From NCBI GenBank assembly GCA_035650475.1, contig DASRHP010000012.1, positions 546,059 through 610,058 on the forward strand: a stretch of 64,000 nucleotides of DNA. The letters are read 5' to 3'. Shown here one piece after another: positions 1 to 64,000 of the stretch. Source of the DNA: Candidatus Binataceae bacterium. Lineage in GTDB: Bacteria > Desulfobacterota > Binatia > Binatales > Binataceae. A program made the translations under genes and the position numbers. The notes under the pieces were generated by a model. It was not told the DNA's origin, made no database searches, and was given only the letters and a program-made list of their open reading frames with translations. Each line of letters starts with the position of its first letter. The stretch's first letter is position 1.

Positions 1-2
1 CG

Positions 3-353
3 CATACGGTGGCGACCGCGATCAAGATCGGAAACCCCGCGAGTTGGAAGGGCGCTGAAGCCGCGCGTGACGAATCAGGCGGGGTGATCGACATGGTCAG
101 CGACGCCGAGATTCTGGCCGCCTACCGGCTGATCGCGAGCCTCGGAATTTTCGCCGAGCCGGCGTCGGCGGCGTCGGTGGCGGGTGCGCTTAAGTACGCG
201 TCGAGCCGCGGGTTGCCGCCGGGTTCGGTGGTCGTATGCACGCTCACCGGCCATGGCTTGAAGGACCCCGACACCGCGCTCAAGAATCTCAGCAATACGA
301 TTGTTGTCGAGCCAGACGTGAACAAAGTGCTCAAGATTCTTCAGCGCGGATGA
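3..353 (+). CDS. thrC: Threonine synthase, C-terminal part (partial)
   Basis: Threonine synthase is the PLP enzyme that turns O-phosphohomoserine into threonine. The frame is already open at the left edge and reads [15 protein letters not shown] before the rest of the C-terminal domain; this stretch is typical of threonine synthase just past the PLP-binding core. The remaining ~115 residues include [11 protein letters not shown] near the end, which the family normally carries. The N-terminus and the PLP lysine lie outside the window. The next gene starts 54 bp downstream on the same strand and is a candidate homoserine kinase, so the two probably form one threonine operon. Confidence 0.88.
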
Positions 354-407
354 CGGGCCGGCGCGCCGTCGGCTGCCGCGCGCCAACGGCTCGAGAGCGG
401 AAAATCG

Positions 408-1613
408 ATGAAATACGTGATCATTCACGGCGATGGGATGGCCGACTGGCCGTGCGACGAGTTGGACGGACGCACGCCGCTTGAGGCCGCCAACAAGCCC
501 AACATGGACCTCATCGCCAGCCGCGGCGAGCTCGGCCTGGTCGCGACCATCCCGGCCGGGATGCCGCCGGGCAGCGACGTCGGCACGATGACGATGCTCG
601 GCTACGATGCCGCCCGCTATCATACCGGTCGCGCGCCGATCGAAGCCGCCAGCCAGGGCATCCAGCTCGCTCCCGACGACGCCGTCTTCAGGATGAACCT
701 GGTGTCGCTCAAGCCCGGAGCCGAGGGCGCGCCGGTGATGGAAGACTTTACCGCCGGCCACATCAGCAGCGAGGAGGCGGCGGCGATCGTGGCTGACCTC
801 CAGGCGGCACTTGGCCGCGACGGCGTCGAATTCCACAACGGCGTCAGCTACCGCCACCTGATGGTGTGGCACGGCGGCCCGGTCACAACGCGCCTGACCC
901 CGCCCCACGACATCACGGGCAAGCCCGCCGCGCCCTATCTGCCCGCGGGCGAAGGCGCCGAGCGCTTGCGCGCGATCATGGAAGGCGCGGCGGCGATCCT
1001 TCGCGAGCATCCGGTGAACCGCGCTCGACTCAGCGCGGGCAAGCCCGCGGCAAGCTCGGTGTGGTTTTGGGGGCAGGGCAGACGCCCGGCCGTTCCGACG
1101 CTCAAGACGCGCTTCGGCGTCGAGGGTTCGGTGATCTCGGCGGTCGATCTGGTCAACGGGCTCGGGCGACTCGCAGGCCTTGAGGTAATCAAGGTGCCCG
1201 GTGCGACCGGCTTTCTCGATACCGACTATGCCGCCAAGGGACGCTACGGCCTGGAATCGCTCAAGCGGCGCGACTTCCTGCTCCTGCATATCGAAGCGCC
1301 CGACGAGGCCGGCCATATGGGCCGCGCCGATCTCAAGCGCGATGCGATTGAACGTATCGACGAGCTGATCGTCGGCCCGATGCTGCGCGGGCTGCCGGCG
1401 CTGGGCGATTTCCGCATCCTGCTGATGCCCGATCATGCAACCCCGTGCAAACTCAAGACGCACTCGAACGAGCCGGTGCCCTTTGCTATGCTCGGCGGCG
1501 CAAGGACCGGCCGCGCGCCCGCGCGGCGTTACACGGAGGCCGAGGCCGCAAGCACGGGAGTCTCCGTCAAGGACGGTCATCGGTTGATTGAGTCGCTGTT
1601 CGCGGCAGGCTGA
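408..1613 (+). CDS. Phosphoglycerate-mutase-family protein, probable alternative homoserine kinase
   Basis: A 401-residue alkaline-phosphatase-superfamily protein of the archaeal cofactor-independent phosphoglycerate mutase (ApgM) type. Visible signatures are the N-terminal HGDGMAD metal site (Asp9), GSDVGTM with the probable nucleophile Ser56, APDEAGHMGR, and the C-terminal MPDHATP...HSNEPVPF metal ligands. Members of this subgroup that sit next to threonine genes have been proposed, and in Bacteroides genetically supported, to be homoserine kinases replacing the GHMP-type ThrB. Position directly after thrC favours that role over glycolysis. The alternative is a true phosphoglycerate mutase, since the next gene is also in central carbon metabolism. 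Start ATG is preceded by a purine-rich GCGGAAA. Confidence 0.8.
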   Translation: MKYVIIHGDGMADWPCDELDGRTPLEAANKPNMDLIASRGELGLVATIPAGMPPGSDVGTMTMLGYDAARYHTGRAPIEAASQGIQLAPDDAVFRMNLVSLKPGAEGAPVMEDFTAGHISSEEAAAIVADLQAALGRDGVEFHNGVSYRHLMVWHGGPVTTRLTPPHDITGKPAAPYLPAGEGAERLRAIMEGAAAILREHPVNRARLSAGKPAASSVWFWGQGRRPAVPTLKTRFGVEGSVISAVDLVNGLGRLAGLEVIKVPGATGFLDTDYAAKGRYGLESLKRRDFLLLHIEAPDEAGHMGRADLKRDAIERIDELIVGPMLRGLPALGDFRILLMPDHATPCKLKTHSNEPVPFAMLGGARTGRAPARRYTEAEAASTGVSVKDGHRLIESLFAAG

Positions 1614-1651
1614 CGCCGCAGCGGCGGCGCTTGGGGTTGGAGGCCCGCCCG

Positions 1652-2605
1652 ATGGAGCGAAATCTCGCGCTCGAAGTCGTTCGCGCCACCGAGGCGGCGG
1701 CCCTCGCCGCGGCGCGCTTTATCGGCCGCGGCGACGAACGGGCCGCCGACCACGCCGCCGCTGAAGCGATGCGCAAGGCGCTCAACTCGATCGCCTTCGA
1801 CGGCAAGATCATTATCGGCGAGGGCGAGCAGGGCGAGGCGGACATTCTGTACGCCGGCGAGATCGTCGGGACCGGCGTGGGTCCGGAGGTTGACCTGGCG
1901 CTCGACGCGCTCGAGGGCCCGCACATCTGCGCCTCGGGCGGCCCCAACGCGATGTCGTGTATCGCGCTCGCCGAGCGCGGTAAAATCCTGCGCTGCCCTG
2001 ATACTTATATGGACAAGATCGCCTGCGGGCCGGCCGGCCGCGGCGTGATCGATCTGGACCGCTCGCCCACCGATAATCTCAAGGCGCTGGCCGAAGCCAA
2101 GAAGGTGTACGTCGAGGACCTGCGAGTCGCGGTGCTCGACCGCCCCCGCCATGAAAAGCTGATCGGCGAGCTGCGCCGCGCGGGCGCCGGGATCAAGCTG
2201 CTCACCGCCGGCGACCTGGCGGCGGCGGTCGCCACGATTCGTCCGGAGAGCGAGATCGACCTGCTGATCGGCACCGGCGGAGCACATCAGGGCGTGCTCG
2301 CGGCGGCGGCGATCCGCTCGGCTGGCGGCGAAATGCAGGCGCGCTTCGCGCCGCGCAACCAGGAAGAGGCGGAGGCCTGTTTAAGCTGCGGTATCCTCGA
2401 CCTCAAGCGCCGCTACCTGCTCGAGGAACTGGCGGCGGACAATGTAATGTTCGCTGCCACCGGCGTCACCACCGGCGACTACCTCGCCGGCGTGCGCTTC
2501 TTCTCGGGCGGCGCGCACACCAACAGCGTGATGATGCGCTCGAAGACCCGCACCGTGCGCTACATCGAGGCCTTCCATCACTTCGACTTCAAGCCCGAAT
2601 ACTGA
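1652..2605 (+). CDS. glpX: Class II fructose-1,6-bisphosphatase (GlpX type)
   Basis: Hydrolyses fructose-1,6-bisphosphate to fructose-6-phosphate in gluconeogenesis; cytoplasmic. The 317-residue length and the motifs IGEGEQGEAD, ASGGPNAMSCIAL and DNVMFAATGVTTGD match GlpX. The family's usual DPIEGT is varied here to DALEGP, while the acidic metal ligands are kept. The ATG at 1652 is chosen because GGAGG lies 8 bases upstream and the protein then begins MERNLALEVVRATE, a usual GlpX N-terminus; an in-frame start at 1631 is possible. It follows the homoserine kinase candidate by 38 bp and is likely cotranscribed. Confidence 0.9.
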   Translation: MERNLALEVVRATEAAALAAARFIGRGDERAADHAAAEAMRKALNSIAFDGKIIIGEGEQGEADILYAGEIVGTGVGPEVDLALDALEGPHICASGGPNAMSCIALAERGKILRCPDTYMDKIACGPAGRGVIDLDRSPTDNLKALAEAKKVYVEDLRVAVLDRPRHEKLIGELRRAGAGIKLLTAGDLAAAVATIRPESEIDLLIGTGGAHQGVLAAAAIRSAGGEMQARFAPRNQEEAEACLSCGILDLKRRYLLEELAADNVMFAATGVTTGDYLAGVRFFSGGAHTNSVMMRSKTRTVRYIEAFHHFDFKPEY

Positions 2606-2706
2606 TCGCGCGCGGGTCGGGATGTCGGCGCCTGTTCCGTGCGGCTGGGGCATGGCGCCGCTCGCGGGCAGCCACCAACACGGAATGAAGCCCGGGCGGC
2701 AGTGGC

Positions 2707-4947
2707 ATGGCTGACGGCGCCCGGGCTCCCTCCCCGTTTGACCGAGCGGCGATGGCCGCGCTCGGCATCTATTTTGGTCTTTCATTTTTCTTTTTCGGCC
2801 GCGGGCTGGTGGGGCATTTTTCGACCTCCTACGTCGGGCGCGGCCCGGATCCGCCGCAATCGATCTGGTTCATCGCATGGTGGGCCTATGCGTTCACCCA
2901 TCGATTGAACCCGTTCTTCACCAGACTGCTATTCGCGCCCGCCGGGGCCAACCTGTCGTGGTCGACGATGGCGCCGCTGGCGGCGTTAACGGCGGTGCCG
3001 ATCACGCTCTGGTTCGGCCCGGTGGCTGCGTACAACGCTCTCTGTCTGATCGCGCCGACAATGGCTGGATGGGCTGCCTTTGTGCTGTGCCGGTGGCTCA
3101 GCCGTGGCTACTGGTCTTCATTGGCGGCGGGGTGGGTGTTTGGGTTTTCTGCATACACCGTATCCGCGATAACCACGCATCTCCACACGCTTTTAGTATT
3201 CCCCATCCCGCTGATTGTATGGTTGTCGCTGCGATACGCGGCCGGCGAGCTACATAGGCGGCGCTTGGTGGCGACGGTCGCGCTGCTGATATTTGCGCAG
3301 TTTATGTTCTGCGCGGAGATCGTTGCGACGGCTGCATTGGTAGGTGCGCTTTTCTTCACGGTCGTGTATGCGCTGGGCAGTGAGACGACGCGACACAGCC
3401 TGATGCGGCTGCCCGCGCCGCTTGCCGCGGCTTGTGGAATCGCCGCTGTTTTTCTATCGCCTTACCTCTACTTCATGTTTGCTTTCGGTCATCCCGGCGG
3501 CGTCGTGCTCAATCCCGAATATCATGGAGCTGATTTACTTAACCTGCTGGTACCCACCGGCGTCAACGAGCTGGGGAAGCTTGGCGCGCTTGCGGCGATT
3601 TCGCGCACTTACCGCGCAACGCTGACTGAGAGCGGTTCGTATCTGCCGCTCCCGCTGGTAGTGATCGCGTTGTTGTTTGGCAGAGAGCGCTGGGCTGAAC
3701 CGACAGCGCGCGCCCTTATCTACTCGATCATAGCGACGTGCGTTCTGGCGATGGGCGCGCGCTTTGTTATCGGCGGCCATCCGACCTTCGGTGCGCCGTG
3801 GTATTTGCTCACCAGGCTGCCGCTGCTTCGGAAGGCATTGCCCGTCCGACTGATGATGTATGTGTTCCTTGGACTGGCGGTAATCGCGGCAATGTGGCTT
3901 TCCACTACTCGCCGAAGTGCGCTGCTGAGGGCGAGTTTAGCGATAGGGTTGTTGCCATTCATGATGCCGAACCTGTCCACCTCATATTGGAGCTCGGCAT
4001 TTGAGATTCCGGAGTTCTTTTCGAGTGGTGCGTATCGACAATATCTCGAGCCGGGCGAAAACGTGATGGTCGTACCTGCCTTGATTTACGGAGACGGTAT
4101 GCAGTGGCAGGTAGCCAGTGGGATGTACTTTCGGCTCGCCGGCGGATACATCGGGCTGTCGCCGCTCGCGCCGCCGGAATACGCGCGCTGGCCCATCATG
4201 GCTGCATTCTATGACACCGCGGGAATCCCCGATGCCGGCGAACAGTTGAAGGCGATGCTCGCGCACCAAAAAACCTCGGCCATCATCGTTGGCCCTTCCA
4301 GGTACAGGATGGTTGACCGGGTCAACGGCGACTGGACTGCGGCGACCTGGATTCATCCTCGACTCACCGCGCAGGAGAGGTCGCGTTTGGACGGTCTACT
4401 GTCGGACGCGCTGGGAGTGCGCCCGCTGGAAGTTGGCGGCGTCGAGCTTTACCGGATACCGCCCGCGGTGCTCGCGCCCTACGCCGGCGTCACTGCGCTC
4501 GAGATGCAGCGGCGTTACATCCGAGCCAGGTTCGAGTTGCTGTTGCGCGCCGCGCACGAATACCTCGCGGCGGGCGGAGACCTTGACGGGCTTCAATCGC
4601 AACCCGAGCGGGCGCTTCGGCTCGAACCAGTGGATTGGTTTGGCGGTCCTGCCTTTCCCGCGCTCAGCCCCAATCGCGCCTTTCAAGTCGCGTGGGCGCT
4701 GGGACAATGGCATAAGGGCAGGATTGCGGTGGGCGTGCAGGGCGCGTACGAGGCGGTGAAGCCCTTGATCGACCGCTACGGCCGCGATTCAAGCGCGATC
4801 TACTTTCCCTTTCCGCAAACGCTGGGCTCGCCGCCGGCAGGCGGCTTTGGCGAGGCGCCGCTGATGGTGATGGAATTTACGCCGGCGGGGCTCGCGCGCG
4901 CCGCGGCAGCAACCGGGGCGATTGCGCGGCCGGCGGCCAGGCCCTAA
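2707..4947 (+). CDS. Large polytopic membrane protein, GT-C-like
   Basis: A 746-residue inner-membrane protein of no assigned function. The first ~420 residues hold about ten hydrophobic segments; the last ~320 form a soluble, probably periplasmic domain. An early loop carries GRGPDP, and the layout resembles GT-C glycosyltransferases and YfhO-like proteins, where acidic residues in the first loop are catalytic. It is a clear paralogue of the protein at 16623-18899: both share FFGRSLVGHFS-like, GPDP, WQxxSGMYF and WPI motifs in the same order. The catalytic role is inferred, not shown. The start ATG has only a weak ribosome binding site. The next gene begins 9 bp after its stop. Confidence 0.75.
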   Translation: MADGARAPSPFDRAAMAALGIYFGLSFFFFGRGLVGHFSTSYVGRGPDPPQSIWFIAWWAYAFTHRLNPFFTRLLFAPAGANLSWSTMAPLAALTAVPITLWFGPVAAYNALCLIAPTMAGWAAFVLCRWLSRGYWSSLAAGWVFGFSAYTVSAITTHLHTLLVFPIPLIVWLSLRYAAGELHRRRLVATVALLIFAQFMFCAEIVATAALVGALFFTVVYALGSETTRHSLMRLPAPLAAACGIAAVFLSPYLYFMFAFGHPGGVVLNPEYHGADLLNLLVPTGVNELGKLGALAAISRTYRATLTESGSYLPLPLVVIALLFGRERWAEPTARALIYSIIATCVLAMGARFVIGGHPTFGAPWYLLTRLPLLRKALPVRLMMYVFLGLAVIAAMWLSTTRRSALLRASLAIGLLPFMMPNLSTSYWSSAFEIPEFFSSGAYRQYLEPGENVMVVPALIYGDGMQWQVASGMYFRLAGGYIGLSPLAPPEYARWPIMAAFYDTAGIPDAGEQLKAMLAHQKTSAIIVGPSRYRMVDRVNGDWTAATWIHPRLTAQERSRLDGLLSDALGVRPLEVGGVELYRIPPAVLAPYAGVTALEMQRRYIRARFELLLRAAHEYLAAGGDLDGLQSQPERALRLEPVDWFGGPAFPALSPNRAFQVAWALGQWHKGRIAVGVQGAYEAVKPLIDRYGRDSSAIYFPFPQTLGSPPAGGFGEAPLMVMEFTPAGLARAAAATGAIARPAARP

Positions 4948-4956
4948 GCTCGGCGC

Positions 4957-5556
4957 ATGGCGCCGCGCACGGTCACGGTTTACATCGATTACAAGAGCCC
5001 CTACGCTTATCTCGCCAAAGACCCGGCCTACGAGTTGGAGCGCGAGTTCGATCTCCGCCTCGAATGGTTGCCTTACATCCTCAACATCCCCGAGTTCCTC
5101 GGCACCGTCGAGGGCCGCAACCCCCATCAATGGCGCCGCGTCCGCTACAGCTATATGGACGCGCGCCGGCTGGCGAATCGGCGCGGGCTTGTTGTGCGCG
5201 GCCCGCAGAAGATTTTCGACTCTTCGCTCGCCGCGATCGGGATGCTCTACGCGCAGCGCCACGACGTCTTTCGCGCCTATAACGACATCACGTTCGAGCG
5301 TTTCTGGAAGCGCGAGCTGGATATCGAGGACCGCGGCGCGCTCCGCGCCGTGCTCTCAGAAGCCCGCGCGCCGGTGAGCGCTTTCTACGACTTCCTTGAC
5401 GGCGAGGGACGCCGCGAGCTCGAGCGCATTTGCCGCCAGGCCGAAGAGACGGGCGTCTTCGGCGTGCCGACCTTCGTGGTTGACGGCGAGCTGTTCTGGG
5501 GCGGCGACCGGCTGTGGATGGTCCGCGAGAAGCTCGGCGCGCCGGCCCCCCGCTAG
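4957..5556 (+). CDS. DsbA-family / 2-hydroxychromene-2-carboxylate isomerase-like protein
   Basis: A 199-residue thioredoxin-fold protein of the kappa-GST/HCCA isomerase group. The N-terminal DYKSPYAYLA carries the serine that binds or activates the glutathione thiol in this group in place of a CxxC pair. The C-terminal VFGVPTFVVDGELFWGGDRL, with its cis-proline loop, is a hallmark. It could isomerise aromatic intermediates or reduce a thiol substrate; nothing nearby identifies the substrate. No signal peptide is visible, so it is cytoplasmic. It lies 9 bp after the membrane protein gene and 32 bp before the enoyl-CoA hydratase. Confidence 0.82.
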   Translation: MAPRTVTVYIDYKSPYAYLAKDPAYELEREFDLRLEWLPYILNIPEFLGTVEGRNPHQWRRVRYSYMDARRLANRRGLVVRGPQKIFDSSLAAIGMLYAQRHDVFRAYNDITFERFWKRELDIEDRGALRAVLSEARAPVSAFYDFLDGEGRRELERICRQAEETGVFGVPTFVVDGELFWGGDRLWMVREKLGAPAPR

Positions 5557-5588
5557 CCCGCGCCGCGCGCAGATTAGGGAGGAAACCG

Positions 5589-6368
5589 GTGGAACTGAGG
5601 GACATCACTTTCGACCAGGCGCCGATCGCGACGCTGACCGTCAACCGGCCCGCCGCCCTCAACGCGCTCAACCGCGCCGTGCTCGAGGATATCGCGCGCG
5701 TGCTGCGCGAGGTCCGGCACGACCCCCGCGTGCGCGTGCTGATCGTCACCGGCGCGGGCGACCGCGCTTTCGTCGCCGGCGCCGATATCGCCGCGATGGC
5801 TGAGATGTCGGCGACCGAGGGGCTGGAGTTTTCCCGCCTCGGGCATCGCGTGATGCAGTCTTTCGAGGACCTGCCGATTCCCGTGATCGCCGCGGTCAAC
5901 GGGTTTGCGCTCGGCGGCGGTCTGGAGCTTGCGATGGCGTGCGACCTGATAATCGCGAGTGAGAAGGCGCGCTTTGGTCAACCCGAGATCAATCTCGCTC
6001 TGATTCCCGGCTTCGGCGGCACCCAACGCCTGCCCCATCGGATCGGACACGCCCGCGCGCGCGAGTACGTCCTGACCGGCGAGATGTTTGACGCCAAAAC
6101 GGCGCTCGCGCTCGGCCTCGTCAACCAGGTCGTCGCGCCCGAGGAGCTGATGCCTGCGACGCGTAAGCTCGCCGAGAAGCTCGCCTCCAAGTCGGGGGCG
6201 GCGCTGCGCCAGGCCAAGGCTGCGCTGCGCGCGTCGTTCACGATGGAAGAGGACGCCGGGCTGCGCTTCGAGCAGGAGGCCTTCGGACTGGTCTTCGCCA
6301 GCGCGGATCGGGTCGAGGGCACACGCGCGTTCGTGCAGAAGCGCGAGCCCAAGTGGCAGCATAAGTAG
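5589..6368 (+). CDS. Enoyl-CoA hydratase/isomerase family protein
   Basis: A 259-residue crotonase that adds water to trans-2-enoyl-CoA during beta-oxidation; cytoplasmic. The oxyanion-hole motif AGADIAAM and both catalytic glutamates are present, in NGFALGGGLELAMACD and in FGQPEINLALIPGFGGTQRL. The GTG at 5589 is chosen because AGGGAGGA sits just upstream; the frame is open further up but overlaps the previous gene. It begins a run of acyl-CoA genes, though a 208-bp gap with a promoter-like inverted repeat separates it from the next one. Confidence 0.92.
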   Translation: MELRDITFDQAPIATLTVNRPAALNALNRAVLEDIARVLREVRHDPRVRVLIVTGAGDRAFVAGADIAAMAEMSATEGLEFSRLGHRVMQSFEDLPIPVIAAVNGFALGGGLELAMACDLIIASEKARFGQPEINLALIPGFGGTQRLPHRIGHARAREYVLTGEMFDAKTALALGLVNQVVAPEELMPATRKLAEKLASKSGAALRQAKAALRASFTMEEDAGLRFEQEAFGLVFASADRVEGTRAFVQKREPKWQHK

Positions 6369-6448
6369 CGCACGCTGGGCGGCAAGCTTTGCGCAAGCAC
6401 CGCGGGTGCGCCGGAAAGCCGCGGATCGGCAAGGGTTTCTATCGACCG

Positions 6449-6486
6449 CGCCGGTCGGTTAGGATATTAAAGGTCGCCGACCGGCG
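6449..6486. promoter_or_regulatory. Inverted repeat around an AT-rich promoter-like core
   Basis: The arms CGCCGGTCGG (6449-6458) and CCGACCGGCG (6477-6486) are perfect complements separated by 18 bases that contain TTAGGATATTAAA, a possible -10 region. Two shorter dyads overlap the arms: CGACCG-CGC-CGGTCG (6443-6457) and GGTCG-C-CGACC (6472-6482). The site lies ~90 bp upstream of the acyl-CoA dehydrogenase/mutase run and looks like a repressor operator. The regulator is unknown; a TetR-type fatty-acid regulator is one possibility. Confidence 0.4.
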
Positions 6487-6576
6487 GCGCGCCTCGCCGT
6501 CGGCCGGCGGACCGCCGGTGCGATGCGCCCGCACGCGGGCATCCGTCAGTTCCTGCGGAGCGCCGACGTAATTGCG

Positions 6577-7722
6577 ATGGACCTGGAACTCAACGATACC
6601 CAACGCTCCGCGCGCGAGACCGCGCGCCGCTTCGCCCGCGAGCGCCTCAGCACGGCCAGCGTCGAGACCGATCGCACCCATCGCTTCCCCGCCGAGGCGA
6701 TCGCCGAGCTCGGACGGCTCGGCATGATGGGCGTCTTTATCCCGCAGCAATACGGCGGCGCGGGCCTGGATCACGTCAGCTACGCGCTCGTGATCGAGGA
6801 ACTCGCCGTCGAGTGCGCCTCGACCGCGGTGATCGTCTCCGCGCATTCGTCGCTCGCCTCATGGCCGATCCTCGGCCTGGGCAGCGACGAGCAGCGCGCG
6901 CGCTATCTTCCGAAGATGGCGGCAGGCGAGTGGATCGGATGCTTCGCGTTGACCGAGCCGCAGGCCGGCTCCGACGCTGCCGGCCAGCGCACCCGCGCGG
7001 TGCCCGACGGCGACAGCTATATCCTCAACGGGAGCAAAAACTTCATCACCAACGGCCCCCAAGCCTCGGTCGCCATCGTGTTTGCGATGACCGACCCCAA
7101 TCAGGGCCATCGCGGGATCAGCGCCTTTATCGTCGAGACTTCTGCGCCCGGATGGCAGGTGGTGCGGGTCGAGGAGAAGATGGGCATCCGCGGCTCGCAT
7201 AGCGCACAGCTCGGCTTCAGCGACCTGCGGGTGCCGCGCACCAATCTGATCGGTGCCGAGGGCGAGGGTTTCAAGGTCGCGATGAAGACGCTCGACGGCG
7301 GACGGATCGGAATTGCCGCGCAGGCGGTCGGGATCGCGCGCGCCTCGCTGGAAGCCTCGCTGCGCTATGCGCAGGAGCGCCAGGCCTTCGGCCGCCCGAT
7401 CGCGGCCAACCAGGCGATCCAGTGGAAGCTCGCCGATATGGCGGTCGAGATCGATGCGGCGCGCCTGCTCACCCTGCGCGCGGCGACGCTCAAGGACGCC
7501 GGCCAGCCTTGCACGACGCAATCGGCGATGGCAAAGCTGTTTGCGGCCGAGGCCGCGATGAAAGCGGCGACCGAGGCCGTCCAGGTTCACGGCGGCTACG
7601 GCTATACCAAGGAGTTCAAGGTCGAGCGCTATTTTCGCGACGCCAAGATCACGGAGATTTACGAGGGCACCTCGGAAATCCAGCGGCTGGTGATTTCAAA
7701 CCACGTGCTTGAACAGCGATGA
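6577..7722 (+). CDS. Acyl-CoA dehydrogenase
   Basis: A 381-residue FAD enzyme that makes the alpha-beta double bond in an acyl-CoA and passes electrons to ETF; cytoplasmic. Signatures are [15 protein letters not shown] in the mid beta-domain, [19 protein letters not shown], and the C-terminal [11 protein letters not shown] with the catalytic Glu. The ATG at 6577 gives a normal N-terminus ([19 protein letters not shown]). It is the first gene of a tight cluster: the mutase large subunit begins 7 bp after its stop. A short branched-chain substrate is plausible because of the isobutyryl-CoA-mutase-type partner. Confidence 0.93.
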
Positions 7723-7729
7723 GGACGGC

Positions 7730-9367
<1,638 letters not shown>

Positions 9368-9376
9368 AGACAAGCG

Positions 9377-9781
9377 ATGGCGGAAAAACGGCTCAGAATT
9401 CTGGTGGCGAAGCCCGGCCTCGACGGGCATGACCGCGGCGCGAAGATTATCGCGCGCGCGCTGCGCGACGGCGGCTTCGAGGTGATCTACACCGGGCTGC
9501 ATCAGACCCCCGAGATGATCGCCGAGGCCGCGGTGCAGGAGGACGTCGACGCGGTCGGGCTCAGTATCCTGTCCGGCGCGCACATGACGCTCTTTCCTGA
9601 GGTGATGCGGCTTTTAAAGGAGCGCGGCGCGCCCGACGTCGCCGTCTTCGGCGGCGGGATCATCCCGGACGAAGACGCGCGCAAGTTGCGCGAGATCGGC
9701 GTGCGCGAGATCTTCACTCCCGGCGCCTCCACCGAGGACATCGTCAAGTGGGTGCGCGAGAACGTCCAGCCGCGCCAATAG
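9377..9781 (+). CDS. icmB: B12-binding small subunit of the acyl-CoA mutase
   Basis: A 134-residue cobalamin-binding Rossmann-like domain. DGHDRGAK near the N-terminus is the DxHxxG motif, in which His18 supplies the lower cobalt ligand. GLSILSGAH and VFGGGIIP complete the B12 pocket. The length matches stand-alone small subunits (about 135 residues) of methylmalonyl-, isobutyryl- and 2-hydroxyisobutyryl-CoA mutases. It pairs with the large subunit directly upstream, and the two would work as a heteromer. The small subunit does not discriminate among these enzymes, so its name follows the large subunit. Confidence 0.88.
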
Positions 9782-9819
9782 CGCCGCCGGCGCGCGCCGG
9801 TCGGAGTGCGGAGTCCGCG

Positions 9820-10977
9820 ATGAACTTCGAGCTTAGCGACGAGCAGCGCACGATCCGCGACACGCTGCGCCAGTTCGCCGAGAAGGAAATCAAGCCCCAC
9901 GCGGCCGAGTGGGACAGGCAGGAAATCTTCCCCCGCGAGGTCATCCGCAAACTCGGCGAGCTCGGCTTCATCGGCGTCTCCTTTCCCGAACGCTTCGGCG
10001 GTGGCGGCGCAGACACGCTGAGCCAGGTCCTGGTGGTCGAGGGGCTCTCGCGCTACGACGCCTCGGTCGGGCTTACCTGCGCCGCGCACATGTCGCTCTC
10101 CAGCGGCCACATCAACCTGTTCGCCGCCGAAGAGCATCGCGCGCGCTACCTGCCCGACATGGTCGCCGCGAAGAAGCTGGGCGCGTGGTGCCTCACCGAA
10201 CCCGGCTCGGGTTCGGACGCCGCCGCGATGAAGACGCGCGCGGAGCGCGGCGGCGACAACTTCACGCTCAACGGCTCGAAGATGTTCATCACCAACGGCT
10301 CGGTCGCCGACGTGTACGTTGTGATGGCGGTGACAGACGCGGCGGGCGGGCGCGCGGGCGTTTCGGCCTTTATCGTCGAGCGCGGCACGCCCGGGCTTTC
10401 AAATGGGCGGCGGATCGAGAAGCTTGGCCTGCGCGCCTCCGACACGGCCGAGGTGATCTTCGACAACGTCACCGTGCCCGCGCGCAACCTTATCGGCGAG
10501 CCGGGTGAAGGATATCGTCAGACGCTCAAAGTGCTGGAGGGCGGACGGATCGGGATCGCCGGCTTTGCCGCCGGCATCGCGCGTGGCGCCTTCGAGGAGG
10601 CGACCGCCTATGCGAGCGAGCGCCGCCAGTTTGGCCAGCGAATTGCCGACTTCCAAGCGATCCGCTGGATGCTGGCCGACATGGCGACGCGGATCGACGC
10701 CTCGTGGGTGCTGACCTGCCGCGCCGCCGCGCTCAGGGACGCCGGCCGGCCCTTTGCGCGCGCGGCCGCGATGGCGAAGCTGTATGCCTCGGAAACCGCG
10801 ATGTGGACGACGACCAAGGCGGTCCAGATCCACGGCGGCTACGGCTATATGGCGGACTTTCCGGTCGAGCGCTACATGCGCGACGCCAAGCTCTCCGAGA
10901 TCGGCGAGGGGACCAGCGAGGTCCAGCGCATGATTATCGCCAAGTCGCTCCTGCGCGAGGGCTATCTGCCGGCGTAA
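9820..10977 (+). CDS. Acyl-CoA dehydrogenase
   Basis: A 385-residue acyl-CoA dehydrogenase, the second in this cluster. Key stretches are [47 protein letters not shown] and the C-terminal [15 protein letters not shown], in which GEGTSE keeps the catalytic Glu. The start at 9820 gives [19 protein letters not shown], a usual N-terminus for the family; the frame is open upstream but overlaps the B12 subunit. It follows that subunit by 38 bp. With the mutase it could process straight- and branched-chain C4 acyl-CoAs; the substrate is not readable from sequence. Confidence 0.93.
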
Positions 10978-11059
10978 CCGGTTTCGTCATGTCTCAGTGG
11001 GGCGGCGGGCCTCCGCGATGCCCGTCATCCGACGCACCGGCCTTGCCCGCGCGACCGTC

Positions 11060-11365
11060 TTACTCGTCGCTGATGCCGAGCGTCTTGCGCGCTTCGGCGC
11101 TCATCATGTGCGGCGTCCACGGCGGATCCCATACGATCTCGATGTTGGCCCGCTCGCACTCGGGGATGCCCAGCAGCTTGTCCTCGATCTGCGCCGCGAT
11201 CATCGCGCCCATCGAGCATCCCGGCGCGGTGAGCGTCATCTCGACCGTCACCGCGCCGCCGTCCACCGCGACGCGATAGACCAGGCCGAGGTCAACGACG
11301 TTGACCGGAATTTCCGGGTCGTAGCACTCGCGCAGAACCTCGTAAACCTGCTCTTCGGTGACCAT
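11060..11365 (-). CDS. SufT/MIP18-like metal-sulfur cluster assembly protein (DUF59)
   Basis: A 101-residue DUF59 protein. The family (SufT, PaaD, MIP18) helps mature Fe-S proteins in the cytoplasm. The signature runs YDPEIPVNVVDLGLVY, followed by MTLTAPGCSMGAMI containing the conserved Cys, then VWDPPWTPHMMSAEAR, the usual ending. It is convergent with the acyl-CoA dehydrogenase and divergent from the TPR gene, so it is its own unit. No suf operon is seen nearby, so the client is unknown. Confidence 0.88.
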   Translation of the reverse strand: MVTEEQVYEVLRECYDPEIPVNVVDLGLVYRVAVDGGAVTVEMTLTAPGCSMGAMIAAQIEDKLLGIPECERANIEIVWDPPWTPHMMSAEARKTLGISDE

Positions 11366-11431
11366 CCGTACAAACCCGCGGGTCGACGCTGCGGTGTAGC
11401 GGTTACCGTGCCGCCGCCCGCGCCTGTAGTA

Positions 11432-11461
11432 TATAAGCGGCGCCGCGGCTGCAACAGCCGC
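11432..11461 (+). promoter_or_regulatory. Possible -10 element and adjacent dyad
   Basis: TATAAG at 11432-11437 lies in the divergent gap between the DUF59 gene and the TPR gene. It is followed by a perfect GCGGCTG-CAA-CAGCCGC dyad at 11445-11461 that would overlap the transcription start. No well-spaced -35 was found, so the call is weak. Confidence 0.25.
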
Positions 11462-11527
11462 CGCCGCGCGGGCCGGATACGGCCTGCGCCCGGCGGCGCC
11501 GCGCGAATCCGAAGACGGAGGTTCGCA

Positions 11528-11875
11528 ATGCCCGACAAGGAAGAACTTTACGACGAGGCGGTCGATCTTTTCGCCGATGAGAAATACGACGAGGCGATCG
11601 AAACCTATAAGCGAGCGCTCGAAATCGACCCGCGCTATACCGACGCGCTGCACGGGATGGTGATGTGCTACCAGGCCAAGGGCGACCTCGACGCCGCGAT
11701 CGAGCTGACCCGTAAACATATCGAACAGGAGCCCGAGGACATCCTCGCCTTCACCAACCTGAGCATGTTCTACCAGAAGAAGGGAATGATAAAGGAAGCG
11801 GAGGCGGCGGGCGCAGAGGCGCGCAGGCTCGACTGGAAGCGCCAGCTCAAGGAGGGTAAGACCGCGAAGCAATAG
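11528..11875 (+). CDS. Tetratricopeptide-repeat protein
   Basis: A 115-residue acidic protein built almost wholly of TPR units. Helical repeats are visible as LFADEKYDEAIETYKRALEIDP, then a second around YQAKGDLDAAIELTRKHIEQEPED, and a third ending in KKGMIKEAEAAGAEARRL. There is no signal peptide. Such proteins act as scaffolds, and the partner is unknown. The ATG at 11528 follows GGAGG by 5 bases and fixes the start. It is divergent from the DUF59 gene and 71 bp ahead of the SDR gene. Confidence 0.85.
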   Translation: MPDKEELYDEAVDLFADEKYDEAIETYKRALEIDPRYTDALHGMVMCYQAKGDLDAAIELTRKHIEQEPEDILAFTNLSMFYQKKGMIKEAEAAGAEARRLDWKRQLKEGKTAKQ

Positions 11876-11946
11876 CGATGCGAGGAGCTGCGGCCGGACG
11901 CGTTTGGCGCGGCGCGGCAGCTCAACGATGAAAGGGCATTTCCACG

Positions 11947-12705
11947 ATGAAGCTCAAGGACAGGGCCGTTCTGATAACCGGCGCGGGCTCGGGCTTGGGG
12001 CGCGAGATGGCGTTGACGTTCACGCGCGAAGGCGCGCGCGTCGGCGTCAACGACATACGACCGGAAGCCGCGTCGAATGTGGTGACCGAGGTCGAACGCG
12101 CAGGCGGGCGTGCCGTGCGCCTGGTCGCCGACGTTTCCGACAGCGCGGCGGTCAAGAAAATGTTTGCCGAATTCCTCGCCGCTTTCGGCACAATCGATGT
12201 GCTGGTCAACAACGCCGGTATCGCCAGCTCCCGGCGCGGCGGCGGGTTCGTCGGCACCGTGGACAAGACCGACGAGGAGTGGCACCGGATGCTCGCCGCG
12301 CATCTCGATTCCACCTTCTACTGCACGCGCGAGGCGCTCAAGGTGATGCTGCCGAAGCGCTCCGGCCGGATCATCAATTTGGGCTCGATCGTCGGGCTGA
12401 CAGGGATCGAGATGGCCTCCGATTACGGTGCGGCCAAGGGCGCGATAATTTCTTTCACCAAGTGCGTTGCGCGCGAGGTCGTGGGTGAGGGGATCCTGGT
12501 CAACTGTATTGCGCCGGGGTTTATCGACACGCCGATGACCGCGCCGCTGCCGCCCGAGGTGCGCCAGATGGCGATCGCGCGCACGCCCGCGGGCCGCTTC
12601 GGCGAGCCACGCGATATCGCCAATGCCGCCCTGTTCCTGGCCTGCGAGGATTCCGCCTACATGGTCGGCCAGGTGCTGAGCCCCAACGGCGGCTACGTGA
12701 TCTGA
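11947..12705 (+). CDS. Short-chain dehydrogenase/reductase
   Basis: A 252-residue classical SDR using NAD(P)H. The cofactor motif is TGAGSGLG near residue 11, NNAG follows in the middle, and the catalytic Ser/Tyr/Lys are in the LGSIVG and DYGAAKGA regions. The C-terminal MVGQVLSPNGGYVI is close to FabG-like 3-oxoacyl reductases. No substrate is fixed by sequence. The following EthD-like gene starts 27 bp later and is probably cotranscribed, suggesting a catabolic or polyketide-type role. Confidence 0.88.
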   Translation: MKLKDRAVLITGAGSGLGREMALTFTREGARVGVNDIRPEAASNVVTEVERAGGRAVRLVADVSDSAAVKKMFAEFLAAFGTIDVLVNNAGIASSRRGGGFVGTVDKTDEEWHRMLAAHLDSTFYCTREALKVMLPKRSGRIINLGSIVGLTGIEMASDYGAAKGAIISFTKCVAREVVGEGILVNCIAPGFIDTPMTAPLPPEVRQMAIARTPAGRFGEPRDIANAALFLACEDSAYMVGQVLSPNGGYVI

Positions 12706-12732
12706 ACGGCCGCGAGCGCCGAGGACAGTGCG

Positions 12733-13395
12733 ATGCGGATCAATTTCACCAGCTTCAATTACAAGCCCGGTGCCGATCTCGCCGCCGAGGAGCGCGCCTA
12801 TCTCGGTGAGCACGTCGCGCTGGCGCGCGCGCTGCCCGGCCTGCATATCTATTTGACCGGTGTTTACCGCGCGAACAAGGGCAGCGTGCCCGCGCACCAT
12901 CGCGCGGCTTTCTTCGGCTTCGACAGCGCTGCGGCGTCGATGGCGGCGCTGGAGTCGCAGGCCGGCGCGCGGATGCGCGCGCATGGCGCCGCGCATCTGG
13001 CCGACCTGCGGCCGATGGCGATGGATGGCGAAGAGATCGTCCGCTTCGACGGCCGCCGCTCGGGGCAACGATGCTTCCTGTTCGCGGCCGAGTTCGACCT
13101 CAACCGGCGTCCGGGGGAGGAGCTTGCCGCTGCCGAGCACCGCTATCTCGACTATCACACCGGCGTCGCGCGCCGCCTGCCCGGGTTGCGCTACTACATG
13201 GTCGGGCGGCTCGTGGATCGGAGCGCGCCCGGCGGCAAGGCTGACCGGCTGCGCGCTGCGCTGCTGGTGTTCGACAGCGTCGAGGCCTGGCGCGCCGCGT
13301 ACCGCTCGCCGGTGGGCGAGGAGTTGGTCAAAGACGAGGAGGCGTCGATCGCCAACGCGCGGGTGCATCGCCTCGACGCCGTCGTGCAGCTCTGA
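12733..13395 (+). CDS. Tandem EthD-like dimeric alpha-beta barrel protein
   Basis: A 220-residue protein made of two similar halves. Each half has the EthD pattern: an N-terminal aromatic strand, an acidic segment with AAEERAYLGEHVALARALPGL (first) or LAAAEHRYLDYHTGVARRLPGL (second), then a strand with a Tyr-rich LxxY, and a late FDS motif. A single polypeptide would form the barrel that EthD proteins normally make as dimers. Function is unknown. Related domains include monooxygenase and dehydratase-like folds, and the SDR just upstream is the likely partner. Confidence 0.72.
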   Translation: MRINFTSFNYKPGADLAAEERAYLGEHVALARALPGLHIYLTGVYRANKGSVPAHHRAAFFGFDSAAASMAALESQAGARMRAHGAAHLADLRPMAMDGEEIVRFDGRRSGQRCFLFAAEFDLNRRPGEELAAAEHRYLDYHTGVARRLPGLRYYMVGRLVDRSAPGGKADRLRAALLVFDSVEAWRAAYRSPVGEELVKDEEASIANARVHRLDAVVQL

Positions 13396-13488
13396 GCTGC
13401 CGGTGGTCGCGCCGTCGCCGTCCCTCGCCAGGGACCGTCCGGCGTCGACATGGGGCGCGCGGCGAGTCTTACGCAGCCGGATGATCCG

Positions 13489-15030
13489 ATGACGATCCCA
13501 CGTGTAGCCGGGATTCTGATTCCGCTGTTTTCAATCCGAAGCCGCAACGACGCGGGAATCGGCGATATCGCGGCGCTCGGCCCGATGGTCGATCTGGCGG
13601 TGGCGATGGGGAACCGCGCGATCCTGCTGCTGCCGCTCGACGAGACCGCGCCCGGGATGGCGAGCCCGTACAGCGCGCTCAGCCTGTTTGCGATCGACCC
13701 GATCTACATCGGTATCGAGCGGCTGCCCGGTGTCGCCGCGGAAGGAGTTGCCGAGGTGCGCGCAAGGCTCAGCGGCGTGCCGCTCAGCGAGCGCGTGTCG
13801 ATCCGGGGCGCGCGGCTGGAGCTTGTCGAGGCCGCCTTTCGTCACTTCGAGCAGCGGGGCGAAGCGCGCGAGCGCGCGGCGGTCGAGGAATTTGCCGAGC
13901 GCAACCGCCGATGGCTCGATGATTACGCGCTGTTCCGCGCGCTCAAGGAGCGCTTCAATTTCGTCCCCTGGGAAGAATGGCCCGCCGAGCTGCGCGAGCG
14001 GGAACCGCAAGCGCTCGATGCCGCGCGGCGCGCGATGGCGCGCCCGGTCGCCAGGTTTGTCTACTGGCAATACCTCGCTCATCGCCAATGGGCCGAGGCG
14101 CGAGCGTATGCCAATGGGCACGGCGTGATGCTCGGCGGCGACCTTGCCTTCTCGCCCGCGCGCGACAGCGCCGAGGTGTGGGCGCGCGCCGAGCTGTTCG
14201 ATCTCGAGCGCACGGTTGGCGCCCCGCCCGACGCCTTCAACCCCAAGGGCCAGCGATGGGGACTGCCGGCGCCGCGGTGGGAGCGCATGCGCGCGGGCGG
14301 CTTCGCCCTGCTGCGCGAGCGCGTGCACCACGCGCGCGAGCTTTACGATTTCCTTCGTATCGACCACGTCGTCGGGCTGTACCGCACGTTTTCCTTCGAC
14401 GCTGACGGCGGCGGCGACGGGAGGTTCTCGCCCGCGCAAGAGCCCGAGCAGCGCGCCCAGGGCGAGACGATCATGCGCGCGGTCCTCGACGAGGCCGACG
14501 GCGCGATTGTGGTCGCCGAGGACCTCGGCGTGATTCCGCCCTTCGTGCGCGCCTCACTGGCCGCGCTCGGCGTGCCCGGTTACAAAGTGATGCGCTGGGA
14601 AAAGAGCGGCCTCTCAACGCCCGAGGAGGCGTTCGTCCCGCCCGCCGAATACCCGGAGTTATCGCTGGCGACAACGGGTACCCATGACACCGAGACGCTC
14701 GCGGTCTGGTGGGAGGACGCGTCGGCCGACGAACGCGCGCAGATGCTGCGGATGCTCGGGCGGAGGGTGGACGGCGGGAGTGCAGCGACGGTTCCGTTCA
14801 CCGACGTCCACGACGCCATCCTCGCGGCGCTTTACGCGGCGCCGTCGCGGCTGGTGATTCTGCCGATGCAGGACCTCTTCGGCTGGCGCGATCGGATAAA
14901 CCTTCCCGGCACGGTCAGCCCGTCGAACTGGTCGTGGCGGATGCCGGTGGCCGCGGAGGAGATGGGCACTTCGACGTTTGCGCCGCGTATAGCTCGGCTT
15001 CGTCAAATGATCGCGGGTTCAGGCAGATAA
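13489..15030 (+). CDS. malQ: 4-alpha-glucanotransferase (GH77)
   Basis: Transfers alpha-1,4-glucan segments during glycogen or maltodextrin use; cytoplasmic. The 513-residue protein begins GILIPLFSIRS, the usual GH77 opening. It keeps the catalytic motifs LRIDHVVGLYR (nucleophile Asp), VVAEDLG (acid/base Glu) and TGTHDTETL (transition-state Asp). SPYSALSLFAIDP is the substrate-loop signature. The ATG at 13489 is preferred because it starts right before the conserved opening; an in-frame ATG at 13450 is also possible, and neither has a strong ribosome binding site. No glycogen genes are adjacent. Confidence 0.92.
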   Translation: MTIPRVAGILIPLFSIRSRNDAGIGDIAALGPMVDLAVAMGNRAILLLPLDETAPGMASPYSALSLFAIDPIYIGIERLPGVAAEGVAEVRARLSGVPLSERVSIRGARLELVEAAFRHFEQRGEARERAAVEEFAERNRRWLDDYALFRALKERFNFVPWEEWPAELREREPQALDAARRAMARPVARFVYWQYLAHRQWAEARAYANGHGVMLGGDLAFSPARDSAEVWARAELFDLERTVGAPPDAFNPKGQRWGLPAPRWERMRAGGFALLRERVHHARELYDFLRIDHVVGLYRTFSFDADGGGDGRFSPAQEPEQRAQGETIMRAVLDEADGAIVVAEDLGVIPPFVRASLAALGVPGYKVMRWEKSGLSTPEEAFVPPAEYPELSLATTGTHDTETLAVWWEDASADERAQMLRMLGRRVDGGSAATVPFTDVHDAILAALYAAPSRLVILPMQDLFGWRDRINLPGTVSPSNWSWRMPVAAEEMGTSTFAPRIARLRQMIAGSGR

Positions 15031-15169
15031 GCAGCCTCATACCATCTTTGACCATGCGTGGCCACCTTATTGCACCTCTTGGCGGCGACGCGTAATGATC
15101 TTCGAACGAGCCTTTAGCCCATTCTCGCAGGCAACGTACGCCCCTAATCAGCCGAGCCGAGATTTTCTG

Positions 15170-16501
15170 ATGGTCAAGCCAGCCGATGCGAGCGCTGCCG
15201 AGCCGCCGGTGCCGCGCCGCTCGATGCGGCGACGGCTCTTGCTGATCGGCCTGTGGTCGGCTGTCGGGCTGTGGATGCTGATGCTCGCGAAGGCGCTGCC
15301 GGCACGCGCCACGCGCTGGGATTACACCATCTACTACACCTCGGCGCTTGCGATGCGCCAGGGGATGAATGCCTACACGCAGGACCTCACTCCGCTCGCG
15401 CGCAGCCTCGGTTTCGACCTCGGCAAGATCAATCATGCTACCGATCCACCGACCTTCGTCCTCTGCTTCGAGCCGCTGACCCTGTTCTCCCCGCACATCG
15501 GCTTCTGGATCTGGACCGGGATCAATGCGCTGGCGTTTCTGCTCGCCCTGGTTCTCCTGCTGCGCTGGACGCCGGCGCTCAATGGCGACAATGCGTGGGT
15601 GGTCGCGGGGATAGTGCTGCTCTTTCCACCCGTGGTTGACCATCTGGTGTGGGGCCAGAACAAGATGCTGCTCCTGCTGATGCTGGTGCTGATGATGCGC
15701 TGGATGGAGCAGGGGAAGGACGCCGCTGCCGGATTGATCCTGGCCCTGGGCAGCCTGTTGCGCGCGTTTCCTTTGCTGCTCGTCGCCTATCTGGTCCTGC
15801 TCGGGCGCTGGCGGGTGGTGTGGTACACGATGGTCGGGCTGGCGGTCGGAGGCGTGGCGACCCTGGCGTTGCTGGGCGTGGGCCGGAGCTTCAGTTTTCT
15901 CTTTGCGCTCGATCTTCTTACTCAAAGTCGTTGGCAGAGTTTGCCCGGGAATATCGCCCTTGGGCCAACCATCTGGCGGGCATGCTGGTATCTCCTGGGC
16001 GATGATTTGACTCCGGCGACCAGATTGCTCGCGCACGCTATCTCGCTCGCGGCTGAGGCCGCTGTGCTCGGCTTCACGCTCAAAGCCACCCTGCATCGGC
16101 GAAACGATGCCGACCGCGACTGGCGGCTGCTCTCGCTGTGGATCATGACGGCAATTCTGCTTTCCCCGACCTCGTGGTTCTACTATCTCGTCCTGCTGGC
16201 GATCCCGATGGTCGAGATGAGCGCGGCGGTGCTCGCCGGAACGCTTAGCAAACGCGCGCTATACTCCGGATGTGCCGTCTTTCTGCTGGCATGGCCCTAC
16301 TATGTGATCATTGACGCTCATCCCAGCAATTTCGGCTGGTTCGAGGGGAGCGTGATCTGGCGGCTGGGAGCGGCGCCAGTCGCGCTGCTGGCCTATCTTT
16401 CGCTCTACTGGTTCGCGGTTGACCAGCCCGTGAGCGCAGCGGCTCGCGCGGAACCAACGCCTACGCTGGAAGAACTGCAAGTGCAGGCCGCCAATTCATG
16501 A
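15170..16501 (+). CDS. GT87-family (DUF2029) membrane glycosyltransferase
   Basis: A 443-residue polytopic protein of the GT87 group, which includes polyprenyl-phosphate-mannose-dependent mannosyltransferases. Around ten hydrophobic helices are visible. Family features are the first periplasmic loop with RWDYTIYYTSALAMRQGMNAY, a TDPPTFVL stretch, GQNKMLLLLML, and an RAFPLLL segment after the middle helices. The catalytic Asp is expected in the first loop. The start at 15170 gives a short cytoplasmic lead of basic residues; an upstream in-frame start at 15095 exists. It opens the envelope-glycan block and would transfer sugars on the periplasmic side. Confidence 0.82.
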   Translation: MVKPADASAAEPPVPRRSMRRRLLLIGLWSAVGLWMLMLAKALPARATRWDYTIYYTSALAMRQGMNAYTQDLTPLARSLGFDLGKINHATDPPTFVLCFEPLTLFSPHIGFWIWTGINALAFLLALVLLLRWTPALNGDNAWVVAGIVLLFPPVVDHLVWGQNKMLLLLMLVLMMRWMEQGKDAAAGLILALGSLLRAFPLLLVAYLVLLGRWRVVWYTMVGLAVGGVATLALLGVGRSFSFLFALDLLTQSRWQSLPGNIALGPTIWRACWYLLGDDLTPATRLLAHAISLAAEAAVLGFTLKATLHRRNDADRDWRLLSLWIMTAILLSPTSWFYYLVLLAIPMVEMSAAVLAGTLSKRALYSGCAVFLLAWPYYVIIDAHPSNFGWFEGSVIWRLGAAPVALLAYLSLYWFAVDQPVSAAARAEPTPTLEELQVQAANS

Positions 16502-16622
16502 ACGTCGCGGTAGGCGCCAGGGGTTTCGTTCAACCTCATGCGTTATGCCGGCCTGAAGGCTCGGTTTTATCTGAGCCTGAGTAATTGGGGATTCATCCGT
16601 CGGCCGTAGGGAGAGTGGGTGA

Positions 16623-18899
16623 ATGGCGATTGCGCGGATGATGGGAGCGCGGCCGGATTCGTCAACGACAGTTGCGGGGGCGCCTGCCATGCCTGCGGTC
16701 GGCGAGCAGCGTGATCAACGGGTGTGCGACCTGCCCAGCCTCGCTGCATTCGCGACTTATCTCGGCCTATCGGTGCTTTTTTTTGGTCGCTCGCTGGTCG
16801 GCCATTTCTCTCAGGCGCACCTGGGCGTGGGCCCCGACCCGGGGCTGATGATGTGGTTTCTCGTGTGGTGGCCCCACGCCATCGCCAACGGCCTCAATCC
16901 TTTCATCACTCACGCGGTGTGGACCCCGGCCGGCTTCAACCTCGCCTGGCAGACGAGCGTCCCGTTGGCGAGCCTCGTGGCAGCCCCGCTGACGTTCACC
17001 ACGGGCCCCGTGGTCGCGTTCAATGTTCTATGCTTGCTTGGCCCCGCGCTCGACGCGTGGGGCGCTTTCATTCTGTGCCGTTATCTGAGCGGCAACCGGT
17101 GGGCTGGGCTCTTCGGAGGATATGTCTTCGGATTTTCCGCTTTTACCCTCGCGGCGTTACGGTTCGGGCATCTGCACTTGTTGCTGACAGTCTGTGTGCC
17201 GTTGATTGCGTATGTCGTCGCGCGGAGGCTCCTGGGCGAGATCGGCGAACGTGCATTTGTCACTTCCCTGAGCGGTCTGCTCCTCGCGCAGTTTCTGTTG
17301 TCTACTGAAATCTTTGCGACCCTGACCATGTTCGGGGCAATCACCTTGGCAGTCGGGTGGTGGCTCAACCCTGTTCAAAAGCGACAACATATACTAGCAT
17401 TGCTCAAGCCGATTTTGCTCTCTTATACTTTGACAGCGCTGGCGACAAGTCTTTACTGTTACTATTTCTTTGTTCACTTCGAACGTGGAGCGATCTTCCC
17501 TGGATCGCAATTCTCCATCGACCTCGTCAATTTTCTGGTGCCAACTCGTCTGAACGAACTCGGCTGTGTTGGACTGTTCGAAAGGCTGTCGGATAGATTC
17601 GCGGGCGGATGGTCGGCAGAAAGTGTAGGATATATTGGTCCGGCGCTAATCCTGATGGCTGCGCTGCAGCTCAAAACGGAGCGGTACGATCACGTAGCCA
17701 AAACGTGCGCGTATAGCCTGTTGATCGTATGCGTATTAGCCCTTGGGCCGGTTCTGCATGTCGCCGGCTTCGAGTTGCCCGCCGGGCTGCCATGGCTTCT
17801 GCTTGGCCGCCTTCCATTGCTTGACAACGCACTCCCGTCTCGGTTCAGCCTTTATGCATTTCTACTGATCGCGATCATTGCGGCAACGTGGCTGGCGAGC
17901 ACGCGGACCACGCGAATGGCTAAAATCAGCCTGGCGCTTGCGGTGGTCCTTTTGAACATGCCAGGTTTATCGGCAAAGGCCTGGGCAAGGCCGGCATTCA
18001 TTCCGGAGTTCTTTCGCAGCGGCACATATACCCAATACCTGCACAAAGGCGAGATTATCATCACCTTACCTTATGGGTATTCGGGGGACTGCATGTTGTG
18101 GCAGGCCGAGAGCGGCATGTATTTCAATATGGCCGAGGGCTATGGGGCTGGACGTCCGCAGGACTACAAGGTCTGGCCTATCGTGGACGCGCTTCTTCAT
18201 CGTTGGTTTATTCCCGATGCTGTGAAACAGCTGCGTGCGTTTTTGAGGGCCAATGACGTCAGAGCTATCGTTGTGCCCGACGCGGGGTTAAGCGAATGGC
18301 GCGGCCTCCTATCGGCGCTTGGCGTCGAGCCAATGAGCGTTATGGACGTGAAATTGTATCGGCTATCGGGGGGCTTGGACCGTGACAGAGTGGGCAGGAT
18401 GGCCGAGATGAGTTCACGGTTCAATCTTCAACGCTTTGCCGCACTGCTGATGGTGGCGCGAGAGTATCTCGCCGAAGGAAACAGCCCTGCGTCGCTTTCG
18501 GTGCTGGAGGCCGAAAAGCTGGGTTTGCTGCCCGAGAGCGAACTGATCGGCCCGCAGCCGCCTATCCAGCTCGGCGCCGTGGCTGTGCCTAACGCGATAA
18601 CTGACCCGCGCAATGCCTATGGCGTCTATCTTGGCGAGGGCCGCGACGGACGCATTGCTATTGGAGTTTTGGCATGGAGTCCGGACGCGCTGCTGGAGAA
18701 GGTACGCGGAATCACCAACGAAGTTTACTTTCCGCATCCGGCGAGGGTCTCGACCGTAGGGCCGCTTGCCGTTGCGCGGGCCAAGGGATGGCTGCTGGCT
18801 GAGTTCACGCGCGACCAGTTGGAAGAGGCGGCGGACGTCTTTCGAACGGCGGCAGCGGAAAATCCCACGGCACAACCACTTGGTACCGCAGGTCGGTAG
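16623..18899 (+). CDS. Large polytopic membrane protein, GT-C-like (paralogue of 2707-4947)
   Basis: A 758-residue membrane protein with ten or so helices in the first ~430 residues and a soluble C-terminal domain. It shares an ordered motif set with the protein at 2707: FFGRSLVGHFS, GVGPDPG, FNxxCLLGP, QYLxxGEIIITLPYG, WQAESGMYFNMAEGYG, WPIVDA and IPDAVKQLRAFL. The GPDP loop acid pair is the best candidate for a GT-C catalytic site. No characterised relative is recognised. It is probably cotranscribed with the surrounding glycan genes. Confidence 0.76.
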   Translation: MAIARMMGARPDSSTTVAGAPAMPAVGEQRDQRVCDLPSLAAFATYLGLSVLFFGRSLVGHFSQAHLGVGPDPGLMMWFLVWWPHAIANGLNPFITHAVWTPAGFNLAWQTSVPLASLVAAPLTFTTGPVVAFNVLCLLGPALDAWGAFILCRYLSGNRWAGLFGGYVFGFSAFTLAALRFGHLHLLLTVCVPLIAYVVARRLLGEIGERAFVTSLSGLLLAQFLLSTEIFATLTMFGAITLAVGWWLNPVQKRQHILALLKPILLSYTLTALATSLYCYYFFVHFERGAIFPGSQFSIDLVNFLVPTRLNELGCVGLFERLSDRFAGGWSAESVGYIGPALILMAALQLKTERYDHVAKTCAYSLLIVCVLALGPVLHVAGFELPAGLPWLLLGRLPLLDNALPSRFSLYAFLLIAIIAATWLASTRTTRMAKISLALAVVLLNMPGLSAKAWARPAFIPEFFRSGTYTQYLHKGEIIITLPYGYSGDCMLWQAESGMYFNMAEGYGAGRPQDYKVWPIVDALLHRWFIPDAVKQLRAFLRANDVRAIVVPDAGLSEWRGLLSALGVEPMSVMDVKLYRLSGGLDRDRVGRMAEMSSRFNLQRFAALLMVAREYLAEGNSPASLSVLEAEKLGLLPESELIGPQPPIQLGAVAVPNAITDPRNAYGVYLGEGRDGRIAIGVLAWSPDALLEKVRGITNEVYFPHPARVSTVGPLAVARAKGWLLAEFTRDQLEEAADVFRTAAAENPTAQPLGTAGR

Positions 18900-18945
18900 C
18901 GCAAGACGGCGGATGGTCGAAAGCTTTCGTCAGACGAATGGACAC

Positions 18946-18989
18946 TAAAGGCCGCGCTAAAGCCCGCCTTGAATCGGCGCAGGCCTTTA
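18946..18989. repeat. Stem-loop in intergenic gap
   Basis: TAAAGGCC-GCGC (18946-18957) is complementary to GCGC-A-GGCCTTTA (18977-18989), giving a 12-bp stem with one bulged A and a 19-base loop. It sits between the 758-residue and 623-residue membrane protein genes. There is no U tract after it, so a rho-independent terminator is not obvious. It may be an attenuator or mRNA-processing structure. Confidence 0.4.
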
Positions 18990-19039
18990 TGTCAGCGTAA
19001 ATCGAGAGATGTGAGGGCAAACCGAGCTGAGAGAAAACT

Positions 19040-20911
19040 GTGGGCGACTTCGCGCAGGGGACTGTAGAGGTGCGGGAATCGATAGCTGACCCGCGCAGGG
19101 ACCCGCGTTCAGCGCTGGCTGCGCTCGTCCTGCAGTGGCCCGACGCCGGCGCGCGGATCCTCATCGTGGCGGTCGCCCTCATCCTCGCGTGGCACACGTG
19201 GGGCCGGTGGGGTGATATTCAGATGGATTGCGGCCGCGAGCTATATGTACCGAGCGAAATCCTGCGCGGCAAGCTGCTCTACCGTGAAATCTCTTACTAC
19301 TACGGCCCGCTTGAGCCGTACCTGGCGGCTGGGTTGCTGAGGACGTTCGGCAGGCATCTCTACGTTTTCTATTTGTTTGGCTTGACACTCGCGATCGGCT
19401 CGGCTCTTACGCTGGGCGAGATCGGTGCGACTCTGGAGAGTCGTACCGTCGGCATGATTGCCGGTCTGGCGCTGATTCTTCAGGGATTCAGGCCGACCAT
19501 GTTCAATTACATCTTTCCGTACTCCTATGCGGCAATGCTCGGATTCTTTCTGAGCCTGCTGTGCGCATGGCTCCTCGTGCAACACGTACTCAGCCAAAGA
19601 TGGAGCGCTCTTTTGCTTGCCGGCATGGCTGCTGGGCTGGCTATGCTCTCCAAGCAAGAATACGGAGCCGCCTCCTATGTGATGCTCGGCTTTGTGGTCC
19701 TCGCAGAGGGCCTGCGTCAGCGTTCGGTAAGAAGACTGATGTGGGGAGTTGTCGCGTGTCTTCCGGGCGTGCTTGTCTGTGGCGTCATATATGGATGGTT
19801 CTTCTGGCACCTGGGATTCCACTTCATTCTCTTTGACAACTGGCAGTTCGTACCGGGCTCCTACTTCATGTCAACGTACGGAAGTAAGATGCATGTCATG
19901 CTGGGCGGCACACAATTGAATCTGCTGACCCTGCCCGGTCTTGCGGTCGACGCCCTTGCCGCCCTGTTCATCTGGACGGCGGTGGGACGCCTACGAGTGT
20001 TGATCAGCTGGCGGTGGTTTGCGGGGACATTGGTCTTGATGTGTCTCTCGGTAGTAGCGCTACGCTGGGCCGCTCCGGTTGCAATGTACTCTCTTTTGGT
20101 AGTAATGATATTTCCCGTCGGCATGGCGGCGATCGGCGCGGGCTACTGCGCGGCCGCGCTGCATCGATTGTATTCCAAGGGCCGGCAAGAGTGTCTCTCA
20201 CTTGCGGAGCTCGCGTTCGGCTTGTTCGCGCTGGCCTCCGCCGTACGGGTGTTCGCGCAGGTCTTTCCCTATGGTTATGGCATTTTCTACAACGGGCCCC
20301 TGCTGCTCATTTTTTTGATTAGCATAAGGCGCTGCGTGAGCAGGGCTAACCAGGGACTGTTGCCGGGCTCGGCGGCGAGAGCGGCCGAGGCGGCGTTATT
20401 AGCCGAGGCGCTGCTCCTCGCCACCGCGCTCTTTCCGACGTCTGCCAATCGCACAGTGAGTTTCGAGACCGGATGGGGGGCGATATATCTGCAGCCGGCG
20501 CAGGCCAAGGTTGCCGCGCAGATTCTGCAATTCGTGAAGGATCAGAAGCGCCAAGGTCGACGAGTGGTGCTCCTGCCGGAGCTGCCCTTTATTTACGCAG
20601 TCACGGGAACCGAAGCTCCGGGAAGGTGGTATAGTTTGATGCCCGGAGTCGTGGCACTTTCCGATGAGAGTGAGTACATTCGCGAGCTCGCACGGTCAAA
20701 CGCCGAATATATTATGCTCACGAATCGCTACACTCGAGAGTTTGGCGCGGATTACTTCGGAATCGATTACGACCGCAGGATCTATCGGTGGATTACGGCG
20801 AACTATCGGGTCGCAGGGCAGTTCGGAGAGTTCGAGCGCAACGGAAACGGCTTTCTGGCGGCGCTGATTTACCAAAGGCGCCCCGGGGCAGCGGGGCGCG
20901 CGAGCGATTAG
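19040..20911 (+). CDS. Polytopic GT-C/PMT-like membrane protein
   Basis: A 623-residue inner-membrane protein with about ten helices. The first loop, GDIQMDCGRELYVP, has the acidic pattern expected of GT39-type or other GT-C transferases using a polyprenyl-phosphate sugar. YYYGPLEPYLAA follows the next segment. The C-terminal soluble domain holds LPELPFIYAVTGTEAPGRWY and EYIMLTNRYTREFGADYFGIDYD. It is a paralogue of the protein at 22280-24211, with the GT9 gene between them. The GTG at 19040 lacks a strong ribosome binding site, so the true start may be slightly downstream. The substrate is unknown. Confidence 0.76.
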   Translation: MGDFAQGTVEVRESIADPRRDPRSALAALVLQWPDAGARILIVAVALILAWHTWGRWGDIQMDCGRELYVPSEILRGKLLYREISYYYGPLEPYLAAGLLRTFGRHLYVFYLFGLTLAIGSALTLGEIGATLESRTVGMIAGLALILQGFRPTMFNYIFPYSYAAMLGFFLSLLCAWLLVQHVLSQRWSALLLAGMAAGLAMLSKQEYGAASYVMLGFVVLAEGLRQRSVRRLMWGVVACLPGVLVCGVIYGWFFWHLGFHFILFDNWQFVPGSYFMSTYGSKMHVMLGGTQLNLLTLPGLAVDALAALFIWTAVGRLRVLISWRWFAGTLVLMCLSVVALRWAAPVAMYSLLVVMIFPVGMAAIGAGYCAAALHRLYSKGRQECLSLAELAFGLFALASAVRVFAQVFPYGYGIFYNGPLLLIFLISIRRCVSRANQGLLPGSAARAAEAALLAEALLLATALFPTSANRTVSFETGWGAIYLQPAQAKVAAQILQFVKDQKRQGRRVVLLPELPFIYAVTGTEAPGRWYSLMPGVVALSDESEYIRELARSNAEYIMLTNRYTREFGADYFGIDYDRRIYRWITANYRVAGQFGEFERNGNGFLAALIYQRRPGAAGRASD

Positions 20912-20941
20912 GGCGGCTTGCGCAAGCTTCCGAGGAAGGCC

Positions 20942-22252
20942 ATGACGCACAGGAACCGGATTGTGGCCGATCGTCTACTCGGGGTGCCCGCGGCGTTCAT
21001 GTTCAACGGCCTGGCGCGGGCGTTGGGCGCGCTGATGCGTCGCGACCACTCGATGACCGCGAACAACGTTCGGCGGGTTATTGTAGCCAAGCTGCTCGGC
21101 ATGGGGAGCATCCTGCAGGCGACGCCGCTGCTGAGGGCGCTCAAAAGACGTTATCCGAATGCGCGGCTGACATTTGTCACAATGCGATCGAACCAGGAGT
21201 TGGTGAAACGTCTGGAGTGGGTGGACGAAGTGGTGACGCTCGACGACCGAAACGTCCTGGCGATGGCAATTACGACATTGAGGGCGGTTGCAAGGCTGAT
21301 TCGGCTGCGCGCGGACCTGTACTTCGATCTCGAGGTGTACTCGGCCTTCGCATCGCTACTGGCGCTGTGGGCGGCGACGCGCAACCGCATCGGGTTCTAT
21401 CGACACAGCACGGCCTTCAAGAACGGGATTTATACGCACCTGGTGTTTTTCAACACTCGGATGCCAGTGCGCCGCCTGTATTTGCAGCTCGGGAGGGTGG
21501 CCGGCTTGCCGGCGGGCGAGCCGGATACGATTGGCCCGATTCGAGTCGATGAGGCGGACCGCGCAGGTGCGCAGCGCGTCCTGTCGCAGTTGCCGCACTG
21601 GCAGATGGGTCGGCCGTATATAGTGATAAACCCCAACGCCTCAGATTTGTTGCTGGAGCGGCGCTGGCCGGGGGATTACGTGGTGGAAACCATCAGGCGG
21701 CTGGTTGCTTCAGACCAGCGGGTGGTCTTGATCGGCGCGCGCGACGAGCAGCCCTACGTGCAGGGTCTGGTTGAGCGGCTGCCCGCCGAGACACGGCTGG
21801 GCGTGGCCAACACGGCCGGCAAGCTTACGCTGGGAGAACTGCTGGCGCTGCTCGATGGGGCGGCATGCGTGCTTACCAACGACAGTGGCCCGATGCATAT
21901 GGCGTTCGCGTTGGGCAGACCGACTGTGTGCTTGTTCGGCCCGGCTGACCCCGATCATTACGGCCAGAAGCTGCCGAATGTTGAAACGCTTTACATGCCG
22001 GTATTTTGCAGTCCCTGCTTGTACGAGGCGGACCAGCCGCCGTGCCGTGGGGAAAACGTGTGCATGCAGCGCATCCGGCCAGAGTTGGTGATTCACGTCG
22101 TTACACGCTTGACCAGCAACGGCATCTGCGAAGCTAGAACGCTCGCGCACGAGCATTCCCCCGATATCCCGGTGGTGAGTGAAACTCCGAGCGGGAATCC
22201 TTTAGGGGTCGTAGTACGGGCTTCACTGCGATCTGCCGATGTCTCGGGGTAG
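20942..22252 (+). CDS. Glycosyltransferase family 9 (heptosyltransferase-like)
   Basis: A 436-residue GT9 protein; characterised members transfer heptose from ADP-heptose to the LPS inner core. The usual landmarks are present: VAKLLGMGSILQATPLLRALKRRYP at the start of the N-domain, INPNASDLLLERRWP, and the C-domain NDSGPMHMAFALGRPTVCLFGPADP with the nucleotide-sugar site. CSPCLYEADQPPCRGENVCM is the Cys-rich ending found in heptosyltransferases. The ATG at 20942 is supported by GAGGAAG 6 bases upstream. It lies between two paralogous membrane proteins; the sugar and acceptor cannot be read from sequence. Confidence 0.87.
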   Translation: MTHRNRIVADRLLGVPAAFMFNGLARALGALMRRDHSMTANNVRRVIVAKLLGMGSILQATPLLRALKRRYPNARLTFVTMRSNQELVKRLEWVDEVVTLDDRNVLAMAITTLRAVARLIRLRADLYFDLEVYSAFASLLALWAATRNRIGFYRHSTAFKNGIYTHLVFFNTRMPVRRLYLQLGRVAGLPAGEPDTIGPIRVDEADRAGAQRVLSQLPHWQMGRPYIVINPNASDLLLERRWPGDYVVETIRRLVASDQRVVLIGARDEQPYVQGLVERLPAETRLGVANTAGKLTLGELLALLDGAACVLTNDSGPMHMAFALGRPTVCLFGPADPDHYGQKLPNVETLYMPVFCSPCLYEADQPPCRGENVCMQRIRPELVIHVVTRLTSNGICEARTLAHEHSPDIPVVSETPSGNPLGVVVRASLRSADVSG

Positions 22253-22279
22253 TCGCCGCGACCGGGCACGGGCGGTTTC

Positions 22280-24211
22280 ATGCGGGGTAGGGGGCTCGTC
22301 GGTCTACTCTGTGGTCGCAAGCCGGTTACTGGCCTCTCGAATCAGCGCGGCGAGAGTCAGGGGCTGACACTTGTTCCGTGGCTTTCCAGCTCGTCGAATG
22401 CTCCAGCGCGCCTTGCGCTTGTCGGCCTTGCTCTAGTACTTGCCCTCTGGACGTGGGGGCATTGGGGCGACTTTCAAGTAGACTGCGGTCGCGAACTTTA
22501 CGTTCCACTGGAGATTCTGCGTGGCAGATTGATCTACCGGGACTTTTGGTACGATTTCGGCCCGCTCGAACCATACTTTGCTGCCCTTCTGATTAAAGTG
22601 TTTGGGCGGCATCTGTTCGTGCTGTATAGCTTCGGGCTGTTAAGTGCGATTAGTTCCGCGTTGCTGCTGCTGGAAATAGGAACAATCCTTGAAGGTCGAG
22701 CGGTGGGGTTCGCTGCTGGTTGTGCTTTGCTTATGCAGGGCTTCGCTCCGACCGTCTTCAACTATCCATTCCCGTGGAGCTACGCGGGTGTCCTCGCAAT
22801 GCCCCTGAGCCTAGTGAGCGCATGGCTGGCTCTGCGCCAGGTCCGCGCGCCGAACCTCAGGAGTCTCGGCCTTGCATCGATGTTCGGGGCGCTTGCGCTG
22901 CTCTGCAAGCAGGAATTTGGCGTAGCCTGCTACGCGATGCTGGGATTCATCGTGGTCGCGGAGTCGGTGGCCGAAGGCTCACATCTGGGTTTCGCGAAAC
23001 GCGCTTGTGCGTCTTTGCTCGGCTTGGCTCCCGCGTTGGCTGTGTACGCGTGGTTCTTCTGGACACTGACACCACGCTTCATGCTGCAAGATAACTGGAT
23101 AGGGCTTCCGGGGACTTACTTCGCACATGTGGGCGGGCCCGAATTATATGCCGGCATTGGGCTACGTTGGAATAGGGCAGAAGTGATCTTTTTGATCATT
23201 AGCGCGGTGGGCAGCGCGATGGCGTGGCTTTGGATAGCGCGAGGGGCAATGTGGCTTCGTCGGACACTGGGCGCCTTCGGTGTTCTGATGCTGAGCCTGG
23301 CCCTAGCGATCGCTGCCGGAGCGGCGCGAATCTATTCGGCGCCCGGCCATCCATATCCAATGCTGTTGGTTCTGCTGCTGGCCTTTCCACCCGGTATGTT
23401 GTTTATAGGCTGTGGGGTGTTCGCCTACAGTGTCGCGCGAATGTTCAAGACTTGGCAGCCGAGCGTGTTGCTCGACGCCTCATTTGCGCTATTCGCGACA
23501 GTGACGGGGAGTCGAGTGTTCGCGCAGGTGTTACCGTATGGTTATAGCATTTTCTACGACGGCCCGCTTGTGCTTATGTTTTTGATGATTATCGCTAGAT
23601 CGATAGATGCAACGTTTGCGTCTCTTGGAAAGTCCGACGGACGGGCCGCCGCGCGCGCAGCACTTGCGATGGAATTGCTCGTGATGATGGTGGTCCTTTT
23701 TCCCGGAAAAGATGGGCGTACGACGAGCTTGGAGACCAGTTGGGGAACCTTTCACCTGAAGGCGCCGGAAGCGACAGTTGCGCGCGAGATATTGGAGTTT
23801 GTTCAAACGCAAAAGAAAAGTGGCAAGCAGGTAACTGTGCTTCCGGAATTTCCCATGGTGTATGCATTGGCGAGAACTGAGGCTCCAAGCCGGTGGTATA
23901 CGATTTTGCCTGGGTACCTGTCGCCAAAAGCTGAGTCGGAATATATTCGAGACTTGAAATCGCGCAGACCCGATTACATTATCGTCACGAATTTGTATAC
24001 GGGACGGCTGGGCTATGCATATTTTGGCATTGATTATGCCAAGGAGACGTGGCGCTGGATTCAAAATAATTATCGGGAGGTAGGGCAGTTCGGACGCTTT
24101 CAACGTGGTCGCGGCAGAAAGCTGAGCGCGTTGCTTTATGAGCGGCAAAGAGTGACCGGAGGAGAGTCAGGGGTGCGTGCGGTGCGGCAGGCGGTTGGCA
24201 TGTCAGGCTAA
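22280..24211 (+). CDS. Polytopic GT-C/PMT-like membrane protein (paralogue of 19040-20911)
   Basis: A 643-residue membrane protein with the same architecture as the 19040 gene product. It shares WGDFQVDCGRELYVPLEILRG, YDFGPLEPY, FGRHLFVLY, CKQEFGVACYAMLGFIV, FAQVLPYGYSIFYDGPL and the ending VLPEFPMVYALARTEAPSRWY and YFGIDYAKETWRWI. The duplication flanks the GT9 gene. The acidic QVDCGRE loop is the likely catalytic site if it is a GT-C enzyme. The first ~30 residues are not conserved and have a weak ribosome binding site, so translation may start further in. Confidence 0.76.
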   Translation: MRGRGLVGLLCGRKPVTGLSNQRGESQGLTLVPWLSSSSNAPARLALVGLALVLALWTWGHWGDFQVDCGRELYVPLEILRGRLIYRDFWYDFGPLEPYFAALLIKVFGRHLFVLYSFGLLSAISSALLLLEIGTILEGRAVGFAAGCALLMQGFAPTVFNYPFPWSYAGVLAMPLSLVSAWLALRQVRAPNLRSLGLASMFGALALLCKQEFGVACYAMLGFIVVAESVAEGSHLGFAKRACASLLGLAPALAVYAWFFWTLTPRFMLQDNWIGLPGTYFAHVGGPELYAGIGLRWNRAEVIFLIISAVGSAMAWLWIARGAMWLRRTLGAFGVLMLSLALAIAAGAARIYSAPGHPYPMLLVLLLAFPPGMLFIGCGVFAYSVARMFKTWQPSVLLDASFALFATVTGSRVFAQVLPYGYSIFYDGPLVLMFLMIIARSIDATFASLGKSDGRAAARAALAMELLVMMVVLFPGKDGRTTSLETSWGTFHLKAPEATVAREILEFVQTQKKSGKQVTVLPEFPMVYALARTEAPSRWYTILPGYLSPKAESEYIRDLKSRRPDYIIVTNLYTGRLGYAYFGIDYAKETWRWIQNNYREVGQFGRFQRGRGRKLSALLYERQRVTGGESGVRAVRQAVGMSG

Positions 24212-24224
24212 GGACGCGAGTGCG

Positions 24225-25535
24225 ATGAGCGAGGGAGGACGGCATGTGCTGGTCACCGGCGCCGGGGGGTTCATCGGCAGGGACCTCGTGCGCAGGCTGG
24301 GTGAGGCCGGCTGGCGGGTGAGGGCGATGGTGCGCGGCGGGGCCGCGGCGCTGCAAGGCGTCGGCGGGCTCGAAGTGGTCCGCGCCGACATGCGCGACGA
24401 GGAGTCGCTGCGGCGCGCGGTCGAGGGAGCGGCGGTGGTGGTCCATCTGGCGGCCGCCAAGGCCGACGAGGCCGACAGCGAGGACGTAAACGTCAGGGGT
24501 GCGGAGCGCCTGGTGCGGGCCTGCCGCGCCAGCGGCTGCGCACGGCTCATCAATGTCAGCACGCAGTCCGCGGGAATTGCGCGAAAGGGTCTGTATGCGC
24601 GGACCAAACTCGCCGCCGAGAGAGTCTTCATTGGTTCCGGACTCCAGGTAACCAATCTGCGTCCCAGCCTGGTTTACGGCGAAGAGCAAGGCGGGGTGTT
24701 CGGCACCGTCGTCAAGTTCGTACGGCGGCTGCCGATGGTGCCGGTTCTCGGCGACGGACGCTGGCTGAGCGCCCCGATTTACGTCGGCGACGTTTCCAGA
24801 GCGATCATCGCCTGTATCGAGCACGATGCCACTATCGGCAAGACTTACCTGATCGGCGGTCCCGAGATCATCAGCTTTGACGAGCTGATCGATCGAATAT
24901 GCGCCGCCCTCGGCGTGCGCCGGCGCAAGGTGCATATTCCGTTCGTGCTTTCGTTGTGGGTTGCGCGGACGATGAGGGCGATCTGGCCCGGATGCCCGAT
25001 CACCGTCAGCAACGTCCTGGGCTCGAATCAGAACGTTGAGCTGGACATTGAACCCGCGCGGCGCGATTTCGGCTTCGACCCCCTGCCGCTGGAGCGCGGG
25101 CTCGAACTGGTGCTGGACGCGCGCACAAACCACGTCGGAGGCGCCAGCGGCAGCGCGGCCGACGATTTCAGGTTGATCGCCCGCTACCTGCTGGATGTTG
25201 AGCCGCCGCCCGAGCTGGTCGAACGGTACGTCGCCGCGGAGCGCAAGCTGCTGGGCGGCGAGGCATCGCCGGAGTGGGAGGCCGTGCGGCGCCATCCGCG
25301 ACTGCTACCGTATCTCGACGCGGCGGCAGGCGTACTCGCGCGCCGCTCGCTGCTGCGCCGAAAGATTCTGCTTGCAGCCGCCGTGCTGGAGGCGAGCCCC
25401 GCATACGCTGATTTCTTTCTCGCCGAGGTTGACGGCCGCGCCGCGGCGGTGCTCGCGCTTTTGTGGCAAGGGGCCCGCGGCGCAATCATGTTGACTCTGG
25501 GCATGCCGCTGTTGTTTGTGATCCGCCGGCGATGA
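24225..25535 (+). CDS. NAD-dependent epimerase/dehydratase (extended SDR) with extra C-terminal domain
   Basis: A 436-residue protein. Residues 1-~300 form an extended SDR with TGAGGFIG for NAD(P) binding, the Ser of NVSTQS and the catalytic pair in YARTKLAAE. It would act on a nucleotide sugar or similar substrate. The last ~130 residues are helical and not part of normal epimerases, ending in a hydrophobic MLTLGMPLLFVIRRR that could anchor it to the membrane. The ATG at 24225 follows AAGGA. Its stop overlaps the GMC oxidoreductase start as ATGA, so translation of the two is coupled and they probably act together. Confidence 0.85.
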   Translation: MSEGGRHVLVTGAGGFIGRDLVRRLGEAGWRVRAMVRGGAAALQGVGGLEVVRADMRDEESLRRAVEGAAVVVHLAAAKADEADSEDVNVRGAERLVRACRASGCARLINVSTQSAGIARKGLYARTKLAAERVFIGSGLQVTNLRPSLVYGEEQGGVFGTVVKFVRRLPMVPVLGDGRWLSAPIYVGDVSRAIIACIEHDATIGKTYLIGGPEIISFDELIDRICAALGVRRRKVHIPFVLSLWVARTMRAIWPGCPITVSNVLGSNQNVELDIEPARRDFGFDPLPLERGLELVLDARTNHVGGASGSAADDFRLIARYLLDVEPPPELVERYVAAERKLLGGEASPEWEAVRRHPRLLPYLDAAAGVLARRSLLRRKILLAAAVLEASPAYADFFLAEVDGRAAAVLALLWQGARGAIMLTLGMPLLFVIRRR

Positions 25536-27157
25536 CGGGAGCGGCCGTAAGTGACGCGGTCGTGGTCGGCTCAGGCGCGAGCGCGGTGCACGCCGCGCGG
25601 GCGCTGGTGGAGGCGGGGCGCAGCGTGCTGATGCTCGACGTCGGCGATCGCGACGAAACCTACGCCGGGCTGATCCCGGAGTGGCCGTTCGAGCGGATTC
25701 GCCGCGAGGACCCGCGACAGCATCGCTACTTCCTCGGCGATGAGTTCGAAGGTGTCGACCTGGCGCCGGTAGGGGCGACCTCGCAGGTAACTGCGCCGCG
25801 CCAGTACGTGTTGCGCGACCGCGAAGGGCGGGCGCGCGTCGATTCGCCGAACTTCGCCGCGCTCCAGAGTCTCGCGCTGGGCGGTCTGGCCGGGACGTGG
25901 GGGGCAGTCAGTTTCCCTTTCACCGATTTCGAATTGCAGGAGTGCGGATTGGCGGCCGCCGAGATGCGTCCGCACTACGAAGCGGTCGCCGCCCATATAG
26001 GTATCAGCGGCTGCATGAACGACGACCTCGCGCCGGTGCGCGGAGGATTGAAGGCTTTGCAGCCGCCGCTCGATCTCGATGACAACGCGCAGGCGATCTT
26101 CCGCCGCTATGAGCGCCGGCGCGCGCAGTTTCACCGGGCCGGCGCGCGCGTCGGACGCTCGCTGCTCGCGGTGCTGAGCCGGTCGCTCGGCAACCGAAAG
26201 CCGAATCCGTACCACGACATGGAGTACTGGTCGAATCCGGGCGACAGTGTGTACCGGCCGGAGTTGGATGTGCGCGAGCTGCGCGAGAAGCCGCACTTCC
26301 GCTATGAGCGCGCGCTGGTCGAACGCTTTGTCGAAACGCCCTCTGGAGAGATCGAGGTTCGCGCGGGGCTCGTCGAGGACAACCAGCCGGCAACTTTTCG
26401 CGCGCGGGCGCTGGTCCTGGCGGCGGGCGCGCTGGGCAGCGCGCGTATCGTCTTGCGTTCGCTGGCAGAGTTCGAAAAACCGGTGCCGCTCACCTGCAAC
26501 AGTCACGTTTACGTGCCGTGCCTGATACCCGCACGACTGGGGCACCGGTCAAGCCGGCGGCGCCACAGCCTGGCGCAGCTCACGATGATCTACGGCCCGG
26601 CCGGCGAGCCGCAGCGGTTCGTTCAGGCGCAGTACTATCCCTACGGCTCGCTGCTCGTCTACCGCCTGCTGAAGGAGTCGCCGCTCGCGCACCGCGAGTC
26701 GCTGCGCATACTTCGTCTGCTGGCGCCCGCCTTCGGCATCTGGCTGATTCAGCATGAGGACGGCCAGAGCCCGGGCAAGTTTGCCAGGCTGCGGCCGCGG
26801 GGCGAGGGACGCGACGTGATGGAGGTGAACTTCGCGCTGCCCGAGGACCAGCAGAGGCGTCAGAGAAGGGACGAAGCGGTTATGCTGCGGCTGATGCGCC
26901 GTTTGGGATGCTGGCCGCTGCGGCGGACATACGCGATTCACGGCTCCAGCGCCCATTACGCAAGCACGCTGCCGTTCAGCGACCAGCCGCGGCCGCTGAC
27001 GACCCATCGGTCCGGCCTTCTCCACGGCACCAATTCGGTTTATGTCGCGGACGGCGCGGCGTTTCGCTGTCTGCCCGCCAAAGGCCTGACGTTTACGCTG
27101 ATGGCCAACGCCAGACGCGTAGGGTCGCAGGTAGCCAGGAGTCTGAAGGCAGGTTAA
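25532..27157 (+). CDS. GMC-family FAD oxidoreductase
   Basis: A 541-residue flavoprotein of the glucose-methanol-choline family. The N-terminal VVVGSGASAVHAARALVEAG binds FAD; the C-terminal HGSSAHYASTLPF carries the active-site His, and HGTNSVYVADGAAFRCLPAKGLTFTLMANA is the typical second FAD contact. The substrate is likely a sugar or polyol alcohol, given the neighbours. The ATG at 25532 overlaps the upstream epimerase stop. No twin-arginine or Sec signal is visible. It is convergent with the GT2 gene after a 48-bp gap containing a T tract (27161-27167) and an A tract (27194-27199). Confidence 0.87.
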   Translation: MTGAAVSDAVVVGSGASAVHAARALVEAGRSVLMLDVGDRDETYAGLIPEWPFERIRREDPRQHRYFLGDEFEGVDLAPVGATSQVTAPRQYVLRDREGRARVDSPNFAALQSLALGGLAGTWGAVSFPFTDFELQECGLAAAEMRPHYEAVAAHIGISGCMNDDLAPVRGGLKALQPPLDLDDNAQAIFRRYERRRAQFHRAGARVGRSLLAVLSRSLGNRKPNPYHDMEYWSNPGDSVYRPELDVRELREKPHFRYERALVERFVETPSGEIEVRAGLVEDNQPATFRARALVLAAGALGSARIVLRSLAEFEKPVPLTCNSHVYVPCLIPARLGHRSSRRRHSLAQLTMIYGPAGEPQRFVQAQYYPYGSLLVYRLLKESPLAHRESLRILRLLAPAFGIWLIQHEDGQSPGKFARLRPRGEGRDVMEVNFALPEDQQRRQRRDEAVMLRLMRRLGCWPLRRTYAIHGSSAHYASTLPFSDQPRPLTTHRSGLLHGTNSVYVADGAAFRCLPAKGLTFTLMANARRVGSQVARSLKAG

Positions 27158-27205
27158 GCATTTTTTTGCCGAACGCGCCGGACCGAAGATCGCAAAAAAC
27201 CGGGC

Positions 27206-28441
27206 TTAGCGCGTCGGGAAATCGAGGAAGCTGACGAGGAAGGCGGAAAGGATGGTCTGGAAGCCGAGCGCGGTCAGCGTCGCGCCGGGCACGACGAAGC
27301 GCATCGTGTGGGCGTAATCGAGAAGGCCGAAGTCAACCAGCCGCCACTGATTTACTGCCATCGCGAGCAGCGCCAGGCCGCTAACCAGCGCACAGGCCGC
27401 GATTACCAGTCCCAACTCCACATTGAACCGGCTCAGGAAACGCCGCAGACGCGGGTCGTCGGGCAGCATCCCTTCCTTGATCGCCAGGGCCTTGGCGAAG
27501 ACCCCGAAGAAAATCGACTGATAGCCGCACAGCAGCGCCAGCGTGCCGAACAGCAGCGTGTGAGCGTCGAACCTGACGCCGTGGAGCTCCATGCCGGGCA
27601 TCGCCAGCCCATAGGCGATGAGACCGAAAACCATAAGGGCCGCACCGGGAAGCAGAAAAAGCCGGCGAGGGTTGGAGACCAGGAAAAAGCGCAGCGTGCG
27701 CCATCCATCACGAAACGTCTTCAGATGGGGCGCATGCGCCTGGCGGCCGTCCTTGTGGAGCGTGATTGGAACCTCGGCGGCCCGCGCACCGAGCAGCGAC
27801 GACTTGATAATCATTTCGGTCGCAAATTCCATCCCGGTGCAGCGCTGCGCCAGCCGCAGGTAGAGTTCCTTGGTAAAGCCGCGCATCCCGCAATAGATGT
27901 CGTGGATGGTCGACTTGAACCAGCGGCGCGCGATCGCGGAAAAGAACGGGTTGCCAATCCAGCGATGCAGAACAGGCATCGCCCCCGGCATCACCTTGCC
28001 ACCGCCCGCCGGCAGCCGGCATCCCTGGACCAGCTCGTAGCCCTCGCGCAGCTTGTCGAGAAAGGCGGGGATTTCCTCGAAGTCGTAGCTGCCGTCGGCG
28101 TCGCCCATCACGATGAACTTGCCGCGCGCCGCCGCGATACCGCCCATCAGGGCGTTGCCATATCCTCGCTCGGCGACGGGAACCACCCGCACACCCATCG
28201 CGCGTGCGATTTCGACCGAGCCGTCGGTGCTGCCGTTGTCGGCGATGATGATCTCACCGTCGACGCGCGCCTTTCGCAGGCCGCGTTGCGCCCGCTCGAT
28301 ACAGCCGGCCAGAGTGTCCGCCTCGTTGAGGCAGGGTATGACGACGCTCAGCTCGACCTCGGCCGCGGCCGGCGAGCGGCCGTCGCGCTCCGCTGGGGAC
28401 TCGAGCGTTAGCCGTGCGAATTTGGCTGCGCCGACCGCCAT
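27206..28441 (-). CDS. Glycosyltransferase family 2 with C-terminal membrane helices (DPM1-like)
   Basis: A 411-residue GT2 enzyme. LSVVIPCLNEADTLAGCI, IIIADNGSTDGS and IVMGDADGSYDFEEI hold the nucleotide and metal acids. The C-terminal ~180 residues have four hydrophobic segments, as in polyprenyl-phosphate sugar synthases. It could make the polyprenyl-linked sugar donors used by the neighbouring GT-C-like proteins; that link is inference. The start at 28441 has GAGGAGCAGGACG just before it; the frame is open 21 codons further upstream. It runs opposite to the glycan genes but ends beside them. Confidence 0.9.
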   Translation of the reverse strand: MAVGAAKFARLTLESPAERDGRSPAAAEVELSVVIPCLNEADTLAGCIERAQRGLRKARVDGEIIIADNGSTDGSVEIARAMGVRVVPVAERGYGNALMGGIAAARGKFIVMGDADGSYDFEEIPAFLDKLREGYELVQGCRLPAGGGKVMPGAMPVLHRWIGNPFFSAIARRWFKSTIHDIYCGMRGFTKELYLRLAQRCTGMEFATEMIIKSSLLGARAAEVPITLHKDGRQAHAPHLKTFRDGWRTLRFFLVSNPRRLFLLPGAALMVFGLIAYGLAMPGMELHGVRFDAHTLLFGTLALLCGYQSIFFGVFAKALAIKEGMLPDDPRLRRFLSRFNVELGLVIAACALVSGLALLAMAVNQWRLVDFGLLDYAHTMRFVVPGATLTALGFQTILSAFLVSFLDFPTR

Positions 28442-28626
28442 CGTCCTGCTCCTCGGCAGTAGTCGCTCAAAGCAAGGTAAGCCGGGCTTGCCCGCTTCGT
28501 TCAACGCATGTTTTTATCAGTTTTGGCATCAAACTGGAAGTCATAAGATTCAGCCGCTAAACTGAACCTCCTCGGGGGCTGTCGATTGCGCTTCGGCGAC
28601 GTTAGATTGTGGTCGGGCCGGTGGAG

Positions 28627-29784
28627 ATGTCCAAGGTACGATCCTCGCCAGCGGGCAGCAGGCCGCTGCTGGGTGCTAAACCTGATTTGGTCCGCAGGCT
28701 GATTCTTACGATCGCACTCGTTGCAGCCGGATGCGGGGCGGGGCCGCAAAGCGCCCAAGTGAACGAGCTCGGCGCCCGCGTCGCCGCCGGGCGCGATACC
28801 CATCCGACCGAGCATATCCCGGGGCCGAAGCCGCCGCCGCCGGTCGTGCGAAGCACTATCAGCTCGCCCTACGCGATCGCCGCGGGCGCCGACGGAGTCT
28901 GGTTCACCGAGTACAGCGTGGCGGCTATCGGCGAGCTGGCGCGGGACGGAACGGTCAAGCTGGTCGAGCTCGATCGCGACGGCTTCCCCGAGCGGCTGAC
29001 GGTCGCGCGCGACGGCGCGCTCTGGTTTACCGATCCGCGCGGCAACCGGATCGGGCGTATCTTTTCCGGCGGACAGCGCGCCGACTATTATCCGCTGCCG
29101 ACGCCGGAGGCCGGACCGGCCGGGATCGCCGCGGCGCACGACGGCGCGATCTGGTTTACCGAGCACGCCGCCGAGCGCATCGGGATGTTCGTTCCGCCCG
29201 GCGCGGACCGCCGTGCGCCGGGCGCTCACGGCTTTAAGGAGTTCGTCCTGCCCAACGGCGGCGGACCCGCGGGAATCGTCGCCGTGGGTGACAGCGTGTG
29301 GTTCGCTGAAAATTCCAGCAACAAGATTGGCAGGCTGACCTTTCCCGCCGACGCGGCGAAGCCGCGGATCGCCGAATTTCTGCTCCCCGTTCCGGACAGC
29401 CATCCCAACGGCGTCGCCGCCGCCGCCGACGGCAGCGTGTACTTCACTGAACTCGCCGCGAATCGCATCGGACGGGTCACTCCGCAAGGCCGGATCGAGG
29501 AGCTGGTGATGCCGGTCAACGCTCCCGCGCTCGACATCGCAGCCGGCCCCGACGGCGCGGTCTGGATGACGGTGCCGAAGGCGCATGCGTTGTGCCGCTA
29601 TCGTCCGGGCGCGCCAGTCCGCGCCTTCTTCCTGCCGCAGACGGCCACGCCCGCCTTTATCACTGCCGGCGCCGACGGCAATCTCTACTTTACCGAGCCG
29701 AGCGGCAAAATCGGGCGCTTCACGCCGGCCGGGATGCTCACCGAGATCGAGACTTCGGGCGGGGAGAACGCTTCCGCGCGCTGA
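28627..29784 (+). CDS. Beta-propeller lipoprotein, virginiamycin B lyase/NHL-like
   Basis: A 385-residue secreted protein. After a basic N-terminus, LILTIALVAAGC provides a lipobox with acceptor Cys, so it is probably an envelope lipoprotein. The body has at least six blades, each ending in the pattern DGxxWFTExxxxxIG(R), as in GVWFTEY, ALWFTDP, AIWFTEH, SVWFAEN, SVYFTEL and NLYFTEP. The blade pattern resembles streptogramin lyase (Vgb), but the role here is unknown and antibiotic lyase activity should not be assumed. The start is uncertain: GTG at 28609 and ATG at 28627 are in frame. Confidence 0.78.
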   Translation: MSKVRSSPAGSRPLLGAKPDLVRRLILTIALVAAGCGAGPQSAQVNELGARVAAGRDTHPTEHIPGPKPPPPVVRSTISSPYAIAAGADGVWFTEYSVAAIGELARDGTVKLVELDRDGFPERLTVARDGALWFTDPRGNRIGRIFSGGQRADYYPLPTPEAGPAGIAAAHDGAIWFTEHAAERIGMFVPPGADRRAPGAHGFKEFVLPNGGGPAGIVAVGDSVWFAENSSNKIGRLTFPADAAKPRIAEFLLPVPDSHPNGVAAAADGSVYFTELAANRIGRVTPQGRIEELVMPVNAPALDIAAGPDGAVWMTVPKAHALCRYRPGAPVRAFFLPQTATPAFITAGADGNLYFTEPSGKIGRFTPAGMLTEIETSGGENASAR

Positions 29785-29833
29785 GGCGCGAATCAAAATC
29801 TCATCGGCTGCTCCGCGCTGACGCGCGGGACTG

Positions 29834-29861
29834 TTGCGGCGCGCAAAGTTTGCGCTATAAG
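29834..29861 (+). promoter_or_regulatory. Promoter with 15-bp palindromic operator in its spacer
   Basis: TATAAG (29856-29861) is a good -10; TTGCGG (29834-29839) is a weak -35 with a 16-base spacer. The spacer is almost filled by a perfect palindrome, GCGCAAA-G-TTTGCGC (29841-29855). A dimeric repressor bound here would block RNA polymerase. The downstream leader reaches a strong GAAGGAG (29882-29888) before the SDR start at 29899. Confidence 0.5.
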
Positions 29862-29898
29862 CGGACAGTTTCCGACAAAGCGAAGGAGTACGAGAGCG

Positions 29899-30798
29899 AT
29901 GGGCAAGCTCGACGGTAAGGTTGCCGCCGTCACCGGTGGCGGACGCGGGATTGGCCGCGCGGTGTCCAAGGCGCTCGCTGCGCAGGGCGCGGCGGTCGTG
30001 GTCAACGACCTCGGCGTGACGCTGGCTGGGCAGAAGGAGACGGTTTCGCCCGCCGACGACGTAGTCAAGGAGATCAAGGCGGCCGGTGGCACTGCGGTTT
30101 CCAACCATCTGGATATCGCGACGGTCGCTGGCGGCGAGGGGCTGATCAACCAGGCGATCAAGGAATTCGGCAAGCTCGACATCCTGGTCAATATCGCGGG
30201 CATTCTGCGCGACCGGATGATCTTCAACATGAGTGAGCAGGAGTGGGACGACGTAATCCGCGTCCATCTCAAGGGGCATTACTGCACTATCCGGCCCGCC
30301 AGCGCGCATATGCGCGAGCGCAAGGCCGGACGGATTATCAACTTTTCCTCCAACTCGGCGCTCGGCAGTCCGGGCCAGCCCAACTACGCCGCGGCCAAGG
30401 CCGGAATCCTGGGCCTGACCTACAGCTGCGCCGTCGCACTCCAGAAATACGGGATCACGGTCAACGCGATCATGCCCGGCGCGGCGACCCGCATGACCGA
30501 TTCGATCCCAGCGGGCCGCATGCCTGGCGCGACCGGCATCGCGGCGAGCCAGAGCGCCGAAGGCACGCCGCGCGATCCGGCCAACGTCGCTCCGATCATC
30601 ATCTATCTGGCCAGTGACGAGGCGGCCGAGGTCACCGGGCAATGCTTCGGCGCCTCGGGCTACCGGATTTCGCGCTACACCCATATGAAGGCTGACCGGA
30701 CGATCTTCAGCGAAGGCCCATGGGACATCGATCGCCTGTTCGAGATCTTCAAGGCCACGCTGGGGCAGGGGATGGAGCCGGTCAACATGTTCGCCTGA
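29899..30798 (+). CDS. Short-chain dehydrogenase, hydroxyacyl-CoA dehydrogenase-like
   Basis: A 299-residue SDR like the dehydrogenase domain of peroxisomal multifunctional enzyme 2. Motifs are TGGGRGIG, VNDLG with the acidic NAD selector, NIAGILRDRMIFNMSEQEWDDVI (typical of the MFE-2 type), FSSNSALGSPGQPNYAAAKAG with Ser, Tyr and Lys, and an ~50-residue C-terminal extension beyond standard SDR length. It likely oxidises a 3-hydroxyacyl-CoA or steroid-like alcohol; cytoplasmic. It is monocistronic, with its own operator-bearing promoter. Confidence 0.88.
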   Translation: MGKLDGKVAAVTGGGRGIGRAVSKALAAQGAAVVVNDLGVTLAGQKETVSPADDVVKEIKAAGGTAVSNHLDIATVAGGEGLINQAIKEFGKLDILVNIAGILRDRMIFNMSEQEWDDVIRVHLKGHYCTIRPASAHMRERKAGRIINFSSNSALGSPGQPNYAAAKAGILGLTYSCAVALQKYGITVNAIMPGAATRMTDSIPAGRMPGATGIAASQSAEGTPRDPANVAPIIIYLASDEAAEVTGQCFGASGYRISRYTHMKADRTIFSEGPWDIDRLFEIFKATLGQGMEPVNMFA

Positions 30799-30857
30799 GC
30801 GCGCGCGTGATGCGGCGCGGCGCGCGGCCCGCCGCCGTGCGCTAAGCTGCGGTGGAG

Positions 30858-31745
30858 ATGGGCTCGGCGCCGCAATTCCTGGTCGGCACCGCCTCGTGGA
30901 CCGACCCGACGCTGATCCGCTCGGGCGAGTTCTACCCGGCCGCGCTGAAGACGGCCGAGGAGCGGCTGCGCTTTTACGCGAGCCAGTTCAACACCGTCGA
31001 GGTGGATGCCAGCTACTACGCGCTCATCGCCGAGCGCAACGCCGAGTTGTGGGTCGCGCGCACGCCGGCCGGCTTCGTCTTTCATATCAAGGCGTTTGCG
31101 ATGCTCACGCAGCATCCGGTCGACACCGCGCGGCTGCCGGCCGCGATCAAGTCGATGCTGACGCCGGCGCAGCGCGCGCAGGCGCGCCTGCGCGATCCGC
31201 CGCCGCAGGTGCTCGAAGCGGCCTTCGGGATGTTCTGGGGCGCACTCAATCCGCTGCGCGAGGCGGGCAAGCTCGGCCATCTGCTCTTCCAGTTCCCGCC
31301 GTACTTTACCGCGCGCACGCAGAACTTCGACTATATCGCGGGGTTGGGCGCGCGGATGCCGGGTGCGGCGATCGCGATCGAGTTTCGCCACAACAGCTGG
31401 CTTCAGGGCGCCCAGCGGCGCCAGACGATGCGCTTCCTGCGCGAGCATGCGCTGACTTTCGTCTCGGTGGATGCGCCGCCGGGCACGGTCGAGTCGTTCC
31501 TCGAGGTCACTGGACCCGAGGCCTACGTGCGTTTCCATGGGCGCAACCGCGAGAACTGGTACAAGCGCACCGGCGGGCCGGCCGAGCGCTACAAGTACCT
31601 CTACTCAGAGGCCGAGCTGGCGCCGTGGGCGGAACGGCTGAAGGCGCTTGAAGGGGTGCGCCGCGCCAGCGTGATCTTCAATAACTGCTATCGCAATTTC
31701 GGCGTGATGAACGCGGCGACGATGGCGCAGATGCTGAGCCACTGA
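30858..31745 (+). CDS. DUF72 (YecE-like) protein
   Basis: A 295-residue TIM-barrel protein of the DUF72 family. The usual opening is seen as VGTASWTDPTLIRSG-EFYP, then FNTVEVDASYYAL, FQFPPYF, IEFRHNSW, YVRFHGRNRENW and a final VIFNNCYRNFGVMNA. DUF72 has no firm biochemical function; nuclease-like roles have been suggested. The ATG at 30858 is in frame with a GTG at 30852; neither has a well-placed ribosome binding site. It lies 18 bp ahead of the GST-like gene and is probably cotranscribed. Confidence 0.88.
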   Translation: MGSAPQFLVGTASWTDPTLIRSGEFYPAALKTAEERLRFYASQFNTVEVDASYYALIAERNAELWVARTPAGFVFHIKAFAMLTQHPVDTARLPAAIKSMLTPAQRAQARLRDPPPQVLEAAFGMFWGALNPLREAGKLGHLLFQFPPYFTARTQNFDYIAGLGARMPGAAIAIEFRHNSWLQGAQRRQTMRFLREHALTFVSVDAPPGTVESFLEVTGPEAYVRFHGRNRENWYKRTGGPAERYKYLYSEAELAPWAERLKALEGVRRASVIFNNCYRNFGVMNAATMAQMLSH

Positions 31746-31762
31746 GCCTTGGAGGACCGGCG

Positions 31763-32452
31763 ATGAGGGCCACGCTCTACCAGTTCGCGACCAGTCCATT
31801 TTGCGCCAAGGTGCGCAAGATTCTCGACTACAAGGGCGTCGATTACGAGGTCGTCGAGGTCGATTACGTCGAGCGCAAGGAACTGGTTGCGGTCTCGGGC
31901 CACGTCGTGGTTCCCGCGCTGCGCCTGGAGGAGGTCGCCGGCGCAGAGGCGCCGGAGGTGGTGGTCGATTCGGATCGGATCGCGATGCGCCTGGAGGAAC
32001 TGCGCCCGGAGCCCACGATTCTGCCGCCGCGATGGCGCGGCCTGCACGTCGCGCTCGCGCGCTACGTCGATACCGAGGTCGAGGACGCGCTGTTCCGCTA
32101 CGCGGTGCCCGACGAGGCGGCGCGCTTCGCGCGCCAAGGCGCGGACCGGCTGGCGCTGTTCCGCTATATCCGCGAGCGGAAATACGGTGCGGGGTTCTGC
32201 GAGCGGATGGAGCGCGAGCGCGAGGCTAACTTCGCGCGCGTGCGCGAGGTCCTGGCGCCGTTCGAGCACGCGCTCGAGCACGGCGCCTTTCTGCTCGGCC
32301 GGCCGGGGCTCGCCGACTTCGCGCTCTACGGCCAGCTCCATCTGCTGGCGCTGAGCGGGGTGTCGAAAATCCCGCACGAGTTTGCCGCGCTGCGCGAGTT
32401 CTACGCGCGTATCGACCGCATCTCCTCAGCGCTCGAAAGCGACGGTGCGTGA
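31763..32452 (+). CDS. Glutathione S-transferase-like protein
   Basis: A 229-residue protein with an N-terminal thioredoxin fold (residues 1-~80) and a C-terminal helical GST domain. The SPFCAKVRKILDYKGVDYEVVEV stretch is the GST/glutaredoxin beginning; Cys rather than Ser/Tyr sits at the active-site position, as in omega- and beta-type GSTs. FLLGRPGLADFALYGQLHLLA is the usual C-domain motif. It could be a thiol transferase or dehalogenase-type enzyme. It follows DUF72 closely, and the ATG is preceded by TTGGAGGA. Confidence 0.85.
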   Translation: MRATLYQFATSPFCAKVRKILDYKGVDYEVVEVDYVERKELVAVSGHVVVPALRLEEVAGAEAPEVVVDSDRIAMRLEELRPEPTILPPRWRGLHVALARYVDTEVEDALFRYAVPDEAARFARQGADRLALFRYIRERKYGAGFCERMEREREANFARVREVLAPFEHALEHGAFLLGRPGLADFALYGQLHLLALSGVSKIPHEFAALREFYARIDRISSALESDGA

Positions 32453-32494
32453 ACAGTTGGGCGCGCGGCTTTCGACTCGCCGCTGCCCGACCCC

Positions 32495-32932
32495 TCAGGC
32501 GAATTCGCAGGTCGCGGCGTGCAGGAAGCGGCTAAACAGCGCGCCGGTGGAGTCCAGCGCGACGTCATAGAGCGATGGCGTGCGGCCCGGCACCAGCACC
32601 TGATGGCCTTCGTCGAGCAGCGCGTAGAGCACGCAGAGGACGAAGGCGGTATACGGCCGCCCGGCCATCGGGCCGCGGATCAGGAGCCAGAACAGGATCG
32701 CGTAGTTGGCGAAGTGCGCGCTCTTGCGCACCAGGTCGTGGCCGAGCGCGACCGTCGCGGCCGACGCCGAGGGCATCAGCCAGCGCAGGATCGGGTCGAT
32801 TATCCGCGAGGTCGCGGCGGCCGAAAAGTACGAGGTCGATAGGACGAAGATGACCGTCGCCCAGACCAGGGCCGGCAGCCATTTGACTATCGTGCGTTCG
32901 ATCGATTCGCCGGCCAGCACAGCGCCGTTCAT
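32495..32932 (-). CDS. VanZ-like family membrane protein
   Basis: A 145-residue polytopic protein with about four helices. It has the VanZ-like signature KSAHFANYAILFWLL followed by LYALLDEGHQ and VPGRTPSLYDVALDSTGALF. VanZ relatives confer teicoplanin tolerance in some Gram-positives, but most homologues are uncharacterised envelope proteins, so resistance should not be read into it. It is convergent with the GST-like gene and divergent from zwf across 184 bp. Confidence 0.85.
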   Translation of the reverse strand: MNGAVLAGESIERTIVKWLPALVWATVIFVLSTSYFSAAATSRIIDPILRWLMPSASAATVALGHDLVRKSAHFANYAILFWLLIRGPMAGRPYTAFVLCVLYALLDEGHQVLVPGRTPSLYDVALDSTGALFSRFLHAATCEFA

Positions 32933-33116
32933 TCACTGCTCCCCGTCATCTGAACCATCCACCGGACAGCTTGCGCCGGGCGTCGGTGCTGCCGCAGCTC
33001 TTCGCGCGGTTTGCCGGATAACAAATCGACGCTAGCATGGGTAGCACGGGGCGCGAAACCCGCGCCGACGCGTTAAACCAGGGCAGGCGCGCCACCCGGA
33101 AAGGACGGCCAGCGTT

Positions 33117-34634
33117 ATGGATCGGGCGTGGACCATCGCCGGCGCGCATCCCGCGCCGCCGTGCACGATCGTCATCCTCGGCGCCTCGGGCGATCTCGCC
33201 GCGCGCAAGCTCATCCCTGCGCTCTACAATCTTCACCGGTGCGGACACGGGCTGGTGCCCGAGAAAAGCGCGATCCTTGGCTTCGCGCGACGCCCGATGT
33301 CGGTCGAGGCGTTCCAGAGGCGCGCGCGCGAGGCGGTCGAGCGATTCTCGCGCCTGGAGCTCGACGAGCAATGCTGGCAGGGATTTGCGAACAGTCTCGA
33401 CTACCTCTCGGGGCTGGATCGCCCCGACGGCTTCGCCCGGCTCAAGCAGCGACTGGAGGAGATCGAGGCGCAACGCGGGCTGCCGCCCAACCGCGTCTTC
33501 TACCTGTCGCTGCCGCCCGAGGCGATCCGCGAAAGCGTCGAGCGGCTGTACGGCGCGGGGCTCATCGCGCCGCCCGAGGCGCCGCATTTCAGCCGCGTCG
33601 TCGTGGAGAAACCGATCGGCACCGATCTGCGCAGCGCGCTCGAGATCACGGCCACCTTGCGCCGCTTCTTCGACGAGACCCAGATCTTCCGCATCGACCA
33701 CTACCTCGGCAAAGAGACCCTGCAGAACATGATGGTGCTGCGCTTCGCCAACAGCATCTTCGAGGACTTCTGGAACAACCGCCGCGTCGATCACGTCCAG
33801 ATAACCGTCGCCGAGGAGGAAGGGCTGGGCACCCGCGCGATGTACTACGACGGCGCCGGCGCCCTGCGCGACATGGTGCAGAACCACATCTTGCAGGTAC
33901 TCGCGCTGACCGCGATGGAGCCGCCGGTATCGCTGGCGGCCGACGCCGTGCGCGAGGCCAAGGTCAACGTGCTGCGCTGCCTCAGGCCGATCCCGCCGGG
34001 CGCGGTAAGCGATTTCGTCGTGCGCGGCCAATACGCGCAGGGCGCCGTGAACGGCAAGCGCGCGCCCGGCTATCTCCAGGAGGAGGGCGTCCGCGAGTCC
34101 TCGCGCACGGAAACCTTCGTCGCGCTGAGGACCCACGTCGACAACTGGCGATGGGCGGGCGTACCGTTCTACCTGCGCACGGGGAAACGGATGCCGCGGC
34201 GGGCGAGCGCAATCTTCGTGCAGTTCAAGCGGGTGCCGGCGATCCTGTTTAACCGGCGCGTTACGCTGCCGCCGGACGTGATGGCGATCCGGATCCAGCC
34301 CGACGAGGGCTTCTCACTGGAGGTGCTGACCAAGCGGCCCGGTCTGGATATCACGATCCAGCCGGTGCGGATGGACCTCCATTACGCGACCGAATTCGAA
34401 GGCGACTCACCCGACGCCTACGAGCGGCTGCTGCTCGACGTGATGGCGGGCGACCATACGCTGTTCCTCAGCAGCCGCTTCGTGCATCGCTCGTGGGAGT
34501 TTGTGCAGGCGATCCTCGACCAGTGGGAGCACGACCCGTCAGTTCCGCTCTACCCGTACCCGGCGGGTACCTGGGGTCCGCAGGCGGCCGACGATCTGAT
34601 CCGTGCAGACGGCCGCGAATGGTTCGCGCCGTAA
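33117..34634 (+). CDS. zwf: Glucose-6-phosphate dehydrogenase
   Basis: Catalyses the first step of the oxidative pentose phosphate pathway, making NADPH. The 505-residue length is normal. ILGASGDLAARKLIPALYNL binds NADP, RIDHYLGKETLQN holds the substrate Lys and His, and VPFYLRTGKRM and PLYPYPAGTWGP are conserved later. The start ATG has no strong ribosome binding site, but the N-terminus is in register with the nucleotide fold. No 6-phosphogluconolactonase or gnd gene is adjacent. Confidence 0.95.
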   Translation: MDRAWTIAGAHPAPPCTIVILGASGDLAARKLIPALYNLHRCGHGLVPEKSAILGFARRPMSVEAFQRRAREAVERFSRLELDEQCWQGFANSLDYLSGLDRPDGFARLKQRLEEIEAQRGLPPNRVFYLSLPPEAIRESVERLYGAGLIAPPEAPHFSRVVVEKPIGTDLRSALEITATLRRFFDETQIFRIDHYLGKETLQNMMVLRFANSIFEDFWNNRRVDHVQITVAEEEGLGTRAMYYDGAGALRDMVQNHILQVLALTAMEPPVSLAADAVREAKVNVLRCLRPIPPGAVSDFVVRGQYAQGAVNGKRAPGYLQEEGVRESSRTETFVALRTHVDNWRWAGVPFYLRTGKRMPRRASAIFVQFKRVPAILFNRRVTLPPDVMAIRIQPDEGFSLEVLTKRPGLDITIQPVRMDLHYATEFEGDSPDAYERLLLDVMAGDHTLFLSSRFVHRSWEFVQAILDQWEHDPSVPLYPYPAGTWGPQAADDLIRADGREWFAP

Positions 34635-34684
34635 AGCGGCGAGTGGCGCCGCAGGAAGCTTGTCTCTGAATTGCGCGCCGCGTC

Positions 34685-34882
34685 CTACGCGCGACGATGC
34701 ATCAGCCGGCACTGCGCGCTGTGGCTGCCGCCCGAGCAGCAGGGCTGCGACGGGCAGCACGCCTGCTTGGTCTGGCAACACTGCGGGACATCCGCGCGTC
34801 CGCTGGCGAGTACATAGCCGCCGGTCCCGATCACGCCCGCCAGTAGTATTCCCGCGACTGCCTTCAGCGCTATCCGTTTCAT
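34685..34882 (-). CDS. Small Cys-rich membrane-anchored or secreted protein
   Basis: A 65-residue protein of unknown function. Residues 7-27 form a signal peptide or anchor (VAGILLAGVIGTGGYVLA). The mature part is rich in Cys: seven in 24 residues, as CC (35-36), CC (42-43), CC (48-49) and C58, with His54 nearby. The clustered pairs suggest metal binding or disulfide exchange outside the cytoplasm. GGGAGGG sits upstream of the ATG, supporting real translation. It is divergent from the thiolase/selenoprotein genes. Confidence 0.65.
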   Translation of the reverse strand: MKRIALKAVAGILLAGVIGTGGYVLASGRADVPQCCQTKQACCPSQPCCSGGSHSAQCRLMHRRA

Positions 34883-35044
34883 GGCGTCCCTCCCGCGACT
34901 GTGCGAGATGCTGCGGCCCAGATTTGCGGATTATCGCATCACGCCGCCCAATTGCAAACGCGCCCCAGCCCTCGCGCATCCGGCGCACGGTGCGCTAACC
35001 TAGGCAACGGGTCTTCCCCGCCCGGTCTTTCGAGGAGGAGCATC

Positions 35045-36283
35045 ATGGCTAACCCAGGCCCGGTCTATATTCTCGGCGGCGCGCAGAGCGACTTCGCCCG
35101 CAACTGGATGAAGGAGGGCAAGCACTTCTCCGCCGTGCTGCGCGAGACGGTGAGCATGGCGATGGAGCAGGCGCGGATCGAGCCGCGCGAGATCGAAACC
35201 GCCCACGTCGGCAACTTCGCCGCCGAGCTATACGCCAAGCAGGGCCAGCTCAACGCCTTTTTCCTCGAGGTGGACCCGGCGTTTTCCGGAATCCCGACCG
35301 CGCGCCACGAGGCCGCCTGCGCCTCGGGTTCGATTGCGATCCTCGCCGCGGCAGCCGAGATCGAGGCCGGCCGCTACGGGCTCGCCGCCGTGGTCGGGAC
35401 GGAGCAGATGAAGACGGTCGATTCGGCGACCGGCGGCGACTTTCTGGGCACCGCCGGATGGTACGAGCGCGAGTGCAAGGGGGTGCCGTATCCGTTCCCT
35501 GCGCTGTTCGGCCGCCTCGGCGACGAATACGACAAGCGCTACGGGCTCAAGGACGAGCATCTCGCGCACATCTCGGCGGTGAATTTCTCCAACGCCCGGC
35601 GCAATCCGCTCGCCCAGACCCGCAACTGGCCACGCACCGAGTCCGACCCCCAGCAGGCGGCCAAGTTCAACCAGCCGATCGCTGGGCGGATCAAGGTGCG
35701 CGACTGCTCGCAGGTCACCGACGGCGCCGCGGTGATCTTTCTGGCCTCGGAACAATACGCGGCCGAGTACGCCCGGCGGCGCAACCTCAAGCTCGCAGAC
35801 CTCCCGCGCATCCTCGGCTGGGGTCATCACACCGCGCCGCTCGAGTTCGACAAGAAGATCGCCGAGAGCCGCGACAACCCCTACGTCCTGCCGCATACGC
35901 GCCAGGCGATTCTCGACGCCTTCCGCCGCGCCGGCATCGCGGGCGTGGAGCAGGTCTCCGGCATCGAGACCCACGACTGCTTCACGACCTCCGAGTACAT
36001 GGCGATCGACCATTTCGGCCTGACCAAACCCGGGGAGTCGTGGAAGGCGATCGAGGAGGGCGTGATCGAGATGGGCGGCAAGACGCCGATCAATCCGAGC
36101 GGCGGGCTTATCGGCGTTGGCCATCCCGTGGGCGGGACGGGTGTGCGCCAGATGCTCGATTGCTACAAGCAGGTTACCGGGCAGGCCAACGAGTACCAGG
36201 TCGAGGGCGCCGAGCGCTTCGCGATGCTCAATATCGGGGGCAGCGGCACCACAAGCTGCGCCTTTGTCGTCGGCAAGCGCTAG
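35045..36283 (+). CDS. Thiolase-family protein (SCP-x/acetyl-CoA acetyltransferase type)
   Basis: A 412-residue thiolase-fold protein. The nucleophile Cys92 is in EAACASGSIAIL, and GIETHDCFTTSEYMAI and GGLIGVGHPVGGTGVRQM carry the active-site His motifs. A classical second Cys in CxG near the C-terminus is not seen; the end reads GGSGTTSCAFVVG, as in SCP-x/lipid-transfer thiolases. It would cleave 3-ketoacyl-CoA or condense acyl-CoAs. GAGGAGGA at 35033-35040 fixes the start. It lies 76 bp ahead of the thioredoxin-fusion gene. The small OB-fold partner often seen with this type is absent. Confidence 0.87.
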   Translation: MANPGPVYILGGAQSDFARNWMKEGKHFSAVLRETVSMAMEQARIEPREIETAHVGNFAAELYAKQGQLNAFFLEVDPAFSGIPTARHEAACASGSIAILAAAAEIEAGRYGLAAVVGTEQMKTVDSATGGDFLGTAGWYERECKGVPYPFPALFGRLGDEYDKRYGLKDEHLAHISAVNFSNARRNPLAQTRNWPRTESDPQQAAKFNQPIAGRIKVRDCSQVTDGAAVIFLASEQYAAEYARRRNLKLADLPRILGWGHHTAPLEFDKKIAESRDNPYVLPHTRQAILDAFRRAGIAGVEQVSGIETHDCFTTSEYMAIDHFGLTKPGESWKAIEEGVIEMGGKTPINPSGGLIGVGHPVGGTGVRQMLDCYKQVTGQANEYQVEGAERFAMLNIGGSGTTSCAFVVGKR

Positions 36284-36359
36284 GACACGGCGCGCGGCGT
36301 ACGTAAGAGTCGGCGAGCGTCCTACACGCGCAGGCGCGGGCGCACAAGGAGGGAGCGGG

Positions 36360-37952
36360 ATGGCGAATTCGCTGCCGGGCTTTTCGCTTTCCGATCAGCA
36401 TCGCCGCGTTCACATGTTTCCCGTGAAACATCCGGCGTTGCTCTGTTTCGTCAAGGAGGATTGCCCGACCTGCAACCTGACGATGCCGCTGCTCGAAGCG
36501 GTATGGCGCAGCTTTGGCGAAGCGATCGACGTGGCCGCGATTGGCCAGGACGTGCAGGGCAACGCAGCGCTGATCGAACGGCACGGACTCACCCTCCCGA
36601 TGCTCGACGACTCGGCACTCAGGGTTTCGTACGCCTACAACATCGAGATCGTCCCGACAGTAGTGCTGGCCGACGCCACGGGGGCCGAGTTGCTCCGCTT
36701 CGAGGGCTTCGACAAGTTTGACTGGCAGAACTTGTGCGCCCGGCTCGCGCGGATGGCCGGCGGCGGCGCGCCGCGGATTGACTGGGGCGCTTACCCCGCC
36801 GCGCGCCCCGGATGCGGCTCGAAGTCGGTCGAGCCGGCAATCGCCGAGCGGCTCGCGGCCGAGGCGTCAGGCTCGCCGCTGCGCGCGCGCCAGATCGAAC
36901 TCGGCGCGGCGGAGGATCCTTTCGAGTTCATGTTCGAACGCGGGCTGAGCGACGGCTTGCCGGTGATTCCGCCCACTCCCGAGCGCGTGATGCGGATGCT
37001 CGCCGGAACGCGGCGCGATCCGCAGGAAGTGATCGCGACCGTGCCGCCGAACATGGCGCCGCTTACGATCGAAAAGGTCGCGGCCAACGCCGTGATGGCC
37101 GGGTGCAGGCCGGAGTACCTGCCGGTAGTGACCGCAGTGCTCGAAGCGGTATGCACCGACGAGTTCAACATCCACGGCGTGATGGCGACGACGGCGGGCG
37201 CGACACCGATAATCGTGGTCAACGGCCCGATCCGTCATCGCCTGGGGATGAACATGAAGATCGGCGTGCTCGGGTCGGGCAATCGCGCCAACGCGACGAT
37301 CGGACGCGCGGTCAAGCTTGCGCTGCGCAACGTCGGCGGCGCGCGCCCGGGCGAGATCGAGCGCACCGCGCTCGGCGGCCCGGCCAAGTACACAGCGTGC
37401 TTCCCCGAGTGGGAGGAGCGCAGCCCGTGGGAACCGCTGCACGTTGAGCGCGGCTTTCAGCGCGAGGACGACGTGGTCACTGTCTTCGGCCTTGAGCCGG
37501 GCCCGCGCCTGATCGTCGATCAGCTCTCGCGCACGGGGCGCGCGCTCGCCGGCAGCCTCGGGATGGCGCTGGAGGCCTGTTGGCATCCGAAGCTCCACAA
37601 CTACGGCGAGGTGCTGCTGGTGATCTCGCCCGAGCACGCCGACACTTTCGCGCGCGACGGCTGGACCAAGGCGCGGGTGCGCGAGCGAATCCAGGACGCC
37701 AGCGCGCGTCCGATCCGCGAGCTGCTGCCGGACGACGAGGCGGGCGAGGGGATGGCGCTGCGCCAGCTTGGGCTCAGCAATCCGAGCGCGGCGCAGCTCG
37801 CCCAGCGTATCCCGAAGTTCCGCAAGCCCGAGAATATCAATATCGTGGTTGCCGGCGGCGAGGCCGGAAAGTTCTCCAGCGTGTTCGGCGGATGGTTCAG
37901 CGGGCCGATGGGCTCGCTGAGCGTGAGCCGCAAAATCGAGGAGGTGGCATGA
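36360..37952 (+). CDS. Thioredoxin-like domain fused to a large uncharacterised domain
   Basis: A 530-residue protein. Residues 1-~135 are a thioredoxin/TlpA-like fold with CPTC (Cys35, Cys38) after LLCFVKED and the cis-Pro in IVPT (Pro99). Residues ~150-530 are a conserved globular domain I cannot assign; it starts near PGCGS (Cys152) and includes SDGLPVIPPTPERV, VPPNMAPLTIEKVAANAVMAG, NGPIRHRLGMNMKIGVLGSG and GMALEACWHPKLHNYG. There is no signal peptide. AAGGAGGG fixes the start at 36360. Its stop overlaps the selenoprotein start as ATGA, so the two are translated together and probably act as a redox pair. Confidence 0.82.
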   Translation: MANSLPGFSLSDQHRRVHMFPVKHPALLCFVKEDCPTCNLTMPLLEAVWRSFGEAIDVAAIGQDVQGNAALIERHGLTLPMLDDSALRVSYAYNIEIVPTVVLADATGAELLRFEGFDKFDWQNLCARLARMAGGGAPRIDWGAYPAARPGCGSKSVEPAIAERLAAEASGSPLRARQIELGAAEDPFEFMFERGLSDGLPVIPPTPERVMRMLAGTRRDPQEVIATVPPNMAPLTIEKVAANAVMAGCRPEYLPVVTAVLEAVCTDEFNIHGVMATTAGATPIIVVNGPIRHRLGMNMKIGVLGSGNRANATIGRAVKLALRNVGGARPGEIERTALGGPAKYTACFPEWEERSPWEPLHVERGFQREDDVVTVFGLEPGPRLIVDQLSRTGRALAGSLGMALEACWHPKLHNYGEVLLVISPEHADTFARDGWTKARVRERIQDASARPIRELLPDDEAGEGMALRQLGLSNPSAAQLAQRIPKFRKPENINIVVAGGEAGKFSSVFGGWFSGPMGSLSVSRKIEEVA

Positions 37953-38467
37953 TGCGAATCGTTGACCCCACCGACGAGCGCGAGCCGCTTAGGCGCGCGC
38001 TCGCGGCGCGCCCGGGCCGTCTCAGCGGCACGGTCGCCCTGCTCGACATCGCCAAGCCGCGCGGCGACGTCCTGCTCAGCCGCATCGAGCAGCGGCTGAG
38101 CGCGCGCCTGCCGGGCGTGACGCTCAGGCGCTACCGCAAACCGACCTTCGCCAAGCCGGCGCCCGACGAGCTCCTGCGCAAAATCGCCGGGGAGAGCGAC
38201 TTCGTGATCGAGGCGCTCGCCGATTGAGGGTCGTGCACGACGTGCAGTGTGCACGACTCCGTATGGTTTGAAGTAAACGGCAAGCCCGCGGTGATGGTGG
38301 CGTCGTCCACCTTTGTGGATGCGGCCGAGGCGCAGGCGCGCGCGCTCGGACTGCCCGAGGTGCGCCGCGTCTTCGTGCCCCATCCCATCCAGGACGCGAC
38401 CGATGACGAGATGCGCGCGAAGGCCGACGCGATCATCGATAGGCTGGTCGACGCGCTCAGCAACTAG
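37949..38467 (+). CDS. UGSC-family selenoprotein (in-frame UGA = Sec93)
   Basis: A 172-residue protein if the UGA at 38225-38227 is read as selenocysteine. The frame is open from the ATG at 37949, through UGA, to the stop at 38467, with no shift. The join reads ALAD-U-GSCTTCSVHDSVWFE. U-G-S-C is the diagnostic motif of the UGSC (seleno)protein family, whose Cys homologues read CGSC. Here Sec93 is followed by Cys96 and a further Cys99, making overlapping UxxC and CxxC pairs. The second half (GKPAVMVASSTF, VFVPHPI) also matches the family. An 11-bp hairpin starts right after the UGA. Translated as two pieces it would lose the active site, so splitting it is an annotation trap. A nonsense-mutated Cys gene is the alternative. 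SelA/B/C/D genes are not in this window. Confidence 0.85.
38228..38259 (+). promoter_or_regulatory. Bacterial SECIS-like hairpin after the UGA codon
   Basis: 38228-38238 pairs with 38249-38259 in an 11-bp stem containing one G-U pair, beginning on the base after the UGA. The 10-base loop (38239-38248, GACGTGCAGT) can add two inner pairs, leaving a GUGCA apical loop with a bulged G. Bacterial SECIS elements lie in the coding region just downstream of UGA and usually have GU in a small apical loop, which fits. The UGA-to-loop spacing (14 bases) is at or slightly below the published range. Confidence 0.6.
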
Positions 38468-38523
38468 CCGGTGCCCATGGCGGCTTGCGCGCCGCATCCG
38501 CCTCGCATTTACTGATTTCCGCG

Positions 38524-39678
38524 ATGGCGCCGCGCGAGCCGCACTTCGTCCGCATTAGCGAGCCTGAGCCGCCGCCCGGCGCGCTGCGCGCGCAATGGGC
38601 GCCGGTCGGTATGCCGCTGCCGCGGCTGGTGCGCAAGCCGTCGCCTGCGCCCGCGCGCATCCTGGTCAAGGCGGTCAATTGGCTGGGCGACCTCGTGATG
38701 AGCCTGCCCGCGCTGCGCGCGGTGCGCGATTCGTTTCCGCACGCCGAGCTCGGCGTCCTGGTACGCCGCGAACTGGCGGGCTTCTTCGATGGCGCGCTTT
38801 GGATCGACGAGGTCATCCCGTACCGGCTGCGTGCGGGAGCGGCCGGCGTGCTCGACCGCGCGCTTATCGTCAACGCGATCCGCGCCCGCCATTTCGATCT
38901 CGCGGTGCTCTTTCCCAAGAGCTTCCAGTCGGCGCTGTGGACGACCTTGGCCGGGGTGCCACGCCGCGCCGGCTACGTCGCCGACCGCCGCGGCTTCATG
39001 CTCACGCATCGGGCCGAGATGCGCACCGAGGTCGAGCAGGTCCACCAGGCCCATCACTGGCTCGTGATGGTCGCCGAGACGATCGGCGCCGAGGGCGCGG
39101 CCGATAATTACCGCCTCGACGTTGACGCGCAGAGCAGGGACAAAATGCGCGCCTGGCTTTCCGCGCACCGCACACGGGGGGGGCGGCCGCTGGTCGCGCT
39201 CGCGCCGGCTGCGGCCTACGGCCCGGCCAAGGAATGGCCCGCCGAGCGTTACGCGGCGCTCGTCGACCTCCTGGCCGCGCGCCACGGCGCGGAATGCGTC
39301 CTGGTGGGAGCCGCGAGCGACCGCGCGCGGTGCATGGAAATCGTGGCGCGGTGCAGAACCGCGGCGCTGGTCGCGGCGGGAGAAACCAGCGTCGGCGAGC
39401 TCATCGCGCTGCTCGCGCTGTGCCAGGGCTTTGCCGGCAACGACTCCGGATGCATGCATCTGGCGGGTGCGCTCGGCCTGCCCACGGTGGCGGTTTTCGG
39501 CTCGACCAATCCGGCCCGGACCGGTCCGATGGGGCCGCGGACGCGGGTCATCTATCGCGCGCTGGAATGCAGCCCCTGCCTCGAACGCACCTGCCGTTTT
39601 GGCCATTACAACTGCCTGCGCGGGATCGGCGCCGAGGAAGTCGCAGCCGCGCTCGAGGAGTTCGGCGCCTTTGCCTGA
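38524..39678 (+). CDS. waaF: Lipopolysaccharide heptosyltransferase II-like (GT9)
   Basis: A 384-residue GT9 transferase that would add the second heptose to the LPS inner core on the cytoplasmic side of the inner membrane. KAVNWLGDLVMSLPALRAVRDSFP is the WaaF N-domain opening; LAPAAAYGPAKEWPAERYAALVD and NDSGCMHLAGALGLPTVAVFGSTNPARTGPMGP are the donor-site motifs. The end, CSPCLERTCRFGHYNCL, is the usual Cys-rich tail. An N-terminal ~45-residue Pro-rich lead is longer than usual, so the true start may be further in. lpxD follows 99 bp downstream. Confidence 0.9.
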   Translation: MAPREPHFVRISEPEPPPGALRAQWAPVGMPLPRLVRKPSPAPARILVKAVNWLGDLVMSLPALRAVRDSFPHAELGVLVRRELAGFFDGALWIDEVIPYRLRAGAAGVLDRALIVNAIRARHFDLAVLFPKSFQSALWTTLAGVPRRAGYVADRRGFMLTHRAEMRTEVEQVHQAHHWLVMVAETIGAEGAADNYRLDVDAQSRDKMRAWLSAHRTRGGRPLVALAPAAAYGPAKEWPAERYAALVDLLAARHGAECVLVGAASDRARCMEIVARCRTAALVAAGETSVGELIALLALCQGFAGNDSGCMHLAGALGLPTVAVFGSTNPARTGPMGPRTRVIYRALECSPCLERTCRFGHYNCLRGIGAEEVAAALEEFGAFA

Positions 39679-39777
39679 ACCGTTTGTGGAATCTGTTATG
39701 CGCGCGCTGCGGCGAACCGAAATCCATTACGTGAGACACCCGCGGAGGACCTGCGCGGCTGCGATGGGAGCGTATGC

Positions 39778-40806
39778 ATGAAAGTAAAGGAACTCGCGGC
39801 CCGGCTGGGCCTTGAGCTGCGCGGCAGCGGCGAGGCGGAGATCAGCACACCCGCGCCGCTCGAGGCGGCCGCCCCCGGCACGATCATCTTCGTCGCCTCG
39901 GCCAAATATCTCGGCGCCTTGCGCACGACCACCGCCGGGTGCGCGATCGTGCCCGCAGAGTTTGCCGCCGAGGCGCCGTGCCCCGTGCTGATCAGCGCGA
40001 ACCCGTACGCCGACTTTGCGCGGGTGCTGGAGCTGTTCTTCCCGCCGTACCGGCCCGCGCCGGGAATCGACCCCAGCGCGCGCATCGCGTCCGACGCGAG
40101 CGTCGGGGCCGAGGCGTCGATTGGCGCATATTGCGTAGTCGGCGCCGGCGCGGTGATCGGCCGGCGCGCGGTTCTCCATCCCCATGTGACGATCTATCCC
40201 GGTGCGCGCGTTGGCGACGACACCGTATGCCACAGCGGCGTGTCGATTCGCGAGAACGTGGTGATCGGCGAGCGCGTGACGATTCTCAACGGCGCCGTGA
40301 TTGGCGCCGACGGCTTCGGCTTCGTCGAGCACGCCGGCGGCCTGGTGAAGATTCCGCAGGTCGGCACGGTGGTAATCGAGGACGACGTGGAAATCGGCGC
40401 CAACGTGACAATCGATCGCGCCACGATCGGCGCCACCCGAATCGCGCGCGGCGCCAAGCTCGACAACCTCGTGCACATCGGCCACAACTGCGAGGTCGGC
40501 GAGTACTCGCGGATGGCAGCGCAGGTGGGCCTGGCGGGCTCGGTGAAGGTCGGTCGCTGGTGCCAGTTCGGCGGCCAGTCGGGTTTCGCCGATCACGCGC
40601 GGATCGGCGACCGCGTGCGGGTGGTGGCGCAATCGGGAATCCCGCACGACGTCGCCGACGATGCGACGGTGGGTGGCACGCCGGCGGTTGACGTGCGCAC
40701 GTGGCGGCGCGTGTCGGCGGCGACGCCGCGGTTGCCCGCGATGGTGCGGCGGCTGCGCGCGCTCGAAAGGCGCCTTGGCATCGAGGCGGAGGAGGACGGG
40801 CGATGA
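39778..40806 (+). CDS. lpxD: UDP-3-O-acylglucosamine N-acyltransferase
   Basis: Adds the second 3-hydroxyacyl chain to UDP-3-O-acylglucosamine in lipid A synthesis. The 342-residue protein has the N-terminal uridine-binding domain, then hexapeptide repeats forming the left-handed beta-helix. VIGADGFGFVEHAGGLVKIPQVG and DNLVHIGHNCEVG, with the catalytic His, are diagnostic. AQVGLAGSVKVG and GQSGFADHARIGD finish the helix. It is away from the usual bamA-lpxD-fabZ-lpxA group; a small lipoprotein-like gene overlaps its stop by ATGA. Confidence 0.95.
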   Translation: MKVKELAARLGLELRGSGEAEISTPAPLEAAAPGTIIFVASAKYLGALRTTTAGCAIVPAEFAAEAPCPVLISANPYADFARVLELFFPPYRPAPGIDPSARIASDASVGAEASIGAYCVVGAGAVIGRRAVLHPHVTIYPGARVGDDTVCHSGVSIRENVVIGERVTILNGAVIGADGFGFVEHAGGLVKIPQVGTVVIEDDVEIGANVTIDRATIGATRIARGAKLDNLVHIGHNCEVGEYSRMAAQVGLAGSVKVGRWCQFGGQSGFADHARIGDRVRVVAQSGIPHDVADDATVGGTPAVDVRTWRRVSAATPRLPAMVRRLRALERRLGIEAEEDGR

Positions 40807-41051
40807 GGAAGGATCAGCCGGTGGGACAGAGAGGGCGGCGCCGTGCGCGGGTCAGCGGTGCGATCGGCGTTGCGGCAATCGTGGCCGCGGCGCTGTTTGC
40901 GACGACGGCGTGCAGCGGGTGTTTCTGGCTTGCGGTGCCAAGCCTCGCCTACCAGGGCTACAAGGCGGAACAGCCCGCCAACCAGAGCGGTCAGAACAAA
41001 GCGCGGTCCAGTTCGCAGCAGTCGCAGGGTCAGGCGCAGTACGACGAATGA
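40803..41051 (+). CDS. Small putative lipoprotein
   Basis: An 82-residue protein overlapping lpxD by 4 bases (ATGA). A basic N-terminus (GQRGRRRARVSG) and a hydrophobic stretch (AIGVAAIVAAALFATTAC) lead to a Cys in a weak lipobox, followed by SGCFWLAVPSLAYQGY and a Gln/Ser-rich tail. It may be an outer-membrane lipoprotein; it has no recognised domain. Coupling to lpxD suggests an envelope role. The lipobox is below consensus, so secretion by SPase II is a guess. Confidence 0.6.
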   Translation: MRKDQPVGQRGRRRARVSGAIGVAAIVAAALFATTACSGCFWLAVPSLAYQGYKAEQPANQSGQNKARSSSQQSQGQAQYDE

Positions 41052-41108
41052 GGCGGCCGTCGATGCACGCCGGTTCATCCGCGGCGCCGCGCGCGACGTC
41101 TTCGGGCC

Positions 41109-41675
41109 TCAATCGCACGCGCAGACGTTGCAGATGGTCTGACCGGTCAGCGCCGGCAGGGCCTCCAGTTGTTGCAGCGGCGGCTTGGGCTGCGCCTGAC
41201 CGAGCGGCCCCACGAGCAGTGCGCCGGTCGCCCCGGTCGCGGGCTGTGTGGTCTGCGGCGGCTGGATCTGCTCCGAAGCAGGCGTGCGCGAGGTGACGTA
41301 GGCGACGCAGGCGCCGCTGGCGGCCTGCCGAGCGGTGGCGAAATCAGGCGCCTGCACGGTGCCCGCCCATTGCGTGCCCGACGCGGTGGTAAAGCAACTG
41401 CAATTGAAGATGCGCGCTACCGGAGCGGGCAGCGGCGTTGGGATCGGCACTGGCGTGGCCAGCGGGGTGGGCTGCGCGAACGGCACGCTCACCAGCGGTT
41501 GCGGCGCGCCTGGCAGAAGCGGCACTGACGGACGAGTCAGCGATGGGGGTGCGGGCGGGGGCGGCGCGGTCTGCGCGCGGACCAGTCCGCACCAGGTAAA
41601 TGATCCGATCCCCACGAGCGCCGCAACCAGCGCGCGCAAGCGGCGTATTTTCCCGATCAACAGAGGAACCTTCAT
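41109..41675 (-). CDS. Secreted Pro-rich, Cys-containing hypothetical protein
   Basis: A 188-residue protein with a signal peptide (ALVAALVGIGSFTWCGLVRAQ, probable cleavage after Ala-Gln). It is followed by a long Pro-rich linker (residues ~37-85) and a small Cys domain with NCSCF, a GTQWAGTVQA stretch, SGACVAYV, and a terminal CNVCACD. The Cys spacing suggests disulfides or metal binding in the periplasm. No named family is recognised. It is convergent with the small lipoprotein gene and divergent from the TolC-family gene across 211 bp. Confidence 0.6.
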   Translation of the reverse strand: MKVPLLIGKIRRLRALVAALVGIGSFTWCGLVRAQTAPPPPAPPSLTRPSVPLLPGAPQPLVSVPFAQPTPLATPVPIPTPLPAPVARIFNCSCFTTASGTQWAGTVQAPDFATARQAASGACVAYVTSRTPASEQIQPPQTTQPATGATGALLVGPLGQAQPKPPLQQLEALPALTGQTICNVCACD

Positions 41676-41886
41676 CAGCGGCTGAGGCGTCTGGTTCGCG
41701 CGGGCGCGCCCGGCGAAGCCGAGTTACGCGCGGCTATGATCAAGGAGGCGGGCGCGCGTTGCAAGCATGGCGCGTTTGGGCCAAAGTGCCCTCTACACGT
41801 TCGCGCGAATTGCCAAGCGCGCCAATCACAATTCGATTCCGCCTGTGTGCGAGCCCTCGGGGTGGTCAAGGAGGTCCCGGAGCAAA

Positions 41887-43818
41887 ATGCTGCGCAAGAC
41901 TTATGTCGTGCTCGTGATAGGGATTCTGGCGATGCTGGCCGGGACGGTCGCCGCCGCGCGCGCGCAGAGCGCGCCGCCGGCAGTTCCTACCTTCGGCGCG
42001 GCGGCGCCGACGGTGCCGCCCAGCGGCCTGGCGGCCGGCGCGCCCAAGCTGCCGCCGAGCCCGACTCCGCGCAATCAGGCGGTGATTCCGGTTCCGCCGC
42101 AGCCCGCGCCCAACGTCAACGCGCCGGCCAGCCAGACCGCGCCGTTCGAACAGGGCGCCTCGGTGCTCTCGCTGCCCGACGTCTACGCGCGCCAGCTCTC
42201 GCCCACCGAGCTGATACCGCCCGAGAGTATCATCAGCCAGTCTTATCTCCACACGCGCGACGACACCGTGCGCGGGCTGACGCTCAAGCAGGCGATCTAC
42301 ATTGCGCTGGAGAATAATCCCAACGTCAAAGTCTTTGAGCTCAATCCGGTGGGGAGTCAGGAGGCGGTCGCAGTCGCCAATGGCGCCTTCGACCCCGCGC
42401 TGACAGCCGAGAGCGACATCATCAAGAGCGTAGTGCCGGTAACCTCGCCCTTCCAGGTGGTCGGCAGCCGCGCCTTCACCAGCAAGTTCTACGATTGGAA
42501 TTTCGGCCTCGACAAGGTTTCCTCGCTCACCAACGGCACCTTCAGCATCACCTTCAATAACAACCGCACCTACTCCAATTCGACCTTCGCCTCGGTCAAT
42601 CCATCCTACAATCCGCAGCTGGCGCTGTCGGTGGCGCAGCCGCTGCTGCGCAACTTCGGATGGAAATTCGCCACCATCAACGTGCGCATCGCCGAGTCCT
42701 CGCAGAAACAATCGCAGTGGACGATGGCGCAGAGCCTGGAGGATTTCGTGCTCCGGGTCGGCACCGACTACTGGAATGTGGTGCAAGCCGAGGAGAACCT
42801 GCAGGTTGCCGAGTACGGACTGCGTCTGAACAGCGACCTGGTGCGCCAGAACAGGATCTCGGTCCAGGTCGGGACGCTGGCGCCGATCGATTTGCAGGAG
42901 GCGCAGTCGGCCGAGGCGACCGCCGAGGCCAACGTCTATACCGCCCAGGCGGCGCTGCGCGCCGCACGTGCGACTCTGCGCCAGGACGTGATGATGAATC
43001 CGTCCGCGACCTTCGTACCGCAGGAGATCGAGCCGATCGACAAGCCGACGACCACGCTCAATTTCAATCCTAACCAGGAAGTCGCGCTGGAAACCGCGAT
43101 CGAGTACCGTCCCTCGCTGGAGGCGATGCGCGAGGCCATCCGCGGCGCGCTTTTGCAGGTCAAGTTTGCCGAGAACCAGACTCTGCCGCAGCTCAACCTC
43201 GGCGCGCAGTTCGGCCTCAACTCAACCGCCGGCAGTGCCCATTGCATCACGAGCTTCAGCGGCGCGGCCAAGACCAACTGTATCTCGCCCTCGGGCCTGC
43301 CCGGCAACAAGCTGTCCTTCGGCGGAATCTACGGCGACGCGCTCAACCGGCTGTTCGGCTTCGGCTTCTACAATTACGCGGCAGTGATGAATTTCGAGTA
43401 CCCGCTGGACAACGCCGCCGCGCGCGCGGTGCTGGCGCAGACCCGCGTGCAGTACGAGCAGCTCCGGATGCAATACCGCGCCGACATCTCGCAAGCCGTG
43501 GTCGCCGTGCAGACCGCGCTTGCCAACCTGCAGGCCGACCTCGAGCGCGTGCGGGCCACCCGCGCGGCAACCTACTTCGCCGCCCGCTCGCTGCACGACG
43601 AGGAAGTGCGTTTTCGAGTCGGGATGGCGACGACACACGACCTTTTGCAGTTCCAGTCACAGCTGGTCTCAGCGCAGGGCAACCAGGTCCAGGCCGAGGT
43701 CGATCTCGAGGATGCCAAGCTCGCGCTCGAGCACGAAGAGGGAACGTTGTTGCGCGCCTTCCAGATAAACTTCGAGCTTCAGAACCCGCATCGCTCGCCC
43801 TGGTACGCGAAGTTCTGA
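41887..43818 (+). CDS. TolC-family outer membrane protein
   Basis: A 643-residue outer-membrane protein with signal peptide (VLVIGILAMLAGTVAAARAQ), a Pro-rich lead of ~100 residues, and two OEP repeats of long coiled helices and beta strands. LTLKQAIYIALENNPNVKV opens the first; a second set is around LARLDRVRATRA-like helices near residues 530-600. TolC proteins form trimeric ducts for RND or ABC exporters and for secretion. No inner-membrane pump gene is nearby, so the partner is unknown. AAGGAGG upstream of the ATG at 41887 supports this start. Confidence 0.87.
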   Translation: MLRKTYVVLVIGILAMLAGTVAAARAQSAPPAVPTFGAAAPTVPPSGLAAGAPKLPPSPTPRNQAVIPVPPQPAPNVNAPASQTAPFEQGASVLSLPDVYARQLSPTELIPPESIISQSYLHTRDDTVRGLTLKQAIYIALENNPNVKVFELNPVGSQEAVAVANGAFDPALTAESDIIKSVVPVTSPFQVVGSRAFTSKFYDWNFGLDKVSSLTNGTFSITFNNNRTYSNSTFASVNPSYNPQLALSVAQPLLRNFGWKFATINVRIAESSQKQSQWTMAQSLEDFVLRVGTDYWNVVQAEENLQVAEYGLRLNSDLVRQNRISVQVGTLAPIDLQEAQSAEATAEANVYTAQAALRAARATLRQDVMMNPSATFVPQEIEPIDKPTTTLNFNPNQEVALETAIEYRPSLEAMREAIRGALLQVKFAENQTLPQLNLGAQFGLNSTAGSAHCITSFSGAAKTNCISPSGLPGNKLSFGGIYGDALNRLFGFGFYNYAAVMNFEYPLDNAAARAVLAQTRVQYEQLRMQYRADISQAVVAVQTALANLQADLERVRATRAATYFAARSLHDEEVRFRVGMATTHDLLQFQSQLVSAQGNQVQAEVDLEDAKLALEHEEGTLLRAFQINFELQNPHRSPWYAKF

Positions 43819-43885
43819 GCGCCGCCTGACGCCGAGCGCGCGGCCCGGCGGGAGTTCTGGCGCGGCGGGCAGTGGGCCGCCGCCT

Positions 43886-47566
<3,681 letters not shown>

Positions 47567-47630
47567 GGTGCTGCTGGCGCGACGAGCGACGGGTCTCAGA
47601 GCTTAGGCGAAAAACCGTTATATCCTACCA

Positions 47631-47642
47631 ATTTGCGCAAAT
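47631..47642. promoter_or_regulatory. Palindrome upstream of the hybrid kinase
   Basis: ATTTGCGCAAAT is a perfect 12-bp palindrome 65 bp upstream of the kinase start. On the minus strand, TATAAC (complement of 47617-47622) follows it and could be a -10. The core TTTGCGCAAA resembles the half sites in the palindrome at 29841-29855, so one regulator may use both. Confidence 0.35.
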
Positions 47643-47691
47643 ACGCGCGACGCTTTTTTTTTGGCGCCAAGGTTGGCGCCCGACCCGCGCT

Positions 47692-48852
47692 TCAGCAGGC
47701 GTCCAGGGCGCGCGCGAAGTCCTCGACCAGATCGTCCGTGGCTTCCAATCCGACCGAGAGCCGGATAAGGCCCTCTGCGATGCCGGCCTGCGCCCGTTCC
47801 TGCGGCGACATTCCGGAGTGCGAGGTTGTGGCCGGGCGCGTGATTAGGCTTTCAACCCCGCCCAGGCTGGGCGCCGAAATCGGCAGCGTGACCGTCTCGA
47901 TAAAACGGTCGGCGGCGGCGACTCCGCCGCTCAGCTCGAAGCTCAGCATTCCGCCGAAGCCGTCGAGCAGCTCGCAGGCGCGCAGATGGTCGGGGTTGCC
48001 TTCCAGCCCCGGATAATTGACCCTGCGCACCTTGGGATGGGATTCCAGGAAGCGCGCGATCTTGAGCGCGCTTTCGTTCTGATAGCGCACGCGCACGGCC
48101 AGTGTCTTAAGCCCGCGATGGAGCAGGAAGCAGGCGTGCGGGTCGAGCACGCCGCCCAGATGGTTCAAGCGATGGGTGACCGAGCGTACGAGGTCGGCGC
48201 GTCCGATCACCGCGCCGGCCACGATGTCGGAATGGCCGTTGAGATACTTGGTGCCGCTGTGGATTGAAAGGTCGAAGCCAAGCTCGGCAGGCCGGAAATT
48301 GATCGGGCTTGCGAAAGTGTTGTCGATGATCGACACCAGCGAATGCTCGGCCGCAAACTCGACCGCCGCGCGCAGGTCCGCTACGCCCATCAGCGGATTC
48401 GAGATCGTCTCGACGTAAATCGCGCGCGTGCGCGGGGTAAGGCGCTCGCGCCACGAGGCGGGATCGTTGGGATCGATGAAGTCGGTTGCGATGCCGAGCG
48501 CGGGAAGGTCGGCGGTCAGGAGGTCGTGGGTGCCGCCATAGAGGCAGTCCTGCGCGAGCAGGCGGTCGCCGCTTGCGAGCAGCGCGAGCAGCGTGGCCGA
48601 GATCGCCGCCATCCCGCTCGCCGTCACCAGCGCCGCCTCGGCGTTCTCCAGCGCGGCGAGCTTCTCATGGAGCGCTTCGTGATTGGGGGTGTTGCTGAGC
48701 CTGATATAGCGCAGGTCGTGGTAACTGCGCTCGCCGCGGTAGGCGAAGGTCGCCGATTGGAAGATCGGCATCGCGACTGCGCCGCCAAGCAGCGGCTCGG
48801 GCTCGCCCGCATGGATAAGCTTGGTTTCGATCGCCCGGATGAGCTTGGCCAT
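47692..48852 (-). CDS. Cys/Met metabolism PLP-dependent enzyme (cystathionine gamma-synthase/lyase type)
   Basis: A 386-residue fold-type I PLP enzyme. VTASGMAAISATLLALL, ETISNPLMGVADL, and SIHSGTKYLNGHSD, with the PLP Lys, are the family signatures; LGGVESLITRPATTSHSGMSPQER is the late substrate-loop stretch. It would act in transsulfuration, O-acetylhomoserine sulfhydrylation, or methionine gamma-lyase-type chemistry; the exact branch cannot be fixed from sequence. It is alone in orientation between the kinase and an acyl-CoA dehydrogenase, each 125-150 bp away. Confidence 0.9.
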   Translation of the reverse strand: MAKLIRAIETKLIHAGEPEPLLGGAVAMPIFQSATFAYRGERSYHDLRYIRLSNTPNHEALHEKLAALENAEAALVTASGMAAISATLLALLASGDRLLAQDCLYGGTHDLLTADLPALGIATDFIDPNDPASWRERLTPRTRAIYVETISNPLMGVADLRAAVEFAAEHSLVSIIDNTFASPINFRPAELGFDLSIHSGTKYLNGHSDIVAGAVIGRADLVRSVTHRLNHLGGVLDPHACFLLHRGLKTLAVRVRYQNESALKIARFLESHPKVRRVNYPGLEGNPDHLRACELLDGFGGMLSFELSGGVAAADRFIETVTLPISAPSLGGVESLITRPATTSHSGMSPQERAQAGIAEGLIRLSVGLEATDDLVEDFARALDAC

Positions 48853-49001
48853 CGCAGACCTCCGCGTCGGCGGCGGGCGGGCCGCGCGGCGAGGGCCGCG
48901 CGAGGGCGCGATGCCGCCGACACAGCGCTTTTAGCACAGGGACGGGGCAAAGAAGCGATATGCGCAGGGGTTACAGGCCCCGGCCTGCGCCGCGACCGGG
49001 C

Positions 49002-50141
49002 TCAGTGGCCGGCGATGAGCTCGCGGGAAATCAGCATCTTTTGCACCTCGTTGGTGCCGTCGTAGATCTGGAAGACGCGGGCGTCGCGGTAGAGTTTTTC
49101 GACCGGGTAGTCGTTGATGAAGCCGTAGCCGCCGTGGATCTGGATCGCCGCCGAGCACACCCGCTCGCACATCTGCGCGCCGAACAGCTTCGCCATCGAG
49201 GCTTCCTTGATACAGCGCGCGCGCCGCTCCTTGAGCGCGGCCGCATGCAGATACATCTGACGCGTGACCTCGATCTCGGTCGCCATCTCGGCGAGCCTGA
49301 ACGCGATCGCCTGGTGCTCGGTCAGCTTTTTGCCGAAGGTTTCCCGCTCGCGCGCGTAAGCCAGGGCGGCGTCGAAGGCGGCGCGCGCCACGCCCACCGA
49401 TTGGGCGGCGACGCCGATGCGTGCGCTGTCGAGCGCTTCGAGCGCCACCTTCAGCCCCGCGCCCGGCGGCCCTAACATGTCGTCGGCGTCGACTTCGAGC
49501 TCCTCGAGCGCGATCTGGCAGGTGTCGTTGGTCCGATGGCCGAGCTTGTGCTCGACGCGCACCACGCGGTAGCCCGGCGACGCCGTGTGCAGTAGGAAGG
49601 CCGAAATTCCGCGCTTGCCGGCGGCGGGATCGCTCAGCGCGAGCGCGACCGCGACGTCGGCAGAGCGACCGCCGGTTATCAGCGACTTAGCGCCGTTGAG
49701 GACCCAGCGATCGCCGCGGCGCGCCGCGCGAGTGCGCAGGTTGGCGGCGTCGGAGCCGGCTTGCGGTTCGGTCAGGAGCATGCACGCGATCTGCCGGCCG
49801 CTTGCGACCGGACGAAGGAAGCGCTCTTTCTGCTGGTCGGTGCCGAAGTCGCGGACCTTGAAGCAGAACGAGTTGGTGGCGTTAACGAGGTTGCAGATGC
49901 CGGCATCGCCATAGGCCAGCTCTTCGGTCGCCAGGACGTAGGAGATGAAGTCGGCGCCGGCGCCGCCCCATCGCGCAGGCACACATACCCCGAACAGCCC
50001 GAGCGCCCCGATTCTGCGGACCGTATCCAGCGGCACGGTCGCCGTGCGATCCCATTGGGCGGCGAACGGCGCGATCTCGCGACGCACGAACTCGCGGGTC
50101 ATGTCGCGGATCGCAATCTGGCTGTCGTTTAGCTGGGCCAT
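49002..50141 (-). CDS. Acyl-CoA dehydrogenase with Asp at the usual catalytic Glu position
   Basis: A 379-residue acyl-CoA dehydrogenase. [15 protein letters not shown] and IQIHGGYGFINDYPVEKLYRDARV are standard. The C-terminal motif is IYDGTNEVQKM, so Asp replaces the Glu that acts as the base in most short- and medium-chain enzymes (YEGTxE). Either Asp serves as base or the base lies elsewhere, as in isovaleryl- and long-chain forms. The start at 50141 (MAQLNDSQIAIRDMTREF) is 10 bp after the DUF1329 stop, so the two are likely cotranscribed and could share a substrate. Confidence 0.9.
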   Translation of the reverse strand: MAQLNDSQIAIRDMTREFVRREIAPFAAQWDRTATVPLDTVRRIGALGLFGVCVPARWGGAGADFISYVLATEELAYGDAGICNLVNATNSFCFKVRDFGTDQQKERFLRPVASGRQIACMLLTEPQAGSDAANLRTRAARRGDRWVLNGAKSLITGGRSADVAVALALSDPAAGKRGISAFLLHTASPGYRVVRVEHKLGHRTNDTCQIALEELEVDADDMLGPPGAGLKVALEALDSARIGVAAQSVGVARAAFDAALAYARERETFGKKLTEHQAIAFRLAEMATEIEVTRQMYLHAAALKERRARCIKEASMAKLFGAQMCERVCSAAIQIHGGYGFINDYPVEKLYRDARVFQIYDGTNEVQKMLISRELIAGH

Positions 50142-50151
50142 TCTTTTCTCT

Positions 50152-51444
50152 CTACCGGAAAATCTGGTTGAGACCGCCGGGGGTCGAGTACTTCTTGAGG
50201 TTGTCGTATTCCTTGGGGACCTGCTGGTTGACGTAGGCGCCGTGACCGTCGGCGTCGGTGCTGTAGAAGAAGGTCGCATGGTTGCGCTGGAGATCCCAGA
50301 AGACGTCGGTCTGGGTGCCGGCGAAGTCCTGCACGCCCACCCCAGGCACTTCCATCGCGACTGGGAAGATCGCGAACGCCTTCCACAGCTTCCGCTGCGC
50401 GTCGTAGAGGTCCTCCCACAGAGGGACGAAACTGTTCTTGTCAACGTAGATGATGCGCTTGCCGTAGCAGTAGCCGCCGGCTCTCGACGGCACCTTGCGC
50501 ACGTCGATCACATAAACGTCGCGCAATTCCCACTTGCCCCACGACGGCTTGGGCCATCCGAGCGGCATCTCGTACTGCTCGGGAAACTTGCCGGTGTCGC
50601 CGTTGATGTTGTTGAGCGCCAGGATGCGCCGCTGGCCGAGCAGCTTGGCGGTGAACTCGGTGATGTTGCCGTTGAAGCCGTAGCGGAAGTCGTCGCGGGT
50701 CACGTCGCCCTTGCCCTGCAGGCAGCGCGCAGCGGAGCTGACCTGGATCGCGCGGCGCAGCGCGGGCGTGAATTCGTAAACGTCCTGCAGGCGGGTCAGG
50801 TCGCTGTAGATGATCGTCAGGCCCGCGGTGTATTTGGCCTCCTCGGGCTCCTCGATCATGTTCCACGCGGTGTAGTCCATGTCGCCCGCGCCCGGCGTGA
50901 CCATCGGGTAGCCTGGATCGACGACATGCTTGAGCGTGCGGTCAACGAAGATCTCGCGGTTGCACGAGATGTTGCCGAACTGGTTCATCGCGCAGTCCGA
51001 GCTCATGTTGGCAGGCGTCGAGACGATCAGGTGCGGCATGTAGCGGTACCATAGGTCCGCGAGCACCTGCCATCCGGCGCTGGGGCCGGCGGGATGGGGA
51101 AACGGAATGCCGGCTACATAGCCTGTGAGATTGAAGCTGCCGTTGGGCAGCGGGACCATCCTGACCTGTCCCGCGTACTTCTCGGTCGCTTCGAGATAGG
51201 GTTTGGGCAATGGATGGTCGTTGGTCGGACCGACGACCATCTGCGCGCCGTCGGGGATCTTCCAGAAGTACTGGCCCGAGAACAGCGCGGCCATGCTGTC
51301 GGGCATGAACTTCTCGTAGCTGCGCCAGTTTTGCGTGGTGATCACGGTGCCCGGCGCGATCGCCGGGTCATCGGCGAAGGCGCCCGGCGTGGCCACCAAC
51401 GCGCAGAGCGCGGCGGCGAGAACGAGCCTGCAAAGCTGAACCAT
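50152..51444 (-). CDS. DUF1329 periplasmic protein
   Basis: A 430-residue DUF1329 protein with signal peptide (VLAAALCALVATPGAFA). The family has a LolB/LolA-like fold and is often found with hydrophobic-substrate catabolism and RND-type transport in Proteobacteria. Visible stretches include LFSGQYFWKIPDGAQMVVG, DLTRLQDVYEFTPALRR, ILALNNINGDTGKFP and YVDKNSFVPLWEDLYDAQRKLWK. A lipid or hydrophobic-ligand role is inferred from the family. AGGA upstream of the ATG supports the start. A hairpin at 51506-51529 lies ~62 bp upstream. Confidence 0.87.
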   Translation of the reverse strand: MVQLCRLVLAAALCALVATPGAFADDPAIAPGTVITTQNWRSYEKFMPDSMAALFSGQYFWKIPDGAQMVVGPTNDHPLPKPYLEATEKYAGQVRMVPLPNGSFNLTGYVAGIPFPHPAGPSAGWQVLADLWYRYMPHLIVSTPANMSSDCAMNQFGNISCNREIFVDRTLKHVVDPGYPMVTPGAGDMDYTAWNMIEEPEEAKYTAGLTIIYSDLTRLQDVYEFTPALRRAIQVSSAARCLQGKGDVTRDDFRYGFNGNITEFTAKLLGQRRILALNNINGDTGKFPEQYEMPLGWPKPSWGKWELRDVYVIDVRKVPSRAGGYCYGKRIIYVDKNSFVPLWEDLYDAQRKLWKAFAIFPVAMEVPGVGVQDFAGTQTDVFWDLQRNHATFFYSTDADGHGAYVNQQVPKEYDNLKKYSTPGGLNQIFR

Positions 51445-51505
51445 TTCCTGCCATCCTTCCGGTCCCCCAACCGAAAGCGGACAACTTCCTTTGAAAGCAG
51501 AGAAG

Positions 51506-51529
51506 GCGTTTCGCGATCAAGCGAAACGC
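51506..51529. repeat. 9-bp inverted repeat upstream of the DUF1329 gene
   Basis: GCGTTTCGC (51506-51514) and GCGAAACGC (51521-51529) are perfect complements with a 6-base loop, GATCAA. It lies between the radical SAM gene end and the DUF1329 start on the minus strand. On that strand it is followed by CTTCTCTGCTTTC, which is only partly T-rich. It may be an operator or a weak terminator. Confidence 0.4.
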
Positions 51530-51679
51530 GCGGCGTATGTGCGCCGTTCAACCCGAAAGACGCGCCTCGGCGTTTGACCGAGCCGCCCGCGCGGCGCTAG
51601 CGAGGCAGAAAAACACGCGGAACGCGAACTGCCGACTCGCCCGCTCGCGTCCCGCGCCTTCCCGCCGGCCGCCGGCTAC

Positions 51680-51720
51680 GCGCGCGCCTGAAGGTCGCGC
51701 CGTGACCTTCAGGCGCGCGC
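51680..51720 (-). terminator. 17-bp perfect inverted repeat after the radical SAM gene
   Basis: 51680-51696 and 51704-51720 are perfect complements of 17 bases with a 7-base loop, centred on GAAGGTC...GACCTTC. On the minus strand it starts 10 bases after the radical SAM stop codon. There is no T tract, so it is either a non-canonical terminator or a 3'-end stabilising hairpin. Confidence 0.55.
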
Positions 51721-51730
51721 CGCGCGCGGC

Positions 51731-53056
51731 TCAGTAGTAGTCCACCGGGTCGATCTGGCGCTTGGCGCCGTACCAGAACAGCATGTTCTCGGTCAGCCCC
51801 TGCCAGGTGAACTTGCCCGGCGGCATCAGCAGCCGCTTGAACATCGACTTGAACGAGTAGAACTCCTTGGTGCAGCGCCAGACCCCTTCCTCGACCTGCT
51901 GCGGCGAGAGCTTGTTGGGCACGAACATGCAACGGAAGTTGTTGGTGTACATGTCGGCGTCGGGGATGATGACGCGGCCTTCCTGTTCCAGCTTCTCGCG
52001 CATCGGGGTGCCCTTGCGCGGAGTGACGGTGTTGAAGAAGGCCTCTGGCGCCTTGACCTCGTGGAGGAAACGCAGGGTGTCGTCGAAGATGCCCGGATGG
52101 TCCTCCTCGAGGCCGAAGAGGAAGTTGAGCGAGTAGTAAATGCCGTAGTGCTCGAGCCGCTTGAGCAGCTTCTTATACTCCTTGACGTGGTTCTGAATCT
52201 TGCTCATCGAGAGCAGGCTGTCCTGGCTTATCGATTCGACTCCGATGTTGACGTGGAACACGCCCGCCTTGGCCGCCAGCTCGAGCAGCTCCTCGTCGTG
52301 GTTGGAGTTGATCGTCCACAGACAGGAGAAGCGGATGTTGAGCGGGATGAGCGCGCGGAAGAGCTCGCGCGCGAACTTATGCTTGCCGGTGATCTGGTCG
52401 TCGATGAACTGGAAGCGGCGAAAGCCGGTGACATTGATGACCTGTTTGATCTCCTCGACGATGTCGCCGACCGGGCGGGTGCGGTAGCTGCCGCTGTAGA
52501 AGACCGGAATCTCGCAAAACGAGCAGCGATAAGGGCATCCGCGGCTCGCCTGCACCGGCACCGCCTTGAACAGGTAGCGGTTGAGCTTGAGCAGCTCGTG
52601 GCGCGGGCGCGGCAACCCCTTGAGGTCGTGCAGCTTATCGGCCTTGTAAACCTGCTTGAGCTTGCCGTCCTGCCAGTCGCGCAACAGCGGCTCCCACACC
52701 AGGTCGGCTTCGCCTTGGACTACGGCGTCGGCGTGTTTGAGCGCCTCCTCGGTCTGGAGGGTGGCATGGAAGCCGCCCATCACGACCGGGACGCCGCGTT
52801 TGCGAAACTCGTCGCCGAGCTGGTAGGCGCGCAGCGAGGCGCCGATGGTGGTGGTCATCCCTACCAGGTCCCATCCGGCGTCGAAGTCGAGGTCCTCCAG
52901 CCGCTCGTCGCACAGGGTTACATCGAAATCGGGCGGCGTCAGCCCCGCCATCAGCGGAATCATCAGCCCCATGATCAACCGCCAGCGCGTCTTGTGCGGA
53001 GTGCCGTCGAGATGGATCGTGGTCGGCTGGATCAGCAGAATACGCGGTTTTTTCAC
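51731..53056 (-). CDS. B12-binding domain radical SAM protein
   Basis: A 441-residue protein. The N-terminal ~140 residues are a cobalamin-binding-like domain (ILLIQPTTIHLDGTP, CDERLEDLDFD, VVMGGFHATL) without the DxHxxG motif, as usual for this class. The radical SAM core has SRGCPYRCSFCEIP with Cx3Cx2C, and a C-terminal ~130-residue domain follows (TPRKGTPMREKLEQEGR...FVPNKLSPQQVEEG). Members include methylases and BchE-like enzymes; this one is not assignable. It starts 20 bp after the CDP-alcohol phosphatidyltransferase gene and is likely cotranscribed, so it may modify the same lipid or headgroup. Confidence 0.88.
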   Translation of the reverse strand: MKKPRILLIQPTTIHLDGTPHKTRWRLIMGLMIPLMAGLTPPDFDVTLCDERLEDLDFDAGWDLVGMTTTIGASLRAYQLGDEFRKRGVPVVMGGFHATLQTEEALKHADAVVQGEADLVWEPLLRDWQDGKLKQVYKADKLHDLKGLPRPRHELLKLNRYLFKAVPVQASRGCPYRCSFCEIPVFYSGSYRTRPVGDIVEEIKQVINVTGFRRFQFIDDQITGKHKFARELFRALIPLNIRFSCLWTINSNHDEELLELAAKAGVFHVNIGVESISQDSLLSMSKIQNHVKEYKKLLKRLEHYGIYYSLNFLFGLEEDHPGIFDDTLRFLHEVKAPEAFFNTVTPRKGTPMREKLEQEGRVIIPDADMYTNNFRCMFVPNKLSPQQVEEGVWRCTKEFYSFKSMFKRLLMPPGKFTWQGLTENMLFWYGAKRQIDPVDYY

Positions 53057-53076
53057 GCTTCCTCCGTAGCCGCCGT

Positions 53077-54240
53077 TCAGGCCGGCTTCCCCTCAAACCC
53101 GCTTCGTCCCCATCGGCGGGTCGTCAACCGCCACAGGACGAACGTAAAGACGTAAGTGCCGAACGCGGCGCCCCAGACGAAGAGATACAGACGGTCGAAC
53201 AGAGCCAGTACGACCAGCAAATAGGCGAAGTCGCGCCCGGTAATTTGCTCGACCCGCGCGATCCAGTGCTCAGCCTCGGCGCCGCTGACCTGTGTGGCGC
53301 GCCATACCGCGACCGCTGTCAGCGCAAACCCCAGCAACAGGATGACCAGGAGATACAGGTAAGCCCGGCTGCCGCTGGCTCGATAGCATCCCGCGACCAG
53401 TCCACTGAACACTGCGACGTGCACGATGTTGTCGGTCACGATGTCGAGCCACGCGCCAAAGCGCGTCTCTGCCATCTTAAGCCGTGCCAGCTCGCCATCC
53501 ACCCCGTCGAAGGTCGTCGAAATCAGGAACAGTACTGCGGCGGCTACGTGGGTCCCGTAGCTGGTTACAGCGAACAGCCACGCGCTGAGCAGACCGAGCA
53601 TGCTATTGGCGAGCGTCACCTGGTTGGGTGTGATTGCGGTGTGCGCCAGCCGATAGCTGATCCGCCAGGAGAGCCGGCGGTCCAGCCAGCGCGCCATCGG
53701 TGCGTCCTTGGCCGCGGTTTCATGGCGCAGAGCGCGCGCCAGCCGCAGTTCGGCCTCGTGCAGGTCCTCCGGCCGTCCGTCCAGCGCGAAAGGCAGTTGA
53801 TTGCTGGTGGGTATCTGCGAGGCCGGGGCGGTGCCGACGCTGATAAGCTGCGCCAACGGGCCGGCAGCGACGCTTCCGCGCTGACCCACGTCGGCGCTGG
53901 CCAGCGCGACAACCCGACCGGGGCGGGCGGCCTGATGGTCGAAGACCGCCCGCAACTGCGAGGCCGGCATTACCAGGTTCCCCCGCATTGCCACACAGGG
54001 CGCGTCGGCCGGCAGCTCCTCGAGCACTTGGGCGAAGGAGCCGACGAAGCGTACTGCGGGGCTGTCGCGAAATGAGCCTAACGAGTCGCGGAGCGAGGGA
54101 CGCTCGGCTTCGGGGGCGCCGATGAAGAATCGCTTCACACCGGCGCGTTGACACATAAGTAGCAGCCGTTCGAGCAGGGGTCGCCCGAAGATCAGATTCC
54201 CGCTCCGGCTGGGGACGTCGATTAGTGCGGTCTCAATCAA
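53077..54240 (-). CDS. CDP-alcohol phosphatidyltransferase with degenerate nucleotidyltransferase-like N-domain
   Basis: A 387-residue fusion. The N-terminal ~190 residues resemble a sugar-phosphate nucleotidyltransferase ([25 protein letters not shown]) but lack the GxGxR loop and the substrate Lys. The C-terminal domain has six or so helices and the complete CDP-OH motif, DxxDGx2ARx8Gx3Dx3D, so the transferase half should work. The layout resembles archaeal bifunctional inositol-phosphate cytidylyltransferase/DIPP synthase. TTG at 54240 is the start, with AAAGG placed 6 bases upstream inside a hairpin. It is divergent from the HAD/nucleotidyltransferase operon, which encodes an intact nucleotidyltransferase that could supply the missing activity. 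Confidence 0.85.
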
Positions 54241-54242
54241 AG

Positions 54243-54267
54243 AAAACCTTTATTGAACAAAGGTTTT
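54243..54267 (-). promoter_or_regulatory. AT-rich palindrome sequestering the ribosome binding site
   Basis: AAAACCTTT (54243-54251) and AAAGGTTTT (54259-54267) are perfect 9-bp complements with a 7-base spacer. On the minus strand the downstream arm holds AAAGG, the only ribosome binding site for the TTG start at 54240. In RNA the stem would pair the site with CCTTT; as DNA it could be an operator serving both divergent units. It is sharply AT-rich against its surroundings. Confidence 0.55.
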
Positions 54268-54420
54268 TAGAACAATCGCGGCCTCGAGTCAACGCGCTGA
54301 CCGTGCGGTTTGTCACATCCGACATTCCTGCGCCGGTAACCTGTGCGCAACCGAAGCGTCTGCTTATTCTTCAAGCGAAAATTTGTAGAGGCGCGATGGA
54401 TGGGCTGCTAAGCTTGCTGG

Positions 54421-55194
54421 GTGACCAGTCCGACCCGGGGTTTGCTGTTCGACTTCGGCGGCACGCTCGACCATCCGCATCACTGGCTGGACCGATTCCT
54501 GCGCCACTATCGTCAGGCGGGGATCGAGCTGAGTCGGGCCGACCTCGACGCGGCCTATGCGCACGCCACTCGCACGGCCTACGCCGCCGACGCCCCTCTG
54601 CACCGGCGTGGCCTGCACGAGCTACTGCGTTTTCTGGTCGCCCATCAGTTTGACCATCTCCGCAGCCAAGGTCCGGCCGAGGTGCGCGAGCGCTTGCTCA
54701 GCCTCAACCAGCGGAGCGATCGCGTCGCCGAGCGCATTGCGGCCGACTTCGCCGAAGAGTCGGCGCACGGGCTGGCGCGCAGCCGCGACCTGATGCGTGA
54801 GCTATCGCGCGAATTCAAGCTGGGGGTTGTATCGAACTTCTACGGCAACCTCGAGGTGATCCTGGTCGAAGCCGGCATCCGCGAGCTTATCCAGGTGGCG
54901 ATCGATTCCAAGCATCTGGGGATTTTCAAACCCGACGAGCGGATTTTTGTCGCCGCGCTCAAGGCACTTGATCTGCCGCACAACCGCGTCGCGGTGGTAG
55001 GAGATTCGCTGCACAAGGATTGTGCGCCGGCCCGCAAGCTGGGCATGCACGCGATCTGGCTGCGAGCCGGCCGCACTGCGCATGCGGGCGCCACCCACGA
55101 GCGCGAGGCCGCGGCGATCGCGCATCAGACGATCGATTCGCTCGAAGACTTGAAGGATCTCAAATGGGAGACGGCGGAGTCAGCGGCGCAATAA
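54421..55194 (+). CDS. HAD-superfamily hydrolase
   Basis: A 257-residue HAD phosphatase-like protein. Motif I is LLFDFGGTLD, where Gly takes the place of the second Asp of DxDxT. Motif II is in LGVVSNFYGN, motif III is the Lys in HLGIFKPDERIF, and motif IV is VVGDSLHKDC. A helical cap lies at residues ~15-110. The likely substrate is a small phosphorylated molecule from the neighbouring pathway. It starts with GTG at 54421. Its C-terminus overlaps the nucleotidyltransferase start by 31 bp, indicating translational coupling. It is the first gene of a five-gene plus-strand run. Confidence 0.85.
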   Translation: MTSPTRGLLFDFGGTLDHPHHWLDRFLRHYRQAGIELSRADLDAAYAHATRTAYAADAPLHRRGLHELLRFLVAHQFDHLRSQGPAEVRERLLSLNQRSDRVAERIAADFAEESAHGLARSRDLMRELSREFKLGVVSNFYGNLEVILVEAGIRELIQVAIDSKHLGIFKPDERIFVAALKALDLPHNRVAVVGDSLHKDCAPARKLGMHAIWLRAGRTAHAGATHEREAAAIAHQTIDSLEDLKDLKWETAESAAQ

Positions 55195-55904
55195 TTGCCG
55201 CCGGCCGCGGCGAACGCCTGCGCGCGGCGGTGGGAGACATTCCCAAGCCGCTGGTCGAGCTGGGTGGCGAGGCGATGCTCGTGCGGCAGGCACGGATGTT
55301 GCGCCATGCGGGCGCAGCGAGCGTAGTGGCGCTGGTCAATTCCGAGACCGCGCGCCTGCTCGAGGCGCGTCGGCTCCAATTGCCGGATTGGCTGCGGCTG
55401 CGCGTGCGCGACACGGCGAGTTCGATGGAATCGTTGTTTGCGCTCAGCGACGACCTGCAAGCCGCCTCGCACTTCGTGCTCGCCACGGTTGACTCGGTTG
55501 CGGCGCCGGGCGAACTTAGATCTTTCACAAACCGGGCCGCCGAGCTCAGTGCCCCGCGCGGGGGACGGTTCGACGGAGCGCTGGCGGTCGTGCGATGGCG
55601 CGGCGACCGGCGTCCGCTATTTGCTGCGGTCGGCTCGGACGGCGCGATCACTGCGCTCGGCGAGTTCCAGAGCGCGATGGTTACGGCGGGGTTTTACTGG
55701 CTGCCGGGTACGATTTTCGACCTCGCGCCGCGAGCGCGCGCGGCGGGCCTGGATGCGATGCGGCGGCTTTTGGGAATGGCGGTGGAGAGCGGGATGCGAT
55801 TGGCGGCGATCGAGCTTTCAGGCGCGATCGACGTTGATGAATCGGCCGACCTCGCGGCGGCCCGCGCGCTGGTTGGTGCGGCGCCGGGTGCGGAGCGTGA
55901 ATGA
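55164..55904 (+). CDS. NTP transferase (sugar/polyol-phosphate nucleotidyltransferase)
   Basis: A 246-residue Rossmann-like nucleotidyltransferase. IIAAGRGERLRAAVG-IPKPLVELGGEAML carries GxGxR and the Lys of PKPL, both needed to activate a phosphorylated substrate with CTP or another NTP. FVLATVDSV holds the metal Asp position. GAIDVDESADLAAARAL is a usual C-terminal stretch. It is the likely supplier of an activated alcohol for the divergent CDP-alcohol phosphatidyltransferase; this link is inference. GAAGGA sits 7 bases before the ATG. Its stop overlaps the ATP-grasp start (ATGA). Confidence 0.86.
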   Translation: MGDGGVSGAIIAAGRGERLRAAVGDIPKPLVELGGEAMLVRQARMLRHAGAASVVALVNSETARLLEARRLQLPDWLRLRVRDTASSMESLFALSDDLQAASHFVLATVDSVAAPGELRSFTNRAAELSAPRGGRFDGALAVVRWRGDRRPLFAAVGSDGAITALGEFQSAMVTAGFYWLPGTIFDLAPRARAAGLDAMRRLLGMAVESGMRLAAIELSGAIDVDESADLAAARALVGAAPGAERE

Positions 55905-56743
55905 CGATGCGTGCGCTGGGAATCTATCGTGAGGCGGAATTTTCCCCGGGCAAGGTCGAGGCCGACGCGGCGATCCTCGACAGCGCGCTCGGCGCGCTGC
56001 GCGAGAACGGCTTCGAGGTCGGCGCGATCAGCGCCGCGCAGTTTGTGGAACGGACCCCGCCAGCCGCCGACGTCGTGCTTGCGATGTGCCAGGGTGAACG
56101 TGCGCTGGCCCGCCTGGCCGCCCTTGAACGCCAGGGCGCGCTTGCGATCAATTCCGCGCTCGCCATCCGCAACTGCTACCGCGACCTGCTCTATGCCGGA
56201 TTGAGCCATGCCGGCGTGCCGGCGCCCTCGGGTGCTCTGGTGCGCACCGACGCGCGCCCGCCCGACCTGATGCCGCTCGGCGTGCTTGATGTTGATGCTC
56301 CGATGTACGTCAAGCGCGGCGACCTCCATGCGCTTGCCTCCGACGACGTGCAACGGGTAGAAAGCCGGAGCGCGCTGCGCACGGCGCTGGCCGGGTTTGC
56401 GCGCCGCGGCGTGGGGCTGGCCTACGTGCAGCAGGCGGTCGAGGGCAGGGTGGTCAAGTTTTACGGCGTAAGCGGCGGCGAGTATTTCGCGGCCCTACCC
56501 GAAACCGGCGAGCTGTCGGATCGGACAAGCCTCGCGCTGGCGCAGAGCGCGGCCGCGGGCGCCGCCGCGCTCGGCCTGGAGGCGTGGGGTGGCGACGCGA
56601 TAATCGACGGCGAGCGCATCATGATTGTGGATTTCAACGACTGGCCCAGCTTCAGCAGGGTGCGCCAGGCCGCCGCGCGCGCGATCGCGCGCCGATGTGT
56701 GGCGCTTTTGCGCCGGGCGCGTCAGCCGCGCCAGGACGTCTGA
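55901..56743 (+). CDS. ATP-grasp domain protein
   Basis: A 280-residue protein with a RimK/glutathione-synthase-like ATP-grasp fold. MYVKRGDLHA and YVQQAVEGRVVKFYGVSG are the nucleotide-binding strands and lid; GGDAIIDGERIMIVDFNDWPSFS holds the metal ligands (Asp, Asn). Such enzymes join a carboxylate, activated as acyl phosphate, to an amine or thiol, or phosphorylate a polyol. The substrate is unknown. ATGA overlap with the nucleotidyltransferase and a 58-bp gap to the aminotransferase place it inside the pathway. Confidence 0.78.
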   Translation: MTMRALGIYREAEFSPGKVEADAAILDSALGALRENGFEVGAISAAQFVERTPPAADVVLAMCQGERALARLAALERQGALAINSALAIRNCYRDLLYAGLSHAGVPAPSGALVRTDARPPDLMPLGVLDVDAPMYVKRGDLHALASDDVQRVESRSALRTALAGFARRGVGLAYVQQAVEGRVVKFYGVSGGEYFAALPETGELSDRTSLALAQSAAAGAAALGLEAWGGDAIIDGERIMIVDFNDWPSFSRVRQAAARAIARRCVALLRRARQPRQDV

Positions 56744-56801
56744 ACGGGCGGCGCGCAGATTGGCGCCGCATTGCCCGAGGGGAGCTCAAGCAGAACAGCG
56801 G

Positions 56802-58289
56802 ATGAGCACATCGCATACGCCGAGGCCCATTACCACCGCATCCCAGAGCCCGGCCGCATCTGATGCAGTCCCGGCCGCCAATGGCCGGCGGACCGACGGA
56901 CGTCAGGCTGCAGAAGCGTCCAACGGACGCACGCTGGCCGCGGCGCTGCCGAAGATCGTCACCGAAATTCCGGGCGCGCGCTCGCGGGCATTATTCGAGA
57001 CCGAGCAGCGCCATATCGCGCCCGGCCGCCAGCGTATCTCCCAGCTCGCGGGTGTCGCTTTCGACCACGGCGCAGGCGCCACGCTGACCGACGTCGATGG
57101 CAATGTTTACCTCGACTTCTTCGCAGGTGTGGCGGTCGCCAGCCTCGGCCATGCGCATCCCGCGCTCGCCGACGCGCTCGCGCGTCAAGCCTCGCGCCTG
57201 ATCGTCGGAACGTTCGCCACGCCCGAGCGCGCCGAGGCGTTCCGGGCGCTGGGCGAAGCCGCGCCCGGCAAACTCAAGCGCGCGCATCTCTATAGCGGCG
57301 GCGCGGAGGCGGTTGAAGCGGCGCTGCGTCTTGCGCGCTCGGCCACCAAGCGGCACGAGGTGCTCGGCTTCTGGGGTGGTTTTCACGGCAAGACCGCGGG
57401 CGTGATGGGGCTTATCGGCGACGAGTCCAAGCAGGGTTACGGTCCGCTCGCCGGGGGCCAATACCTGGTCCCGTACGCCGACTGCTATCGATGCCCGTTC
57501 AAGATGGAATACCCGGGCTGCGGGCTGTACTGCGTCGATTTCGCGCGCGAGCAGCTCAAGCGCAGTTCGGCGGGCGCGCTCGCCGCGGTGGTAGCCGAGC
57601 CGATGCAAGGAACGGCGGGCAACGTGATACCCCCCGACGACTACTTGCCCGCGCTCAAGGAGCTCGCGCGCGAGCATCGAGCGCTGCTGATCGCTGATGA
57701 AATGATCACCGGCTTCGGCCGCACCGGGAAGATGTGGGGCGTCGAGCACAGCGGGGTCCAGCCCGACGTCATGACGATCGGCAAGGGGATGGGCTCGGGC
57801 TTTCCGGTTGCGGGCGTGCTGCTGAGCGACGAACTCGGCAAAAGCGAGCCGTTCGGCAAACCGAGCGCGTCGTCGTCAAGCTACGGTGGCAATCCGCTGG
57901 CGGCGGTGGCGGTGGCCCAGACGCTGCGCACGATTCAAAACGAGCGGCTGGTCGAAAACTCCGCCACGGTCGGGGCCTTCCTGCTCGAACGTTTGATGCG
58001 GCTCAAGGAGAAGTACGAATTCGTCGGTGACGTGCGCGGCAAGGGCCTGATGATCGGCATCGATCTGGTCCGCGACCGCAAGACCAGAGAAATGCTCGGG
58101 CGCTCGGTCACCGAGATGATCTTCAAGGAAGCGCTCAGGCGCGGGCTTCTGGTGATGGGCTACTTCCCGCGCATGCGGATCAATCCGCCGCTGGTGATCA
58201 CGCGCGAGCAGGCCGAAGCCGGCGCCGAAATCCTTGACGAAGTCTTCGCCCACGTCCGCGACCATGTGGACTGGCGCTCTGCTCCGTAA
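56802..58289 (+). CDS. Class III aminotransferase
   Basis: A 495-residue fold-type I PLP aminotransferase. LTDVDGNVYLDFFAGVAVASLGHAHP, FWGGFHGKTAGVMGL, VVAEPMQGTAGN, LLIADEMITGFGRTGKMWG and TIGKGMGSGFPVAG, with the PLP Lys, are in the usual order. A Cys-rich loop, CYRCPFKMEYPGCGLYC, occurs in a subset of the class. The N-terminal ~50 residues are low-complexity. It would add an amino group to an aldehyde or ketone of the pathway intermediate, or act as a 4-aminobutyrate-like transaminase. The ATG at 56802 has a distant GAGGGGAG. Confidence 0.88.
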   Translation: MSTSHTPRPITTASQSPAASDAVPAANGRRTDGRQAAEASNGRTLAAALPKIVTEIPGARSRALFETEQRHIAPGRQRISQLAGVAFDHGAGATLTDVDGNVYLDFFAGVAVASLGHAHPALADALARQASRLIVGTFATPERAEAFRALGEAAPGKLKRAHLYSGGAEAVEAALRLARSATKRHEVLGFWGGFHGKTAGVMGLIGDESKQGYGPLAGGQYLVPYADCYRCPFKMEYPGCGLYCVDFAREQLKRSSAGALAAVVAEPMQGTAGNVIPPDDYLPALKELAREHRALLIADEMITGFGRTGKMWGVEHSGVQPDVMTIGKGMGSGFPVAGVLLSDELGKSEPFGKPSASSSSYGGNPLAAVAVAQTLRTIQNERLVENSATVGAFLLERLMRLKEKYEFVGDVRGKGLMIGIDLVRDRKTREMLGRSVTEMIFKEALRRGLLVMGYFPRMRINPPLVITREQAEAGAEILDEVFAHVRDHVDWRSAP

Positions 58290-58301
58290 CGGGTTTCCAC
58301 G

Positions 58302-58778
58302 ATGGCGCAGGATGCCGGAAACCGTGCGCTGTTTTGCGACCTCGCGGGGACGCTCGTCGCGATGGACGAGACGCGCCAGCTCCCGCTCGGCCGCGACGGC
58401 AGGATCGTAGTCGAGCTCCTGCCCGGGGTGGCCGAGAAGCTCGCGCCAATTCGCGATCATCTGATCTTCGTCGTCACCAATCAGGCCGGGATTGCGCGCG
58501 GCCGGCTCTCTGCGGAGCAGGTCGAGGCCGCGCTCGCCGAGCTTGACGACAAGCTGGGCGGGATACTGAGCGGCTGGCAGATCTGCCCGCACGACGATTC
58601 GGCTGGATGCGCCTGCCGCAAGCCCAAGGGCGGAATGCTGACCGAGCTGGGTGCGACCTTCGGCGTCGATATGGCGGCTTCGACGATGGTTGGCGACCAG
58701 GAGATCGATGCGCAGGCGGGGCGTGCAGCGGGCGTCGGCCACTTCGTATGGGCGCGCGAATTCTTCGGCTGGAAGTAG
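58302..58778 (+). CDS. HAD-IIIA phosphatase, GmhB/histidinol-phosphatase-like
   Basis: A 158-residue HAD-IIIA protein. Motif I is LFCDLAGTLVAM, with Ala where DxDxT normally has the second Asp; Ala at that place is also found in phosphonoacetaldehyde hydrolase. VVTNQAGIARG is motif II, and CPHDDSAGCACRKPKGGM has the CxH...CxC zinc loop and Lys of GmhB-type heptose bisphosphatases. MVGDQEIDAQAG is motif IV. The loss of the general acid may alter activity. It starts 12 bp after the aminotransferase and closes the run. Confidence 0.83.
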   Translation: MAQDAGNRALFCDLAGTLVAMDETRQLPLGRDGRIVVELLPGVAEKLAPIRDHLIFVVTNQAGIARGRLSAEQVEAALAELDDKLGGILSGWQICPHDDSAGCACRKPKGGMLTELGATFGVDMAASTMVGDQEIDAQAGRAAGVGHFVWAREFFGWK

Positions 58779-58924
58779 GCTCTCGTTTTTCCTCACCGTT
58801 TCGAAGGCCGGGATGGCGTGGGGGTGTTATCGCCTTTCGCGCGGCTGGAAATCATCGGCGCTTTTTGCGACAACTCGCCTTGGGCGAGTGAGCATCCGCA
58901 CAGCCCATCCCGGAGGTGGACCGC

Positions 58925-59782
58925 ATGAAGATCGGGTTACTGATGCCGTTTACCGAGGACACCGCCAACCCGGCGGACTTCTGCCGCGCCGCCGAGGATC
59001 TGGGTTACGAATCGATGTGGGTGCCGGAGCATCCGGTGCTCCCTTCCAACCCCAAGACGCCATTTCCGCAGGGCGGGCCGATTCCGCCGGTCTATTCGCA
59101 CATGGGCGATCAGTTCGTCGCGCTCGGGATGGCGGCGGCGGCGACCCGAAAGCTCAAGCTCGCAACCGGCATCTGCCTGGTGCCGGAGCACAACCCGCTG
59201 ATCCTGGCCAAGCAGATCGGCAGCCTCGATCATTTCTCCGGCGGGCGCTTCATCTTCGGCATCGGCGCCGGATGGCTGCGCGAGGAGGCCGAGCTGCTCG
59301 GCGCCGATTTTCCGCGCCGATGGACACAGAGCGCCGAGTACGTCGGCGCGATGCGCGCGCTGTGGAGTAAGGGCGAGGCGTCGTTCGAGGGCAAATACAT
59401 CAAGTTTCCGCCGGTGCGCTGCTATCCGCAGCCGGCGCAGCCCGGCGGTCCGCCGGTCCTGCTAGGCAGCCGCGACAAGAACGCGCTCAAGCGGGTCGCC
59501 CGATGGGGCGACGGATGGTGCCCGATCCGGGTCACGGTTGACGATCTGAAAAAGGCGCTCCCCGAGCTGCGCGAGGAATGCGAGAAAGTCGGGCGCGACT
59601 ACTCCAGGCTCGACATCACGGTGATGGGCGCACTGGGAAACGAACGCGCCAAGGTTCAGGACGAGCTGGGCAGGTACGCCGCGCTCGGCGTGGGCCGCTT
59701 TGTGATCGCGCTGGTTGCCGGCGCGCTCGGCCCCTCGCAGTACCAATCCGAGCTCGAACGGCTGGCGAAGATTTACGTCTGA
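58925..59782 (+). CDS. LLM-class (F420-type) oxidoreductase
   Basis: A 285-residue TIM-barrel flavin/F420 oxidoreductase of the luciferase-like class. MKIGLLMPFTEDT, LATGICLVPEHNPLILAKQIGSLDHFSGGRFIFGIGAGW and ADFPRRW are typical. The GxGxGW loop and the LGA segment bind the cofactor; F420 or FMN cannot be told apart from sequence alone. GGAGGTGG at 58911-58918 supports the ATG at 58925. A paralogue is at 61385-62236. The substrate is unknown. Confidence 0.87.
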   Translation: MKIGLLMPFTEDTANPADFCRAAEDLGYESMWVPEHPVLPSNPKTPFPQGGPIPPVYSHMGDQFVALGMAAAATRKLKLATGICLVPEHNPLILAKQIGSLDHFSGGRFIFGIGAGWLREEAELLGADFPRRWTQSAEYVGAMRALWSKGEASFEGKYIKFPPVRCYPQPAQPGGPPVLLGSRDKNALKRVARWGDGWCPIRVTVDDLKKALPELREECEKVGRDYSRLDITVMGALGNERAKVQDELGRYAALGVGRFVIALVAGALGPSQYQSELERLAKIYV

Positions 59783-59924
59783 GCGGTTTCCGGCCCTCGG
59801 AGGGAAAAGACTACGGGGGAGTCGCTCGGCCCCTGGCTTGACCTCGGCCCAGGAACAAAAGCACCACGGCACTGCGTCAGGCAGGCTTGGATTGCTTCAG
59901 CGGGCGGCCGAGGATGTTGCTGCG

Positions 59925-60527
59925 TCAGCCTTCATAGGTGAACGGGGAGAACTGGCCGGTCCTGCCCGCGAGGTCGAGTTCGAAGCCGTGGTCGCGGAAC
60001 TTCAGCCGTTTCGAGCGGGAGACGACGCTCGGATGGCCGGGTGCGATAGCGAGCGGATGGTTGCTGATCGTCACCTCGGCGCCGCCGGCGCCTTCGAGAG
60101 CCTCGATTTCCGATTCGCCGATATCGCGGATGGTCATGCGGCGCGTCCGGCCGTTTGCGTGGTAGGCGATTTCGGCGTTTTTCACTCCGAGCACTTTGCT
60201 GATCAGCGGATGGAGCGCTGCGGGTACGCCGCCGGCCTGTCCGGTAAAAATCTTGAGCAGCGCGTCGCTCTGTTGACTTGAAGCGCGCGAATCGAGGTAC
60301 AAGCCCGCGCTCCAGTTTCCCTGATGCATCGGGCCGGGCGAATGGAACAACGCCGCCACATTCAGGCCGTCCAGCGATACCTCGCCGAATTTCCCCGCTT
60401 CGATATGCCATCCCACCAGCACGGTGCAATTTCCCTCGGTCGGCGGGCTCAGGAAAATGCACGGGCAAAGCGTCTGGCAGTTGCAGGTCTCAAAGTAATC
60501 GCCCTTCGCGCTCCATGTCGTCGCCAT
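59925..60527 (-). CDS. DUF1326 protein
   Basis: A 200-residue DUF1326 protein. The family opening is exact: WSAKGDYFETCNCQTLCPCIF, with four Cys that may bind a metal. GHIEAG-like and HQGNWSAGLYLDSRASSQQ follow. The function is not established; homologues are often near regulators and oxidoreductases. GAGGAGG precedes the start. It is divergent from a broken AraC-type regulator across 150 bp, which may once have controlled it. Confidence 0.87.
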   Translation of the reverse strand: MATTWSAKGDYFETCNCQTLCPCIFLSPPTEGNCTVLVGWHIEAGKFGEVSLDGLNVAALFHSPGPMHQGNWSAGLYLDSRASSQQSDALLKIFTGQAGGVPAALHPLISKVLGVKNAEIAYHANGRTRRMTIRDIGESEIEALEGAGGAEVTISNHPLAIAPGHPSVVSRSKRLKFRDHGFELDLAGRTGQFSPFTYEG

Positions 60528-60677
60528 CTGCGCGCCTCCTCGACGGCCGCGCCGGCAAGAGCCGGGCCGACCTTGCGCCGTGCCGCCAATTGTTTTCCTT
60601 GAGCCGTCTGACCGAATAATCTTCGGCCTGTATTCTCGATTCCTTTCGCATCTTCCTCTCACGACGCAAACGAGACA

Positions 60678-61279
60678 ATGACCGCGACGCCGAAAGCCTT
60701 GCCCGAGACGCCGGAACGCCGGCCGCAATCGCTGGGTCGCGCCGATGTGCTGTCCGATGTGTTGCGGGTGATTCATCTGTCGGGTGCGATTTTCTTTCGC
60801 GCGGATCTCGCCGCGCCATGGGCGGTCCGGACCGCGTCTGCGGCGGAACTCGCGCGCCTGATGCTGCCCGGGGCGAAACAGCTCCTTCTGTTCCATATCA
60901 TTGCGCACGGCCGCTGCTGGATCGCTCTTGACGGCGCGCCGCCGTTCGAGCTGGCCGGCGGAGACATCGTGCTGATGCCCTATGGCGGCGAGCACACGCT
61001 CGCCAGCGATCTTTCGCTTGCGGCCGTTCCGATGAGGCAGGTTCTGAAGCCGACTGCGGGCCTGAACAGCCTGGTCGTGGGCCGGGGGCCGCATCGGACG
61101 CGCGTCATCTGCGGGTTTCTGCAGTGCGAGGAGCTGCTGTGTACGGCCTCGCCGCGGTTGCCGCACATGTGGGTTACGACTCGGAAGCGGCCTTCAAGCG
61201 GGCCTTCAAACGGCAGGTCGGAGAACCGCCCGCCGCCTGGCGAGCCCGTGTGCTCTCGCCGCGGAGCTCACAGTTATGA
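60678..61279 (+). pseudogene. AraC-family regulator, internally deleted and frameshifted
   Basis: The first ~150 codons encode the cupin-6 sensor domain (LSDVLRVIHLSGAIFF, LFHIIAHGRCWIAL, LAGGDIVLMPYGGEHTL, RTRVICGFLQCEE). The frame then goes into junk (RKRPSSGPSNGRSEN) and stops at 61316. From 61141 another frame reads LAAVAAHVGYDSEAAFKRAFKR followed by QVGEPPAAWR up to TGA at 61277-61279; this is the last part of an AraC HTH. The end of the cupin and the first HTH, about 130-150 residues in relatives, are missing. So a deletion with frame loss has made a non-functional regulator. Confidence 0.75.
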
Positions 61280-61384
61280 TCGGCGGCGACCGCCGCGGAT
61301 CGCTCATGCGCCTTGATCCCAGCGGCGTGTGCCCTAGTCTATTGGGACGAATCGGCCTTGCGAGCCTTATATAGGGGGTGCGCG

Positions 61385-62236
61385 ATGAAGATAGGAATCC
61401 TGGCCTGGTGCGCGGAGCATACCGCCGACTTCGCCACCGTCGCCGCGCGCTGCGAACAACTTGGCTTCGAATCGTTCTTTGTCGCCGAGCATCCGATCTT
61501 CCCGGCCGAGGTTCACACGCGTCTGCCGCGTGGCGACGGCAAGATTCCCGAGGTTTACGCGCACATGCCCGACCCGTTCATCGGGCTTGCGCTCGCGGCT
61601 GGCGCTACGCGCCGGATCAAACTCGGCACCGGCATCTGTCTGGTGCCGGAGCGCGACCCGAAAATCCTGGCCAAGGAGGTCGCCACGCTCGACCGCTATT
61701 GCGGCGGCCGCTTCATCTTCGGCATCGGCGCCGGGTGGCTGCGCGAAGAGAGCGAGATCATGGGCGTCGATTTCCGCCGGCGATGGGCCCATACGCGCGA
61801 ATGCATCCGCGCGATGAAGGAACTGTGGACAAAGCCCGAGGCCGGCTTCGACGGCGAGTTCGTCAGCTTCAAGCCTATTCGCGTTAATCCCAAGCCGCTC
61901 CAGAAGCCGCATCCGCCGATCCACGTCGGCGCGGGCGGCGAGCGCGCGCTTAAGAACACGGTCGCGATCGGCGACGGATGGTGTCCGATCGCGGTCAGCC
62001 CGGATCAACTCGCAAGCGCGCTGGTGCGGTTGCGCAGGCTGTGCGAGGAGGCCGGGCGCGACTTCGGCTCGCTCGAAATCACGATCTACAACCCGGTCGC
62101 GGGCGGCGATCCGCGCAAGGCGCTCAAGCGCTACGAGGAAGCCGGAGCTCATCGCCTGGTCCTGATGAACGCAACGCTGCATGCGGATCGCTACCAGCAT
62201 GAACTGGAAGGCTTCGCCCGCGACTGGATCGTCTGA
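61385..62236 (+). CDS. LLM-class (F420-type) oxidoreductase
   Basis: A 283-residue LLM oxidoreductase, a paralogue of the protein at 58925. It shares FVAEHPIFPAE, LGTGICLVPERDPKILAKEVATLDRYCGGRFIFGIGAGW, VDFRRRW, and IGDGWCPI. It probably uses F420 or FMN. The start at 61385 has an AGGGGG stretch 6 bases upstream, and the frame is open 24 codons further. The Gfo/Idh/MocA gene starts 63 bp after its stop and may be cotranscribed. No substrate is readable. Confidence 0.87.
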   Translation: MKIGILAWCAEHTADFATVAARCEQLGFESFFVAEHPIFPAEVHTRLPRGDGKIPEVYAHMPDPFIGLALAAGATRRIKLGTGICLVPERDPKILAKEVATLDRYCGGRFIFGIGAGWLREESEIMGVDFRRRWAHTRECIRAMKELWTKPEAGFDGEFVSFKPIRVNPKPLQKPHPPIHVGAGGERALKNTVAIGDGWCPIAVSPDQLASALVRLRRLCEEAGRDFGSLEITIYNPVAGGDPRKALKRYEEAGAHRLVLMNATLHADRYQHELEGFARDWIV

Positions 62237-62299
62237 GATGGCGGCGGCGATGACGGACGCGTTCCGCGCGCACCTGGCGCAATGGCGCCGGACGGGGCG

Positions 62300-63319
62300 A
62301 TGAGCCTGCGCGGCGCAATCTCTGGCTTCGGCGAGGTCGCCGCCCAAGCCCATCTGGCCGGATGGCGCACGCGGCTCGACGTCAACATCGTAGCGATCCA
62401 CGATCCGATTGCCGAGCGGCGCCATCACGCGATTCGCCTCATCCCCAACGTCCGCGCGTACGATGATCTGGAGCTGATGCTCGACGGCGAACGGCTCGAC
62501 TTCATCGACGTCGCAAGCCCGCCCGCTTTCCACGCGGCCACAGCGCGGATGGCGCTGGAAGCCGGGGTGCACGTGCTGGTCGAGAAGCCGCTTTGCCTGG
62601 ACGTCGTCGAGTTCGACGCACTGCGCGCCGCCGCCGTAAACCGCGGGCGGGTACTGATGTGCGTCCACAACTGGAAGCATGCAGCGGCATATCGTCTGGC
62701 GCAGCGGATGATCAGCGACGGGCGTCTGGGCGAGATTCGCTACGTCGCGCTCGACCGCCTGCGGACCGCTCCGGCGGGTGTGAGCGCGGGCACGGGCGGG
62801 CGATGGCGGACAGGGGCGGCATCAGGCGGCGGCATCCTCATCGACCACGGATGGCACGTTTTCTACCTGATGCGCTGGCTGATGGGCGGGGTCGACCCGG
62901 TATCCGTTTCGGCCTGGCTCGACGCGGCTCCCAATAGCGGCGTTGAAGGCGTCGCCGACCTGCGCGTGTCTTTCCCTGACGGGCGCCTGGGGTCGGCGCA
63001 TCTGAGCTGGCAGTCACCGGTCCGTCGCACGCGCGCGCTTGTCTACGGGAGCGAGCGCGCGCTCGAGATCGAGGACAATCGTATCGTGCTGACCGCGCGG
63101 TCCGGTGCGTCTGAGAATCTGTCGATCGCCGACGAAATCGACGATTCCTACCATTCGGCGTGGTTTGCAGGGGTGGCGTCAGATTTTGAACGCGCTATCG
63201 TCGGGGGTGCTGGCTCGGCGCTGCTGGCAGAAAATCTTGCCGAGGCACGAGCCGCGCTCGCCATGACGTTGGCCGCGCGCGAATCCCATCGCCGAGGCGT
63301 AATTGCCAAAGTCGTGTGA
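62300..63319 (+). CDS. Gfo/Idh/MocA-family oxidoreductase
   Basis: A 339-residue NAD(P)-dependent dehydrogenase of the glucose-fructose oxidoreductase/inositol dehydrogenase group. ISGFGEVAAQAHLAGW is the nucleotide loop, VASPPAFHAATARMALEAGVHVLVEKPLCLD holds the Glu-Lys-Pro motif with the active Lys, and GGGILIDHGWHVFYLMRWL carries the Asp-His pair. Substrates in the family are sugars, inositols and biliverdin. ATG at 62300 is used; an upstream in-frame ATG is at 62282. It could supply a keto-polyol to the aminotransferase in the candidate headgroup cluster ~4 kb upstream, but this is speculative. Confidence 0.88.
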   Translation: MSLRGAISGFGEVAAQAHLAGWRTRLDVNIVAIHDPIAERRHHAIRLIPNVRAYDDLELMLDGERLDFIDVASPPAFHAATARMALEAGVHVLVEKPLCLDVVEFDALRAAAVNRGRVLMCVHNWKHAAAYRLAQRMISDGRLGEIRYVALDRLRTAPAGVSAGTGGRWRTGAASGGGILIDHGWHVFYLMRWLMGGVDPVSVSAWLDAAPNSGVEGVADLRVSFPDGRLGSAHLSWQSPVRRTRALVYGSERALEIEDNRIVLTARSGASENLSIADEIDDSYHSAWFAGVASDFERAIVGGAGSALLAENLAEARAALAMTLAARESHRRGVIAKVV

Positions 63320-63349
63320 ATTCGCGTCGATTCCGACGGCGGCGCTCCT

Positions 63350-63377
63350 ATTGACTTTGAACATTAGGGCGTTAGAG
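63350..63377 (+). promoter_or_regulatory. Sigma-70-like promoter of the TetR gene
   Basis: TTGACT (63350-63355), 16-base spacer, TAGAGT (63372-63377): five of six and four of six consensus positions. A second ATTGAC at 63382-63387 repeats the one at 63349-63354 at 33-bp spacing, about three helical turns, and could be a binding repeat for the regulator itself. Confidence 0.4.
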
Positions 63378-63493
63378 TGCTCATTGACCGGTAGGTTAGC
63401 GAGGCGTCTCGGGCGAGATCTTGAGGCTCGGACAAGGCTTTTCCTTCGGGTCATGCGCGGCGAGTCGCGCGTGCGTTTGGAGGCTTTGCCGGC

Positions 63494-64000
63494 ATGCGGC
63501 CACCGGAATGTATGGCGTCTGAGTCACGTTCGCCGGCGCAGGAAAAACCCCAGGATTCGCGGGATGAGATCCTTCAGGCGGCTATCCGCCTGTTCGCACG
63601 CCGCGGCTTCCACGAGACCTCGATGTCCGAGGTGGCGCGCGAGGCGCAAGTGAGCAAGGCGCTGATTTTCTGGCACTTCAAGACCAAGGAAGAGCTTTTT
63701 CTGGCCGTCCTCAACCGGCTGCTCGAGCCTTACTTTATTGATTTTGCCGAGGAAGTGGGTGCGCTGGATGAGCGGTCGCAGCTGCGCAGGCTGGTGCAGT
63801 CTTATCTGCTCTTCGTGCGCGATAACGCTGCCTCGGTGCGCTTTTTCCTCGGCCAGCTGTTGCACGGCGAGAAAGTGCCCGAGGAGCTGAGCATGCAGGT
63901 GATGAAGCTCTACGAGGGCTATCGCGAGTTGATGGTCGATATAATCCGCCGCGCGCAGGAAAAAGGCTTGTGCGCGCGCGACATCGCGCCCGAGGCGGCC
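63494..64000 (+). CDS. TetR-family transcriptional regulator (partial, right edge)
   Basis: The frame runs from ATG 63494 to the window end without a stop: 169 residues. The N-terminal HTH is RDEILQAAIRLFARRGFHET, then SMSEVAREAQVSKALIFWHF, then KTKEELFLAVLNRLLEP, the TetR pattern. The ligand domain follows (LVQSYLLFVRDNAASVRFFLGQLLHG) and is cut. GGAGG at 63479-63483 supports 63494; an in-frame ATG lies at 63512. TetR regulators of this type often control fatty-acid or efflux genes; the target is probably beyond the edge. Confidence 0.87.
   Translation, partial: MRPPECMASESRSPAQEKPQDSRDEILQAAIRLFARRGFHETSMSEVAREAQVSKALIFWHFKTKEELFLAVLNRLLEPYFIDFAEEVGALDERSQLRRLVQSYLLFVRDNAASVRFFLGQLLHGEKVPEELSMQVMKLYEGYRELMVDIIRRAQEKGLCARDIAPEAA

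Follow-up and report, generated by a model that had tools for sequence, protein, structure and literature searches.

A UGSC-family selenoprotein with a near-obligate partner domain and distant kinship to the selenocysteine subunits of glycine and D-proline reductases

Overview

The 64,000-nucleotide stretch of Candidatus Binataceae genomic DNA analysed here (hereinafter the window) almost certainly encodes, on its forward strand at 37949..38467, a 172-residue selenoprotein of the UGSC family with selenocysteine (Sec) at residue 93. As the family was already described in 2008 (PMC2398784), the gene is a new member of a known family and a further selenoprotein that standard annotation splits in two. 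By sequence comparison, its Sec domain is distantly homologous to GrdB and PrdB, which are the Sec-containing subunits of glycine reductase and D-proline reductase, and the gene upstream contributes a near-obligate partner, a conserved domain that we call D. This kinship, together with the near-constant partner and a linkage to thioredoxin, yields a concrete hypothesis that is testable with two or three proteins.

A UGSC-family gene interrupted by an in-frame UGA

A ribosome-binding-site-like GGAGG, read directly from the sequence at 37940..37944 of the forward strand, precedes an ATG at 37949 and a second in-frame ATG at 37952. As the initial annotation had stated, the frame that reaches TGA at codon 93 (38225..38227) continues unchanged to a TAG at 38465..38467. 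With TGA taken as Sec, the 172-residue product reads ...EALADUGSCTTCSVHDSVWFE... and displays the exact UGSC motif claimed for it, within UGSCTTC. The further claim that both halves belong to one family is borne out by separate Pfam matches: residues 1–92 alone correspond to positions 1–92 of PF24696 (E 1.4e-17) and the part downstream of the UGA to positions 95–171 (E 2.1e-22), indicating that these are consecutive parts of a single family. Searched as a joined protein, as had been suggested, the product matches PF24696 across the UGA with E 8.5e-50 and 169.7 bits (Pfam cut-off 25) and NCBIfam NF041046 with 161.6 bits (cut-off 125). Third-position GC is 0.92 in the first half and 0.86 in the second, against a gene average of 0.87, so that the second half looks as coding-like as the first. 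The U-x2-C-x2-C arrangement that had been ascribed to an extra cysteine is present as Sec93, Cys96 and Cys99; Cys96 is near-invariant across the family, while Cys99 is shared by 95 of 129 relatives. In comparison with the UGSC family as defined by PF24696 and NF041046 (Zhang and Gladyshev 2008, PMC2398784), the likeness comprises a full-length match across the Sec codon and the UGSC motif itself, and the close members nearly all have UGA as does the window gene. Nothing essential differs, the window copy being a separate gene that overlaps the one encoding thioredoxin and D.

The reading of this UGA as a true stop, left by a recent pseudogenization or by a sequencing error in a Cys codon, is extremely improbable. 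Cys forms of the family do occur, and automatic callers do end the gene here: just as had been foreseen, for the UGA-containing homologue in Acidovorax sp. T1, the annotation gives just a 291-nt hypothetical protein corresponding to the first half. However, the same UGA occupies this codon in 80/80 of the nearest relatives from named genomes, spanning many assemblies, which excludes chance; these relatives share both the codon and an intact downstream part, as opposed to a different codon followed by a degenerate one. The RNA constraint and the Sec machinery described below also argue against a stop.

A constrained SECIS-type hairpin downstream of the UGA

A SECIS-type hairpin directly follows the UGA at 38228..38260 of the forward strand, with a minimum free energy in the window of -20.6 kcal/mol and a z of -3.1 relative to synonymous shuffles. 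It contains a conserved apical stem-loop at 38241..38255 (+), namely C-G-U-G-C / A-G-U-G-U / G-C-A-C-G, with GU at positions 23–24 as counted from the U of UGA. Across 129 relatives, the mean z against synonymous shuffles is -1.19, as compared to -0.16 elsewhere in the same genes, and the bases 3′ of the UGA are constrained beyond the needs of the protein, with synonymous choice preserving the hairpin. Thus, AGT encodes the serine at codon +7 in 105/105 cases (as compared to 7% of the serine codons in the same genes), the threonine at +5 is ACG in 85/87 (background 34%), and the cysteine at +6 is TGC in 95/95 (background 67%). The constrained positions make up a hairpin located 14 to 28 bases downstream of the UGA, the loop of which has the form AGUNU.

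Among 94 distinct sequences, the innermost pair (positions 18 and 24) switches from C-G (71) to G-C (17) and is paired in 88, versus 59 expected by shuffling, a difference whose significance the shuffles overstate somewhat because the sequences are related. The switch partly tracks a Cys-to-Trp change in the protein, and the opposite base changes along with it. This combination of synonymous and compensatory constraint is a second argument against a true stop. The apical GU, present at positions 23–24 in 109 of the 129 relatives, falls on the apical sites that are important in Escherichia coli fdhF (PMC8659212). The fdhF element likewise places its hairpin directly after the UGA with GU at 23–24 in the apical loop; it differs in having a bulged U17, where a C is found here, and in a slightly different stem geometry. 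Scanning 2.5 kb of sequence surrounding the gene against Rfam returned no match.

Selenocysteine machinery of the genome

The initial annotation had pointed to Sec machinery in the genome as a check of its reading, and we recovered the complete set: a tRNA-Sec with anticodon UCA, SelA, SelB and SelD. The SelD gene (contig 10, 249266-250192; locus L018) has one in-frame TGA and is probably itself a selenoprotein gene. The genome also has two other genes of the Sec type, namely a second UGSC gene on contig 14 and one for a short GrdB/PrdB-like protein with the motif VPAUPVC. A changed genetic code with UGA as Trp throughout was considered and ruled out, as TGA serves as the ordinary stop in 7 of the 10 neighbouring genes; hence, the recoding is local and context-bound. 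Ribosomes would then read the UGA at 38225..38227 as Sec by means of the tRNA-Sec, SelA, SelB, SelD and the downstream hairpin.

Of the 37 genomes in the phylum with a UGA-type UGSC gene, 36 have a clear SelA and one (G198) only a weak match. This co-occurrence says little, since 355 of the 395 phylum genomes carry SelA anyway. More telling is a genome (G092) in which the sole UGSC gene is a Cys form and SelA has no match.

The upstream gene and the D domain

The stop codon of the upstream gene, which likely spans 36357..37952 on the forward strand, overlaps the UGSC start as ATGA; the start of the listed open reading frame (36117) lies upstream of the likely ATG. The gene codes for a thioredoxin/AhpC-like domain (36369..36680, +; PF00578, E 1.6e-6) with a CPTC motif at 36462-36473, followed by the D domain of about 345 residues (36885..37916, +), which has no match in Pfam or NCBIfam. 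D adjoins UGSC in nearly all loci and in 6/6 of the plasmid relatives examined from Actinomycetota, Pseudomonadota and haloarchaea, and the two occur in one chain in 33 natural fusion proteins. We therefore regard the D gene as a near-obligate partner of UGSC. A conserved domain fused to UGSC was earlier depicted as "Unknown_1" (PMC2398784, Figure S1A), and may be the same as D. A predicted structure of a UGSC–D fusion has a pLDDT of 93.6, and the fold-search matches listed for it cover the UGSC part.

One of the fusions is the second UGSC gene of this genome (contig 14, locus L155, 5608-8536), which has its own UGA and is followed by a stand-alone D gene, an IlvD/EDD dehydratase and a CoA-transferase, with an amidohydrolase upstream.

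Genomic neighborhoods of the relatives

Close linkage of selA and selB to a thioredoxin–D–UGSC arrangement is seen in 17 loci, as though the cassette moved together with its required machinery. The Cys-type relatives retain the link to thioredoxin systems: the order is trxB–trxA–D–UGSC in Arthrobacter and D–UGSC–trxB in Roseovarius, and trxB is nearby in Variovorax. The other neighbors are catabolic, namely TauD-type dioxygenases, acyl-CoA dehydrogenases, CoA-transferases, amidohydrolases, and TRAP and MFS transporters.

These contexts bear on the proposal that the enzyme detoxifies a toxic element or electrophile, such as a heavy metal, an arsenical or a halogenated compound, in place of a catabolic role. 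Sec is a strong nucleophile, and glycine-reductase genes are discussed in a study of monofluoroacetate dehalorespiration in Synergistota (PMC10838667). Nevertheless, we saw no metal- or arsenic-resistance genes near the examined loci, and we deem this role improbable.

One UGSC operon (L123), in a record titled as a Klebsiella pneumoniae metagenome-assembled genome (MAG), resembles those of marine Gammaproteobacteria MAGs, and the label is probably wrong.

Relationship to GrdB and PrdB and the predicted fold

Iterated HMM searches initiated with GrdB pull in the UGSC family, Sec being aligned on Sec; because iteration can drift, this result was checked in two other ways. First, hhalign comparisons of UGSC give a probability of 96.2% (E 2e-9) with full-length GrdB and 93.5%, again Sec on Sec, with the short GrdB/PrdB-like proteins, as compared to 0.1 to 2.4% for control pairs of unrelated families. 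Second, the signature U-x2-C-x11-E-x2-G-x-P is present in 122/140 UGSC proteins, 5/15 GrdB and 10/19 of the short GrdB-like proteins, and has a single occurrence among 2.1 million other translated residues. An HMM from full-length GrdB alone reaches UGSC weakly (E around 1e-3), and the window protein has no Pfam match to PF07355 (GrdB/PrdB), the homology being detected only in profile–profile comparison.

UGSC and the GrdB/PrdB proteins (PF07355, TIGR04483) thus have in common a Sec domain with this signature and a downstream HP motif, and both UGSC and glycine reductase are linked to thioredoxin. They differ in that the N-terminal two thirds of GrdB are missing from UGSC, and in the partner: GrdB and PrdB are paired with pyruvoyl subunits, GrdE (the proposed substrate subunit) and PrdA, whereas D is unlike GrdE (PF09338). 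In hhalign, D displayed no similarity to the GrdE, GrdB or short GrdB-like families (0.1% to GrdE), which suggests that the substrate half may work differently. Among open-licence papers, we found no statement linking UGSC to GrdB/PrdB, nor one of the D partnership beyond the Unknown_1 fusion (PMC2398784), and we present both as leads. In two loci (L101 and L103), a short GrdB/PrdB-like selenoprotein is encoded close to UGSC and sel genes.

The predicted structure of UGSC (pLDDT 94.6) is a five-stranded β-α repeat of the flavodoxin/Rossmann type, with flavodoxins, flavin reductases and lumazine synthases as its best fold matches; no thioredoxin is among the matches listed, although absence from such a list does not exclude one. 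Sequence searches of the PDB with the protein, the UGSC profile and the UGSC–D profile returned nothing meaningful. The model thus points to a flavodoxin-like fold and does not support the thioredoxin-like fold that was supposed likely for the family (PMC2398784).

That supposition, the UxxC motif and the thioredoxin neighbors would all suit a different reading, in which UGSC is a genuine selenoprotein acting as a general thiol or peroxide oxidoreductase in redox protection, and a thioredoxin-linked Sec protein could indeed simply reduce disulfides or peroxides. Against this stand the confident model, which like its listed matches is of the flavodoxin/Rossmann type, the signature in common with GrdB/PrdB, and the tie to a large conserved D domain in catabolic gene clusters. 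Hence, we consider a general oxidoreductase unlikely, albeit a stronger contender than a detoxification enzyme.

Proposed enzyme and mechanism

In glycine reductase, attack of Sec on carbon is coupled to the oxidation of thioredoxin (PMC10298544). This chemistry, combined with the thioredoxin-linked and catabolic context of UGSC, makes a thioredoxin-driven Sec reductase the best-supported reading. From the observed homology and partnership we infer the reaction type and the roles of Cys96/Cys99, D and thioredoxin, proposing a GrdB-like, two-part reductase of an organic substrate, a scheme that as a whole we rate at even chances. UGSC would be the Sec-bearing subunit, and the other part of the enzyme, likely the one that binds the substrate, would be the D domain encoded upstream. 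By analogy with glycine reductase, the Sec93 selenolate would attack a carbon of the substrate held by D, the resulting C–Se intermediate would be resolved by Cys96 (or Cys99) to yield a selenenylsulfide, and this might in turn be re-reduced by the thioredoxin domain fused to D through its CPTC motif or, in relatives, by separate TrxA/TrxB. A further point against a GrdB-like mechanism is that most of the UGSC relatives found here come from bacteria that are not known as Stickland fermenters.

More tentatively, at somewhat short of even confidence, UGSC and D might constitute a separate and widespread class of thioredoxin-dependent selenoenzymes, sister to the glycine and proline reductases, that cleaves an organic C–X bond in environmental bacteria, with a Cys form in haloarchaea and with D lacking any annotated relative.

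Expansion and divergence of UGSC paralogues

Three genomes of a single family (G033, G208 and G252, of f39) each code for at least 8 UGSC copies, mostly in long frames resembling UGSC–D fusions, an expansion that suggests diversified substrates. We also observed paralogues with neither Sec nor Cys at the active position (L043 802-1314, L162 864-1373 and L168 2579-4141), which instead display motifs such as SADGDRC and YGGSPTG. Some of these adjoin an active copy, and they are possibly non-catalytic subunits.

Follow-up and report, generated by a model that had tools for sequence, protein, structure and literature searches.

We find that the window, a stretch of 64,000 nucleotides from the genome of a soil-dwelling Candidatus Binataceae member of the uncultured Binatota, carries two divergently oriented groups of genes and one further gene downstream, as follows, with positions counted from the first letter of the window.

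51731-53056, minus strand: radical SAM protein (Pfam), adjoining CDPOH and judged not to be a member of the pathway.
53077-54240, minus strand: CDPOH, a two-domain CDP-alcohol phosphotransferase (Pfam CDP-OH_P_transf).
54421-55194, plus strand: HAD1, a HAD-superfamily protein (Pfam HAD).
55164-55904, plus strand: NTP, a MobA-like NTP transferase by Pfam; sugar-phosphate nucleotidyltransferase.
55901-56743, plus strand: ATPg, an ATP-grasp protein by predicted structure.
56802-58289, plus strand: AT3, a class III PLP aminotransferase, with 56802 as the best putative start.
58302-58778, plus strand: HAD3, a GmhB/histidinol-phosphatase-like HAD protein that belongs to the Binataceae form of the cluster.
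62282-63319, plus strand: GFO, a Gfo/Idh/MocA dehydrogenase, overlooked in the preliminary description.

The coordinates, strands and overlaps that the preliminary description had given for the first seven genes are all borne out on the sequence: HAD1 and NTP overlap by 31 bases and NTP and ATPg by 4, gaps of 58 and 12 bases precede AT3 and HAD3, respectively, CDPOH is separated from the radical SAM gene by 20 bases, and 180 bases lie between the divergent units. A promoter scan reveals no signal above that of shuffled sequences. Pfam supports the assignment of the radical SAM protein, CDP-alcohol phosphotransferase, both HAD proteins, nucleotidyltransferase and class III aminotransferase to their families; ATPg has no Pfam match, yet its model (mean pLDDT 96.4) adopts the ATP-grasp fold that its label had implied. 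The radical SAM protein had been described as a B12 enzyme, of which the radical SAM part stands and the B12 part is weak, the match to a B12-binding domain falling under the Pfam cut-off.

HAD1, NTP, ATPg, AT3 and CDPOH form one conserved unit in Binataceae, other Binatia, desulfobacterial and Bdellovibrionota genomes. Matching loci are present in records titled Candidatus Binataceae and Candidatus Binatus soli and, beyond Binatia, in records titled Syntrophobacterales, Desulfarculales, Desulfobacterales, Bdellovibrionales and Myxococcales, with one titled Hyphomicrobiales. Counted as consecutive pairs in 24 Binataceae loci, NTP-ATPg occurs in 22, HAD1-NTP in 21, ATPg-AT3 in 20 and AT3-HAD3 in 18; in Bacteroidota, NTP directly precedes an ATP-grasp gene in 51 of 54 loci. 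This conservation of order lies far above chance expectation. Wherever Binatia families other than Binataceae carry the cluster, it is colinear, with the order HAD-NTP-ATPg-AT3-GFO-CDPOH in families f3, f7, f11, f13 and f14, where an LPG_synthase_TM (flippase-like) protein is often found 3' of CDPOH. Outside Bacteroidota, the cluster mostly includes AT3 and GFO, the single myxococcal contig stopping short of that point, and neither gene is found in the 54 Bacteroidota loci. The genes of related loci were called with a simple codon-usage caller, and the related genomes are drafts, so that absences are soft.

This distribution changes the membership of the cluster. AT3 (Pfam Aminotran_3, 1.9e-97) has orthologues in 50 of the 53 genomes of the class with ATPg, compared to 4 of the 95 without; the three exceptions are G017, in which the cluster (locus L055) is decayed, and G004 and G040, the loci of which are cut off at contig ends. 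GFO is likewise a cluster member, present in 35/36 relatives with ATPg vs 1/21 without, and its orthologue immediately follows AT3 in Binatia families other than Binataceae; in Binataceae it sits either a few genes further on or at another place in the genome. We place the radical SAM gene outside the pathway, as a neighbour that has a function of its own, since it persists in relatives lacking the rest of the cluster: every one of the 35 Binataceae genomes searched carries it (85-95% identity), including three in which ATPg is not detected (G010, G028 and G007, the last 53% complete), and it is on a different contig from ATPg in four genomes. Neither of the two near-complete Binataceae genomes that lack ATPg has CDPOH. 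No DxHxxG motif is found by eye in the N-terminal domain of the radical SAM protein. Of the seven families, HAD1, NTP, ATPg, AT3 and CDPOH recur together elsewhere and the radical SAM protein does not track them, and the original gene set retains its conserved core, loses the radical SAM gene and gains the dehydrogenase that it had left out. A link to hopanoids through the adjoining HpnH/SHC genes was considered and rejected, as distant genomes carry the cluster without those genes nearby, and we treat this adjacency as local; PdxA-like and RlmN-like genes beside many Bacteroidota loci are judged from their N-terminal sequences to be housekeeping neighbours.

The cluster co-occurs with inositol-3-phosphate synthase (MIPS), which is encoded in 48/53 genomes of the class with ATPg vs 26/95 without (Fisher 3.8e-14, a measure of association and not of independent events, given the kinship of the genomes), and in 14/15 genomes of the distant and Bacteroidota loci vs 6/14 control genomes. 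Five ATPg-bearing genomes of the class, all drafts and one of them with a decayed cluster, give no MIPS match. The enzyme was identified by protein query and PF01658, as PF07994 misses the Ino1 type and also a Corynebacterium control; the apparent lack of MIPS in the genome studied here was such a false negative, and protein query and PF01658 place an Ino1-type gene at G000:C12:852107-853204, outside the window and not adjoining the cluster. Binataceae MIPS takes one of two forms, the Ino1 type or another type. Three distant genomes (L086, L093 and L094) have MIPS within the cluster itself, alongside AT3 and GFO, and in L086 and L094 an Ino1-type gene, that of L086 being TIGR03450, is directly upstream of HAD1. 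The substrate of the pathway is most likely inositol, because MIPS co-occurs with the cluster and the profiles of NTP, CDPOH and ATPg match inositol enzymes; this narrows the polyol that the preliminary description had left general.

The AAGxGERL and PKPL motifs of NTP are invariant, and the top matches of its profile in the PDB include CTP:inositol-1-phosphate cytidylyltransferase (2xme) and IPCT-DIPPS (4mnd), along with other sugar-phosphate (sugar-1-phosphate) nucleotidyltransferases. We propose NTP as a candidate CTP:inosamine (inositol)-phosphate cytidylyltransferase. CDPOH retains the complete CDP-alcohol phosphotransferase motif, DX2DGX2AR...GX3DX3D, in a membrane CDP-AP domain preceded by a degenerate cytidylyltransferase domain, and its sequence profile resembles CDP-inositol enzymes. 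The CDPOH model (pLDDT 88) finds its best folds across both domains in AF2299 and IPCT-DIPPS (Z 25-26; 4mnd at Z 25.2, rmsd 4.5 over 341 residues), with PIP synthases also matching the membrane domain in the structure comparison. Alignment of the N-terminal domain with NTP by HHalign is weak (28%), and its cytidylyltransferase fold is settled by structure comparison; the nucleotidyltransferase signature (AAGxGxRL, PKP) is absent from the aligned CDPOH N-terminal domains and present in the separate NTP. CDPOH is proposed to transfer phospho-inosamine to a lipid.

ATPg is harder to place by structure. Fold searches with Foldseek and VIA-align rank RimK, LysX, Ddl and CPS above ITPK, RimK and LysX at Z 21-23, such that by fold alone ATPg is nearer to RimK/LysX ligases than to any kinase among the matches listed, and we abandoned fold as a means of separating kinase from ligase. 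A 42-sequence ATPg profile searched against the PDB gives inositol polyphosphate kinases as five of its eight matches, the best being AtITPK4 (3e-6), and in the alignment its metal motif reads DxN, which those kinases share, vs ELN in the two ligases shown. Because the fold favours ligases, it is the profile match and DxN that support the kinase reading; we propose ATPg as a candidate inositol/inosamine kinase. The ATP-grasp fold of the original account stands, while the ligation assigned to it is re-read as probable phosphorylation.

The family assignment of both HAD proteins holds, HAD1 being a candidate phosphatase or phosphotransferase. A standard phosphatase role is doubtful since both proteins lack the second catalytic Asp of motif I (the DxD acid/base): in HAD1 the nucleophile Asp and motifs II-IV are invariant and the second Asp is Gly in 85/85 homologues, making a standard phosphatase unlikely, and in HAD3 it is replaced by Ala, Gly, Val or Ser in 20/20. 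AtITPK4 contains a HAD-like domain without the second motif-I Asp, fused to its ATP-grasp kinase (PMC7614388); HAD1 and HAD3 resemble that domain in the missing residue, a likeness that does not imply homology.

The PLP lysine of AT3 is invariant, and among solved proteins AT3 is closest to an archaeal aminotransferase and to amino-acid racemases, which act on amino acids; to our knowledge, the known inosamine aminotransferases belong to the DegT family. GFO keeps the EKP and DHGxH motifs; across 17 sequences, E, K, P, D188 and H192 do not vary. Its nearest solved relatives are a mix of sugar and inositol dehydrogenases. We propose AT3 as a candidate inosose aminotransferase and GFO as a candidate inositol dehydrogenase.

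An amino-inositol head group is suggested because AT3 and GFO are added to an inositol-lipid core. The cluster genes would probably make inositol, replace one of its hydroxyls by an amine and join the product to a membrane lipid, and we put the probability that the cluster makes a phospholipid with an amino-deoxy-inositol (inosamine) head group via a CDP-activated intermediate at roughly 0.5. The route may begin with MIPS, encoded elsewhere in the genome, making an inositol phosphate, from which HAD1, HAD3 or else a generic phosphatase would remove the phosphate. GFO would then oxidise one inositol hydroxyl to a ketone, AT3 would transaminate the ketone to yield inosamine, ATPg would phosphorylate the inosamine, NTP would activate the phosphorylated product with CTP to give a CDP derivative, and CDPOH would transfer phospho-inosamine onto a membrane lipid acceptor, candidates for which are diacylglycerol, ceramide or another lipid. 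The order may differ, with, for example, activation preceding amination. We infer all substrates, the order of the steps and the lipid acceptor, given the gene content, linkage, co-occurrence with inositol synthase, enzyme families and folds observed in the sequences. What survives of the preliminary description, as the best-supported reading of the sequences, is a pathway to a lipid head group that involves amination and CDP activation, with its gene membership and its polyol amended. We find no report of inosamine or aminocyclitol phospholipids in the literature (open-licence PMC papers).

It is rather unlikely that the core (MIPS, NTP, ATPg, CDPOH and HAD) makes plain phosphatidylinositol via CDP-inositol and that AT3 and GFO serve some other purpose, such as modification after attachment or an unrelated amino sugar. 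Bacteroidota do carry the core alone beside MIPS, and B. vulgatus makes phosphoinositol dihydroceramide (PMC9246714), but a separate role for the two enzymes fits poorly with the mid-operon position of AT3 and the close tracking of ATPg by both AT3 (50/53 class genomes) and GFO (35/36 relatives). That the product is soluble, with CDPOH using CDP-inosamine or CDP-inositol and a soluble inositol phosphate to form a solute like the di-inositol phosphate of hyperthermophiles, seems improbable: the nearest relatives of the two-domain CDPOH are indeed AF2299 and IPCT-DIPPS, but PIP synthases match its membrane domain too, outside Binataceae the cluster comes with a flippase-like membrane protein, and its homologue in Bacteroidota is linked to lipids (PMC9246714).

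We give a similarly low weight to ATPg acting as an amino-acid ligase on inosamine or inositol, with AT3 supplying or racemising the amino acid; the DxN metal motif, the best profile match to ITPK and the retention of ATPg in Bacteroidota clusters that lack AT3 all speak against a ligase, despite the RimK and LysX folds at the top of the structural matches and the resemblance of AT3 to amino-acid racemases. Least probable is that NTP, GFO and AT3 act on a sugar phosphate other than that of inositol and that MIPS co-occurs for a separate reason, as might be read from the likeness of NTP to sugar-1-phosphate nucleotidyltransferases and of GFO to other sugar dehydrogenases; the presence of MIPS within the cluster in three distant genomes and its strong co-occurrence with the cluster overall count against this.

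Inositol lipids are considered rare in bacteria, and these data extend the core of a predicted Bacteroidetes inositol-lipid cluster to Binatota, desulfobacterial lineages, Bdellovibrionota and one myxococcal contig. The inosamine reading, if true, would define a class of membrane lipids whose inositol head group is basic and whose head-group fragment in mass spectrometry would weigh 0.984 Da less than the one from phosphatidylinositol. In its widest form, this proposal comprises a bacterial class of inosamine lipids, a zwitterionic counterpart of phosphatidylinositol, for which Binatota and several further lineages would have a dedicated CDP-inosamine pathway with an ATP-grasp inositol kinase at its centre; to this we tentatively assign a little less than an even chance. 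For the pathway of gut Bacteroidetes, these findings suggest a possible role for the conserved ATP-grasp gene, which resembles inositol phosphate kinases, and make it unlikely that the HAD enzyme is a standard phosphatase.

Heaver et al. (2022) predicted that an 'alternate' inositol-lipid cluster of Bacteroidetes acts via CDP-inositol, with functions that they describe as unconfirmed (PMC9246714); among known systems, this one comes closest. They place it in species that make phosphoinositol dihydroceramide while lacking the B. thetaiotaomicron genes, such as B. vulgatus, which has the cluster (BVU_RS13095-13115) (PMC9246714); the text of that paper makes no mention of ATP-grasp, and we find no later work on the 'alternate' route in the literature (open-licence PMC papers). 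The statement that no described pathway has this gene set is therefore only partly true, since NTP, CDPOH and HAD near MIPS correspond to this predicted cluster. Both clusters link a homologous NTP, a member of the CDP-alcohol phosphotransferase family and a HAD protein, and an ATP-grasp gene follows NTP in the Bacteroidetes loci read here. MIPS, which is nearby in Bacteroidetes, does not adjoin the cluster in the window, but it is in the genome of 48 of the 53 class members and within the cluster in L086, L093 and L094. The two clusters differ in that the Bacteroidetes CDPOH has a single domain whereas that of Binatota has two, and that the Bacteroidetes cluster lacks the aminotransferase and Gfo dehydrogenase present in Binatota as AT3 and GFO. 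The Binatota cluster is a variant of the 'alternate' cluster with two added enzymes, not a strict member.

Other systems resemble parts of the cluster. The Archaeoglobus IPCT-DIPPS (4mnd), bifunctional in CDP-inositol synthesis and as di-inositol phosphate phosphate synthase, shares the two-domain architecture of CDPOH, and its IPCT domain resembles the separate NTP protein; in contrast, CDPOH no longer carries the nucleotidyltransferase signature in its N-terminal domain and the cytidylyltransferase is a separate protein. ATPg shares its ATP-grasp fold and DxN with the inositol 1,3,4-trisphosphate 5/6-kinases (ITPK; AtITPK4, 7pup, PMC7614388), although the match is distant (3e-6). The logic of amination would be that of the hygromycin A aminocyclitol, in which a dehydrogenase and an aminotransferase are proposed to act on myo-inositol and for which the proposed steps employ MIPS, a phosphatase, a PF01408 inositol dehydrogenase and an aminotransferase (Hyg18, Hyg25, Hyg17 and Hyg8; PMC10949010): MIPS, the PF01408 dehydrogenase and the aminotransferase would likewise lead to inosamine, but there the product becomes part of an antibiotic rather than a lipid, and the described steps contain no counterpart of NTP or CDPOH. 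The families of this hygromycin/streptidine-type inosamine pathway co-occur here, with the aminotransferase being of class III. Finally, in the phosphatidylinositol-phosphate route of mycobacteria and B. thetaiotaomicron (PIPS and phosphatase), the MIPS product similarly enters a CDP-alcohol phosphotransferase, but it is the lipid that is CDP-activated, whereas the Binatota cytidylyltransferase suggests that the head group is activated instead.

One Binataceae genome (G017) carries a decaying version of the predicted inosamine-lipid cluster (G017:C9:23000-42500), in which the genes for the CDP-alcohol phosphotransferase (CDPOH) and the HAD protein HAD1 are broken and those for the nucleotidyltransferase (NTP) and class III aminotransferase (AT3) were not found; the Gfo/Idh/MocA dehydrogenase (GFO) and inositol-3-phosphate synthase have no match in that genome. 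Such a joint loss would be expected of genes that work in a single pathway and disappear as a unit.

The richest version of the cluster is found in Desulfarculales UBA696 (L087, 3188-16195), with a sulfotransferase, CDPOH, a flippase-like protein, a radical SAM protein, HAD-NTP-ATP-grasp-AT3-GFO and an MMPL transporter; it was possibly exchanged horizontally. Loci of the Binatia family f7 (L056, L058, L062, L181, L182) contain a second two-domain CDP-alcohol phosphotransferase gene, divergent in sequence and oriented divergently from HAD1, and in a genome of family f3 the cluster is followed by an LpxA-like acyltransferase gene (L057:14059-14856), whose product possibly acylates the amine.

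Features of the window
43886-47500, hybrid histidine kinase, 1204 residues, several PAS domains plus a receiver domain
51731-53056, minus strand, radical SAM protein
54421-55194, HAD1
58302-58778, HAD3, after AT3
58916-59782 and 61385-62236, luciferase-like (LLM class) oxidoreductases, between HAD3 and GFO; relatives recur at the same place in many Binataceae
62282-63319, GFO

We find that the second Asp of motif I is missing throughout both HAD families, that of HAD1 (with homologues in L039-L148) and that of HAD3, while the remaining HAD1 motifs are intact; these proteins may be phosphotransferases, or may use an alternative acid/base. GFO marks the border with a set of hopanoid-type genes (for an HpnH-like radical SAM protein, a polyprenyl synthase, a dehydrogenase and a squalene-hopene cyclase), which starts directly after it, in synteny kept in several Binataceae, and lies just past the right end of the window (L183, G000:C12:608000-627500).

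The radical SAM protein of the window is 85-95% identical across Binataceae, whereas its neighbour CDPOH is much less conserved (~50%). Compared with L087, identity is 42% for the radical SAM protein and 56% for CDPOH. The solved structure closest to this radical SAM protein is that of AprD4 (6fd2, 1.9e-9).
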